A stretch of 46,482 bases of DNA from an uncultured Bacilli bacterium (GTDB lineage: Bacteria > Bacillota_I > Bacilli_A > RF39 > UBA660), in contig CALVON010000024.1 of NCBI GenBank assembly GCA_944350315.1, positions 1-46,482 on the forward strand, in the 5' to 3' direction. The notes beneath the pieces are model-generated. The model ran no database searches and was not told where the DNA came from. It worked only from the letters and a program-made list of their open reading frames with translations. Shown in pieces: positions 1 through 46,482 of this stretch. How positions within the stretch are numbered: the stretch's first letter is position 1; each line of letters starts with the position of its first letter. The position numbers were made by a program, and so were the translations under genes.

Positions 1-2
1 TT

Positions 3-227
3 TTACTTGATGAGAGTTTAAGTCAAATAAGTGGAGAAGAATTATTAAAAAAGTTTAAAAGTTTTCGTAATTTTAATATACCAGTAATATTACTTAGTAA
101 AGATAATAAGTATGAGTATAATGAAGAGTATATAAAAATGGGATTTAATGACATATTGATAAAACCATTAAAAAAAGATGAATTAATTAAAATTATTAAT
201 AATTATATTAAAAGAGATGAATTATAA
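3..227 (+). CDS. C-terminal part of a response-regulator receiver domain (5' end outside window)
   Basis: The reading frame is open from the window edge to a TAA at 225-227. The 74 visible residues look like the second half of a CheY-like receiver domain: a hydrophobic strand PVILLSKD, then MGFNDILIKPL with the conserved Lys-Pro that follows strand beta5, then a last amphipathic helix ending close to the stop. The receiver is therefore the last domain, so the protein is either a stand-alone regulator or the receiver end of a hybrid kinase. The phospho-acceptor Asp lies outside the window. Family assignment is from pattern only. Confidence 0.7.
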   Translation, partial: LLDESLSQISGEELLKKFKSFRNFNIPVILLSKDNKYEYNEEYIKMGFNDILIKPLKKDELIKIINNYIKRDEL

Positions 228-282
228 GTTAAAGGTGGACAAATAGGATATTTTGTTATATAATACTTTTGTATTTGAAAAA

Positions 283-480
283 ACGATGATTAGGACATGA
301 TTATAATCTGATATTTATAGAGAGTTAGTGTTTGGTGAAAACTAATAATTGATTTTTATAGTTACTACCTATGAGTTACTACCGAAAGGATAGTCGGAGT
401 AAAATCCGTTATATTAATTAAGTCCAAAAAAGGATGGTACCGTGTCGTTGACACTCCTTATATTATGGAGTGTTTTTTTA
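283..480 (+). promoter_or_regulatory. T-box riboswitch leader of thrS (threonine)
   Basis: The leader has the T-box landmarks: an AGAGAGTTAGTG segment near 319-330, a GGTG box at 334-337, two consecutive Thr codons ACT ACC at 364-369 in the expected specifier position, and the T-box core AGGATGGTACCGTG at 431-444 whose TGGT would pair with a tRNA ACCA end. It is followed by a terminator hairpin. Known family behaviour: uncharged tRNA-Thr stabilises the antiterminator and allows transcription of thrS. The upstream boundary is approximate. Confidence 0.9.
451..479 (+). terminator. Intrinsic terminator of the thrS T-box
   Basis: ACACTCC at 451-457 pairs with GGAGTGT at 467-473, with a 9-nt AT-rich loop and a T run to 479. 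It sits directly between the T-box core and the thrS ribosome-binding site, where the regulated terminator is expected. Confidence 0.85.
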
Positions 481-499
481 TTTAGAGAGGAGAATTTAA

Positions 500-2239
500 A
501 TGATAAATATTAAAGAAGATGAGAAGTTAAATATTATCAATCATAGCTGTGCACACTTGTTGGCACAGGCAGTAAAACATTTATATCCAAAGGCTTTGTT
601 TTGGGTAGGTCCTGTAATAGATAGTGGCTTTTATTACGATATTGATTTAGGCGATGAAGTAATTAAAGAAGAAGATTTGGAAAAAATTGAAAAAGAAATG
701 AAAAAAATTTCTAAGGATGGAAAAAGAATAATACGTCATGAAATTTCAAAGGATGAAGCTCTTGAAATGTTTAAGAATGATCCATATAAAATAGATTTAA
801 TTATGCGTATGGATGATGAAAATGGAGTAATTAGTTGTTATAGCCAAGGTGATTTTACTGATTTATGTCGTGGCCCACATGTTGAAACTGTAAAGGAACT
901 TAAATATTTTAAATTACTTAAAGTTAGTGGTGCCTATTGGAAGGGTGATGCAAACAATAAAATGCTCCAAAGAATTTATGGGGTTTGTTTTGACACTAAA
1001 GAAAAACTAGATGAATATTTAAGTTTATTAGAAGAAGCTAAAAAGAGAGATCATAAAAAATTAGGTAAAGAATTAGATTTATTTATGATTAGTGAATACG
1101 GACCGGGGTTTCCTTTCTTTTTACCAAAAGGGATGATTATTCGTAATGAACTTGAAAATTTTTGGTATAAAGAACATACAAAAGAGGGATATGAATTTAT
1201 TAAAACTCCAATAATGCTTAATAAAGATTTATGGGAGATATCAGGGCATTGGTTTAATTATCGTGAAAATATGTATACTTCAGAGATTGATGATAAAACA
1301 TTTGCTATAAAACCAATGAATTGTCCAGGGGGAATGCTAGTTTATAAAAATAGTCTTCATTCTTATAAAGATTTACCTCTTAGAATTGGGGAACTTGGTC
1401 AAGTTCATAGACATGAGGCAAGTGGTGCATTAAATGGATTATTTAGGGTTAGAACATTTACACAAGATGATGCGCATATTTTTATGAGGGAAGATCAAAT
1501 AGAAGAGGAAATAATTAGATTAATTAATTTCATCGATAGAATGTATTCGGTATTTGGGCTTACTTACGATATTGAATTATCAACAAGGCCTTTGGAAAAA
1601 TATATTGGTTCAATTGAAATATGGGATAAATCAGAAAAAATACTAGAAAAAGCTTGCTATGAAGCAGGACATGATTGCAAAATTAATCCTGGTGACGGTG
1701 CATTTTATGGCCCTAAGTTAGATTTTCATATAAAAGATTCTTTGGGTAGAGTTTGGCAATGTGGTACTATTCAGCTTGATATGAATTTACCAGAGAGATT
1801 TGATTTAACATATGTTGATTCTGATGGCAGTAAGAAAAGACCAATAATGCTCCACAGGGTTATTTATGGCTCAATTGAAAGATTTATTGGTATATTAATA
1901 GAACATTATGCTGGTGCATTCCCTACTTGGCTTAGTCCCGTTCAGGTAAACATTATACCTGTTAATAATGATTTACACCTTGAATATGCAAAAGATATTT
2001 ATGATAAATTAAATAATTTCGATATAAGATGTGAATTAAATTCTAAGGATGAAAAGATAAGCTATAAAATCAGGGAAAGTCAAGTAAAAAAAATACCATA
2101 TACTTTAGTACTTGGTGATAAGGAACAAGAAGAAAATAAAGTAACATATCGTAAATTTGGTAGTACAGATTCTACTACAGTTTCTTGTGATGAATTTTTA
2201 AAATTGATTCAAAAGGAAATAGAAAGTAAGGGTATTTAG
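500..2239 (+). CDS. thrS: Threonyl-tRNA synthetase lacking the N-terminal TGS domain
   Basis: This is cytoplasmic ThrRS, which charges tRNA-Thr. The editing (SAD) domain carries HxxxH at H15/H19 and CxxxH at C123/H127. The class II catalytic core has zinc ligands C275, H326 and H452, motif 2 around RHEASGALNGLFRVRTFTQ and motif 3 near HRVIYGSIERFIG, and is followed by the anticodon-binding domain. These zinc ligands align with the E. coli ligands (C334, H385, H511) at a constant offset of 59. The 579-aa protein thus starts about where the E. coli TGS domain ends, and the N1/TGS domain is absent. A good GAGAGGAG ribosome-binding site precedes ATG 500, and no upstream in-frame extension is available inside the leader. 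Short ThrRS of this kind is known in Mollicutes. Expression is controlled by the upstream T-box. Confidence 0.96.
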   Translation: MINIKEDEKLNIINHSCAHLLAQAVKHLYPKALFWVGPVIDSGFYYDIDLGDEVIKEEDLEKIEKEMKKISKDGKRIIRHEISKDEALEMFKNDPYKIDLIMRMDDENGVISCYSQGDFTDLCRGPHVETVKELKYFKLLKVSGAYWKGDANNKMLQRIYGVCFDTKEKLDEYLSLLEEAKKRDHKKLGKELDLFMISEYGPGFPFFLPKGMIIRNELENFWYKEHTKEGYEFIKTPIMLNKDLWEISGHWFNYRENMYTSEIDDKTFAIKPMNCPGGMLVYKNSLHSYKDLPLRIGELGQVHRHEASGALNGLFRVRTFTQDDAHIFMREDQIEEEIIRLINFIDRMYSVFGLTYDIELSTRPLEKYIGSIEIWDKSEKILEKACYEAGHDCKINPGDGAFYGPKLDFHIKDSLGRVWQCGTIQLDMNLPERFDLTYVDSDGSKKRPIMLHRVIYGSIERFIGILIEHYAGAFPTWLSPVQVNIIPVNNDLHLEYAKDIYDKLNNFDIRCELNSKDEKISYKIRESQVKKIPYTLVLGDKEQEENKVTYRKFGSTDSTTVSCDEFLKLIQKEIESKGI

Positions 2240-2266
2240 CAGAAAGATTTCTTTCTGCTTTTCTTT
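2239..2266 (+). terminator. Terminator after thrS
   Basis: GCAGAAAG (2239-2246) pairs with CTTTCTGC (2251-2258) around a 4-nt loop and is followed by a T-rich tail. It begins at the last base of the thrS stop codon. Confidence 0.85.
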
Positions 2267-2332
2267 GACAATAAATACCAGTTACCAGTTGTGTAAAATT
2301 TGTGTCAAATTAATAGTATTGTAAAAATATTG

Positions 2333-2341
2333 TGCTATAAT
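2333..2341 (+). promoter_or_regulatory. Extended -10 promoter for the dockerin/cohesin gene
   Basis: TGC directly followed by TATAAT (2336-2341) is an extended -10 element. No good -35 hexamer lies at 17 bp. The predicted start of transcription near 2348 leaves a leader of about 100 nt before the ATG at 2452. Confidence 0.5.
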
Positions 2342-2348
2342 TAATTTA

Positions 2349-2388
2349 AATGATACTGAATGGTAGCACCATAATTTTTTGTATCATT
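2349..2388 (+). promoter_or_regulatory. Structured leader: nested inverted repeats in the 5' UTR
   Basis: AATGATAC (2349-2356) pairs with GTATCATT (2381-2388), enclosing a small TGGT-AGC-ACCA hairpin at 2361-2371. It is followed by GGGAGGTG, which resembles a ribosome-binding site but has no start codon near it. I do not recognise a known riboswitch class. Confidence 0.4.
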
Positions 2389-2451
2389 GGGAGGTGTTAT
2401 TTCAGGGGACACAAAAAAATACAATTAAATTACATGAAAGAAAGGAAAATT

Positions 2452-4806
2452 ATGAAAAAAATAAAAAATGGTCTTAGTTTTTTTACAAAAGTGTTTTTGG
2501 TTTTAGGATTGTTATTTAGTAATTTATCTGGGTTATCAACTGTATTTGCTTATGCGTTAGAAGATAATTTTAATGTTTTGGTTGATAATAAAGATATTAC
2601 TATTAATTATTTACGTGAAATTGAAGATACTGATGAAGTAAAAGTTACGGTAAGTGAAAATTATACTTATCTTGATGGAAGTAGTGAAATACCAATTAAT
2701 TCAGAATATTACACTACAGGATTATTGCTAAAAGAGTCAACAGGAGTAACATATAGTTCTTCAATGTTGAATAGTGTTTTATTTGATGGTTTATATGAAT
2801 TAACTGTTTCTTTATTTAATGAAACAAAAAATGAAGAATTAGGAACTGTTTTATATTCAAAAAATTTTGAAAATGATAAGGGGATAACATATAAAGTATA
2901 TCTTGATTATGGTACAGAAAGTCAAAGTGAAATTTTGCCTACAGATGATGTATATGAAATAGATCCATACGAAAAAGTTACAGTTGTTTCTAATATTTTA
3001 GCTGGTGGTTTGAATCCGACAGATGTGTTTGTTTATGATGATGTGGAATATTTTGCTTCTGATTTATTAAATTTGAATTTTATAGAAGAAAAAGATTTTG
3101 ATGGTTTATTCTTTGGGGAATATACTGATGAGTTAAAAGTAGTTGTTTATGATGAAGAAGGAAATGAAGTAATTTTTAATGATGAAATAAATTATTTGTA
3201 TGGTAGTTATTCTTTAAATAATGAAATCATGAATACTGTTGTTAATTATTTGGATATTAATGATAAATATTATTTTGATGAAAGTATTAATTCTAAAGAT
3301 GGTATTTTATATGTATATCCTGATAAATTAACTGGTTATTCAGTAATTGATTTGTTTAAAATTATGGAAGTTGCAACAGCAGATAGTGATATAAATTATA
3401 TTATTAGTAATAATAGTTATGATGATTTATTAAAAGAATACGAAAAATATGTTGAAAATTCAAATGCTGAAGATGTATTATTGCCTTTTGATGAATATTT
3501 TGCAAATGTTATTATTGATGATACAACAAAAATAACTGTTAATAATTCTGGATTATCACTAACATATAGATGCGTTCTTGTTGGAGATATGAATGGTGAT
3601 GGAATTGTTACACAGGATGATTTACAAGTATTAATTAATCAAATTGTCGAATTAGAAGATTCTAATATTGAAAATGGTGATTTAAGTGCTGATGAAAAGT
3701 TAAGCGTTGAAGATGCAATGCTATTAAATCAATATATTAATGATTTAGAACAGTATATTGATGTTAAAAATGGTGATATGGAAGCTTCATTAATAGTTAA
3801 TTCTTCTGATATTGTTACGGGTGATTTATTTGATGTTGATTATGTAGTATCAATAAACGAGTATTTTGTTAGTGGAGTTTCTGGTATATTTAATTATGAC
3901 GATAGTATGCTTGAACTTGTAAATATAAAGGTTAATAATGATTGGATTGGAAATAGCAATAACGGTAGATTTTTGTATATGGGTAATACTGCTTTAACTT
4001 CCGATACTGTTCTTAATGGTAATGACATTGAGGTAATTTCTAAAGATTATATTGTTTTAACTGCTACATTTAGAGCATTAAATAGTGGTGAAACTGTTAT
4101 TTCAGTAAATGATTCAGAATTTTTTGATAGTAATGTTTACTATAACCTTGAAACGGCAGATATTGATGTGCCAGTAATTATAAATGCATCTGATGATAAT
4201 ACTTTATCTTCATTAACTGTTGCAGGTCAAAAAATAGAATTAAAAGATGGTATATTAGATTACGAGATTACTGTTAGTAGTGATGTTACATCTATAAATG
4301 TAGAGGCAATAACTAACAACATTGGAGCAATTATTTTCTCAACTACTGTCCCTGAAGAGTTAAAAGTTGGTGAAAATGAAATCACAATTGTAGTTATGGC
4401 CGAGAATGGTGATGAATTAATTTATAAAGTTAAAGTAATTAGAGAAGAAGAAAAATCAGAAAACCCTACTAATATGAATTATGTTCAAAATCAAGTTGTA
4501 AATGATGATAATACAGAAGTAACAGACGATTCTAAGGATGAAATAGTTGTTAACGAAGACGAAGATAAAGATGATGAAATTGTTTCAGATGAAGAGGATA
4601 GTGAATTGTCAAGAATTATTATTATTATTTTGATATTGTTGGTAATTGCCGGTCTTATATACTTAATATTTAAAGATGAAGATGATGATGAGACTAAAAA
4701 AGCTAATAAAGAATTGAATAAAGTAAAAAATAATAAGGATTTTTCTAATACTAAAGCTGTAAATTCAGATAATAAAAAGTTAAAAAATAAGAAAAAAGAA
4801 GATTAA
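2452..4806 (+). CDS. Secreted, membrane-anchored protein with dockerin, cohesin-like and cadherin-like domains
   Basis: This 784-aa surface protein begins with a Sec signal peptide (residues 1 to about 35, Lys-rich then hydrophobic). An unassigned beta-rich region follows to about 370. A dockerin-like module at about 375-440 has an EF-hand type calcium loop DMNGDGIVTQDDL (D379 to D383 and on) and a second half near residue 410. The region at about 443-580 resembles a cohesin beta-sandwich, and about 582-665 resembles a cadherin-like b12 beta-sandwich. An acidic linker, one membrane helix near 720-740 and a Lys/Asp-rich tail complete it. ATG 2452 is chosen because AAAGGA precedes it at 2441-2446 and the signal peptide begins there; longer in-frame starts at 2350 and 2434 lack this support. 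It lies immediately upstream of the Tad cluster, so it may be a surface partner of the pilus (inference). Confidence 0.75.
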   Translation: MKKIKNGLSFFTKVFLVLGLLFSNLSGLSTVFAYALEDNFNVLVDNKDITINYLREIEDTDEVKVTVSENYTYLDGSSEIPINSEYYTTGLLLKESTGVTYSSSMLNSVLFDGLYELTVSLFNETKNEELGTVLYSKNFENDKGITYKVYLDYGTESQSEILPTDDVYEIDPYEKVTVVSNILAGGLNPTDVFVYDDVEYFASDLLNLNFIEEKDFDGLFFGEYTDELKVVVYDEEGNEVIFNDEINYLYGSYSLNNEIMNTVVNYLDINDKYYFDESINSKDGILYVYPDKLTGYSVIDLFKIMEVATADSDINYIISNNSYDDLLKEYEKYVENSNAEDVLLPFDEYFANVIIDDTTKITVNNSGLSLTYRCVLVGDMNGDGIVTQDDLQVLINQIVELEDSNIENGDLSADEKLSVEDAMLLNQYINDLEQYIDVKNGDMEASLIVNSSDIVTGDLFDVDYVVSINEYFVSGVSGIFNYDDSMLELVNIKVNNDWIGNSNNGRFLYMGNTALTSDTVLNGNDIEVISKDYIVLTATFRALNSGETVISVNDSEFFDSNVYYNLETADIDVPVIINASDDNTLSSLTVAGQKIELKDGILDYEITVSSDVTSINVEAITNNIGAIIFSTTVPEELKVGENEITIVVMAENGDELIYKVKVIREEEKSENPTNMNYVQNQVVNDDNTEVTDDSKDEIVVNEDEDKDDEIVSDEEDSELSRIIIIILILLVIAGLIYLIFKDEDDDETKKANKELNKVKNNKDFSNTKAVNSDNKKLKNKKKED

Positions 4807-4814
4807 TTTCTTTC

Positions 4815-4840
4815 TTTTTTTTTTTTTATAATGGTATAAT
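4815..4840 (+). promoter_or_regulatory. Tad cluster promoter with a T13 tract upstream of the -10
   Basis: TGG followed by TATAAT (4835-4840) is an extended -10. A run of 13 T (4815-4827) fills the place of the -35 and spacer. A weak A-rich/T-rich hairpin just upstream (AGAAG...CTTTCT) may also terminate the preceding gene. No other promoter is evident before the first Tad gene. Confidence 0.5.
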
Positions 4841-4872
4841 ATATTTGATAATAGAGGAATAGGTGTATAACT

Positions 4873-5205
4873 ATGAATAAAAAGGGTCAGGCTTTGGTAG
4901 AATTTGTATTAATATTACCAGTATTTTTACTTATTTTACTTACTATTTATGATTTTGGAATGATCTTTAATGCTAAAAATGAAATAGAGGCAAAATCTAC
5001 TGATATAGTTATGGCATTTAATAATGGAAGTAATGTTGAAGAGATTAATAAGTTATATAAAGATTTTTTTATCGATGTATCTAGTGATGATAATTATTAT
5101 AAAATTGTTATTAGAACATCAGTAAATATAGTTACACCATTTTTAAATAGAATTTTTGGGGATCCTTATGAAATTGTAATAGAGAGGTATATACCTTATG
5201 ATTAA
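4873..5205 (+). CDS. tadE: TadE-like pseudopilin
   Basis: This 110-aa protein begins with a short Lys-rich leader, then the class III prepilin-like motif G-QALVEF followed by a hydrophobic helix to about residue 29 and a small extracytoplasmic domain. If cleavage follows G5, the Glu at mature position 5 (E10 of the precursor) is present as in typical TadE and type IV pilins. It is the first gene of a tightly packed cluster and overlaps the next gene by 8 bp. It probably acts as a minor pilin or pseudopilin at the outer face of the membrane. No separate Flp-type major pilin is seen nearby. Confidence 0.8.
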   Translation: MNKKGQALVEFVLILPVFLLILLTIYDFGMIFNAKNEIEAKSTDIVMAFNNGSNVEEINKLYKDFFIDVSSDDNYYKIVIRTSVNIVTPFLNRIFGDPYEIVIERYIPYD

Positions 5206-5578
5206 GTTAAATTGTAAAGGGCAGTCTTTAGTTTTATTTGTTTTGATATTACCAATTATATTAATGATAATGATTATGGTTATTGATATTGGGAAAATGG
5301 TAAATTTACGAAATCAATTAGACAGTATTAATTATTTGGCAATTGATTATGCTCTCGATAATATTGATAATGAAAATTTATCTTTAGTGATTGAAGAGTT
5401 AATAAAAAAAAATGATTTAGATATAAATATTGCTAAAATAAGCATTAGTAATAAAATTGAAGTTGAATTAGAAAAAGATGTTGATTTAATTTTATTTGGA
5501 AATAAAATAATAGATGTAAAATCTTCTTATATTGGATATAGTGATAATAATAAAAAAATTATTGAAAGGAATAATTAG
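5198..5578 (+). CDS. Second TadE/TadF-like pseudopilin, without Glu5
   Basis: The 126-aa protein resembles its neighbour at the N-terminus: short basic leader, KGQSLVLF, then a hydrophobic segment to about residue 31 and a small outer domain. At mature position 5 it has Leu where TadE has Glu, counting from cleavage after the same Gly. In type II secretion and type IV pili the pseudopilin that caps the tip (GspK type) also lacks Glu5, so a tip role is possible but unproven. It starts inside the end of the previous gene (overlap ATGATTAA), implying translational coupling. Confidence 0.7.
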   Translation: MIKLNCKGQSLVLFVLILPIILMIMIMVIDIGKMVNLRNQLDSINYLAIDYALDNIDNENLSLVIEELIKKNDLDINIAKISISNKIEVELEKDVDLILFGNKIIDVKSSYIGYSDNNKKIIERNN

Positions 5579-5588
5579 GTGGGGTCTT

Positions 5589-6368
5589 ATGAATCACAAT
5601 GGAAAAATTATTACAATTTCTTCTGTTAAAGGTGGAGTGGGAAAGACAACGTTGGTTTTAAATTTAGCAGGAATTTATTATTTGATGAAAAAAAGTGTTT
5701 TAATTATTGATTTGGATTTGTATGCTGGTGGTGTTGCAACTTGTTTAAATGTTGATTGTAAAAGAGATATTTATGGGCTAATTGATGATCTTAGTAATAA
5801 TAGGTCAATAGAATTAAAAGATTATATTTGCTCTTACAATAATGGTATTGATGTATTGGCAAATCCACGAGATCCACGTGATGTATCTAAAATAGAAAGT
5901 AAATATATTAGTAAAATTTTTGATATAGTTAGACAAGAATATGATGTTATTTTGGTAGATACTTCACATTTATTAGATGAGGTTTGTTTAACAGCTTTGG
6001 ATAATTCATATAATAGTGTTTTTGTTATCACTAATGATTTAGTCGATTTAAAAAATATGAAAAGTTTGATAAGTATTTTTAATGAAATGAAGAAAGAAAA
6101 TTATAAAATTGTTTTAAATAATTCTAGAGATACTGGTAGAGATTATATTAGTTTGTTTGATATAAGGAATATGATTAAAAGAAATGTTGATTATACAATA
6201 TCTAAGAGTTTTTATATTAAAAATATTGATAGGTATGTGTTAAATGGAGAAATACTAACTTTAAATAAGAATATTGTTAGGTTTAATTCTAGTGATATAA
6301 AAAATATGAATCTTTTAGCTCTTTCTTTAATTAAAGATGAAAAGGAGGAGAATTCTGATGAGGACTAA
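5589..6368 (+). CDS. tadZ: TadZ/CpaE-like ParA-family ATPase
   Basis: This 259-aa protein of the MinD/ParA superfamily carries a deviant Walker A SSVKGGVGKTT (residues 11-21), then LIIDLDLYAGG, and later a VILVDTSHLLDE segment as Walker B. In Tad systems TadZ/CpaE positions the pilus machinery at the membrane or pole. There is no N-terminal receiver-like domain, unlike many CpaE proteins, so this is a short form. ATG 5589 is used: AGGTGGGG lies just before it and the protein then begins directly at the P-loop strand. It overlaps tadA by 11 bp. Confidence 0.85.
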   Translation: MNHNGKIITISSVKGGVGKTTLVLNLAGIYYLMKKSVLIIDLDLYAGGVATCLNVDCKRDIYGLIDDLSNNRSIELKDYICSYNNGIDVLANPRDPRDVSKIESKYISKIFDIVRQEYDVILVDTSHLLDEVCLTALDNSYNSVFVITNDLVDLKNMKSLISIFNEMKKENYKIVLNNSRDTGRDYISLFDIRNMIKRNVDYTISKSFYIKNIDRYVLNGEILTLNKNIVRFNSSDIKNMNLLALSLIKDEKEENSDED

Positions 6369-7689
6369 TAATAATTCGTTACTTAATGAATTTAATGTTA
6401 AAAAAAGGGAAAAAAAAGTTGATGATGTAAATGATTATGAAGTTATTCCCGATAAAGAAAAATTAGATGCTCTTAGAGCAAATATTATTCAAAATTTAAT
6501 TAATAATAAAATTCCTGATAATGTTTCTTTAGAACAATATATTAATGATGAAATTGATGTAGTATTAGAAGATTATGATTTAGGTGCTTTAGAGAGAAAT
6601 CATATATGTAATTTAATACAAAATGAGATTAATGGATATGGACCTTTGACAGATTTACTTAATAATGATTCTGTTACGGAAATAATGGTAAATGGTGCTA
6701 ATGATATATATGTAGAAGTTGATGGCAAATTAATAAAAGATGAATCTGTATCATTTATTAATGATCAACACATTATTAGAACTGTACAAAGAATAGTACA
6801 GCCTCTTGGAAGAACGATTGATGCAGTAAATCCTATGGTTGATGCAAGGCTTAGAGATGGTTCTAGACTTAATGCTATTATTCCACCATTATCTTTAACT
6901 GGACCAGTTGTTACTATTAGAAAATTTTCTAAGAAGATGAATGATATAGATGATTTAATTAGAATGGGAACATTAACTGCTCATATGGCATTATTTTTAC
7001 AAGCTTGTGTAAAGGCTAAGTTAAATATTATTATATCTGGAGGTACTGGTACAGGAAAAACAACATTGCTTAATATTTTAAGTAGCTTTATTGACGAAGA
7101 AGAAAGAATAATAACTATTGAAGATGCTGCTGAATTAAGATTACATCAATCTCACGTTATTTCTTTAGAAACTAGAATGGTTAACTATGAAGGAGAAGGT
7201 GAAATAACAATTAGAGATTTAGTTAGAAATTCACTTCGTATGCGACCTGATAGAATTATAGTAGGTGAAGTTCGTGGTAAAGAGGCGTTTGATATGCTTC
7301 AGGCAATGAATACTGGACATGAAGGGTCAATTACAACTTTACATGCTAATTCTCCAGAGGATGCAATTAATAGGCTAGAAACAATGATGTTAATGAATGA
7401 TATGGAATTGCCTGTTTATGCAATTAGAAATTATATAGATAAAGCAATAGATATAGTTATTCAGATTGAAAGATTAAGTGATGGTAAAAGAAAAATTACA
7501 TCAATTTCGGAAGTAATTGGATTAAAAGATGAAAAATTGTGTTTAAAGGATATCTTTTCATTTAGAGAAAATGGTGTTTCTGATCATGGAAATGTTAGAG
7601 GAGAATTTGTTGTTTATAAATATATTCCTAAAGTATATGATAGGATAAAGCGAAAGGGAATTATTCTTGATAACATTTTTGGTGAGTAA
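6358..7689 (+). CDS. tadA: TadA/CpaF secretion ATPase
   Basis: This 443-aa hexameric motor ATPase of the type II/IV secretion superfamily powers Tad pilus assembly at the cytoplasmic membrane. Visible motifs are the N-terminal ENGYGPL-like segment INGYGPLTDLL (about 91-101), Walker A GGTGTGKTT (228-236), the Asp box ITIEDAAEL, Walker B with IIVGEVRGKEAFDML, and the His box GHEGSITTLHANSPEDA. Length is normal for CpaF. ATG 6358 is chosen because AAAGGAGGAG lies 8 nt upstream; it sits inside the end of tadZ. Confidence 0.95.
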   Translation: MRTNNNSLLNEFNVKKREKKVDDVNDYEVIPDKEKLDALRANIIQNLINNKIPDNVSLEQYINDEIDVVLEDYDLGALERNHICNLIQNEINGYGPLTDLLNNDSVTEIMVNGANDIYVEVDGKLIKDESVSFINDQHIIRTVQRIVQPLGRTIDAVNPMVDARLRDGSRLNAIIPPLSLTGPVVTIRKFSKKMNDIDDLIRMGTLTAHMALFLQACVKAKLNIIISGGTGTGKTTLLNILSSFIDEEERIITIEDAAELRLHQSHVISLETRMVNYEGEGEITIRDLVRNSLRMRPDRIIVGEVRGKEAFDMLQAMNTGHEGSITTLHANSPEDAINRLETMMLMNDMELPVYAIRNYIDKAIDIVIQIERLSDGKRKITSISEVIGLKDEKLCLKDIFSFRENGVSDHGNVRGEFVVYKYIPKVYDRIKRKGIILDNIFGE

Positions 7690-7747
7690 AATATATATTG
7701 CTATAAATAATAAAATTAATAATCTATATAATTAATGAGGTGATAAT

Positions 7748-8740
7748 ATGGAAAAAAGTTTAATAATTATATTAATCCAAATTTTAATAGTTTTTTTACT
7801 TTTGATAATTCTCACTTTATTTATTAGATTAAATAATGCAATAAAATTAGAAAAAAGAATTTCTAAGTATAGTATAAAAAGTGATCCTCTTGGAAGGGGC
7901 ATATCTATTTTTGATTTGGTATATAAAAAATATTTTCGGTTTGTAAGAAAACAGCGAAAAAAAATAAAAAAATTATTTCCAACTTTAGTAAAAAGGTATG
8001 ATAAATATGTGTTATATGAAGATGTCAAAGCTGCTGATTATATTACTCATAAATTAGTAATTTCTTTTATATTAATTATTTTAACAATAATAGCAATGGC
8101 AATTAGGGGAAGATTAATTACTTTTATACAATTATTTGTTAGTTTTACAGTAGGTTTTTATTTGCTAGATGTGTGGTTAATAATTGAGAAAAAAATAAAT
8201 AGAAAAAAAGTGGAAGAAGATATGTTAAAGGCAATCATTGTAATGAATAATGCCTTTAAATCTGGAAAGTCGACAATTCAAGCAGTTGAAATTGCTAGTA
8301 ATAAATTGCCTGGGGTTATAGGCTTAGAATTTAAAAAAATATTTGAAGAAATGAAGTATGGAATGTCTGTTGAAACTGTTTTTAGTAGGTTTGCTAAAAG
8401 AATTAATTTAGAAGAAGCGGAATATCTATCTTCTTCTTTAGCAATACTAAATCGTACTGGAGGAAATATTATTGCTGTTTTTAATTCAATAGAAAAAACA
8501 TTATTTGATAAGAAAAAATTAAAGGAAGAACTCAAAAATTCAACAACTGTGTCTAAGTTAGTCGTTAAAATTTTAATGTTTGTTCCAGTTATATTTATTT
8601 TAATTATTTATTTATTTGATCCTAGTTATTTTAAACCTTTTTTTAGTAGTGCATTAGGATATATTCTTTTGGCTATAATTTTGATAATGTTTGTTTTATA
8701 TGCATATTTATTAAATAGAATTGTGAAGGTGAATTATTAA
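7748..8740 (+). CDS. tadB: TadB-like inner-membrane platform protein
   Basis: This 330-aa membrane protein has one N-terminal membrane helix (about 7-27), a basic cytoplasmic stretch, two central helices (about 100-145), a GspF/T2SSF domain containing MNNAFKSGKSTIQAVEIAS, and two C-terminal helices. In Tad systems TadB and TadC together form the platform that couples TadA to pilin extraction. GAGGTGAT precedes the ATG. Its final A is shared with the next start codon. Confidence 0.88.
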   Translation: MEKSLIIILIQILIVFLLLIILTLFIRLNNAIKLEKRISKYSIKSDPLGRGISIFDLVYKKYFRFVRKQRKKIKKLFPTLVKRYDKYVLYEDVKAADYITHKLVISFILIILTIIAMAIRGRLITFIQLFVSFTVGFYLLDVWLIIEKKINRKKVEEDMLKAIIVMNNAFKSGKSTIQAVEIASNKLPGVIGLEFKKIFEEMKYGMSVETVFSRFAKRINLEEAEYLSSSLAILNRTGGNIIAVFNSIEKTLFDKKKLKEELKNSTTVSKLVVKILMFVPVIFILIIYLFDPSYFKPFFSSALGYILLAIILIMFVLYAYLLNRIVKVNY

Positions 8741-9438
8741 TGACAAAAGAAGAGTTTATTAAAAGTATATATAGCAAAAATTACATTAATAAATTTGTTT
8801 GTAAGATAAAGTTATTAGGAGTAAATAATAAAATAAATCCATATAATCTTATTTTACTAAGATTATTGAGTACTATTTTCATATTTATTTTGATATTATA
8901 TTTTGTTAAATTTGGATATATCTTAGCTCCTATAATGAGTATCATATATTATTTTTTATTTAATTATTTCCTAGTTAATAATAAAATAAAAAAGAGGGCT
9001 ATTATACTTGAGAATGAAGCGATGCATTTTTTTGAGGTTTTAACCTTATCACTTGAGACTGGTAGGAATTTGGTCGAAGCAGTTGATGTAACAGTTTCTA
9101 ATGTTTCGGGTATATTATCTGATGAATTTAAAGAAGCAATTAGAGAGGTCTCTTTTGGAAAAAGTTTAAATGAGGCTTTAAATGATATGAATGAAAGAAT
9201 TCCCTCAGAAAATGTTAGTAATATAATTCTTTCTTTGACTCAGGCAAATTTATATGGGAATAGTATTATAGAAAATTTATATGATCAAATTGATTATTTG
9301 AGAGAAAAAAGAAAATTAGAAGTAAAAGGAAGAATAAGTAAAGTCCCTGTATTGATTAGTGTTATATCAGTATTTTTCTTTATTCCTTTACTTTTAATGA
9401 TTATATTAGGACCAATATTGTTGAATTATATTAAATAA
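8740..9438 (+). CDS. tadC: TadC-like inner-membrane platform protein
   Basis: The 232-aa partner of TadB has two membrane helices at about 40-85, a T2SSF domain with LSLETGRNLVEAVD and FGKSLNEALNDM, and a C-terminal helix ending in a short tail. The start overlaps the tadB stop by one base. It is the last gene of the Tad run. No prepilin peptidase (TadV/CpaA), no CpaB and no secretin follow; the secretin is not expected in a single-membrane cell, but a peptidase must be encoded elsewhere. Confidence 0.87.
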   Translation: MTKEEFIKSIYSKNYINKFVCKIKLLGVNNKINPYNLILLRLLSTIFIFILILYFVKFGYILAPIMSIIYYFLFNYFLVNNKIKKRAIILENEAMHFFEVLTLSLETGRNLVEAVDVTVSNVSGILSDEFKEAIREVSFGKSLNEALNDMNERIPSENVSNIILSLTQANLYGNSIIENLYDQIDYLREKRKLEVKGRISKVPVLISVISVFFFIPLLLMIILGPILLNYIK

Positions 9439-9500
9439 TATAGCTTAGTCTTTTAAAAATAAGTAATTTGTGATAAGATATTTAATGAGAGGTGGAATTT

Positions 9501-10217
9501 ATGTCAGGTCATAGTAAATGGTCAACAATAAAGAGAAAAAAAGGTGCAATCGATGCAGCAAGGAGTAAGGTGTTTCAAAAGTTAGCAAAAGAATTGTATG
9601 TGGCTGCAAAATCTGGCGATCTTGATCCTGCAAATAATGCGAGTTTAAGAATGGTTGTAGAAAAAGCAAAGGCGGAAAACATGCCTAAAGCTAACATAGA
9701 ATCGGCAATTGCAAAAGCAGCAAGCAAGGGATCTAGCGAAAACTATGAATTTATTAGATATGAGGGATATGGACCATCGGGAATAGCTATTATGATAGAT
9801 TGTTTAACTGATAATAAAAATAGAACGGCAGGTTTTGTTAGAAGTACACTTTCTAAAAGAGGTGGAAATTTAGGCACAGATGGATCTGTTAGTTATATGT
9901 TTAAAAGAAAAGGATTAATAGTTTTAGAAAATATTTATGATGAAGATAAAATAATGGAAGATGTTTTAGAAATGAATGTATTAGATATTTTAATTGATGA
10001 TGATATTACAATATATACTGATGCTGATAAATTTCTAGAAGTAAAAGATAAGTTAGATAGTTTAGGATATAATAAGTTTTTAATTAGTGAAGTAACTTTC
10101 ATTCCAGATAATTATTTATCTTTATCAGAAGAAGCGTCAGAAAAAATCTTATCGCTTATTGAAGCTTTAGAAGATATTGATGATGTTCAAGCTGTATATC
10201 ATAATTTAGAAATATAG
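9501..10217 (+). CDS. yebC: YebC/TACO1-family regulator
   Basis: The 238-aa protein opens with the signature MSGHSKWSTIKRKKGAID and continues with the conserved KAENMPKANIESAI and YEGYGPSGIAIM segments; length is normal. Family members bind DNA and act as transcriptional regulators, and related proteins aid translation of polyproline stretches. GAGGTGG precedes ATG 9501, which gives the canonical N-terminus; an in-frame codon at 9492 would only add three residues. Confidence 0.95.
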   Translation: MSGHSKWSTIKRKKGAIDAARSKVFQKLAKELYVAAKSGDLDPANNASLRMVVEKAKAENMPKANIESAIAKAASKGSSENYEFIRYEGYGPSGIAIMIDCLTDNKNRTAGFVRSTLSKRGGNLGTDGSVSYMFKRKGLIVLENIYDEDKIMEDVLEMNVLDILIDDDITIYTDADKFLEVKDKLDSLGYNKFLISEVTFIPDNYLSLSEEASEKILSLIEALEDIDDVQAVYHNLEI

Positions 10218-10228
10218 AGGTATAATTA

Positions 10229-10420
10229 ATGAAAGATTTAGAAGAATTTAGAAAAGAAAGAGATTTAATTATTTCTGAAATAGGAGAATTTGATGAAGAA
10301 GATTTTGTAAGATCAGGAATTTCTTTAGAAGAGTATACAAATCCTAATGAAGAGACAATTAAGAAATTAATTGAATATGTATCAAGAGAATATGATCAGA
10401 CTTCAATATATAGTGAATAA
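10229..10420 (+). CDS. Small acidic hypothetical protein
   Basis: A 63-residue protein, rich in Glu and predicted mostly helical, starts 11 bp after yebC with AGAGGT upstream. It has no signal peptide, membrane segment or motif I recognise. It is probably co-transcribed with yebC and is followed at once by a strong terminator, which supports it being the last gene of that unit. Confidence 0.65.
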   Translation: MKDLEEFRKERDLIISEIGEFDEEDFVRSGISLEEYTNPNEETIKKLIEYVSREYDQTSIYSE

Positions 10421-10425
10421 GATAG

Positions 10426-10457
10426 AAACTAGTTTTTTCGATAAACTAGTTTTTTTA
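10426..10457 (+). terminator. Terminator after the yebC unit
   Basis: AAACTAGTTT occurs twice (10426-10435 and 10443-10452). The decamer is its own reverse complement, giving a 10-bp stem with a 7-nt loop, followed by a T run. Confidence 0.85.
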
Positions 10458-10482
10458 TGTTGTATTTTACATATTATTTAAT

Positions 10483-11154
10483 ATGAGATTTAGAAGTCAT
10501 AGAAAAAATAAAGTAAAAAAATATTTTTCTAGGGGATTAATAATTATTATAGTATCTTTGATATGTTCTTTTGTGTTTATTAATTATTTTTCTAAAAAGG
10601 TCGACAAAATATTATTTCCAATGGCCGAGACCAAACTTAGAAAGATTGTGTCTACTTTAATTAATGAGTCAACTGAAAATATAGAGTTTGATAAAAAATT
10701 ATTTTCTTTAGTTAAAGATGACAGTAATGAAATAAAAATGATAAATTATGATTCATATGAGGTTACTAAATTAATTAATGAGGTAACTAGTAATATTGAA
10801 GGAAGATTAGATAAAATATATGAGGATAATAGTAATAAAAGTGAGTTTGAAAATTATATTGTTCAAGAAATTCCTTTTGGAAGTATTATGAATAGTAGCC
10901 TTTTAAACGGTTTGGGGCCTAAAATTAAGATTAAGTCTAAAATGGTAGGAAGTATAATTAGTAATATAGAAACAGAGGTTAAGCCTTATGGAATAAATAA
11001 CGCTTATATTGAGACAAGAATTTATTTGGAGGTTCGAGCGAAAATATTTTTGCCTTTTGTAACAGAGGAAATAAAAATTTCTAATGTGATTCCAATATCA
11101 ATGAATATAGTTCAAGGAAATGTTCCAGAAGGCTATATAACGAGTTATAAATAA
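10483..11154 (+). CDS. yunB: YunB-family sporulation-associated protein
   Basis: This 223-aa protein has a basic N-terminus, a membrane helix at about 17-36 and a long outer domain. The conserved YunB features are clear: ETKLRKIV-like MAETKLRKIVSTLIN, the IPFGSIMNSSLLNGLGPKI segment, VEPYGINN-like VKPYGINNAYIETRIY, and the C-terminal IPISMNIVQGNVPEGYI. In Bacillus, YunB is under sporulation control and its loss impairs spore formation; the mechanism is not established. No other sporulation gene is visible here. No Shine-Dalgarno precedes the ATG; a TATTAT box ends only 5 nt upstream, so the mRNA may be leaderless. Confidence 0.85.
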   Translation: MRFRSHRKNKVKKYFSRGLIIIIVSLICSFVFINYFSKKVDKILFPMAETKLRKIVSTLINESTENIEFDKKLFSLVKDDSNEIKMINYDSYEVTKLINEVTSNIEGRLDKIYEDNSNKSEFENYIVQEIPFGSIMNSSLLNGLGPKIKIKSKMVGSIISNIETEVKPYGINNAYIETRIYLEVRAKIFLPFVTEEIKISNVIPISMNIVQGNVPEGYITSYK

Positions 11155-11160
11155 AAGATG

Positions 11161-11940
11161 TTACCCAAGAGCAACATCTAATACCATCATTATTGAGAAT
11201 CCAATAATGGTGGAAATAGCCATAAATTCTTTTTTACTATTGCTTTGACTTTCAGGAATTAGTTCTGAAACTACAACATAAATCATTGCACCAGCAGCAA
11301 AAGATAGGAAAAATGGTAATAAAACTTGTACTTTGAGCACTAAAAATGCACCTATGACTCCAAAAATTGGTTCTACAATAGCAGATAATTGTCCATAAAA
11401 GAAGGCTTTTTTTCTACTGTATCCTTCTCTTAATAGTGGAATTGATACTGCTGATCCTTCTGGAAAATTTTGTAATCCAATGCCAAGTGCTAACATTAAT
11501 GCAGAAATTGTAGTAGCGCCTTCTAGACCATAAAATATTGAGCCAAATGCAATTCCTACGGCGAGACCTTCTGGAATGTTATGAATAGTAATTGATGATA
11601 CTAGCATAAGAATTCGTTTGTTCTTTTTACTTAATAATTTATTAAATATTTTGTCTGCTAAAAATAATAGCATTCCTCCTGCTAAAAAGCCAATTAGTAT
11701 GGTTAACCATGGATTTAAATTTAATGAAATAGAGTTGTCGATAGCAGGCGATAGTAATGAAAAATATGAAGCTGCTATCATGACTCCAGCAGCAAATCCT
11801 AGCATTGCGTCCATAATATTTTTACTTATTTTTTTAAAAAAGAAAACTATACTAGCGCCTAACGCAGTTATTCCATATGTTAATAATGTAGCAAGTAATG
11901 CTTGATAAATATAGTTTAGTTCCATAAACCAATTAATCAT
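11161..11940 (-). CDS. ZIP-family metal transporter (GufA type)
   Basis: This 259-aa, roughly eight-helix membrane protein of the ZIP family imports divalent metals (Zn, possibly Fe or Mn) into the cytoplasm. Helix 4 carries ITIHNIPEGLAVG (H120, E124) and helix 5 carries GIGLQNFPEGSAVSIPLL (Q157, N158, E161). Gln in place of the second His is the usual GufA-subgroup pattern. The start follows GAGGTG on the minus strand. It stands alone between yunB and ddl on the opposite strand. The substrate cannot be told from the sequence. Confidence 0.88.
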   Translation of the reverse strand: MINWFMELNYIYQALLATLLTYGITALGASIVFFFKKISKNIMDAMLGFAAGVMIAASYFSLLSPAIDNSISLNLNPWLTILIGFLAGGMLLFLADKIFNKLLSKKNKRILMLVSSITIHNIPEGLAVGIAFGSIFYGLEGATTISALMLALGIGLQNFPEGSAVSIPLLREGYSRKKAFFYGQLSAIVEPIFGVIGAFLVLKVQVLLPFFLSFAAGAMIYVVVSELIPESQSNSKKEFMAISTIIGFSIMMVLDVALG

Positions 11941-12083
11941 AAAAACACCTCATTAATATTGTATGAATATTTTCAATTTGTGTTATGGTAAAAAAAGTTT
12001 ATATTAAGTTAATTTAATGCTAAATAATAAAAAAGACATTATTTTTTGATATTTCTTTTTATGTCAACAAATAGTTATAATGT

Positions 12084-12112
12084 TTGACTACCACTATTTT
12101 ATATGATAAACT
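12084..12112 (+). promoter_or_regulatory. Promoter of the ddl-ruvAB unit
   Basis: TTGACT (12084-12089), a 17-bp spacer and TAAACT (12107-12112) lie about 21 bp ahead of the ddl ATG, with AAGGTGAT between. The -35 is strong and the -10 is imperfect. Confidence 0.5.
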
Positions 12113-12133
12113 TAAAATGAAGGTGATTGTAAG

Positions 12134-13288
12134 ATGAAATTAAAAGTTGGTGTAATATTTGGTGGAAAAAGCCTTGAACATGAACTATCAATTATTACGG
12201 CATTACAGGCTATGGATAACATTGATACAGATAAGTATGATGTTGTTCCTATATATATAACTAAGGATTTGACATGGTATTCTTCAGGATGTTTAAGATA
12301 TATTGATAGTTTTAATAATTATAATTTAATAGAGAAATATGCTACAAGAGTAAATTTAATTAATAAAAAAGGTAGATATATTCTTCAAACAGCTGGACTA
12401 ATTAAAAGGGAATTGACTGAATTACATCTAATTATCCCAATGGTTCATGGACGTGGTACAGAGGATGGAACTATACAAGGATATTTGCAAATGGTTGGAA
12501 TCCCATATGTGTCAAATAATATCTATTCATCAGTTATATGTCAAGATAAAGTTTTTACTAAACAGTTGTTAGAATATAATGAGTTGCCTGTGATTAAATA
12601 TGTTTGGTGTTTTGATAATGAATATAATAAAAACAAGGAAGAATTGTTTAAGAAAATTGATAAATTAAATTATCCATTAATTATAAAACCAGCAACTTTA
12701 GGATCTAGTATAGGTATTAAAACTGTTAGAAGGAAAGAAGAATTAGATACGGCAATTAATGAAGTATTGAAATATGATCGCAAAATTATAATTGAAGAAT
12801 TATTAGATGATGTTTTAGAATATAATATATCAATTTTAAAAACGAATGATAAGTTATATATATCTTCTATTGAAGAGATAGAAACTAAACTTGAGTATCG
12901 TGATTATGTTGATAAATGCAATTTAGAAAACTATACAAATGGGAATATTGTAAGAAGTGTTCCAGCTAAAATTTCAGAAAAAATGGCTGAAGAAATTATT
13001 GATTTAGCTAAGAAAACAATTAATTTTTTAAATAATACTGGATTGTCAAGAATTGATTTTTTATATGATAGTAAAAAAAAGAAATTATATATTGATGAAA
13101 TTAATAGTATACCTTCATGTTTTTCTCATCATTTATGGGAAGATGCTAATATTTCATATAAAGAATTATTTAATATAATGATAAATGATACGATAAAGAA
13201 TATTAATCGTGATAGTGAAATGATAACGACAATGGATATGAGTGTTTTAAAAAATTTAAAAAATAGTGATATTAAGGAATTTAGATAG
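12134..13288 (+). CDS. ddl: D-alanine--D-alanine ligase
   Basis: This 384-aa ATP-grasp enzyme makes D-Ala-D-Ala for peptidoglycan. Features: N-terminal VIFGGKSLEHELSI, MVHGRGTEDGTIQGYLQM, the ATP-grasp segment IIKPATLGSSIGIKTV, and the C-terminal metal-binding EINSIPSCFSHHLW where other ligases have an E-N-[TS]-x-P-G pattern. AAGGTGAT precedes the start. The stop codon lies one base before the ruvA start, so it heads a ddl-ruvA-ruvB unit. Its presence implies a cell wall, which separates this organism from true wall-less Mollicutes. Confidence 0.92.
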   Translation: MKLKVGVIFGGKSLEHELSIITALQAMDNIDTDKYDVVPIYITKDLTWYSSGCLRYIDSFNNYNLIEKYATRVNLINKKGRYILQTAGLIKRELTELHLIIPMVHGRGTEDGTIQGYLQMVGIPYVSNNIYSSVICQDKVFTKQLLEYNELPVIKYVWCFDNEYNKNKEELFKKIDKLNYPLIIKPATLGSSIGIKTVRRKEELDTAINEVLKYDRKIIIEELLDDVLEYNISILKTNDKLYISSIEEIETKLEYRDYVDKCNLENYTNGNIVRSVPAKISEKMAEEIIDLAKKTINFLNNTGLSRIDFLYDSKKKKLYIDEINSIPSCFSHHLWEDANISYKELFNIMINDTIKNINRDSEMITTMDMSVLKNLKNSDIKEFR

Positions 13289-13289
13289 T

Positions 13290-13844
13290 ATGTATGGATA
13301 TATAAATGGTATTATTAAAGATATTGATTGTAATTATGTAATTATTGATAATAATGGTATTGGATATTTAATTTATGTTCCTAATCCATATTATTATAAA
13401 TTAGAAGAGAGGTATACAATATATACTTATAATCATGTAAAAGAAGATGAATATTCTTTATATGGATTTAAAAATAAGGAAGAATTGAATCTTTTTTTAA
13501 AACTTATTTCTGTTAAGGGACTAGGGCCTAGAATGGCACTACCAATGTTAGCCACAGGATCAATAAATGGTATTAAAGATGCTATTGATAGAGAAAATAT
13601 TCTTTATTTAAAAAAATTTCCTAAAATTGGAGATAAAGTTGCAAGGCAAATAATTTTAGATTTAAAAGGAAAATTAAATGGAAATCAAATTAGTTTATTG
13701 GTAAGTGAGGATAATGAATTAATTGATGCCTTGTTAGCTCTTGGATATAAACAAGCTGATATTAAGAAAGTCATCGTTAACGTTGATAGAAATCTTTCTC
13801 TTGAAGAACAAATAAAAGAGTCATTAAAATTATTATTAAAATAA
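13290..13844 (+). CDS. ruvA: Holliday junction branch migration protein RuvA
   Basis: The 184-aa protein starts MYGYINGIIKDI as RuvA does, with the N-terminal OB-fold, tandem helix-hairpin-helix motifs (ISVKGLGPRMALPML and LKKFPKIGDKVARQIILDLKGKL) and a short C-terminal RuvB-binding domain at about 140-184. ATG 13290 is chosen to match the family N-terminus; AAGGAA lies 10 nt upstream inside ddl. It works with RuvB in recombination repair, and the short linker is typical of low-GC species. Confidence 0.95.
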   Translation: MYGYINGIIKDIDCNYVIIDNNGIGYLIYVPNPYYYKLEERYTIYTYNHVKEDEYSLYGFKNKEELNLFLKLISVKGLGPRMALPMLATGSINGIKDAIDRENILYLKKFPKIGDKVARQIILDLKGKLNGNQISLLVSEDNELIDALLALGYKQADIKKVIVNVDRNLSLEEQIKESLKLLLK

Positions 13845-13873
13845 AAATATTTTAAACGAAAATGGGTGACATA

Positions 13874-14863
13874 ATGAACGAGAAAAGAATTTTAACAAAT
13901 GAAATATTGCTTGAGGATAATATTGATAATATCCGTCCTCAAACTCTTGATGAATATATTGGACAAAGTGAAGTAAAGGAAAACATTAAAGTATTTATCA
14001 AATCTGCTTTAATTAGGGGAGAAAGCCTTGACCATGTTCTTTTGTATGGTCCACCAGGATTAGGAAAAACAACTTTAGCATATATAATTGCAAATGAACT
14101 CGGAAGTAATATTAAGACTGCTTCTGGACCATCTATTGAAAAAAGTGGGGATTTAGCAGCAATTCTTTCAACGCTAGAGCCTAATGATGTTTTATTTATT
14201 GATGAAATTCATCGTATTCCAAGATATATTGAAGAAATTTTATATCCTGCAATGGAAGATTTTTATTTAGATATAGTTATTGGGGGAGAGGGAACTAGTA
14301 GAAATATAAAAATAAATTTACCACGATTCACTTTAATAGGCGCTACAACTAGAGCAGGAGATTTATCTAGCCCTTTGAGGGATCGTTTTGGGATTATTTC
14401 TAAATTAAATTATTACTCTGAGGATGAACTTTATTTAATTATCAAAAGGACTTCACGAGTATTAAATACTAGTATTACAGATGATGCAGCAAGAGAATTA
14501 GCAAAAAGAAGTCGTGGTACTCCTAGAATAGCTAATCGTTTATTTAAAAGAGTTAGAGATTTTGCCTTAGTAAATGGTGATGGTGTAATTAATACTGAAA
14601 TTTTAAATGATGCCTTAAGTAGATTAAAAGTTGATAAACAGGGATTGGATGAGACAGATTATAATCTTTTATTATCTATTATTGAAAAATTTAATGGTGG
14701 TCCAGTTGGAATTGAAGCTATTGCTTCATCTATTGGAGAAGAGGTGTCAACCATTGAAGATGTGTATGAACCATACTTGCTTCAAAATGGGTATTTAAAG
14801 AGAACTTCACGAGGCAGAATGGTAACAGATAAAACATATGAATATTTGGGAATAAAAAAATAG
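13874..14863 (+). CDS. ruvB: Holliday junction helicase RuvB
   Basis: The 329-aa AAA+ motor has Walker [10 protein letters not shown] (59-67), Walker [11 protein letters not shown], sensor 1 [18 protein letters not shown], and a C-terminal winged helix ending in [20 protein letters not shown] 13874 follows GGGTGA and gives a typical N-terminus; an in-frame ATG at 13862 would overlap that site. It is co-directional with ruvA, 29 bp after it. Confidence 0.95.
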
Positions 14864-14884
14864 ATAAAGAGAAAGGAAAGGTAT

Positions 14885-16483
14885 ATGAAATTAAATATAA
14901 AAAGAATTATTCTTACATTATTATTTTCGCTTATATTATATTACTTTATATTGCCACCAATTAATTTAAAAAGTATAGAATTTTATTATTTTATTATATT
15001 AATTAGTATTATATATTTGTTAACTGGTGTTCTTGAAATAAATTCAATTATTAAAAATCATCATCTTATTAATTTTAAAATGAATACAAGAAAATTAAAT
15101 TATTTCGTTTATGCATATGTAGGAATAGCAGGTATAATTTTTATTGTTAATTTGATAGTCTCGCCTATGTTTAACTCTCATAGTTGGGCTAATCGTATTG
15201 TCATAGATAAAGATAAAGAATTTGTGGAGAACATTTCAGAAGTAGATTTAAATAAGTTGCCTTTATTAGATAAAGCGTCAAGCCAAAAATTGGGCGATCG
15301 TGTTATGGGTGAATTACCCGAATTAGTTAGTCAATTTTATGTTTCTAATTTGTATACTCAAATAAATTATAATGAAAAAATTGTAAGAGTAACTCCTCTT
15401 GAATACAATGGTTTTATTAAATATTTAAATAATTATAAAGAAGGCGTTAAAGGATACATTATAGTTGATTCTGTTTCTGGTGAAAGTGAATTAGTGAAAT
15501 TAGAAGATGGAATGAAATATATGCCTAGTGCTTACTTTTTTAAAAATCTATCTAGATATTTAAGAATAAAATATCCAACAGAAATATTTGGAAATAAAAG
15601 TTTTGAGATAGATAATGATGGAAATCCTTATTGGGTAGTACAAACTATTAAGTATAGTGGAATAGGAATAAAAAAAGAGGTCTCTGGAATTGTTTTAGTG
15701 GATGCTGTTTCTGGAAAAACAACTAAATATGATGTTGAAAAAATACCATCATGGATTGATCAGGTATATGATGCAGAATTAATTATTGAGCAAGTAGATG
15801 ATTGGGGTAAATATCAAAAAGGCTTTTTAAATTCGTTGTTTACTCAAAATGGTGTTGTCATGACTACTAAAGGCTATAATTATACTGTGATGAATGACGA
15901 TGTGTATCTTTATACAGGAATTACATCTGTTGCTAGTGATGAGTCAAATATAGGATTTATAATGACTAATCTTAGAACAAAAGAAACCAACTTTTATCGA
16001 GTTCCAGGAGCTGAAGAATATAGTGCTATGGCATCTGCAGAAGGACAAGTACAACAAATGGATTATAAATCATCATTTCCATTGCTAATAAATATAAATG
16101 GTAAAGCAACTTATTTAATGAGCTTAAAAGATTCTGCTGGACTTGTTAAAATGTATGCTTTTGTTGATGTGAAAGATTATCAAAAAGTTGTTGTAACAGA
16201 ATCTTCTTTGGGTATTCAAAAAGCCTATGATAATTATATAAATAATGTTAATTTTAGTGTTGATAGTGGTAATATAATAGAAAAAGATATTGTTATTTCT
16301 AGTATAAAAGATGTTATTATTGATGGTAATACATATTATTATTTAATAGATAGTGAAGGTCAAAAATATAAAGTATCAATAAAGGTAGACCAAGATATTT
16401 TGCCATTTTTAAGAGAGGGTTCAAAAATAACAATTGGTTACATTCAAGAAAAAGATATTATTGAAATAAAAACTATTAAATAA
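14885..16483 (+). CDS. Large membrane protein with PepSY-like repeats, unknown function
   Basis: This 532-aa protein has three N-terminal membrane helices (about 8-24, 31-48 and 73-94) and a long outer region. That region contains two segments, YIIVDSVSGESELVKL and GIVLVDAVSGKTTKYDVE, which look like the end of PepSY domains (a hydrophobic strand followed by D-x-x-[ST]-G). The C-terminal part is beta-rich without a known motif. GAAAGGAAAGG precedes the start. It is likely transcribed with ruvB, 21 bp upstream, but is functionally unrelated as far as can be seen. Similar proteins occur in low-GC bacteria without assigned function (recollection, not checked). Confidence 0.6.
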   Translation: MKLNIKRIILTLLFSLILYYFILPPINLKSIEFYYFIILISIIYLLTGVLEINSIIKNHHLINFKMNTRKLNYFVYAYVGIAGIIFIVNLIVSPMFNSHSWANRIVIDKDKEFVENISEVDLNKLPLLDKASSQKLGDRVMGELPELVSQFYVSNLYTQINYNEKIVRVTPLEYNGFIKYLNNYKEGVKGYIIVDSVSGESELVKLEDGMKYMPSAYFFKNLSRYLRIKYPTEIFGNKSFEIDNDGNPYWVVQTIKYSGIGIKKEVSGIVLVDAVSGKTTKYDVEKIPSWIDQVYDAELIIEQVDDWGKYQKGFLNSLFTQNGVVMTTKGYNYTVMNDDVYLYTGITSVASDESNIGFIMTNLRTKETNFYRVPGAEEYSAMASAEGQVQQMDYKSSFPLLININGKATYLMSLKDSAGLVKMYAFVDVKDYQKVVVTESSLGIQKAYDNYINNVNFSVDSGNIIEKDIVISSIKDVIIDGNTYYYLIDSEGQKYKVSIKVDQDILPFLREGSKITIGYIQEKDIIEIKTIK

Positions 16484-16500
16484 AAATGTCATATTGTTAA

Positions 16501-16541
16501 AAAAGTAAATACAGTAATAAGATGTATTTACTTTTTTATAT
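16501..16541. terminator. Bidirectional terminator between the membrane protein gene and lexA
   Basis: AAAAGTAAATACA (16501-16513) pairs with TGTATTTACTTTT (16523-16535), a 13-bp stem with T-rich flanks on both strands. It serves the convergent plus-strand gene and lexA. Confidence 0.85.
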
Positions 16542-16571
16542 CTAAAAATAGGTTAATTAAAAGCTATTTTA

Positions 16572-17201
16572 TTAAAATTTTCGGTATAGTCCAATAGCTT
16601 TTCCTAAAATAGTTACATTTTTTAAAATAATAGGTTCCATATAATCATTTTCTGGTTGCAATCTAAAATATCCGTTTTCTTTATAAAAAGTTTTTAAGGT
16701 AACCTCATTATCATCATTCATTGCAACTACAACATCACCATTTTTGGCATCTTTGCATCTTTCAACAATTACGATATCATTTGAAAAAATACCTTTATTT
16801 ATCATGCTTTCACCATCTACTTTTAAGGTAAAAACTTCTTTTTGCTTTGGAATTAAATAAGAAGGCAGCGTGAAAAATTCATTTGGTACTTCAATTGCTT
16901 CGATAGGAGAACCTGCAGTAATTTTTCCAAGTAACGGAACATTGACAACGTCTTCTCCTTTTGTTTCATATTCATTAGGAACTAACAGTTCTAGTGCTTT
17001 ATTTCCCTCTTTGCTTCTTTTTATATAACCTTTATCAACTAAATGATTTATATGAACGTGGACGGTTGCTGGCGAAGATAAATTAATAGCGCTACATATT
17101 TGTCTAATAGATGGTGGGTATTTATTATCAGCATGGAACTGTTTAATAAAATCTAAAACTTCTTTTTGTTTTGTTGTTAATCCATCAGTTTTTTGTCTCA
17201 T
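16572..17201 (-). CDS. lexA: LexA repressor of the SOS response
   Basis: The 209-aa protein has an N-terminal winged helix (LTTKQKEVLDFI, IRQICSAINLSSPATVHVHI), a hinge, and an S24 autoprotease domain. Cleavage bond A96-G97 (ITAGSP), nucleophile S132 (GESM) and general base K170 are all present. DNA damage activates RecA, which stimulates self-cleavage and de-repression. The start at 17201 has AAAGGAG upstream; a longer in-frame start at 17249 would run through the promoter and LexA box and is rejected. It is divergent from a small membrane-protein gene with LexA-like boxes between. Confidence 0.96.
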   Translation of the reverse strand: MRQKTDGLTTKQKEVLDFIKQFHADNKYPPSIRQICSAINLSSPATVHVHINHLVDKGYIKRSKEGNKALELLVPNEYETKGEDVVNVPLLGKITAGSPIEAIEVPNEFFTLPSYLIPKQKEVFTLKVDGESMINKGIFSNDIVIVERCKDAKNGDVVVAMNDDNEVTLKTFYKENGYFRLQPENDYMEPIILKNVTILGKAIGLYRKF

Positions 17202-17220
17202 AAAAGCTCCTTTCATATAA

Positions 17221-17249
17221 ATATTAACATATAACTTTAAAAAAGTCAA
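17221..17249 (-). promoter_or_regulatory. lexA promoter
   Basis: On the minus strand TTGACT (17249-17244), a 17-bp spacer and TAATAT (17226-17221) form a near-consensus promoter. LexA-like box 1 overlaps the -35, giving the expected autorepression. Confidence 0.75.
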
Positions 17250-17260
17250 ACATTTGTTTA
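17247..17260. promoter_or_regulatory. LexA-like box 1
   Basis: CAAACATTTGTTTA matches 8 of 10 fixed positions of the Gram-positive SOS box CGAACN4GTTYG and contains a perfect 12-bp palindrome. It overlaps the lexA -35. Confidence 0.7.
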
Positions 17261-17299
17261 TATATTAAGAAAAGACATTTTACATATTAATGTAAAAAA

Positions 17300-17313
17300 C
17301 GAACAAATGTTTA
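17300..17313. promoter_or_regulatory. LexA-like box 2
   Basis: CGAACAAATGTTTA matches 9 of 10 fixed positions of the Gram-positive SOS box. It lies midway between the lexA promoter and the promoter of the divergent small gene. Confidence 0.75.
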
Positions 17314-17332
17314 TTTATTTTTTGAAAATATA

Positions 17333-17361
17333 TTGACGCAAACAGCTGTATGCATTAAAAT
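17333..17361 (+). promoter_or_regulatory. Promoter of the SOS-type small membrane protein
   Basis: TTGACG (17333-17338), a 17-bp spacer and TAAAAT (17356-17361) lie 25 bp before the ATG at 17386. Confidence 0.75.
17339..17352. promoter_or_regulatory. LexA-like box 3
   Basis: CAAACAGCTGTATG matches 8 of 10 fixed SOS-box positions and is centred in the imperfect palindrome GCAAACAGCTGTATGC. It fills the spacer of the divergent promoter, where repressor binding would block transcription. Confidence 0.6.
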
Positions 17362-17385
17362 AAAATTACAGAAAGGGTGATAAAA

Positions 17386-17526
17386 ATGAATTTTTTCAAA
17401 AATAATAAAGGAGCAATAATTTTTTATGTAATTATATTAATTTCTTCTTTGGTTATTATTAATGATGTTAAGAGGGATAATCTTAGGGAAGAAAAAAAAT
17501 ATATTATGGTTAATTTATCTAATTAA
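17386..17526 (+). CDS. 46-aa single-pass membrane microprotein, probably SOS-induced
   Basis: GAAAGGGTGAT precedes ATG 17386. The 46 residues are a short basic start (MNFFKNNKG), one hydrophobic helix at about 10-25, and a charged tail (NDVKRDNLREEKKY) ending in MVNLSN. The gene is divergent from lexA, has its own promoter and is covered by LexA-like boxes. In Bacillus the gene divergent from lexA is yneA, which encodes an SOS division inhibitor anchored by one N-terminal helix, though YneA is longer and has LysM. In Caulobacter the 29-aa SidA plays the same role. By position and topology this is a candidate division inhibitor; there is no sequence proof. Confidence 0.7.
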   Translation: MNFFKNNKGAIIFYVIILISSLVIINDVKRDNLREEKKYIMVNLSN

Positions 17527-17563
17527 AAATACATATCAAAATTTAATTCCTTGATATGTATTT
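17527..17563. terminator. Bidirectional terminator after the microprotein and yhcC-like genes
   Basis: AAATACATATCAA (17527-17539) pairs with TTGATATGTATTT (17551-17563), a 13-bp stem. The minus-strand side has the better T tail. It overlaps the stop of the minus-strand gene. Confidence 0.75.
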
Positions 17564-18462
17564 CTTTTGACCATTTCTTTATCTATATCATTTAAAAGTT
17601 GACATTTATCACATAACCATTTAGGTTCTATTAATGTCTTTTTATCAGGATCAGAAGTTATTCTGTTAATGATTATTTTGGGATTTAATAATTCTAGTTG
17701 TTTAATAACAATGTCAATGTATTCATCTTTTGTGAGAACATGGAATTTTGTTTTTTCATATAGTCTTGCCATTTCTGTATCTTTTATTATATGTAGCATA
17801 TGAATTTTAATTCCTTGAATGTCTAAATCATTTAAATGTTTAACAGTTGATAACATCATTTCGGTTGTTTCATTAGGAAGACCATTAATAATGTGAACAA
17901 CAACATTTATATGTTTTTTTCTAAGTTTATAGACCATTTCATCAAACTGTTCTAAAGAATGACATCTATTTATTAATTTTGACGTTTTTTCATGAATTGT
18001 TTGGAGACCTAATTCGATGGTTAAAAATGTTTTCTTATTTAGTGTTGCTAGATATTCTAAACATTCGTCACTAATTGCATCACACCTAGTAGCAATGTTA
18101 AGCCCAATTACTCCTGGTATTGCTAATACCTCTTCGTATTTTCTTTTAAGAGTTTCTATATCAGCATAAGTATTTGTTCTTGCTTGAAAATAGCCGATAT
18201 ATTTACAGGGAATATTCTTTTTATTTACAATCTTTTTCATTTCTATAAATTGTTCAGTTAATGATTTATTAGCATCCCCGCCAAATTCTCCACTTCCAGA
18301 TTTGGAGCAATATATACAGCCACCAAAGCCAACTTTTCCATCTAAATTGGGACAACTAAAACCACCATTTAGGCTTATTTTAAATACTTTTATGCCAAAT
18401 TTATTTTTATAAAAATAATTTAATGTATGATATCTTTTATTATCTAATGTATACTTGAACAT
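17536..18462 (-). CDS. YhcC-family radical SAM protein
   Basis: This 308-aa radical SAM enzyme has the cysteine pattern C37-x11-C49-x2-C52 in place of the usual CxxxCxxC, which is typical of the TIGR01212/YhcC family. The substrate of this family is not firmly known. Further conserved parts are YFQARTNTYAD, GLNIATRCDAI and TIELGLQTIHEKTS. A C-terminal CDKC pair may bind metal. The start at 18462 is preferred because GGAGGG lies just upstream; an in-frame ATG 12 nt earlier overlaps that site. It ends in TGA, the only TGA stop I found in the window. Confidence 0.88.
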   Translation of the reverse strand: MFKYTLDNKRYHTLNYFYKNKFGIKVFKISLNGGFSCPNLDGKVGFGGCIYCSKSGSGEFGGDANKSLTEQFIEMKKIVNKKNIPCKYIGYFQARTNTYADIETLKRKYEEVLAIPGVIGLNIATRCDAISDECLEYLATLNKKTFLTIELGLQTIHEKTSKLINRCHSLEQFDEMVYKLRKKHINVVVHIINGLPNETTEMMLSTVKHLNDLDIQGIKIHMLHIIKDTEMARLYEKTKFHVLTKDEYIDIVIKQLELLNPKIIINRITSDPDKKTLIEPKWLCDKCQLLNDIDKEMVKRNTYQGIKF

Positions 18463-18480
18463 AGAACCCTCCATGAATAA

Positions 18481-18509
18481 ATTTTATCATAATAATTATA
18501 AAATAACAA
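18481..18509 (-). promoter_or_regulatory. Promoter of the yhcC-like gene
   Basis: On the minus strand TTGTTA (18509-18504), a 17-bp spacer and TAAAAT (18486-18481). Confidence 0.5.
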
Positions 18510-18521
18510 TAATTGTTATAG

Positions 18522-18550
18522 TTGCTATTACAGGAGATATATGATATAAT
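18522..18550 (+). promoter_or_regulatory. Promoter of mtaB
   Basis: TTGCTA (18522-18527), a 17-bp spacer and a perfect TATAAT (18545-18550), 16 bp before the start; it is divergent from the yhcC-like promoter. Confidence 0.65.
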
Positions 18551-18566
18551 TTGAACAGGTGATGTT

Positions 18567-19841
18567 ATGACGTTTGCTATTCATACTTTTGGTTGCAAGG
18601 TTAATATTTATGAATCAGAATATGTTACTAATTTAATGCAACAAAATAATTATACATTAGTTAATTATAGTGATGAAGCTGATATATATATTATAAATAC
18701 TTGCACAGTTACTAATGAGGCAGATAAAAAAGATAGAAAATTAATACATACAACTAGAAAAAATCATTCTAATGCTATCTTAATAGTAATGGGATGTTAT
18801 TCACAATTAAATCCAAATGATATAGATGCTGATATAGTTATTGGTAATAAATATAAATCAAAGGTCATACAATTGTTAGATGAATTTTTAAATAATAGAA
18901 AAAAAATTGTCAAAATTGAAGATTTATCTAACGCAAATTTTGAAGATATGTATATTAATAGATTTATTAATCACACTAGAGCATTTGTCAAGATTCAGGA
19001 TGGTTGTAATGCTTTTTGTACTTATTGTACAATTCCTTATGCAAGAGGTGGTCTAAGAAGTAAAAATCCTCAAAATGTAATTAATGAGGTAACAAATCTT
19101 GTAAATAATGGATATCAGGAAATTGTTTTGACAGGAATTCATACAGGAAGATATGGAAAGAAATTAAATACTAATTTAGAAAATCTTTTGAAAGAGTTAA
19201 TAAAAATTAAGGGTATTTTTCGTATTAGGTTGTCTAGTATTGAAATAAATGAGATTACTGATGGCATCATTGAATTAATTAAAAAAAATGAAATAATGGC
19301 AAAACACTTACATATTCCATTACAATCTGGGTGTGATAATATTTTAAAGTTAATGGGGAGAAAATATAGTGTTAATTATTTTATAAAGAAAATAAATAAA
19401 ATAAAAAAAGAAATACCAGATATTTCAATTACAACTGATTTAATTGTAGGTTTTCCTGGAGAGAATGATGATTATTTTAATGAAACAATAGATACAATTA
19501 ACAAAATAAAATTTACTAAAATACATACTTTTCCATATTCAAGGAGAAATGGGACGTTAGCAGCCAATATGGCTAATCAAATTGATGGAAATATAAAAAA
19601 ATGTCGTTCAAGAGAAATTATTTCCATGTCAGATAGATTTGAAAAAATATATTATAAAAGTAAAATTGGAAATGTTTACGATGGAATTGTTGAAACAAGA
19701 AGTGATGGGAAAAAGATAGTTGTTACAACTAATTATATTCCTGTTTTAATAGATGAAGATTTAAATTTAATTAATAATACAAAAGTTAATGTAGAAATAA
19801 TCAAAGTTTTAGATGATAAAATATTGGGAAAATTAGGTTAA
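18567..19841 (+). CDS. mtaB: tRNA t6A37 methylthiotransferase MtaB
   Basis: This 424-aa protein of the MiaB/RimO family binds two 4Fe-4S clusters. The N-terminal UPF0004 cysteines are C10, C46 and C77 (TFGCKVN, NTCTVTNEAD, MGCYSQ), and the radical SAM triad is C147, C151 and C154 (GCNAFCTYCTIP). TFGCKVN and the length distinguish MtaB from MiaB and RimO. It converts t6A to ms2t6A in tRNAs reading ANN codons. The C-terminal TRAM-like domain is present in shortened form. AGGTGATGTT precedes the start. Confidence 0.93.
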   Translation: MTFAIHTFGCKVNIYESEYVTNLMQQNNYTLVNYSDEADIYIINTCTVTNEADKKDRKLIHTTRKNHSNAILIVMGCYSQLNPNDIDADIVIGNKYKSKVIQLLDEFLNNRKKIVKIEDLSNANFEDMYINRFINHTRAFVKIQDGCNAFCTYCTIPYARGGLRSKNPQNVINEVTNLVNNGYQEIVLTGIHTGRYGKKLNTNLENLLKELIKIKGIFRIRLSSIEINEITDGIIELIKKNEIMAKHLHIPLQSGCDNILKLMGRKYSVNYFIKKINKIKKEIPDISITTDLIVGFPGENDDYFNETIDTINKIKFTKIHTFPYSRRNGTLAANMANQIDGNIKKCRSREIISMSDRFEKIYYKSKIGNVYDGIVETRSDGKKIVVTTNYIPVLIDEDLNLINNTKVNVEIIKVLDDKILGKLG

Positions 19842-19878
19842 TAGTTTATATATGTATATGTAGGAAGGTGTTTATATA

Positions 19879-21984
19879 ATGTCAAAAGAAGAATTTATTC
19901 AAGAATTTGCTCCAATAGTTCAAAAATATGCTGAAGAATATGGTTATAGTCAAGAGGTATGTGCGGCAATTATTGCTCAGGCGTGCTATGAGTCTGATTA
20001 TGGAAACTCTGATGCGGCACAGGAAGCATACAACTTTTTTGGAATTATGCACGGTGGAAAAACAGTATGGCAAGGGAAAACATATAATTTGGAAGATGGA
20101 CAGTTTTATACAAATGATGAAATATATATTTATCCTGGAAATCAAAAATATGTTAGGGCATATGACAGTCTTGAAGAGGGAGTTAAAGGATATTTTGATT
20201 TATTAGATCAAAAAAATAGCTCTGGAGAATATTTGTATGGCGATTTGCGTACAATATCTGATCCTGAAGAATATGCGAAGCAGATAGCTGCACATGGTTA
20301 TTCTGGTAATAGTAAAGAAGGATATGCTAGTAATGTTATTGGAATTATGAGCGATTGTGATATTGTTTCTTACGTTGAGCAAAATCCTCTTAATGAAAGT
20401 AAAATGAGTGAAGAAAAAGACGCATCAGATAAATCAAGTGATTTAATTAGTGTAGATTATGATTTTGTAAAGGCCTATATGGATAAATTTATGGAAGATG
20501 TAGAAAGTTTTGGGCTTCTAACACAAGATATTATTAATATTTCTACTAATGGTTCAGCTACATTATCAACATCTATTAATTCTTTTAATAATTATTCTGC
20601 AAATAGTATAGAATTTTTAAATTCAATAGGGATATTGCAAAACAATATTTTAACAATAGCAGAATCTTATGCTAATTTGGATAGTGAAATGGCTAGTACA
20701 TTGAGTTTAACGGCAATTACAAATATAAAAGCATTAGATTTTAGTGATTTAAATAATTTTTATGATACACCTGTGGCAATTGATTTAATAGCTACAAGTG
20801 GAGATATATTGATAAGCAAAGACATATTGAATAGTTTTTTCTCAGAAAGTAATCCCATAATTAGTTCTCTTTTGACAGATATTTCAGATACTAAAAAACT
20901 TAAGGCAACATTAGATTCATTTATAGAAGAGTCTTGTTCTAATTTACAAGGAGAAGAATGGGATATAATTAGAAACAAATGTAATGAGTTTAGTGATCTA
21001 TGTAATAAAAAAGTAAATTATGCTCAATCTTTAATAAATGGAATAACTGATGCTTGTAAAAAATTATTAAATTACTTGGAAGATTACGATGAACTAGATA
21101 CTTCAAGAATACCAGAATTTGAAGAAGAAAAACAGGCTACTATCGATTTAATCAATCAATTAAATAATGAAATTGAATCTTTAAGAGCTGAAGAGGGGAC
21201 TTTTCCTATAACCGATGCTAGTGGTAATATAGTAGGGTATTATACTATTGATAATAGTGCAGCAATTGCAGCTTGTGAATCACAAATTGAAGTATGTGAG
21301 CAAATTAAAGTAGAGTTAGAAAGAATATTGACAAAATTAGGTCAATTGCCATCTGAAGATAGTATAGCATCAAATATCGTTGCTAGTGCTGAAGGAGATA
21401 ACAAAACAGAAAATATTCAAGTGTCTTCTGTCGTAAATTCTGCTGCAAATAATCTTTCCTTGAGTGATGAGAATGTTAATGTGAAAGGAATTAGTGAAGT
21501 ATCAAACGATATTAATCAAAGCTTTGCTGAAACGTCAGCAACTGCAAGTGTTTCTACTAACAATGCTAATAATGAAGGTGACAATACGCATTTGGGAGAT
21601 GGAAGTAGAGCAGAAACTATTACTCAATTAGCAAATACAACTGGAAATTCATCAACTAATAACAATCAAAATATAACTACTAATTATGATACTGTTAATG
21701 CCGAAGTTCCTAATAATGATAATGTTTCTGCTAATCAGAATTCTTATAATGATGAAAATATTCATGATAATAATATTGATGGTAATAATATGAGTGATTT
21801 ATCTTTAAATGATAATTTGGAGGAAGTAGAAGAAAACTTTTATATAGTACAACCAGGAGATACTTTATATGCGATTGCTAAAAGATATAATACAACTGTT
21901 GAAAAATTATATGCAGATAATAAAGACATAATTGGAAATAATCCTAATTTGATATTTCCTAATCAAAAATTAGTGATAAAATAA
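19879..21984 (+). CDS. Glucosaminidase-LysM cell-wall hydrolase without a signal peptide
   Basis: The N-terminal 170 residues are a GH73-like N-acetylglucosaminidase domain, with likely catalytic E38 in AQACYESDYGNS and the NFFGIM motif. Residues about 190-500 are long helices that include segments resembling WXG/LXG-type secretion substrates (inference). Residues about 500-650 are a low-complexity Asn/Ser linker, and 654-701 form one LysM domain (VQPGDTLYAIAKRYN). The protein begins MSKEEFIQEFAP with no signal peptide, yet its domains act on peptidoglycan outside the cell. GGAAGGTG precedes the ATG and no upstream start adds a leader. It may leave by a non-Sec route or by lysis. The LysM domain should anchor it to the wall. 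Confidence 0.85.
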   Translation: MSKEEFIQEFAPIVQKYAEEYGYSQEVCAAIIAQACYESDYGNSDAAQEAYNFFGIMHGGKTVWQGKTYNLEDGQFYTNDEIYIYPGNQKYVRAYDSLEEGVKGYFDLLDQKNSSGEYLYGDLRTISDPEEYAKQIAAHGYSGNSKEGYASNVIGIMSDCDIVSYVEQNPLNESKMSEEKDASDKSSDLISVDYDFVKAYMDKFMEDVESFGLLTQDIINISTNGSATLSTSINSFNNYSANSIEFLNSIGILQNNILTIAESYANLDSEMASTLSLTAITNIKALDFSDLNNFYDTPVAIDLIATSGDILISKDILNSFFSESNPIISSLLTDISDTKKLKATLDSFIEESCSNLQGEEWDIIRNKCNEFSDLCNKKVNYAQSLINGITDACKKLLNYLEDYDELDTSRIPEFEEEKQATIDLINQLNNEIESLRAEEGTFPITDASGNIVGYYTIDNSAAIAACESQIEVCEQIKVELERILTKLGQLPSEDSIASNIVASAEGDNKTENIQVSSVVNSAANNLSLSDENVNVKGISEVSNDINQSFAETSATASVSTNNANNEGDNTHLGDGSRAETITQLANTTGNSSTNNNQNITTNYDTVNAEVPNNDNVSANQNSYNDENIHDNNIDGNNMSDLSLNDNLEEVEENFYIVQPGDTLYAIAKRYNTTVEKLYADNKDIIGNNPNLIFPNQKLVIK

Positions 21985-22049
21985 ATTATAAAATGCTAGT
22001 ATTTTAAAATATTTTATGATATTATATATGGTGAAAGGGGATTTTTTAT

Positions 22050-22592
22050 ATGGAAACGATTTTATTAAATACAGAAGAAAAAATGCAAAGTACAATTTCT
22101 TCTTTAGAAATGAAATTTACAAACGTAAGGGCTGGAAGAGCTAATCCTAGTATGTTGGATGGTATAACAGTAGATTATTATGGAGTACAGACTCCACTAA
22201 AACAACTTGCTAATATTTCTATTCCAGAAGCAAGACAACTAATGATTAAACCATTTGATAGATCAATACTTAATACAATAGAAAAAGCCATTTTTGAAGC
22301 AAATATAGGAATAACACCAAATAATAATGGAGAATGTATATTTTTAGTAATACCACCACTTACGGAAGAAAGAAGAAAAGAGTTGGTTAAGCAAGTTAAA
22401 AATTTGGCAGAAGAGGCTAAAATAGCTTTAAGAAATATTAGACAAGATGCAAACACATCAATTAAGAATTTAAAATTACCCGAAGATGTTGAAAAAGAAG
22501 GTAATGAAGATGTTCAAGAATTAATAAACAAATATAATAAAATTATTGATGAAAAATTAAAAGAAAAAGAACAGGATTTAATGACAATATAA
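22050..22592 (+). CDS. frr: Ribosome recycling factor
   Basis: At 180 aa this is close to the family norm of 185. Conserved RRF segments are FTNVRAGRANPSMLDGITVDYYG, the PFDRSILNTIEKAI region and the C-terminal helix with RNIRQDANTSIKNLK. It splits post-termination ribosomes together with EF-G, whose gene is also in this window. AAAGGGG precedes the start. The usual upstream neighbours tsf and pyrH are absent. Confidence 0.96.
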   Translation: METILLNTEEKMQSTISSLEMKFTNVRAGRANPSMLDGITVDYYGVQTPLKQLANISIPEARQLMIKPFDRSILNTIEKAIFEANIGITPNNNGECIFLVIPPLTEERRKELVKQVKNLAEEAKIALRNIRQDANTSIKNLKLPEDVEKEGNEDVQELINKYNKIIDEKLKEKEQDLMTI

Positions 22593-22613
22593 TATTTTTC
22601 GGGGGTAGTAGTA

Positions 22614-23348
22614 ATGAAAAAAGTATTTGTACCAAGTATGAGCGAATTATATAGAATGCAAGAATTGAAAGCTAATGTCTATTCTTATTTATTAATTAAA
22701 GTGATTGAGTTGTTAATAGTAGATGGTGTTAATTATTATAAAAAGGGAATTTTGAATCCTGATATTATACCTAAAGATATACTTGAGGATAGTGATATAG
22801 TTTTACCAATTTGTAGACTATATCCAGAAATAGTTACAAAATTGCCAATAGCCTATAATGATGTTAATCTGTGCTTAAATTTGATGAATGAAAGGGATGA
22901 AAGTACCATTAGTGAGTTGGATAATTTGTCATACTTTGTAAATGGTACAGGAGTATTAACAAATCAAATAGTTATTGAAAGAGCAATTGAAATATTAGCT
23001 AATAAATTAGAAAATAATCCAAGATATCGCTTTCAGTATCGTAGCCCTAATCCTATACTAGACAGTATTTTTGGTGGAACAATTACTGATATGTTGTTTC
23101 TTCCAGAAAAAGAAAAAAGCAACTTAACGATGATAGAACCATATTATGCATTATTGTTTGAAAATTATCGTAGTGAAGATGAAGAAAAGGCATGCTTACA
23201 AAATGGAATGCAATTATATCAACGAAGATATGGAATATCTGCAAATTGTGGAGTAGAGTATCAAGGTGTAGATATTTTAACTAATCCAGATAAAAAGGTA
23301 AAAAAATTAATTAGAACAATACATTTGATGAAAGACAATTTATATTAA
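22614..23348 (+). CDS. Hypothetical cytoplasmic protein
   Basis: The 244-aa protein starts 21 bp after frr with GGGGGTAG upstream and is probably in the same transcript. It is mostly helical, without a signal peptide or membrane helix. Recognisable features are limited to a conserved-looking YRFQYRSPNPILDSIFGG and a C-terminal region YQRRYGISANCGVEYQG. I do not recognise the family. Confidence 0.65.
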   Translation: MKKVFVPSMSELYRMQELKANVYSYLLIKVIELLIVDGVNYYKKGILNPDIIPKDILEDSDIVLPICRLYPEIVTKLPIAYNDVNLCLNLMNERDESTISELDNLSYFVNGTGVLTNQIVIERAIEILANKLENNPRYRFQYRSPNPILDSIFGGTITDMLFLPEKEKSNLTMIEPYYALLFENYRSEDEEKACLQNGMQLYQRRYGISANCGVEYQGVDILTNPDKKVKKLIRTIHLMKDNLY

Positions 23349-23355
23349 AAATAAA

Positions 23356-23560
23356 GTTATGACATGGAAGTAGTAATCTTATAAAAAATATTTAAAGAGA
23401 GTTAGTGCTGGTGAAATGCTAATAATATTTGAAAGATGAATTCACCCATCGAGCTTTATCGCTAGATAGCGTTATTAATTTAAGAGTATAACATAAAAGT
23501 TATGAATAAAGGTGGTACCGCGAGTTTCTCGTCCTTTAATTTGTAGCTTTTTTATTTTTA
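23356..23560 (+). promoter_or_regulatory. T-box riboswitch leader of pheST (phenylalanine)
   Basis: The leader shows AGAGAGTTAGTG (23397-23408), a GGTG box (23410-23413), and specifier codon TTC (Phe) at 23441-23443 in a GAA-TTC-A context. The T-box core AAAGGTGGTACCGCG is at 23508-23522, followed by a CGAG-TTT-CTCG hairpin and a T run. The Phe specifier matches the downstream genes. Outer boundaries are approximate. Confidence 0.93.
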
Positions 23561-23575
23561 ATAAGGAGGAAAAAT

Positions 23576-24625
23576 ATGAATAAGCAAGAAATTAAAAGTA
23601 TAAAAGATGAAATAGAAAAAATATTTAATCAGGAATTAAGTATGTCTAAATTAAATGATTTAAAAGTAGAGTATTTAGGTAAAAATGGTAAGATTACAGA
23701 ATTATCTAAGATGATGAAAGATGTATCTGCTGAAGATAAAAAAGAATATGGTTTATTATTAAACGAATTACGTAATGAATTTAATACTTTATTTGAAGAG
23801 TACAAAAATAAATTAGAAGAATCATTATTAAGTGAAAAATTACAGCAAGAAAAGATTGATATTAGTTTACCTGGAATACAGGTTCCTGTTGGTGCACCTA
23901 ATATTTTAGAACATGTAATTGAAGAAATAGAAGAGTTGTTTATGTCTATGGGTTATGATGTAGTAGATGGTCCTGAAATAGAAGAAGATAAATATAATTT
24001 TGAATTACTTAATATTCCAAAAGGACATCCAGCAAGAGATGCTCAAGATACTTTTTACATTGAAGATGAAAATATATTACTTAGAAGTCAAACTTCTCCT
24101 GTTCAAGTTAGAACTATGTTAAAGGGTAAAGGAGAAGTTCCAATAAGAATGATTTGTCCAGGAAAAACATATCGTAGAGATGATGATGATGCTACGCATT
24201 CACATCAATTTATGCAAATAGAGGGATTACTAGTTGATAAAAATATTAGTTTATGTGATTTAAAAGGGACTTTTGATACTGTTGCAAAAAAATTGTTTGG
24301 ACCAGATTGTGAAACTAGGTTTCGTCCAAGTTATTACCAATTTACTGAACCATCTGTAGAAACTGATATAAGTTGTTTTAACTGTCATGGTAAAGGATGT
24401 AGTATTTGTAAAAATACTGGTTGGATTACAGTATCAGGAGCTGGAATGGTGCATCCAAATGTTTTAAGAAATTGTGGTTATGATCCTAAAGTATGGAGTG
24501 GCTTTGCTTTTGGTTTTGGTGCTGAAAGATTAGCAATGCTAAAATATGGAATAAATGACATTAGGACTTTCTATATGACAGATTTACGTGAGGCAAAAGT
24601 ATTTGATAGAAAGGAAAGTGAATAA
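23576..24625 (+). CDS. pheS: Phenylalanyl-tRNA synthetase alpha subunit
   Basis: The 349-aa catalytic subunit has an N-terminal coiled coil (about 1-85) for tRNA binding and class II motif 2 (YRRDDDDATHSHQFMQIEG). Motif 3 is FGFGAERLAMLKYGINDIR. A Cys-rich insert CFNCHGKGCSIC is a likely zinc knuckle seen in some low-GC PheS. TAAGGAGGA precedes the start. It is cotranscribed with pheT under the Phe T-box. Confidence 0.97.
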   Translation: MNKQEIKSIKDEIEKIFNQELSMSKLNDLKVEYLGKNGKITELSKMMKDVSAEDKKEYGLLLNELRNEFNTLFEEYKNKLEESLLSEKLQQEKIDISLPGIQVPVGAPNILEHVIEEIEELFMSMGYDVVDGPEIEEDKYNFELLNIPKGHPARDAQDTFYIEDENILLRSQTSPVQVRTMLKGKGEVPIRMICPGKTYRRDDDDATHSHQFMQIEGLLVDKNISLCDLKGTFDTVAKKLFGPDCETRFRPSYYQFTEPSVETDISCFNCHGKGCSICKNTGWITVSGAGMVHPNVLRNCGYDPKVWSGFAFGFGAERLAMLKYGINDIRTFYMTDLREAKVFDRKESE

Positions 24626-24626
24626 A

Positions 24627-26996
24627 ATGATTAGTCTAAATTGGGTAAAAGATTATGTTGATATTGAAAATGAAGATTTAAATGAACTAGCTCAAAAAAT
24701 AACTAAAGCAGGAGTTAATGTTGAAAAAGTTATCACCAATCATATTGATAACTTAGTAGTTGGAGAAATTGTTTCGTGTGAAAATCATCCCGATAGTGAT
24801 CATTTGCATGTGTGTAAAGTGAATATAGGAAAAGAAATAGTTCAGATTATATGTGGAGCAAAAAATGTTAGAAAAGGAATTAAAGTAATTGTTTCTTTAC
24901 CTGGTGCTATTTTACCTGGAAACGTTCAAATTAAAAAAAGTGTGATTCGTGGTGTAGAGTCTAATGGAATGATTTGTGCTTTGTTTGAATTAGGTATCGA
25001 GGATAAAACTGAAGAAAATTATAATAAGGGAATTCATGAACTAGATGAAACAGCTAAAGTAGGTGATGATCCACTTAAATATTTAGGATTAGATGATACT
25101 GTTTATGAGTTGGATGTTCATAAGCATCGCAATAATGATTGTTACTATCATATAGGATTTGCCTATGAAGTAGCAACGATTTTGAATAAAAAAGTAACAT
25201 TGCCAAAAAGAGATTATCATGAGATTGATGATAATATAAATAATTATTTTACTTTGAAAGTTGATACAGATAAGTGTCCATATTATTTAGCTAAAATGGT
25301 TACTAATATAAAAATTAAAGAGTCTCCTGAATTTATGAAGAGAAGATTAATATCTGCTGGTATGAGGCCTATTAATAATGTTGTTGATATATCTAATTAT
25401 GTTATGTTAGAATATGGACAACCAATGCACTTTTTTGATAAAGATAAACTTGGTGATAAAGTAGTTGTAAGAAACGCATTTTCAGATGAAAAAATAATTA
25501 CTCTAGATGGTAAAGAAAGAGTTTTAAATTGTGATGATATTGTTATTACCAATGGTAATATGTCGGTAGGTATTGCAGGTGTTATGGGGGGGCTTAACAC
25601 AGATGTTGACGAAAATACTAAAACAATATTAATAGAGTCTGCTATTTTTGATGCTATAAGTATTAGGAATACATCAAATAGATTAAACTTAAAAAGTGAA
25701 GCTTCAATTAGATACGGTAAGGGCTTAAACTATGAATATACTAAAGATGCAATGGATAGAGCTTGTCATTTGCTAGAAAAGTATGCTGATGCCACTGTAT
25801 TATCTGGTATAGCGTTATATGACAATGTAGATAAAGCGCCAAAAGTATGTGAATTTACCGAGAATGAGATAAATAGTTTATTAGGAATAACTATTTCTGA
25901 AGAAGATATGTTAAAGGAATTAGATCGATTAGATTTTAAGTATGAGGTAAAAGATCATAAAATAAAATGTATTATTCCTAATAGGCGTCTTGATATAGAT
26001 CCTAATTATAATGATATAGCAGAAGAGATTGGAAGATTATACGGTTACCATAACTTAATTTCTACTTTACCAAAAATTTCATTAAGAAAAGGTGAATATA
26101 TTGGTGATGTTAAGTATCGTAAGCAAGTATCAAAAAGATTAAGAGTATTAGGATTGAATGAGACAAAAACTTATACTTTAGTATCAAAAGAAATGTCTAA
26201 ATTATTTAATTATGAAAATAAAAAACATATCATTTTACCTAATCCAATGAGTATAGATAAAGAAGTCGTTAGAACTACTTTGATACCATCATTACTAAAT
26301 GTTTATGATTATAATAAGGCAAGGAAGGTTAGTAATGTCAATATTTATGAAATTGCTAAAACATATGATTCTAAATATCAAGAAGATTCTAAAATTGCCA
26401 TTTTAATGAAAGGGGATTATTTATCTTCAACATGGCAAAATAAAAAAATAAAAGTAGATTTTTATTTAGTAAAAGGGATAATTGAAAATTTACTAGAGTA
26501 TATGGGTTTTAAAAATCGCTATAATTTTGTTGCTGATAAAATTGAAGGACTACATCCAGGAATTGCTGCAAAAATTTTATTAGATAAAGAGGAAATTGGA
26601 ATTGTTGGAAGAGTACATCCAAATATTAAAAAAGATGAAATATATGTAGCTGAATTATCATTGAATAGGTTAATGAAATCAATTAAACCAATTAAATATA
26701 AAGAAGCTAGTAAATATCCTAAAGTTGTTAAAGATTTATCATTTATTGTTGATAAAGATGTAACTTGTAAGTCTCTTATAGAGCAGATAAAAAAATCTGG
26801 TGGAAGACTATTAACAGATGTAGAAGTCTTTGATGTATATGTTGACCCAAATGATTTAAATGTTAAATCGATAGCGTTTTCTTTAACCTTTACTGATTTT
26901 TCAAGAACTTTAACTGATGAAGAAGTAATGAAGGTTTTTAATAAAATAATAGAGGAAGTATCTTTAAAATGTAATGCTAAATTGAAAAGCATTTAA
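24627..26996 (+). CDS. pheT: Phenylalanyl-tRNA synthetase beta subunit
   Basis: This 789-aa protein is of normal size. Domains in order: an N-terminal fragment, an EMAP-like tRNA-binding OB fold (about 40-155), the B3/B4 editing domain, the B5 domain, the catalytic-like core and a C-terminal anticodon-binding FDX-ACB domain (YPKVVKDLSFIVDKDV to the end). ATG 24627 follows AAAGGAAAG by 7 nt and lies one base after the pheS stop; a longer in-frame start inside pheS is rejected. Confidence 0.96.
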   Translation: MISLNWVKDYVDIENEDLNELAQKITKAGVNVEKVITNHIDNLVVGEIVSCENHPDSDHLHVCKVNIGKEIVQIICGAKNVRKGIKVIVSLPGAILPGNVQIKKSVIRGVESNGMICALFELGIEDKTEENYNKGIHELDETAKVGDDPLKYLGLDDTVYELDVHKHRNNDCYYHIGFAYEVATILNKKVTLPKRDYHEIDDNINNYFTLKVDTDKCPYYLAKMVTNIKIKESPEFMKRRLISAGMRPINNVVDISNYVMLEYGQPMHFFDKDKLGDKVVVRNAFSDEKIITLDGKERVLNCDDIVITNGNMSVGIAGVMGGLNTDVDENTKTILIESAIFDAISIRNTSNRLNLKSEASIRYGKGLNYEYTKDAMDRACHLLEKYADATVLSGIALYDNVDKAPKVCEFTENEINSLLGITISEEDMLKELDRLDFKYEVKDHKIKCIIPNRRLDIDPNYNDIAEEIGRLYGYHNLISTLPKISLRKGEYIGDVKYRKQVSKRLRVLGLNETKTYTLVSKEMSKLFNYENKKHIILPNPMSIDKEVVRTTLIPSLLNVYDYNKARKVSNVNIYEIAKTYDSKYQEDSKIAILMKGDYLSSTWQNKKIKVDFYLVKGIIENLLEYMGFKNRYNFVADKIEGLHPGIAAKILLDKEEIGIVGRVHPNIKKDEIYVAELSLNRLMKSIKPIKYKEASKYPKVVKDLSFIVDKDVTCKSLIEQIKKSGGRLLTDVEVFDVYVDPNDLNVKSIAFSLTFTDFSRTLTDEEVMKVFNKIIEEVSLKCNAKLKSI

Positions 26997-27007
26997 ATTA
27001 TATAAAT

Positions 27008-27043
27008 AAAAAGCATATCTTATATTTTTAAGAAATGCTTTTT
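27008..27043. terminator. Bidirectional terminator between pheT and the RluA-family gene
   Basis: AAAAAGCAT (27008-27016) pairs with ATGCTTTTT (27035-27043), with A/T tails on both sides; the genes converge here. Confidence 0.75.
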
Positions 27044-27905
27044 ATTTGTTTAAAATTTTATTAAACTCTTGAGGATAGTTACATTCTATATGAATTAAAT
27101 TTTTTTCTACTGGATGAATAAATTCTAAAATATTAGCATGTAGACATAATCTTTTTATAGGGTTAGTGGTACATTTATATTTTTTATCTCCTACAATAGG
27201 GTGATTGTGCTCTGAAAAATGAACTCTTATTTGATTTCTTCTTCCTGTATCAATAAATACTTGTGTTAAGGTACAATTATTACCATTCTTTATAACTTCA
27301 TAATGAGTTATGGCTTCTTTTCCATAACCATTTTTGGAAGAATGAACAAATTGTCTTTTATCTTCAACTAAATAAGAATAGTAAGTTCCAGTACCAGTTA
27401 ATTTTCCTTCAACTAATGCAATATATCCTCTTTTTTTTACTAAATTATTCCAATTTTCTTGCATTTTATCTCTTATTTTTTGATTTTTACAAAACATTAG
27501 TATACCAGATGTATCTTGATCTAATCTATGAACTACAAATATATAATTTCTTTTATTATTTAATTTTACATAATCAGATACCATTCGATATGCTGTATTA
27601 TTTTTTTCTTGATTATTAGAGATAGATAAAAGGCCACTGGGCTTATTAATTATGATTAAGTATTTATCTTCATATAAAATATTTAAGTTATAATTATTAG
27701 ATAAGTTTTTATCATATATTATTTTTATTTTATCTCCATTTTTTAATTTAAAGTTACAGTTAGTTATAATCTTATTATTTACCATGACCATTTTATATTT
27801 TATATATTTTTTTATGGTTTTTTTTGATAAATCTTTTTTAAAATTAAAAATACTACCAATTAAGTTTGTATCTTGATTATTAATATAATCTTGATGTTTA
27901 TTCAT
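27042..27905 (-). CDS. RluA-family pseudouridine synthase
   Basis: The 287-aa protein has an N-terminal S4-like RNA-binding segment (about 27-65), then INKPSGLLS, the catalytic motif HRLDQDTSG with D129, and the conserved TGRRNQIRVHFSEHNHPIVGD. It isomerises specific uridines in rRNA or tRNA; which ones cannot be told from the sequence. GGTGAT precedes its start on the minus strand, and a divergent gene starts about 70 bp away. Confidence 0.92.
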   Translation of the reverse strand: MNKHQDYINNQDTNLIGSIFNFKKDLSKKTIKKYIKYKMVMVNNKIITNCNFKLKNGDKIKIIYDKNLSNNYNLNILYEDKYLIIINKPSGLLSISNNQEKNNTAYRMVSDYVKLNNKRNYIFVVHRLDQDTSGILMFCKNQKIRDKMQENWNNLVKKRGYIALVEGKLTGTGTYYSYLVEDKRQFVHSSKNGYGKEAITHYEVIKNGNNCTLTQVFIDTGRRNQIRVHFSEHNHPIVGDKKYKCTTNPIKRLCLHANILEFIHPVEKNLIHIECNYPQEFNKILNK

Positions 27906-27978
27906 AAAATCACCAAATAAAGTATAACATTACTTTTTATTTTTGTAAAATATGTTATAATACTTCTTGGTGATTTAT

Positions 27979-28887
27979 ATGTTTCATAGAGTAATTGAAG
28001 ATATAGCAAAGGAATTGAATATAAAATGTTTTTTTTTATCTAAAGATTGGGTTATTCAGTTGACAAAGGGAAACAAAACAAAATTTATTGTAGGGTACAA
28101 ATTCGATGTAAATACACATGGTGTTGGTTTAGTTTTAGATGATAAGTATGCTTTTTATGATGTATTAAATAACGCAAATATTCCTGTTTGTAAATATAAT
28201 ATATTTTATAGTCATAATAATAAAAATAAGTATGCTAAAGGGTGTAATTCTTACAAAGATATATTTAAAATTTTTAAACTATATAACAATGATGCTGTCG
28301 TGAAAGTAAATAACGGTTCGTTAGGCACTGGTGTTTATCATGTTAAAAATAAGCTAGAATTAGTAAGACATTTAAAAAGAATGTTCAAGAAAAATTTTTC
28401 TATAAGTATATGTCCATATTATGATATTGTTAATGAATACCGAGTTATTATTTTAAATAATAAAATAAAATTGATCTATAAAAAAATAAGACCTATAGTA
28501 TATGGTAATGGAGTAGATACTATTAAGGAATTGTTAGTTAAATTTAATCCATATTATTTTAAAGATAAAAAATTATCTAATAAAGTTCTTTTAAAAGATA
28601 AAGAATATATATATGATTGGCGATTTAATCTTTCAAAGGGAAGTATTTGTTCCATTAAAATAGATAACTCATTGAAAAAGAAACTATCTAATTTAGCATT
28701 GTCCGTTGTTGATGTAGTTGGTATATCTTTTGCTAGTGTAGATATTATAGAATTAAAAAATAATAAGCTTTTAGTATTAGAGGCAAATAGTGGGGTTACT
28801 ATTGATAAAGCTATTAATTTTATAGATGATGGTTATAATGTTGCTAAAAAAATATATAAAGAAGCCATAATGGAAATGTTTAAATAA
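27979..28887 (+). CDS. Orphan ATP-grasp protein
   Basis: This 302-aa protein resembles the ATP-grasp core of cyanophycin synthetase/GshF-like ligases. KVNNGSLGTGVYHV is the ATP-binding loop; NEYRVIILNNKIKLIYKKIRP followed by GNGVDTIKEL is the central strand-turn; DIIELKNNKLLVLEAN is the metal-binding end, with Glu and Asn in the expected places. Such enzymes join a carboxylate to an amine using ATP. No amino-acid biosynthesis or peptide substrate gene is adjacent, so the substrate is unknown. ATG 27979 with GGTGAT upstream is used; TTG or GTG codons 4 to 3 codons earlier are less likely. Confidence 0.75.
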   Translation: MFHRVIEDIAKELNIKCFFLSKDWVIQLTKGNKTKFIVGYKFDVNTHGVGLVLDDKYAFYDVLNNANIPVCKYNIFYSHNNKNKYAKGCNSYKDIFKIFKLYNNDAVVKVNNGSLGTGVYHVKNKLELVRHLKRMFKKNFSISICPYYDIVNEYRVIILNNKIKLIYKKIRPIVYGNGVDTIKELLVKFNPYYFKDKKLSNKVLLKDKEYIYDWRFNLSKGSICSIKIDNSLKKKLSNLALSVVDVVGISFASVDIIELKNNKLLVLEANSGVTIDKAINFIDDGYNVAKKIYKEAIMEMFK

Positions 28888-29085
28888 TTTATTTTTAATA
28901 TATAAATATCTGTGGAGAAACTATAATAGATAGGGCAACTGTTTACTGGTATCTGTGATAGTAGTAATAATGGGTTTTATTTTCGTAATTATTTTTGATG
29001 ATATACATTTTGCAGTTTGAATAGTATTGTATGAATTTTTTATCTAAATTATGGGTAGTTATTGGCATACTTCAAGTAAATTTGT
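28888..29085 (+). other. Non-coding AT-rich gap
   Basis: About 200 bp between the ATP-grasp gene and the ABC transporter promoter. I see no ORF, strong hairpin or RNA gene in it. Confidence 0.5.
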
Positions 29086-29114
29086 TTGACTTATTTATAG
29101 ATAGTTGATAATAT
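29086..29114 (+). promoter_or_regulatory. Promoter of the ABC transporter
   Basis: TTGACT (29086-29091), a 17-bp spacer and TAATAT (29109-29114) are near consensus, about 38 bp upstream of the start at 29152. Confidence 0.75.
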
Positions 29115-29151
29115 TTAGTTGTCTAACTTTCATATTTTGATATGGAGGAAT

Positions 29152-31161
29152 ATGTTAAAATTAGAGAAAATATCTAAATATTATAAATATGGTAAAAAAA
29201 GTAAGAAAAAAGTTTTAGATGAAGTAAGTATTGATTTTAAAAAGGGAGAATTAGTATTTATATCAGGTATGTCTGGTTCTGGAAAAAGTACACTTCTTAA
29301 TATAATTGCAGGCAATTTGAAGAGTGATTTTGGTAAAATATATTTAGATGGAGAATGCATTAATGATAAGCCAGATAGCTTTTTTGATTATTATCGTAAT
29401 CAATTAGTGGGATATATTTATCAAGATTACAATTTAATTGAATATATGAGTGTTTATGATAATATTAAGATTGGTTATACAAAGAATGATAATGTAAATA
29501 TCGATTCATTGCTTAAACAGTTAGATATATATGATAAAAGGAGAGAAAAAGTTTTTAGGTTATCTGGTGGAGAGAAACAAAGAGTAGCTATCGCGAGAGC
29601 CTTAGTAAATGACCCTTGTATTATTCTATGTGATGAGCCAACGGGAGCTTTGGATAGTGAAAATGGAATAAAAATTATGGAAATACTTAAACGTATTTCT
29701 AGAACTAGATTAGTAATTGTTGTTAGTCATGATAAAGAATTGGCACTTAAATATGCAGATAGAGTTATTAATATTAAGGATGGGAAAGTTGATAATGGAT
29801 TACTTAATTGTAATGAGCTAATTGTTGATAAAAATATAAATAAAATTAGGAGATTTGGAAATTTTATTTTGAAGAAATTAGCTTTAAAACATTTATGGTT
29901 AAAAAAGGGGCAAACAATAATGACTATTTTAGCTACTTCTTTGAGTTTTGTTAGTATTATGTTAGTGTTAAATATTGCTAATAATTTTAATGATGAACTA
30001 AAAAAATTAGAAAAAGATGTGGTATCAATATTTCCAATAACAATAAAAAATGGTAATTATGTTAATGATAGTTATGATAGAATTAATAATAAATTAGATA
30101 AAATATATATAGATAATAAAAGTATTTATAGTAACTATATTGATTGCAATTATTTAAATTTTTTAAATAATATTAAACTAGATATGAGTATTATTAATTA
30201 CTATAATGAATATTTAGATTTTATTAGTGATAGTGATAAATTGATTAATAGTAGTTTTATGAGAGGAATCCCAAGTGATAAATATATTATTGATAATTAT
30301 GATTTTTTATATGGAAGGAATGTTATAAATAAGAATGAATTATTGTTAAAAATTGATAAAAATAATATGGTTAGTAAAGAAATATTAAATTATTTTAGTA
30401 TCAATGATGATTTATTATATGAAGACATTATTGGAAGAAAGATAAAATTAGTTAATAAAAATATTGAGAGTGGTTTTAATGAATTTGATAGTGTAGAATT
30501 AGAAATAGTTGGTATAATTAGAGAAAAAGAAGAAAATCTTGGTGGAAGTTTTTTATACTATGATAGTAGTATATTTTATGAAATTTTACCTGTTGATAGC
30601 AAGATTGTTCCAAATGAAGTAGAAATATATGTAAGTAACATTGATGATAAGAAAATACTTATTAGTAAATTGGATGAGTATAATGATAATAATAAAAAGG
30701 TTATATATGAAGATGTAATGTCTGATAATATAAAAATTGTAGAAGAATTTATAAATATTGTTAGTGTAGTATTAATTATTTTTTCAATAGTATCTGTAGT
30801 AGTTTCTTTATTTATGATCGGTATACTTACCAGCGTAAGAATAATTGAGAGAAAAAAAGAAATTGGAATTATTAGATCTCTTGGGGCTAGTAAAAAAAAT
30901 ATAAAAAAAATATTTGATGAAGAGAATATATTTATTGGTTTATTTTCTTCTTTGTTGGGATTACTAGTATTTATTTTAATAAGCAATGTATTAAATAGTA
31001 TTATAATGGATGTAATTGGAATTGGTGATTTATTAAGTATTAATTTGCGGGTAACTATTTTAATTGTTATAAGTAATATTTTAATAATAAAGATTTCTGG
31101 TTCTATTTTTTCAAGAAAAGCTAGTAGAATGGAGATAACTAATTGCTTATATAATAATTAA
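29152..31161 (+). CDS. Fused ABC transporter: MacB/LolD-type ATPase plus FtsX-like permease
   Basis: This 669-aa protein joins an ATPase domain (about 1-230) to a permease. The ATPase has Walker A GMSGSGKST (39-47), the Q loop in YIYQDYN, signature LSGGEKQRV (137 and on), Walker B CIILCDEPTGALDSE and VVSHD. The permease has one helix near 260-280, a large outer domain of about 250 residues, and three C-terminal helices with the FtsX pattern IGIIRSLGASKKNIKKIF. MacB-type proteins work as dimers that move signals or substrates mechanically, often antimicrobial peptides or lipoproteins. No sensor kinase is adjacent. ATG 29152 follows GGAGGA. It stands alone between its own promoter and terminator. 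Confidence 0.88.
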   Translation: MLKLEKISKYYKYGKKSKKKVLDEVSIDFKKGELVFISGMSGSGKSTLLNIIAGNLKSDFGKIYLDGECINDKPDSFFDYYRNQLVGYIYQDYNLIEYMSVYDNIKIGYTKNDNVNIDSLLKQLDIYDKRREKVFRLSGGEKQRVAIARALVNDPCIILCDEPTGALDSENGIKIMEILKRISRTRLVIVVSHDKELALKYADRVINIKDGKVDNGLLNCNELIVDKNINKIRRFGNFILKKLALKHLWLKKGQTIMTILATSLSFVSIMLVLNIANNFNDELKKLEKDVVSIFPITIKNGNYVNDSYDRINNKLDKIYIDNKSIYSNYIDCNYLNFLNNIKLDMSIINYYNEYLDFISDSDKLINSSFMRGIPSDKYIIDNYDFLYGRNVINKNELLLKIDKNNMVSKEILNYFSINDDLLYEDIIGRKIKLVNKNIESGFNEFDSVELEIVGIIREKEENLGGSFLYYDSSIFYEILPVDSKIVPNEVEIYVSNIDDKKILISKLDEYNDNNKKVIYEDVMSDNIKIVEEFINIVSVVLIIFSIVSVVVSLFMIGILTSVRIIERKKEIGIIRSLGASKKNIKKIFDEENIFIGLFSSLLGLLVFILISNVLNSIIMDVIGIGDLLSINLRVTILIVISNILIIKISGSIFSRKASRMEITNCLYNN

Positions 31162-31192
31162 GAAGATAATTTGGTATTTATCTTCTTTTTTT
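31162..31192 (+). terminator. Terminator after the ABC transporter
   Basis: GAAGATAA (31162-31169) pairs with TTATCTTC (31178-31185), followed by a run of T. Confidence 0.85.
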
Positions 31193-31223
31193 GAATATAT
31201 ATAACTGAAATAATAAAAAATAC

Positions 31224-31252
31224 TTGACTAATAGTTAATATTTTGATATTAT
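31224..31252 (+). promoter_or_regulatory. Promoter of the str operon
   Basis: TTGACT (31224-31229), a 17-bp spacer and TATTAT (31247-31252). The resulting leader of about 120 nt includes an ACAC/GTGT hairpin at 31316-31331 ahead of the ribosome-binding site; I cannot tell whether it is regulatory. Confidence 0.75.
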
Positions 31253-31381
31253 TATAACGTTCATGAATTTAGGTTTTGTCTTTTGGCAGAACTTATAATT
31301 TAAAAGAAAAAAGAAACACCTGGATATGTGTACATAAAAATGCATAATTTATCTAGGGTTATATGGAAGGAGGAATTATTT

Positions 31382-31795
31382 GTGCCTACAGTAAATCAAA
31401 TAATTAGAAAAGGTAGAGGAAAGAAGAAAAACAAAAGTAAATCTCCAGCTTTATTAGTTGGACTTAATACTATTGAGAAGAAACAAACTAATCAAACTTC
31501 TCCACAAAAAAGAGGTGTTTGTACTAGGGTTGGAACAATGACGCCAAAGAAACCTAACTCAGCTTTAAGAAAGTATGCCAGAGTTAGATTATCTAATGGA
31601 ATGGAAGTTACTTGTTATATTCCAGGTATTGGTCATAACTTGCAAGAACATAGTGTTGTTTTAATAAGAGGCGGAAGAGTTAAAGACTTAATCGGTGTTC
31701 GTTATCATATTATTCGTGGTACTATGGATACTGCTGGTGTTCAAGATCGTAAACAAGGCAGATCTAAATATGGCGCTAAAAAGCCTAAAAAATAA
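31382..31795 (+). CDS. rpsL: 30S ribosomal protein S12
   Basis: The 137-aa protein is of normal length. GTG 31382 is the start: AAGGAGG lies upstream and the mature N-terminus [10 protein letters not shown] is canonical. The decoding-site loops are present, with [11 protein letters not shown] and [13 protein letters not shown]. The second loop has Ile where almost all bacteria have Pro (E. coli P90), next to K87 and D88. Changes at this Pro are known to alter streptomycin response in E. coli. It is the first gene of the str operon. Confidence 0.97.
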
Positions 31796-31830
31796 TTATA
31801 TATAAAATTAGTTGTTGAAGGGAGGAAAAA

Positions 31831-32298
31831 ATGAGAAAAAGACAAGCGATTAAAAGAGATGTTTTACCTGATCCAATATACAAATCAAAGGTAGTAACTA
31901 AACTTATTAATCAAATTATGAAAGATGGTAAAAAAGGTACTGCACAAAAAATATTATACGGTGCTTTTGATATAGTTAAGGAAAAGACTGGCGAAGAACC
32001 AATGGTTGTTTTTGAAAAAGCAATGAATAATATCAAGCCAGCTTTAGAAGTTAAGTCTAGAAGAGTGGGTGGTGCTAACTACCAAGTTCCTGTTGAAGTA
32101 AATCCAACAAGAGCTCAAGCTTTAGCTTTTAGATGGTTGATAAATTATGCTAGACTTAGAAATGGTCATAGTATGGCTGAAAATTTAGCTAATGAAATAA
32201 TTGATGCATCAAATGGTGTTGGTGCTTCAGTTAAGAAAAAAGATGATACACATAAAATGGCAGAGGCTAATAAGGCTTTTGCACATTATAGATGGTAG
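31831..32298 (+). CDS. rpsG: 30S ribosomal protein S7
   Basis: The 155-aa protein is canonical over its whole length: [34 protein letters not shown] and the C-terminal [16 protein letters not shown]. It nucleates assembly of the 30S head and in many bacteria represses its own operon. GGGAGGA precedes the start. Confidence 0.98.
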
Positions 32299-32312
32299 AA
32301 AGGATAGACAAT

Positions 32313-34385
32313 ATGGCTCGTAAAGTTAGTTTAGAAAATACAAGAAATATTGGAATTATGGCTCATATTGACGCTGGAAAAACTACATGTACTGAACGTA
32401 TTTTATACCATACTGGTAAGATTCATAAAATTGGTGAAACACATGACGGTGCTAGCCAAATGGATTGGATGGAACAGGAACAAGAGAGAGGAATTACAAT
32501 AACTTCTGCAGCTACTACTGCTTATTGGAAGGGATATAGATTTAATATAATTGATACCCCAGGGCACGTAGATTTTACTATTGAAGTTCAAAGAAGTTTA
32601 AGAGTATTAGATGGTGCTGTTTTACTACTAGATTCACAAGCAGGTGTTGAGCCACAGAGTGAAACGGTATGGAGACAGGCTAATGAATACAAAGTTCCAA
32701 GAATTATATTCTCTAATAAAATGGATAAAATGGGCGCAGACTTTTTCATGAGTTTAAAGAGTGTCAAGGATAGACTTGGTGCAACGACAGCTGCAATTGA
32801 ACTTCCAATTGGAGCAGAAAATGAATTTAGAGGTGTTATTGATTTAGTAAAAATGACTGCTTTAGAATTTGATGGTAGTCAAGATGAAAATGCTAAAGAA
32901 ATTGCGATACCTGAAGAATTAAAAAGCCAAGCTGAAGAATATAGAAATATTTTAATTGAGACTGTTGCAGATTATGATGAAGAATTAATGATGGCTTATT
33001 TAGATGGTGAAGAAATATCAGTAGATCTTTTAAAGAAAGCAATTAGAACAGCTACTTTAAAAGCAGAGTTTTTCCCATTTATGTGTGGAACAGCTTTAGG
33101 AAATATGGGAGTTAAACCACTTCTTGATGCAGTTGTTGATTATTTACCTAGTCCAATAGATATAGAAGCTATTGAATGTACAGATAGTAATGGAAATGAA
33201 ATTTTGAGACATCCTTCTGATTCTGAACCTTTTACTGCCTTAGCATTTAAGGTAATGACTGATCCATTTGTTGGAAAACTTACATTCTTTAGAGTATATT
33301 CAGGAACTTTGAAGAGTGGTTCTTATGTTATGAATTCAACAAAAGGAGATAAAGAAAGAATTGGTAGAATATTACTTATGCATGCTAATCACAGAGAAGA
33401 AATTGATGAAGTTTATGCTGGTGATATTGCTGCTGCAGTAGGTCTTAAAAATACAACAACAGCTGATACTCTTTGCGATGAAAAAAAGATTTCAATTTTG
33501 AAAGGTATGGAATTCCCAGAACCTGTAATTTCTCAGGCTGTAGAACCTAAATCAAAAGCAGATCAAGATAAAATGGGAATTGCTTTAGCAAAATTAGCTG
33601 AAGAGGATCCAACATTTAAAATGAAGACTGATCCAGAAACCGGTCAAACGGTAATTTCTGGAATGGGAGAACTTCATCTTGATATTTTAATAGATAGAAT
33701 GAAGAGAGAGTTTGGAGTAGAAGCAACAGTTGGTGCTCCACAAGTTGCATATCGTGAGACAATAACTCAGATGGGTGAATGCGAAGGTAAACATATTAAA
33801 CAATCTGGTGGACGTGGACAATATGGTCACGTTTGGGTTAGATTTGAACCAAATCCAGAAAAAGGATATGAATTTGTTGATAATATTGTTGGTGGTGTAG
33901 TTCCTCGTGAATATATTTCAGTAGTTGATAAGGGATTACAAGAAGCAATGGCAACAGGTATTTTGGCTGGTTATCCAATGGTAGATGTAAAAGCAACATT
34001 ATATGATGGTTCTTATCATGATGTGGATTCATCTGAAATGGCATTTAAAATTGCTGCTTCACTTGCTTTAAAAGAAGCTAAAAATAAATGTAAACCAGTA
34101 TTACTAGAACCAATCATGAAAGTTGTAGTTGTTGCTCCAGATGAATATGTTGGTGGTGTAATTGGTGATATTACATCTAGAAGAGGAAAACCTTTAGGTC
34201 AAGAATCTCGTGGAAACGCAATTGCCTTTACAGCAATGGTTCCATTGGCTGAAACATTTGGATATGCTACAAGTTTAAGATCTAATACTCAAGGTAGAGG
34301 AACATTTACAATGACTTTAGATCATTATGAAGAAGTTCCAAAATCTATTGCTGAAGAGATTATTAAGAAAAATGGTGGAAATTAA
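32313..34385 (+). CDS. fusA: Elongation factor G
   Basis: This 690-aa translocation GTPase has P-loop AHIDAGKTT (17-25), switch region [25 protein letters not shown] and all five domains at normal length. ATG 32313 follows AAAGGA and gives the canonical [14 protein letters not shown] start. It is in operon with rpsL and rpsG and also acts with RRF. Confidence 0.98.
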
Positions 34386-34405
34386 TAATATTAATTATAA
34401 AATAC

Positions 34406-34433
34406 TTGCAAAAATTTAAAAATTTGTTAAAAT
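34406..34433 (+). promoter_or_regulatory. Promoter of tuf
   Basis: TTGCAA (34406-34411), a 16-bp spacer and TAAAAT (34428-34433), which would allow tuf to be transcribed on its own in addition to read-through from fusA. Confidence 0.55.
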
Positions 34434-34468
34434 TATATATGTAATGAAAGAAAGAGAGGAATTTAAAA

Positions 34469-35653
34469 ATGGCAAAAGCAAAATTTGATCGTAGTAAACC
34501 ACACGTTAATATTGGTACAATTGGCCATGTTGACCATGGTAAAACTACATTAACTGCTGCTATATCATCTCATTTAGCTGGAAAAAACGGAAATGAAAAA
34601 GTTGATTTCGCTAATATTGATAAAGCACCAGAAGAAAGAGAAAGAGGAATTACTATAAATACTGCTCATATCGAGTACAGTACAGAAGCAAGACACTATG
34701 CACACGTTGACTGTCCAGGACATGCTGACTATGTAAAAAACATGATTACTGGTGCTGCTCAAATGGATGGAGCAATTTTAGTAATTGCTGCTACAGATGG
34801 ACCAATGGCACAAACTAGAGAACATATTTTACTTGCTCGTCAAGTTGGTGTTCCAAAAATGGTTGTATTTATGAATAAGTGCGATATGGTTGATGATGCT
34901 GAATTATTAGATTTAGTTGAAATGGAAATTCGTGAATTATTAAGCGAGTACGGATATGATGGAGATAATACTCCAATTATCAGAGGTTCTGCACTTAAAG
35001 CTCTTGAAGGTGATCCTCAATGGGGAGCTAAGATTGACGAATTAATGGATGCTATCGATACATGGATTCCAACTCCAGAAAGAGACAATGATAAACCATT
35101 CTTAATGTCAATTGAAGATGTGTTTACTATTACTGGACGTGGAACAGTTGTTACTGGCCGTGTTGAAAGAGGGCAATTAAAGCTTAACGATGAAGTAGAA
35201 ATAGTTGGATTAAAGGATACTAAGAAAACAGTTGTTACTGGTATCGAAATGTTTAGAAAACAACTTGATTATGCTGAAGCTGGAGATAATGCTGGTGTAT
35301 TACTTCGTGGTATTTCTAGAGAAGAGGTTGAAAGAGGCCAAGTTCTTGCTAAACCAGGAAGTGTTCATCCACATAAGAAATTTAAAGCACAAGTTTATGT
35401 TCTATCTAAAGAAGAAGGTGGAAGACATACACCATTCTTCACAAATTATAGACCACAATTCTATTTTAGAACAACAGATGTTACTGGTGTAATTACTTTA
35501 CCAGAAGGAACTGAAATGGTTATGCCTGGTGATAATGTAACTATGACAGTTGAATTAATCGCTCCAATAGCTGTTGAAAACGGTACAAAATTCTCTATCC
35601 GTGAAGGTGGAAGAACTGTTGGTGCTGGTTCAGTATCTGAAATTATTGAATAA
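34469..35653 (+). CDS. tuf: Elongation factor Tu
   Basis: This 394-aa GTPase delivers aminoacyl-tRNA to the ribosome. GHVDHGKTT starts at residue 19, and [12 protein letters not shown] and NKCDM are present. Domains 2 and 3 are complete, ending [11 protein letters not shown]. Codon choice is visibly more C-ending than in neighbouring genes, as expected for a very highly expressed gene. GAGAGGA precedes the start. Confidence 0.98.
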
Positions 35654-35656
35654 TAT

Positions 35657-35685
35657 AAAAAACTTGTTTACAGACAAGTTTTTTT
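35657..35685 (+). terminator. Terminator after tuf
   Basis: AAAAAACTTGT (35657-35667) pairs with ACAAGTTTTTT (from 35674) around a 6-nt loop, with a T run. Confidence 0.85.
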
Positions 35686-35732
35686 ATTTTATATTTTTGA
35701 TATTTGTGTTATATTTATATTGGTGATAATTT

Positions 35733-36389
35733 GTGATTAATATTTTATTGTATGTTAGTAATGGTTTGATTTTAATTTCATTATTTTTTTATTTGATATT
35801 AATACTAATAAGTAAAAATAAAAAAATAACTAATGAAACTGGTTTTGATATTACTAAAAATATTATTTCTGAATTTGATAGAATTAATATTATAGCTAGT
35901 AATGGAAAAATTACTTATTATAATCCAAAAAGAAAAGTTATAAGATTAAATAATAATTGTTATTATGGAAATGATGTAAGTAGTATTGCTGTTTCTTTAG
36001 TAGAGGCTGGAATTTCTGTTATTGATGATGGAAAAAATAAAATTATAAACTTTTTTAAAATATTTTTTAGCAATATAAAAATGGTTTATTTGTTTTCTTT
36101 GGTAGCAATAGTTGTTAATATTGTTTCTTCTACTAGTACTGATGCTAAAGTTTCTCTTGTGATTATGACTATATTAATTATTTTTATCTATTTATATATT
36201 TCGATTCTTAATGCTTCTTATAATTGGATATATCAGAATATTAATAAGATTAAATTGTTAAATAAAAAAAATAATTTAAAAGTGACGCAATATATTAATT
36301 ATATTATTATAATTAACAAAGGTATTTTTTTAGGAGAATTGTTAATAGTTATTAGAATGGTTGCAATTATTTTGGATTTTAAATTATAA
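35733..36389 (+). CDS. YugP-like membrane protein lacking the zinc-peptidase active site
   Basis: The 218-aa protein starts at GTG 35733 with GGTGAT upstream. It has an N-terminal helix (about 3-25), then DITKNIISEFDRINI...TYYNPKRKVIRLNNNCYYGNDVSS, two helices near 110-155 and a NAS element, and a last helix. This layout and the YxPxxKxVRL...YYG segment match the YugP/zinc-peptidase-2 family. In active members an A-x-H-E-x-G-H-A motif follows YYG; here the sequence at that point is VSLVEAGISVID, with no His, and the Glu before NAS is replaced (SILNAS). It is therefore probably a non-catalytic relative. The family call is from memory of YugP and needs a profile search. Confidence 0.55.
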   Translation: MINILLYVSNGLILISLFFYLILILISKNKKITNETGFDITKNIISEFDRINIIASNGKITYYNPKRKVIRLNNNCYYGNDVSSIAVSLVEAGISVIDDGKNKIINFFKIFFSNIKMVYLFSLVAIVVNIVSSTSTDAKVSLVIMTILIIFIYLYISILNASYNWIYQNINKIKLLNKKNNLKVTQYINYIIIINKGIFLGELLIVIRMVAIILDFKL

Positions 36390-36451
36390 CTATATATTTA
36401 TTTTAGAGGATATTTTTATATAAACAAACATATAATTTATTGGGTGATGAA

Positions 36452-36859
36452 GTGAAAAAAATATGTTTGTTTTTTATGTTGTTTTTGATGCCATTTAGCG
36501 TTTATGGAGAAGAAATCAATTTGGCAGAAAATGCAAAAAGTGCAATTTTGATAGAAGCATCTACTGGTGAAATTTTATATCAAAAAAATGCTAATGAAAG
36601 ATTAGCACCGGCATCGATGACAAAAATTATGTCTTTAATTTTAATTATGGAAAATATTGAAAAAGGTAATTTAGCTTGGAATGATATTGTGGTTGTTTCT
36701 AAAAATGCAGCATCGATGGGTGGAAGTCAAATTTTTCTTGAAACTAACGAGATGATGAGTGTTGAGGACTTAGTAAAAGGAATCTGTATTGCATCTGGAA
36801 ATGATGTGGTAGTGATAAAAAAGCAGTCGCAAGTTATAGGCGAAGAAATAACAATATAA
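36452..36859 (+). pseudogene. Truncated D-alanyl-D-alanine carboxypeptidase (DacF/PBP5 type)
   Basis: GTG 36452, with GGGTGA upstream, gives a signal peptide (MKKICLFFMLFLMPFSVYG) followed by the S11 peptidase N-terminus. The nucleophile motif is S55-M-T-K58 and the second motif S115-G-N117. After DVVV (about residue 121) the family sequence stops and an unrelated tail of about 14 residues (IKKQSQVIGEEITI) leads to TAA. The KTG motif and roughly 250 residues of the usual protein are missing, so the product cannot be a working carboxypeptidase. The missing 3' part is not found elsewhere in the window. The break coincides with the start of mobile-element type genes. Confidence 0.85.
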
Positions 36860-36907
36860 CTACTTTAAAACCTTATATTTTAGAATATTATTATAAGTTG
36901 TATATGT

Positions 36908-36930
36908 AAGCCAAGTAATTGGCTTTTTTA
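36908..36930 (+). terminator. Terminator at the element's left edge
   Basis: AAGCCAA (36908-36914) and TTGGCTT (36919-36925) form a 7-bp stem with a GTAA loop and a T run. It would shield the element genes from chromosomal read-through. Confidence 0.8.
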
Positions 36931-36946
36931 TTTGGGAGGTGTTATA

Positions 36947-37711
36947 ATGTCAGTTTTTAAAATAGAAAAAAGTAGAAATTATACTGTTATGAGTAATTAT
37001 CATTTAAGAGATAAAAATCTATCATATAAAGCAAAAGGATTATTATCTTTTATGCTTTCATTACCAGAAGATTGGGATTATTCCATTAATGGTCTTGTAT
37101 CTATTAGTAAAGAGGGAGTAAAAGCAATAAGAAATATTTTACAAGAATTGCAAAGATATGGATATTTAGTTATTGAGAAAAAACAAAACGAAGTAGGGCA
37201 ATTTGAATATGAATATTTAATATATGAGCAACCAGATACCCAAAAGGGAGATGTGGATTTAGGAGATGTGGAAAAGGACATACAAATAAATACTAATGAA
37301 ATAAATACTAATAACAAAATAGATAAAGATGATAAAACCAAAATATCATCTTTTTTTGTTGCAGAAGAACATAACATTCTTACTATGGAACTAATAAATA
37401 GGGGATATATAAATGAAAATGATATACAAATCTTCTATTATGATGATTTGTTTAAAGAATTGTTAAAAGATAATTCATACAAAGATTTAGTACAAATAAT
37501 TCATTATATTGTTCCAAGAGTAGTTAATAGACAATTTAAAGATGAAGATGGCAAATTTATTAAAAATAAATTTGGATATTTCAAAAATGCTATTATTGGT
37601 AATATTAATAGATTAAATGTTGAAATAGATGACTTATGGGAAAATAGAGATGATTTGCTAGATTTATATGATGACATTATAAGCAACGATAGTAATGATT
37701 TGGAAAGATAA
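36947..37711 (+). CDS. Helix-turn-helix replication protein of mobile-element type
   Basis: The 254-aa protein opens with SVFKIEKSRNYTVMSNYHLRD, KNLSYKAKGLLSFMLSLPEDWDYSINGL and a winged helix-turn-helix. This N-terminus is well known from replisome-organizer or initiator-like proteins of ICEs and phages in Bacillota (recollection). A hydrophilic linker DVEKDIQINTNEINTNNK follows, then a C-terminal domain with FIKNKFGYFKNAIIGNINRL, as in DnaD-like/DUF6017 proteins. GGGAGGTG precedes ATG 36947. It is the first gene inside the proposed element. Confidence 0.8.
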   Translation: MSVFKIEKSRNYTVMSNYHLRDKNLSYKAKGLLSFMLSLPEDWDYSINGLVSISKEGVKAIRNILQELQRYGYLVIEKKQNEVGQFEYEYLIYEQPDTQKGDVDLGDVEKDIQINTNEINTNNKIDKDDKTKISSFFVAEEHNILTMELINRGYINENDIQIFYYDDLFKELLKDNSYKDLVQIIHYIVPRVVNRQFKDEDGKFIKNKFGYFKNAIIGNINRLNVEIDDLWENRDDLLDLYDDIISNDSNDLER

Positions 37712-37750
37712 AGTATTTGTTTGAAATAGGTAGGGATTAGATAAAATCTA

Positions 37751-37759
37751 TGTTATAAT
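37751..37759 (+). promoter_or_regulatory. Extended -10 promoter before the 235-aa gene
   Basis: TGT followed by TATAAT (37754-37759), 47 bp ahead of the ATG at 37807; no good -35. Confidence 0.45.
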
Positions 37760-37806
37760 ATAATTGTATTTTTATATTTATTCTTGTAAGTTTTGGAAGT
37801 GATTTG

Positions 37807-38514
37807 ATGATAAATGAAAAAGGATTATATGGTACAATAAAATTAAATGGTGAATCTGTTTTTGTTCATAATTTATCTCAAGATAAAGAAAAATATTTGA
37901 AATTTCTTAATGGATTAAAAAGTGGAAAAATTACTAACTTTGATCAAACTACATTAACAAGATTAAGAAAATTATATTATGGTTTTTATTCTGCAATTAT
38001 ATATTTATATTATGAACCAACTGATTTTAATAATATAGGAAATAAAGTGGAATTATTGACACATGCATTAGAAGATAAAAAATTTCAAATAGTACATGGT
38101 AGTGTTGATTCTACTCGTAACATAAAGTTTTTTATGTATGGTGTTCAACATCTAGACTATAATTCTTGGATAGAAGTTGAAGAAGGTACGACAACTTGGG
38201 TATATGATTTATTTTCATTGCTGAAATTTGAAAAAAGTCTTTATTATGAATTAGAACATCCAACTGTGAGCAAAATAATACCAGGAGATGCGGTTTTAAA
38301 TCATCCAGGAAGGGATAATGAAGATTTTTCTACATTTCATGATGGTTTTGTAGAATTATTATTTAAACAAATGCCAATGATGGAAAAAAACATGGATAAG
38401 CATCCATTTAAAGATATTTTAGCACCTGAATTAACAAGATTTAAAACAGATATTAACTATGAAGATTTAAAATTAAGAATAAATGAAGAAAATAAAAAAT
38501 TTATTTCAAAATAA
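37807..38514 (+). CDS. Unknown protein, possibly a degenerate transglutaminase-like fold
   Basis: The 235-aa protein starts at ATG 37807 with GGAAG upstream. It is soluble, without a signal peptide. The stretch QHLDYNSWIEVEEG followed by TTWVYDLFS recalls the His and Asp region of transglutaminase-like cysteine peptidases (xHxWxEV...WxYD). His is replaced by Asn, and the protein contains no Cys at all, so it could not be an active member. The resemblance is weak and may be accidental. It sits between the replication protein and the LRR genes, convergent to the latter. Confidence 0.6.
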   Translation: MINEKGLYGTIKLNGESVFVHNLSQDKEKYLKFLNGLKSGKITNFDQTTLTRLRKLYYGFYSAIIYLYYEPTDFNNIGNKVELLTHALEDKKFQIVHGSVDSTRNIKFFMYGVQHLDYNSWIEVEEGTTTWVYDLFSLLKFEKSLYYELEHPTVSKIIPGDAVLNHPGRDNEDFSTFHDGFVELLFKQMPMMEKNMDKHPFKDILAPELTRFKTDINYEDLKLRINEENKKFISK

Positions 38515-38518
38515 AAAA

Positions 38519-38550
38519 GAAATCTTAAATTGCAAGATTTCCTTTTTTTT
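38519..38550. terminator. Bidirectional terminator between the 235-aa gene and the LRR genes
   Basis: GAAATCTT (38519-38526) pairs with AAGATTTC (38534-38541), flanked by A runs to the left and T runs to the right. It overlaps the last codon and stop of the convergent LRR gene. Confidence 0.85.
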
Positions 38551-41530
38551 GCCTTTTTAGGACTAATAATTGTTTGTTTTTAGCATCTCCATCATAAGTT
38601 CCTACACTTTGCCCACCAGCATAATATCCATAAGTAGAGTAGTTAGGAGTATCTAATATTCTTGTTTCTTCATTACCTAAATTGTATTTAATTACATTAC
38701 GGTATTCTCCAATTGAAACTATTGATATTGGTATTATATTATTTTTATTATACTCATCAACAAATCTGTTGACACCACGCATAAATGCTTCATATATTTC
38801 GTTTAAATCACTTCCAGAATGATATTTAGAATTTACTTCTGCTGTATTAAATACTGCATATCCTTGCTCTCTATTAACATAAATTGTCATTTTTGCAATT
38901 ATTTCTCCCTCAATATTTCTGATTACAAGATTTTGACAGTTATCTAAAATCATACTAGCTCTCATAATTCCTGCACCAGCACCTAAAATATGGGCACAAC
39001 AATTACAATATTTACCAAGTATCAAATTATCATAGTCTTGTTTAGGTAACCAATGATAAGAAAAACCATGTAAAATTTTTTCATATAAATCTTCATTTTC
39101 ATCATAAGAATAAATAGGATTTCCATCTTCATTGTAATTTATTTTACTAAATACATTTCTAGGGGCATCTTGACTTTGCTTTACAATCATTTCACCTATG
39201 CTTAAAGCATAAGATTCTGAATAGTAGGACTGTAATTTAGTTGCTAGATCTTTATTTTCTTCAGTTACACCTTCAAATTTTTTGGTTAAAAAATAATCTA
39301 GACATTTATCAAGTGTAACTTTTAGATGTCTTTGTGAACCTCTATGAGAAGTAGATGTTTTTGAAATATCTCTAAATGCGTTATATATTCGTGCAATTAT
39401 ACCAGAAGATTGCCTTTCTAATTCTACTAATTGATCATAGTTTTCAATAAATAATACAATAAATTCATAATCAATTTCATCTCTAGGTTTTATTTCTCCA
39501 AACATTGTATGAATATCATTTCCTACAATTCTATGTTCATTTTCCTTTCCATTTGGAAGTTTATTACTTAAAATCTTCTCGTTAATAAAAGTACTTAATC
39601 TTTGACTGATGACAGTGTCATCTGAAAAAACACCTAAAGCATTACAAAATGTAATCAAATCATTTAAATTATTTCCATAGCGATCACTTAATGTTTCACT
39701 ATTTTGAAGAATATGTTTAATATTTTTGTTAAAGTGCTTTATAAGTAATTCAGCATTTTTGTGGGATAATTTTTGAAAAAATATTGGATTATATAAAAAC
39801 TTATCATATTTTTTATACTTTTCTAATAATTTACAATATTCAATTAAATTATCTACATTTATAACTACATTGTCATAATCTTGATTTTCATCAATTCTAC
39901 ATAATCTAAAAAATCTACTTATTGAATTATTGTAGTTTTCTAATATTTTTTTAATGTCCTGTAGTCCCATTTTTTTCATCATCATTCCTGAAAATAAGAA
40001 TTCATCATAGATACCAGAATTATTGATTATTTCCCTAATTGCAGTTGATGTTTTATGTTCTGCAATATTTCTAACACAATTCATGTCATTTACAAATTTA
40101 CTAAATGTTTCTTCTAATCTTTTATCTGTCCATATTCCCATCATAATACTTGAAGATTCTCCGTTTATATGTAATAAATCACATAAATATTCAATAAATT
40201 TATCTGGATCGTCTTTCATAACAAATGAAGTATCAGACATTTTGATAATTTCATCTCTATTTACTTTTACAATATCATAATCATCGATTTTAACATAATA
40301 AGTTCCATCATTTAGTGCAAAAATTCTTATATTATCTTTATCATGTTGTTCAATATAATAATCATCACTTGTTTTTGTTTGAAGCATATTAAAGTCTATA
40401 CCTCTAACAATTCCAAAATCAGAAAAGTTTAATAATATATTATCTTCAAAGGTATTAGGATTAATCATTTTTATTCCTTTAGGAATATCTAGTTTGGTTA
40501 AATACTTTGATTTTGAAAAAACATTTTTACCAATATGTTCAAGTGTACTAGGTAATACAACTTCTTTAGCATTTTTAAATATATCAGACATATTTTCACA
40601 TAAAGTTGTAACACCTTCAGGTATTATTACTTTTTCAAAAGGTATGTCTGCCTCTTCTCTAAAACTTCCAAACATTGTAAACAGTAATGCTTTTCCATAT
40701 GAAGTATAGTAAACTTCCAATTCTTTCAAATTATCACAACCAGCAAAAGTTTTTGTTCCAATACTTTCGGTTTCAGAAGGTAAAAATATTTTATGCAATT
40801 TTTTAGCACCTGCAAAAGCATAATCTGCAATATTATATATCAATTGATAACTTTCAATGGGCTCGTGATTTTCGTCTTCACCGTAATTTTCAATATAGTA
40901 TCCTGAAGCAAATTCTTGGCGATCACAATTTATAGCATATTGTATTATAATGCCATCTTTTGATACCAATACCGTTCCATCATCTTCCGTAAAATATTTT
41001 TCATTATTTTCATCTACTGCTATTAATTCTAATGAGTCCATAAGTGCAAGTGCACCAACTTCAATAGTATCCAAATTAGCAGGTATATGTATTGCTTTTA
41101 TTTTTTTACATCCCATTAGTGCCATTTGTCCAAGACTTGTTACATTTGATGGAATATCAAAGTCTTCTAGAGATTCACAGTTATTTAATGCATATTCATC
41201 AATATAATTTATATTGTTGTGAATATTTAATCTTTTTAGTTTTTTACAATCTCTAAATACACCAGCAGATAAATATTTTAATGAAGAGGGGATAGTAATT
41301 TCCTCTAATGATTCGCATCCTGCAAAAGCATATGGTTCTAATAATCTTAAATTGTTTGGTAAATTTATTTTTCTTAATGATTTGCATCCTGCAAAAGAAA
41401 ACATATTAATTACTTCAATTGAATTTGGTAAAACAATTTCTTCAACATTTTCAAAATTTTTAAATTCTTCAATATCTATTTGTTTTGTTCCTTCAGGAAT
41501 GACTATTTTCTTTGCTGTTATATCATACAT
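38525..41530 (-). CDS. Giant cytosolic LRR protein A with C-terminal CNCCAH domain
   Basis: The 1001-aa protein has no signal peptide, membrane helix or anchor. Residues 1 to about 370 are BspA-type leucine-rich repeats (LRR_5) of about 23 residues, such as VLPNSIEVINMFSFAGCKSL. A helical middle part follows. A conserved region holds GNDIHTMF and SKTSTSHRGSQRHLKVTLDKC. The C-terminal domain (about 810-1001) has HWLPKQDYDNLILGKYCNCCAH with C842, C844, C845 and H847, then GIMRAS and GEIIAKMTIYVNREQGYAVFN. The last part has the strand-turn-strand and helix layout of a GNAT-like fold (inference). It follows gene B by 2 bp; its ribosome-binding site AAGGGGGA lies within the end of B, so the two are coupled. 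Confidence 0.85.
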   Translation of the reverse strand: MYDITAKKIVIPEGTKQIDIEEFKNFENVEEIVLPNSIEVINMFSFAGCKSLRKINLPNNLRLLEPYAFAGCESLEEITIPSSLKYLSAGVFRDCKKLKRLNIHNNINYIDEYALNNCESLEDFDIPSNVTSLGQMALMGCKKIKAIHIPANLDTIEVGALALMDSLELIAVDENNEKYFTEDDGTVLVSKDGIIIQYAINCDRQEFASGYYIENYGEDENHEPIESYQLIYNIADYAFAGAKKLHKIFLPSETESIGTKTFAGCDNLKELEVYYTSYGKALLFTMFGSFREEADIPFEKVIIPEGVTTLCENMSDIFKNAKEVVLPSTLEHIGKNVFSKSKYLTKLDIPKGIKMINPNTFEDNILLNFSDFGIVRGIDFNMLQTKTSDDYYIEQHDKDNIRIFALNDGTYYVKIDDYDIVKVNRDEIIKMSDTSFVMKDDPDKFIEYLCDLLHINGESSSIMMGIWTDKRLEETFSKFVNDMNCVRNIAEHKTSTAIREIINNSGIYDEFLFSGMMMKKMGLQDIKKILENYNNSISRFFRLCRIDENQDYDNVVINVDNLIEYCKLLEKYKKYDKFLYNPIFFQKLSHKNAELLIKHFNKNIKHILQNSETLSDRYGNNLNDLITFCNALGVFSDDTVISQRLSTFINEKILSNKLPNGKENEHRIVGNDIHTMFGEIKPRDEIDYEFIVLFIENYDQLVELERQSSGIIARIYNAFRDISKTSTSHRGSQRHLKVTLDKCLDYFLTKKFEGVTEENKDLATKLQSYYSESYALSIGEMIVKQSQDAPRNVFSKINYNEDGNPIYSYDENEDLYEKILHGFSYHWLPKQDYDNLILGKYCNCCAHILGAGAGIMRASMILDNCQNLVIRNIEGEIIAKMTIYVNREQGYAVFNTAEVNSKYHSGSDLNEIYEAFMRGVNRFVDEYNKNNIIPISIVSIGEYRNVIKYNLGNEETRILDTPNYSTYGYYAGGQSVGTYDGDAKNKQLLVLKRQKKGNLAI
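38928..39060 (-). repeat. Near-identical DNA segment, copy in LRR gene A
   Basis: Segments 38928-38972 (45 nt) and 38991-39060 (70 nt) are identical to 41921-41965 and 41984-42053 in gene B, although the surrounding parts of the two genes differ at many bases. It encodes the CNCCAH core. Confidence 0.85.
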
Positions 41531-41532
41531 AT

Positions 41533-44500
41533 TTATCTAGTCCCCCTTTTTAAAACTAACCTTTGTTTAGTTCCCCAATCTCCAGCATATCCTGAGCCAT
41601 TAAGAGAGTACTCTCCAAATTTAAGTGATTCTTGAACTGGTATTTCAGGATGATTATTTTGCTCAGTTAAATAACTTAGAATAGTATTTCTATTTGCTCC
41701 AATTGATATGTTGGTAATTGGGCTTTCAGGGTTATTTTTATTATAAGTTTTAACAAATGCCTTACTTCCTCTTAAAAATGCTTTATAAATCTTTAATAAA
41801 CTCTCGTCATCTCTATAATTAAATGAACTTTCTACATTATTAAATACTGCATATCCTTGTGCTTTATTAACATACAATGTAGATTTTGCAATTATTTCTC
41901 CAAAGTTATTTCTAATTACTAGATTTTGACAGTTATCTAAAATCATACTAGCTCTCATAATTCCTTGTCCAGCACCATCAACATGGGCACAACAATTACA
42001 ATATTTACCAAGTATCAAATTATCATAGTCTTGTTTAGGTAACCAATGATAAGAGAAATCAGAACTAACTTCTTCTTTTAAATCGTGTTCAGGATTCATA
42101 TCATATGTTATTTTATTTTCTTTATCAATTTCAACTTTGGTAAAAATGTTTCTAGGAGCATTTAAAGATTCATTATATATTCTTAGAGCATTTAGCCATG
42201 CTGAATTATTATCATACCATTGTCCGATTAAATCTGCTAATTCTTTACAATCTTCGGTAACACCATCAAATTTAACATTAGATAAATAATTTCTACATTT
42301 ATCCATTGTAACTTTTAATTTTCTTTGTGATCCTTTATTTGAAGTGCAAGTTTTTGAGATTTGTCTAAAATTCAAGTAAACTCTTTGAATAAATCCAGAT
42401 TTTCTTCTTTCTTCTTCAACTAATTCTTGATAATTTTCCAAAAAGAAATTTGCAAACTCTTGGTCAAATTCGTCCCTAGTATAAGGAAAATTGAATATTC
42501 TATGAATATCATCACCAATAATTCTATATTCATTTGATTTTCCATTTGGTAATTTTTCATCAAACATTTTTTCACTGATAAATGTTGATGCTCTTTGTCT
42601 AATTATTGCATCTTCTTCTAATGCACCTGTAATTTTCATTAATATTAATAAATCGCTAAGGTTTTGTACTGCAGATATGTTTGTATTTGTTACTTGACTT
42701 GCTTTTAATAACCTTTTTATATTTGCATCATATACTTTAATCATATCTTCAATTAGTGGATTTTTTGCGGTTGCAACGAAAGGTTTACTAAATAAGTATT
42801 TGTCTTGAATATTATATTTTTTTGCTAGTCTTATAAAATCTTGAAGTGTATTCTTTTGTAATATTTGATATGTCAAATAATAACTAGATCTCTCATCTTT
42901 TTTATTGTCATACAAGAGAGTAATACTATCACTTTCAAATAATCTACTATCAACTACAATTCTTTTGAATAGTTCTAAATCGAATTGTATTAATGACTCA
43001 AAATCATTTACATCTAAATTTGCCATAAAGAATTTATTATGTAATTCTGGATCAGTTATATTATATTTTCTTAATAGTTCTACATACTCAACAAATGTTG
43101 CAAAATTTTTGCCTTGTAATAAACTTTCTGTATTTTCATCTTTTTTATCTAATAAATGACTATTTCTTATAACATTCAAGAAGAAGTTATCATCTTTTCT
43201 TAAATTATCAAATAATATAGTTCTATTATCTAAACTCATTGTTGACATCAAAATACCGTTAAATAATTGTTTGATTGCTAAATCGTGTTTTATTAAATCA
43301 TTCATAAAATCTAGGAATAAAACAGGGTTTTCTCTGATAGATTCTGATTTAGAGCATATTTCATCTATTTGGTGTTTTGTAAGTTTAGTTATTTTATCTC
43401 CTTGTTCTATATAATATGTGCCATCATCTAAAACATATAATTTGTAATCTCCAATATATTCATTATTATGAATTAATTCAACAAATCCTTTTGGTTCTAA
43501 TCCATTTGAAAATTTTAATTTAGTATTAGGGTTAAAAGCACCTTTAGCAATTACATTAACTCCTTTTGGTATTATAACTTCTTCTAGTAAAGAACAATCT
43601 GAAAAAGCATTGGACATAATATCAAAAGTTTTATCCATAGGTAAATGTAGTTTTTTAACTCTTTTAAAGTTTTCTAGTGCATTTGGAAATATTGATACAG
43701 GATCTCCGCTAAAAGTAACTTCTTCAAAAGGCATAAATACTTTATGCTTTGAAAATTCATTGGTATAATATCGTCCACGATCTCTAGTATGAAATCCAGG
43801 ACAAGAAAATAATGAAATTGCTCGTACATCAAGTTTTTTAAGATTATCACATCCATAGAAAGCAGTAGATTCAATATCTTGAGTGCATCCACATATTGTT
43901 AATTCTTCTAAATGTTTAGCCCCAGCAAAAGCATATTCTCCAATAGTATTAATTGGTCTTATAAGCCCACGACCTAATTCATCATATTGAACATTATAAT
44001 CTTCAAGCGAATAAGATTTGTCTTCTATACCACAGGCATATAAAACAATTTTTTGTTGCATATCGTGAATTAAGATTTTATGATCAGTGGTAATAAAGGT
44101 TTTATTATATGGAGATACATTTATATTTTGTAATGAATCCATAAATGAAAAAGCAGCATCTCCAAAAGATTTTAGATTAGCAGGTATAGTAATTGATGTA
44201 ATACTATTACATTCTCTAAATGCCTCTTTTTTAATTGTTTCTATAGTATCTGGCAAATTAACATCGGTAAGATTATTACACTTGTAAAATGCTCTTGACT
44301 CAATAGTTCGTACACCAGTTCCTAATCTAACTTTTTTAAGTCTTTTACAATTGCTAAATGCTTCAGGAGGAATTGTTCCTAAATTGTATATATCAAATTC
44401 TTCAAGATTATCACAACCAGAAAATGCAAAAGCACCCATTGAATAAATTCTTTCTTGATTGCTAATTTCTTTTAAATTTTTACATCCTCTAAAACAAGCG

Positions 44501-45360
44501 TTAGGAACTTCTGTGCCAATAACATCAATACTAGTAATACCTGTACAATTTTCAAAAGCTCTTTCATTAAAATTGGCAACACATGAAGGTATTTCACTTA
44601 AACTTTTACAATTTCTAAAACATTTTTTTCCAATTTTAAGTTTTTTTGATGAATTAATATTTGTTAAATTTATACATCCATCAAACATTCCGTCAGAAAG
44701 AGTAGATGTTTGTTCATTTATATTTGCAGATGTAATACTTCTACAATTTCTAAAACAATTTTCACCAAAAGATTTAACATGGCTTGGAAATGATGATAAT
44801 TTAAAGCAATCTTCAAAGACTCTGTTACCAAGTTCTACGATTGTGTCATTTAGTATAATGTCTAGACTTGAACAGCCTTTAAAACATTCATCAGGTAATT
44901 GTTGTATTGTAGATGGAATGTTAACTTTTTTTAGTTTTTTACAATTTAGAAATAGTTGCTTATCTATTTTCTTTAATGATTCAGGTAAAACTACTTCTTC
45001 TAAATTATCACATCCAGCAAATATGCCCCAATCTAATTCTTCAACACCTTCAGGTATAACAATTCTTTTTAATCTTTTACAATCTCCAAAAGTTCTATAA
45101 TTTAATCTTTTTAGATTTTTTGGTAAAATAATTTCTTCAAGATTTTCACATTCGGAAAAAGCACTAGCACCAATAAATTCTAAACTTTCAGGTAGTGTTA
45201 TTCTTTTTAAATTTTTACATTTAGCAAAAGCTCTTTCTCCAATTGATTTTATACCATTTGGAATTACAATATCAGTAATATCGTCACGATTTATAAAAGC
45301 ATAATTACTAATAGCAGTTTGAATTTTTGCATTAGGAATAATCGGTTTATTTTCCCCCAT
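41533..45360 (-). CDS. Giant cytosolic LRR protein B with C-terminal CNCCAH domain
   Basis: The 1275-aa paralogue of LRR protein A has a longer repeat array: about 640 residues of BspA-type repeats (for example LPESLEFIGASAFSECENL), many with a Cys just before the Leu strand. A helical middle follows, then the shared region (GDDIHRIF, SKTCTSNKGSQRKLKVTMDKC) and the C-terminal domain with C1121, C1123, C1124 and H1126. There is no signal peptide, unlike surface BspA proteins, so it is expected in the cytoplasm. The start at 45360 follows AAGGGGGA; a longer in-frame start at 45429 would cross its own promoter. It is transcribed first, ahead of gene A. Confidence 0.87.
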   Translation of the reverse strand: MGENKPIIPNAKIQTAISNYAFINRDDITDIVIPNGIKSIGERAFAKCKNLKRITLPESLEFIGASAFSECENLEEIILPKNLKRLNYRTFGDCKRLKRIVIPEGVEELDWGIFAGCDNLEEVVLPESLKKIDKQLFLNCKKLKKVNIPSTIQQLPDECFKGCSSLDIILNDTIVELGNRVFEDCFKLSSFPSHVKSFGENCFRNCRSITSANINEQTSTLSDGMFDGCINLTNINSSKKLKIGKKCFRNCKSLSEIPSCVANFNERAFENCTGITSIDVIGTEVPNACFRGCKNLKEISNQERIYSMGAFAFSGCDNLEEFDIYNLGTIPPEAFSNCKRLKKVRLGTGVRTIESRAFYKCNNLTDVNLPDTIETIKKEAFRECNSITSITIPANLKSFGDAAFSFMDSLQNINVSPYNKTFITTDHKILIHDMQQKIVLYACGIEDKSYSLEDYNVQYDELGRGLIRPINTIGEYAFAGAKHLEELTICGCTQDIESTAFYGCDNLKKLDVRAISLFSCPGFHTRDRGRYYTNEFSKHKVFMPFEEVTFSGDPVSIFPNALENFKRVKKLHLPMDKTFDIMSNAFSDCSLLEEVIIPKGVNVIAKGAFNPNTKLKFSNGLEPKGFVELIHNNEYIGDYKLYVLDDGTYYIEQGDKITKLTKHQIDEICSKSESIRENPVLFLDFMNDLIKHDLAIKQLFNGILMSTMSLDNRTILFDNLRKDDNFFLNVIRNSHLLDKKDENTESLLQGKNFATFVEYVELLRKYNITDPELHNKFFMANLDVNDFESLIQFDLELFKRIVVDSRLFESDSITLLYDNKKDERSSYYLTYQILQKNTLQDFIRLAKKYNIQDKYLFSKPFVATAKNPLIEDMIKVYDANIKRLLKASQVTNTNISAVQNLSDLLILMKITGALEEDAIIRQRASTFISEKMFDEKLPNGKSNEYRIIGDDIHRIFNFPYTRDEFDQEFANFFLENYQELVEEERRKSGFIQRVYLNFRQISKTCTSNKGSQRKLKVTMDKCRNYLSNVKFDGVTEDCKELADLIGQWYDNNSAWLNALRIYNESLNAPRNIFTKVEIDKENKITYDMNPEHDLKEEVSSDFSYHWLPKQDYDNLILGKYCNCCAHVDGAGQGIMRASMILDNCQNLVIRNNFGEIIAKSTLYVNKAQGYAVFNNVESSFNYRDDESLLKIYKAFLRGSKAFVKTYNKNNPESPITNISIGANRNTILSYLTEQNNHPEIPVQESLKFGEYSLNGSGYAGDWGTKQRLVLKRGTR
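41921..42053 (-). repeat. Near-identical DNA segment, copy in LRR gene B
   Basis: Partner of 38928-39060. Of 133 positions, the 45-nt and 70-nt blocks are identical and differences are confined to the 18 nt between them. Confidence 0.85.
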
Positions 45361-45372
45361 AAAAAATCCCCC

Positions 45373-45416
45373 TTTTTCGTAGTTAGTTATTATATCACTT
45401 TTTACGAAAAAATCAA
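45373..45416 (-). promoter_or_regulatory. Promoter of the LRR pair with a flanking inverted repeat
   Basis: On the minus strand TTGATT (45416-45411), a 16-bp spacer and perfect TATAAT (45394-45389). A 9-bp inverted repeat, TTTTTCGTA at 45373-45381 and TACGAAAAA at 45403-45411, brackets the -10 and could be an operator. Confidence 0.65.
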
Positions 45417-45435
45417 TGAAATCAGACATATTTTC

Positions 45436-45464
45436 TTGTAAAAATCAAGCAATTATGTTATTAT
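45436..45464 (+). promoter_or_regulatory. Promoter of the two-repeat protein
   Basis: TTGTAA (45436-45441), a 17-bp spacer and TATTAT (45459-45464), divergent from the LRR promoter with 20 bp between the two -35 boxes. Confidence 0.65.
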
Positions 45465-45490
45465 AGTTAGCCGACAGGGGAGGTTTTTAT

Positions 45491-46279
45491 ATGGATATTG
45501 AAGCAAAAATAGAAAATCCTGTATGTATAAGACTTGGCGATACTGAAAATGTGATACTAGCAGACGAAGTAAATAAACAAAGTAATCCTCTTGTACCAGG
45601 AGTAATGTTTGGTGGTAATCATTATGGGTTTGTGCTAATCACAGACATAAATGGTAAACAAAAAGAAATGGTATATCCAACTCAATGTAGGATTGATGCA
45701 GTTGGCATTGAAGGAGGTACTTTAAAAATCTTTGAAGAAGGGAAAAAAACTTCTTGGAGATTTAGTAAGTCTGGAAAATTAGAACACTCTATATTTGGAG
45801 AATTTACTGATGAATATAGGAGTAGATTTAATACAATAGTAGAACATTATGATATGTTTATGGGAGAACCTGTTTTTAAAAATCCACTATGTGTTAAAAT
45901 TGCAAGAAATCCAGAGCAAAGTGTAATTTTAAAAGATGAACTTGTTCAACAAGATTATCCTTTACACCCAGGTGTAATGTTAGGAACAGAACATTATGGT
46001 TTTATCTTAATAATTGATACTGATAAAGGACAAAAAGAAGTTTATTATCCTACTCAAAATAGAGTGGATGCAATTGGTATTGAGGGTGATGAACTTGGAG
46101 ATTTAAAGGTTTTTGAAAATGGGAAATATCATCCTTGGCTTTTCTCTTATGACGGTAAATTTAAACAAGAAGCATCATATAATCCTTATTCAAGAAGGGA
46201 TAAAGCATTTGTTGAAGATGTATATGGATTAAATATGGAAGATGCAGCAGATCGTTTTACTTTGAAAATGAAAAAATAA
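45491..46279 (+). CDS. Unknown protein made of two internal repeats
   Basis: The 262-aa protein is soluble with no signal peptide. Residues 9-92 and 131-220 are clear copies of one domain: NP-[VL]-C, VIL-x-DE, PGVM-x-G, HYGF-x-LI, QKE, YPTQ-x-R-x-DA-x-GIEG, and an ending with W-x-FS. I do not recognise the domain. GGGGAGG precedes the start. It is divergent from the LRR pair and shares a short regulatory region with it, and may function with it. Confidence 0.8.
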   Translation: MDIEAKIENPVCIRLGDTENVILADEVNKQSNPLVPGVMFGGNHYGFVLITDINGKQKEMVYPTQCRIDAVGIEGGTLKIFEEGKKTSWRFSKSGKLEHSIFGEFTDEYRSRFNTIVEHYDMFMGEPVFKNPLCVKIARNPEQSVILKDELVQQDYPLHPGVMLGTEHYGFILIIDTDKGQKEVYYPTQNRVDAIGIEGDELGDLKVFENGKYHPWLFSYDGKFKQEASYNPYSRRDKAFVEDVYGLNMEDAADRFTLKMKK

Positions 46280-46292
46280 TAAGTGGTGTTAT

Positions 46293-46482
46293 ATGCGATT
46301 TTGGAAATTTATAAAGGATGAGTTTAACAGAATTCAAAACCAACAAGAATCACAAAATAGTAACTCACAAGATAGTGAAGAACAAGATATGAGTAATAGT
46401 TCATCACAACAAAGTGAAACCCAAGAACAATCAAGTCAATCACAAAGTGATAGTTCTGAACAAAGCCAAGAAACTTCTCAAC
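46293..46482 (+). CDS. Ser/Gln/Glu-rich protein, 3' end outside window
   Basis: ATG 46293, with AAGTGGTG upstream, is 13 bp after the previous stop. The 63 visible residues begin MRFWKFIKDEFNRIQNQQES and continue as low-complexity Ser, Gln and Glu with no stop to the edge. The composition suggests a disordered linker ahead of a domain outside the window. It is probably cotranscribed with the two-repeat gene. Confidence 0.65.
   Translation, partial: MRFWKFIKDEFNRIQNQQESQNSNSQDSEEQDMSNSSSQQSETQEQSSQSQSDSSEQSQETSQ

Follow-up and report, generated by a model that had tools for sequence, protein, structure and literature searches.

A tandem pair of leucine-rich repeat proteins with a predicted GNAT-fold domain opposite a MoxR-VWA-ankyrin operon in uncultured gut Bacilli

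Leucine-rich repeats (LRRs) of the BspA type usually belong to surface proteins. Two long adjacent genes near the end of a contig from an uncultured Bacilli bacterium (CALVON010000024.1; the whole analysed stretch of 46,482 nucleotides is called the window hereafter) combine such repeats with a conserved C-terminal domain, and a preliminary description of the sequence regarded their products as cytosolic sensor-effector proteins, possibly serving immunity and carried by a mobile element. The locus thus raises the question of what LRR proteins of this kind do inside a bacterial cell and in which genomic setting they are maintained.

Both genes are located on the reverse strand and encode proteins composed of LRRs, a middle region and a predicted GNAT-fold domain. 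Gene B is the first of the pair (41533-45360; 1275 aa) and is followed after 2 bp by gene A (38525-41530; 1001 aa), each with a Shine-Dalgarno (SD) sequence of its own. Stop-free stretches reached at most 163 aa when the region was base-shuffled 200 times, which excludes a chance origin of the two open reading frames. The frame of gene B is open up to 45429 (1298 aa), and this longer start was dropped in favour of the ATG at 45360 based on three observations, namely the SD sequence AAAAGGGGGATTTTTTATGGGGG upstream of the ATG, the position of the -10 box of the likely promoter, which ends at 45389 and would thus follow the longer start, and the orthologue in locus L086, which starts at the same place as 45360. 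The candidate promoter of the B-A operon (45389-45416, reverse strand; TTGATT-16-TATAAT with a TG before the -10 box) represents a consensus match only. Reading frames, SD sequences and start evidence confirm the two adjacent coupled genes of the preliminary description; the pair is real, conserved and under purifying selection. The BspA-type (LRR_5) repeats extend over 40211-41515 in gene A (reverse strand; approximately residues 6-440; Pfam PF13306, E=7.2e-65) and over approximately 43330-45318 in gene B (reverse strand; six stretches, PF13306, E=7.7e-109).

The domain common to both proteins comprises about 295 aa that are 53% identical between A (38543-39430, reverse strand; residues 701-996) and B (41536-42423, reverse strand). 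The C-terminal motifs listed in the preliminary description were all found where expected, here numbered as A/B with the B positions counted from the 45429 start: GSQR 731/1033, LKVT 736/1038, APRN 789/1091, CNCCAH 842/1144, GIMRAS 854/1156, GEIIAK 875/1177 and GYAVFN 890/1192. The CNCCAH motif is encoded at 38990-39007 in gene A (residues 842-847) and at 41983-42000 in gene B, both on the reverse strand. No family match of the domain was obtained in Pfam, PHROGs, NCBIfam, PADLOC or the PDB sequences. Its AlphaFold model (pLDDT 93.3, pTM 0.88) displays the strand and helix order b-a-a-b-b-b-a-b-a-b, which is that of GNATs, and the best 50 PDB matches of a fold search are all GNATs or GNAT-type enzymes, nearly all of them so named (prob 0.98-1.00, best E 2e-5). 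The Foldseek TM-scores are modest (0.24-0.36 by query), thus indicating that the fold is divergent. The modelled structure allows us to assign the domain to the GNAT fold with high confidence, and the earlier guess of an acetyltransferase-like fold is supported by structure prediction and fold search alike.

The resemblance to GNATs such as GCN5/PCAF, RimI, PaiA and SpeG comprises the predicted fold, the strand order and a glutamate (E898) at the predicted end of strand b4, where GNATs often place their general base. The domain differs from them in the absence of the P-loop motif after b4, an invariant Cys-Cys dyad and the lack of any PDB or Pfam sequence match. The pyrophosphate-binding acyl-CoA P-loop [QR]xxGx[GA] is not a feature of the 172 relatives scanned after b4, the pattern being present in only five of them and at scattered positions. 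Judged by its sequence, the domain is therefore not classed as a classical acetyl-CoA GNAT. G139, C144, C145, E198 and G241 (839, 844, 845, 898 and 941 in gene A numbering) are invariant in 49 diverse domains, and Q987 (gene A numbering) is near-invariant (47 of 49). The Cys cluster noticed at the outset is likewise conserved, since the CC dyad, which lies between the first two helices of the predicted fold, is kept in 170 of 184 relatives.

The domain is distributed patchily. More than 180 relatives were found in Bacilli and Clostridia MAGs, whose carriers are gut bacteria with tiny genomes, and a scan of genome contigs yielded 59 loci in these two classes, including Candidatus Onthoplasma faecigallinarum. 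Members of the wider superfamily are present in 94 of 386 genomes of the same bacterial family, whereas a phylum-wide sample gave a match in 7 of 392 genomes, six of the seven in this very family. The family also harbors a branch without LRRs (1200-1870 aa) that is characterized by the motif TDCCQ...SWVWRN..CFDNIE. Viral relatives were not found by scans of IMG/VR with the LRR-type and TDCCQ-type alignments or by a first phage search; a cyanophage query and a DNA pattern for CCQ...GAGE brought them to light in IMG/VR. ORF68L of Microcystis phage MaMV-DC (AGR48633.1) matches the domain with an hhalign probability of 98.5% (E 3e-15); it shares the CCQ..GAGE, IIAQSW and DN.E motifs but has no LRRs and a different N-terminus. 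Viral relatives, annotated as hypothetical and with cyanophages among them, are located in L205 (1549-3642), L206-L211, L213, L216, L222 and L227, and the motif common to the viral proteins reads CCQ...GAGE...QSW/QSY...DN.E. In BFVD, a phage protein of 656 aa gave the best structural match (E 1e-11). A fold-level match in the same database concerns PcfJ-like proteins (PF14284, e.g. of Enterococcus phage EFDG1; E 2.5e-4), and one short hhalign match places a PcfJ cysteine on the CC site. PcfJ membership was rejected by profile comparison, because the hhalign probabilities are 0.1% and 0.2%, PF14284 was not matched and none was present in 61 genomes. A recurrent domain with a near-invariant Cys-Cys/Glu/Gln set and a confidently predicted GNAT fold is thus shared by more than 180 bacterial genes and by phages without having an entry in the family libraries searched.

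The pair adjoins a conserved set of chaperone genes, which hints at a recognition and modification system not described so far. A divergent operon on the forward strand begins with a candidate promoter (45436-45464; TTGTAA-17-TATTAT, a consensus match only), followed by a gene designated DUF2 (45491-46279), whose 262 aa product consists of two similar halves and matches no known family, and by the first 63 codons of a gene for a VWA protein with an acidic/serine-rich N-terminus (46293-46482), which is cut by the window edge. Most of the related Bacilli loci likewise have DUF2 upstream of their pair. The conspecific contig L146, whose DNA is 99% identical over 36539-46482 of the window, continues past this edge. 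There the DUF2 gene is followed by one for a protein of 685 aa, whose serine/acidic N-terminus precedes a VWA domain with the MIDAS-like motif DxSGSMS, and then by one for a MoxR-type AAA+ ATPase; the window species accordingly has MoxR just beyond the window edge. The VWA assignment is based on DxSGSMS together with a model of low confidence (pLDDT 45.8), whose weak fold matches include the NorQD complex and TFIIH p34. Tandem repeats of 129 bp encode the serine/acidic N-terminus (window 46365-46482, L146 2304-2949) and probably explain why the contig of the window ends there. On the other side of the pair, the convergent gene P236 (37804-38514, forward strand; 236 aa, no family) adjoins gene A in many relatives.

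This arrangement is not restricted to a single species. A VWA or DUF2 gene, called by phmmer, the DxSGSMS motif or the common VWA N-terminus, faces the pair in all 19 Bacilli loci with a readable upstream side, and VWA-MoxR-ankyrin represents a recurrent operon. The domain profile search and tabulation of neighbours proposed in the preliminary description hence place the pair opposite a MoxR-VWA-ankyrin operon that lies partly beyond the window edge. Among the 386 family genomes, 10 hold this LRR-GNAT clade and 8 of them also have MoxR, compared with 11 of the remaining 376. MoxR-VWA genes were not found within the fetched flanks of the Clostridia LRR-GNAT genes, and several genomes harbor VWA-MoxR-ankyrin without adjacent LRR-GNAT genes, which documents that the two modules can part. 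In L253 (295-4910), the genes after a divergent VWA-MoxR pair encode LRR/ankyrin-like proteins that lack the Cys-Cys domain.

In other systems, MoxR/VWA pairs are dedicated to particular clients, which they remodel or mature (PMC9976466, PMC3893208). The locus shares with NorQ/NorD, RavA/ViaA and CbbQ/CbbO a MoxR-type ATPase adjoining a VWA protein; it differs from them in its putative LRR-GNAT clients and in the long, acidic/serine-rich VWA N-terminus with 129-bp repeats. None of the papers searched describes a MoxR-VWA module that has LRR-GNAT partners. MoxR-VWA modules as such are known; the LRR-GNAT partners and their domain are new to the family libraries searched. By analogy with NorD/NorQ and ViaA/RavA, the VWA protein and the MoxR AAA+ ATPase would act on the LRR-GNAT proteins by assembling, remodelling or activating them, with the ankyrin-repeat proteins as further adaptors. 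The reading that we tentatively favour, at somewhat less than an even chance, is that cytosolic LRR recognition is combined with a GNAT-fold, cysteine-dependent transferase that MoxR-VWA assembles or activates. The LRRs and the middle region would select the protein partner or target, onto which the C-terminal domain, devoid of the acyl-CoA P-loop and equipped with the Cys-Cys/Glu set, would move an acyl-like group. From the loss of the P-loop in conjunction with the invariant Cys-Cys/Glu we infer that such a transfer is probable rather than a classical use of acetyl-CoA; the transferred group might be aminoacyl, or acyl held on a cysteine. The LRR fusion coupled to MoxR-VWA-ankyrin would make uncultured gut bacteria a testable case of client-specific MoxR function, and possibly a bacterial counterpart of intracellular recognition by LRRs. 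A more far-reaching version, possible but in our view unlikely, extends these sequence patterns to a whole superfamily of P-loop-less, Cys-Cys-dependent GNAT-fold transferases in gut Bacilli, Clostridia and phages, which one bacterial lineage would have joined to LRRs and brought under a MoxR-VWA-ankyrin machine. If true, this would represent a prokaryotic LRR-receptor system that labels its targets by a thiol-based chemistry that GNATs are not known to use.

A defence or conflict function, in which the LRRs (and ankyrin repeats) sense a component of a phage or other invader, MoxR-VWA licenses the response and a cellular target is then modified or poisoned by the GNAT-fold domain, is a serious alternative that we consider rather unlikely. 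It draws on the MoxR-vWA-VMAP ternary systems, which are predicted conflict systems (PMC7159879, Kaur et al. 2020) and have a MoxR and VWA core with a multi-domain third partner in common with our locus, where MoxR AAA+ and VWA genes are adjacent (MoxR identified by Pfam AAA_5, 1.2e-5, and VWA by its motif with weak evidence from the fold). The gene order VWA-MoxR-ankyrin plus divergent LRR-GNAT differs from VMAP-MoxR-vWA and no VMAP family hit at E<=1 was found in Pfam, so that VMAP membership was rejected. The patchy presence of the superfamily within its bacterial family and the occurrence of the module in different chromosomal surroundings in different species would suit a defence system, but PADLOC gave no match for any member, Pfam revealed neither VMAP nor another known conflict domain, and the neighbours are housekeeping genes. 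NACHT, NB-ARC or other NTPase domains of NLR/STAND-type receptors were likewise not found by Pfam in A or B. In Clostridia MAGs (L172-L176, L180 and L193), up to 5-6 LRR-GNAT paralogues that differ in their number of LRRs are arranged in tandem; they have been counted in favour of defence and would suit a physiological role equally well. A small coiled-coil-like protein of 81-90 aa is often found beside the Clostridia genes (L199 3598-3843, L204, L200, L201, L202, L197 and others).

The LRRs of the Bacilli pair hardly vary in length and evolve under purifying selection, which would not be expected of an arms-race sensor. The position-1 (B) proteins form a clade of 23 rows (SH-aLRT 94) and the position-2 (A) proteins a clade of 17 rows (SH-aLRT 96). 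The separation of A and B orthologues is indicative of an old duplication that has been kept in a fixed B-then-A order, although some lineages depart from it, for instance L164, whose two copies both belong to the B clade. The dN/dS ratios range from 0.08 to 0.57 over all three regions and are on average lowest in the C-terminal domain; diversifying selection on the LRRs was not found, and dN/dS places them under purifying selection. The proposal of LRRs of differing length holds for the comparison of A with B but not among orthologues, whose lengths are nearly constant (984-1015 aa in most A, mostly 1200-1310 aa in B). Constraint of this kind on the LRR speaks for a stable partner in the Bacilli, and the immunity function suggested earlier has neither a PADLOC hit nor diversifying selection on its side.

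The GNAT fold could also serve as a non-catalytic scaffold or peptide-binding module and the proteins as structural adaptors. We regard this as improbable: the canonical acyl-CoA P-loop is missing, as a scaffold would allow, but even very divergent bacterial members keep CC, Glu, Gly and Gln with no or almost no variation, CC and Glu are also present in the phage relatives, and such a pattern is typical of an active site. The scaffold reading further appeals to the non-LRR relatives, which accompany a degenerate ProA-like protein. A ProA-like gene adjoins or is near a superfamily member in 16 loci, 15 of them with non-LRR proteins, and the one ProA-like protein that was aligned matches gamma-glutamyl phosphate reductase with an Asp at the site of the catalytic Cys. 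The degenerate homologues of about 340 aa are found, among others, in L050 (4844-5866), L103 (8768-9790) and L098 (5911-6948).

A role in metal or cofactor maturation, with MoxR-VWA inserting a metal into C-x-C-C-x-H and the LRR-GNAT proteins acting as metalloenzymes, appears about equally improbable. MoxR/VWA pairs such as NorQD do insert metal (PMC9976466, PMC13036017) and C-x-C-C-x-H is retained in nearly all members of the two LRR clades, but the second LRR clade and the non-LRR superfamily lack the outer Cys and the His and retain CC alone, and the Clostridia clade maintains C-x-C-C-x-H without MoxR-VWA in the fetched flanks.

It is very unlikely that the proteins are BspA-like surface or host-directed proteins leaving the cell by a non-classical route. 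The usual location of BspA-type LRRs and the gut association of the organisms would be in line with this view, and Pfam detects LRR_5 repeats in both A and B. Neither protein has an export signal, a cell-wall anchor or LPxTG, an N-terminal hydrophobic segment is missing from 166 of 167 complete relatives, the start of the single exception being possibly over-extended, and the repeats are fused to a Cys-rich GNAT-fold domain coupled to a cytosolic MoxR-type ATPase. The cytosolic location claimed in the preliminary description, which a signal peptide in close relatives would have contradicted, is thereby borne out.

That the pair is cargo of a mobile element, as originally framed, is hardly credible. 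In its favour are a replication-initiator-like HTH_36 protein close to the pair in four related loci and the restriction of the similarity with L146 to 36539-46482. Against it, most loci that carry the module have no HTH_36, the Pfam families listed for the window and for 70 flank proteins include no integrase, transposase or relaxase, and the LRR-type domain was found neither in plasmids nor in IMG/VR. The window is ordinary chromosome with thrS, a T2SSE/T2SSF cluster, ruvB, pheT and rpsL-rpsG-fusA-tuf, and the flanks in relatives encode aminoacyl-tRNA synthetases, IF-2, NusA and FtsK. Phage structural genes are equally absent from the listed Pfam families of window and flanks, the alignment scan referring to its 25 most frequent families; a recurrence of the pair beside integrases or relaxases is not seen among them, and the phage link of the domain consists of remote relatives in cyanophages only. 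The flanks differ between species, which suggests that the module has moved over time with no vehicle visible. The HTH_36 protein itself (36932-37711; PHROG 4707, E 1.6e-25) is adjacent to the module in the four close loci only. The homology with L146 ends at 36539 inside a short S11-peptidase ORF (36440-36859), which reflects either a genuine rearrangement or chimeric assembly of one of these two contigs. A T-box leader (Rfam RF00230) is located at 23350-23539, upstream of the gene at 23576-24625 and the gene for the phenylalanyl-tRNA synthetase beta subunit.
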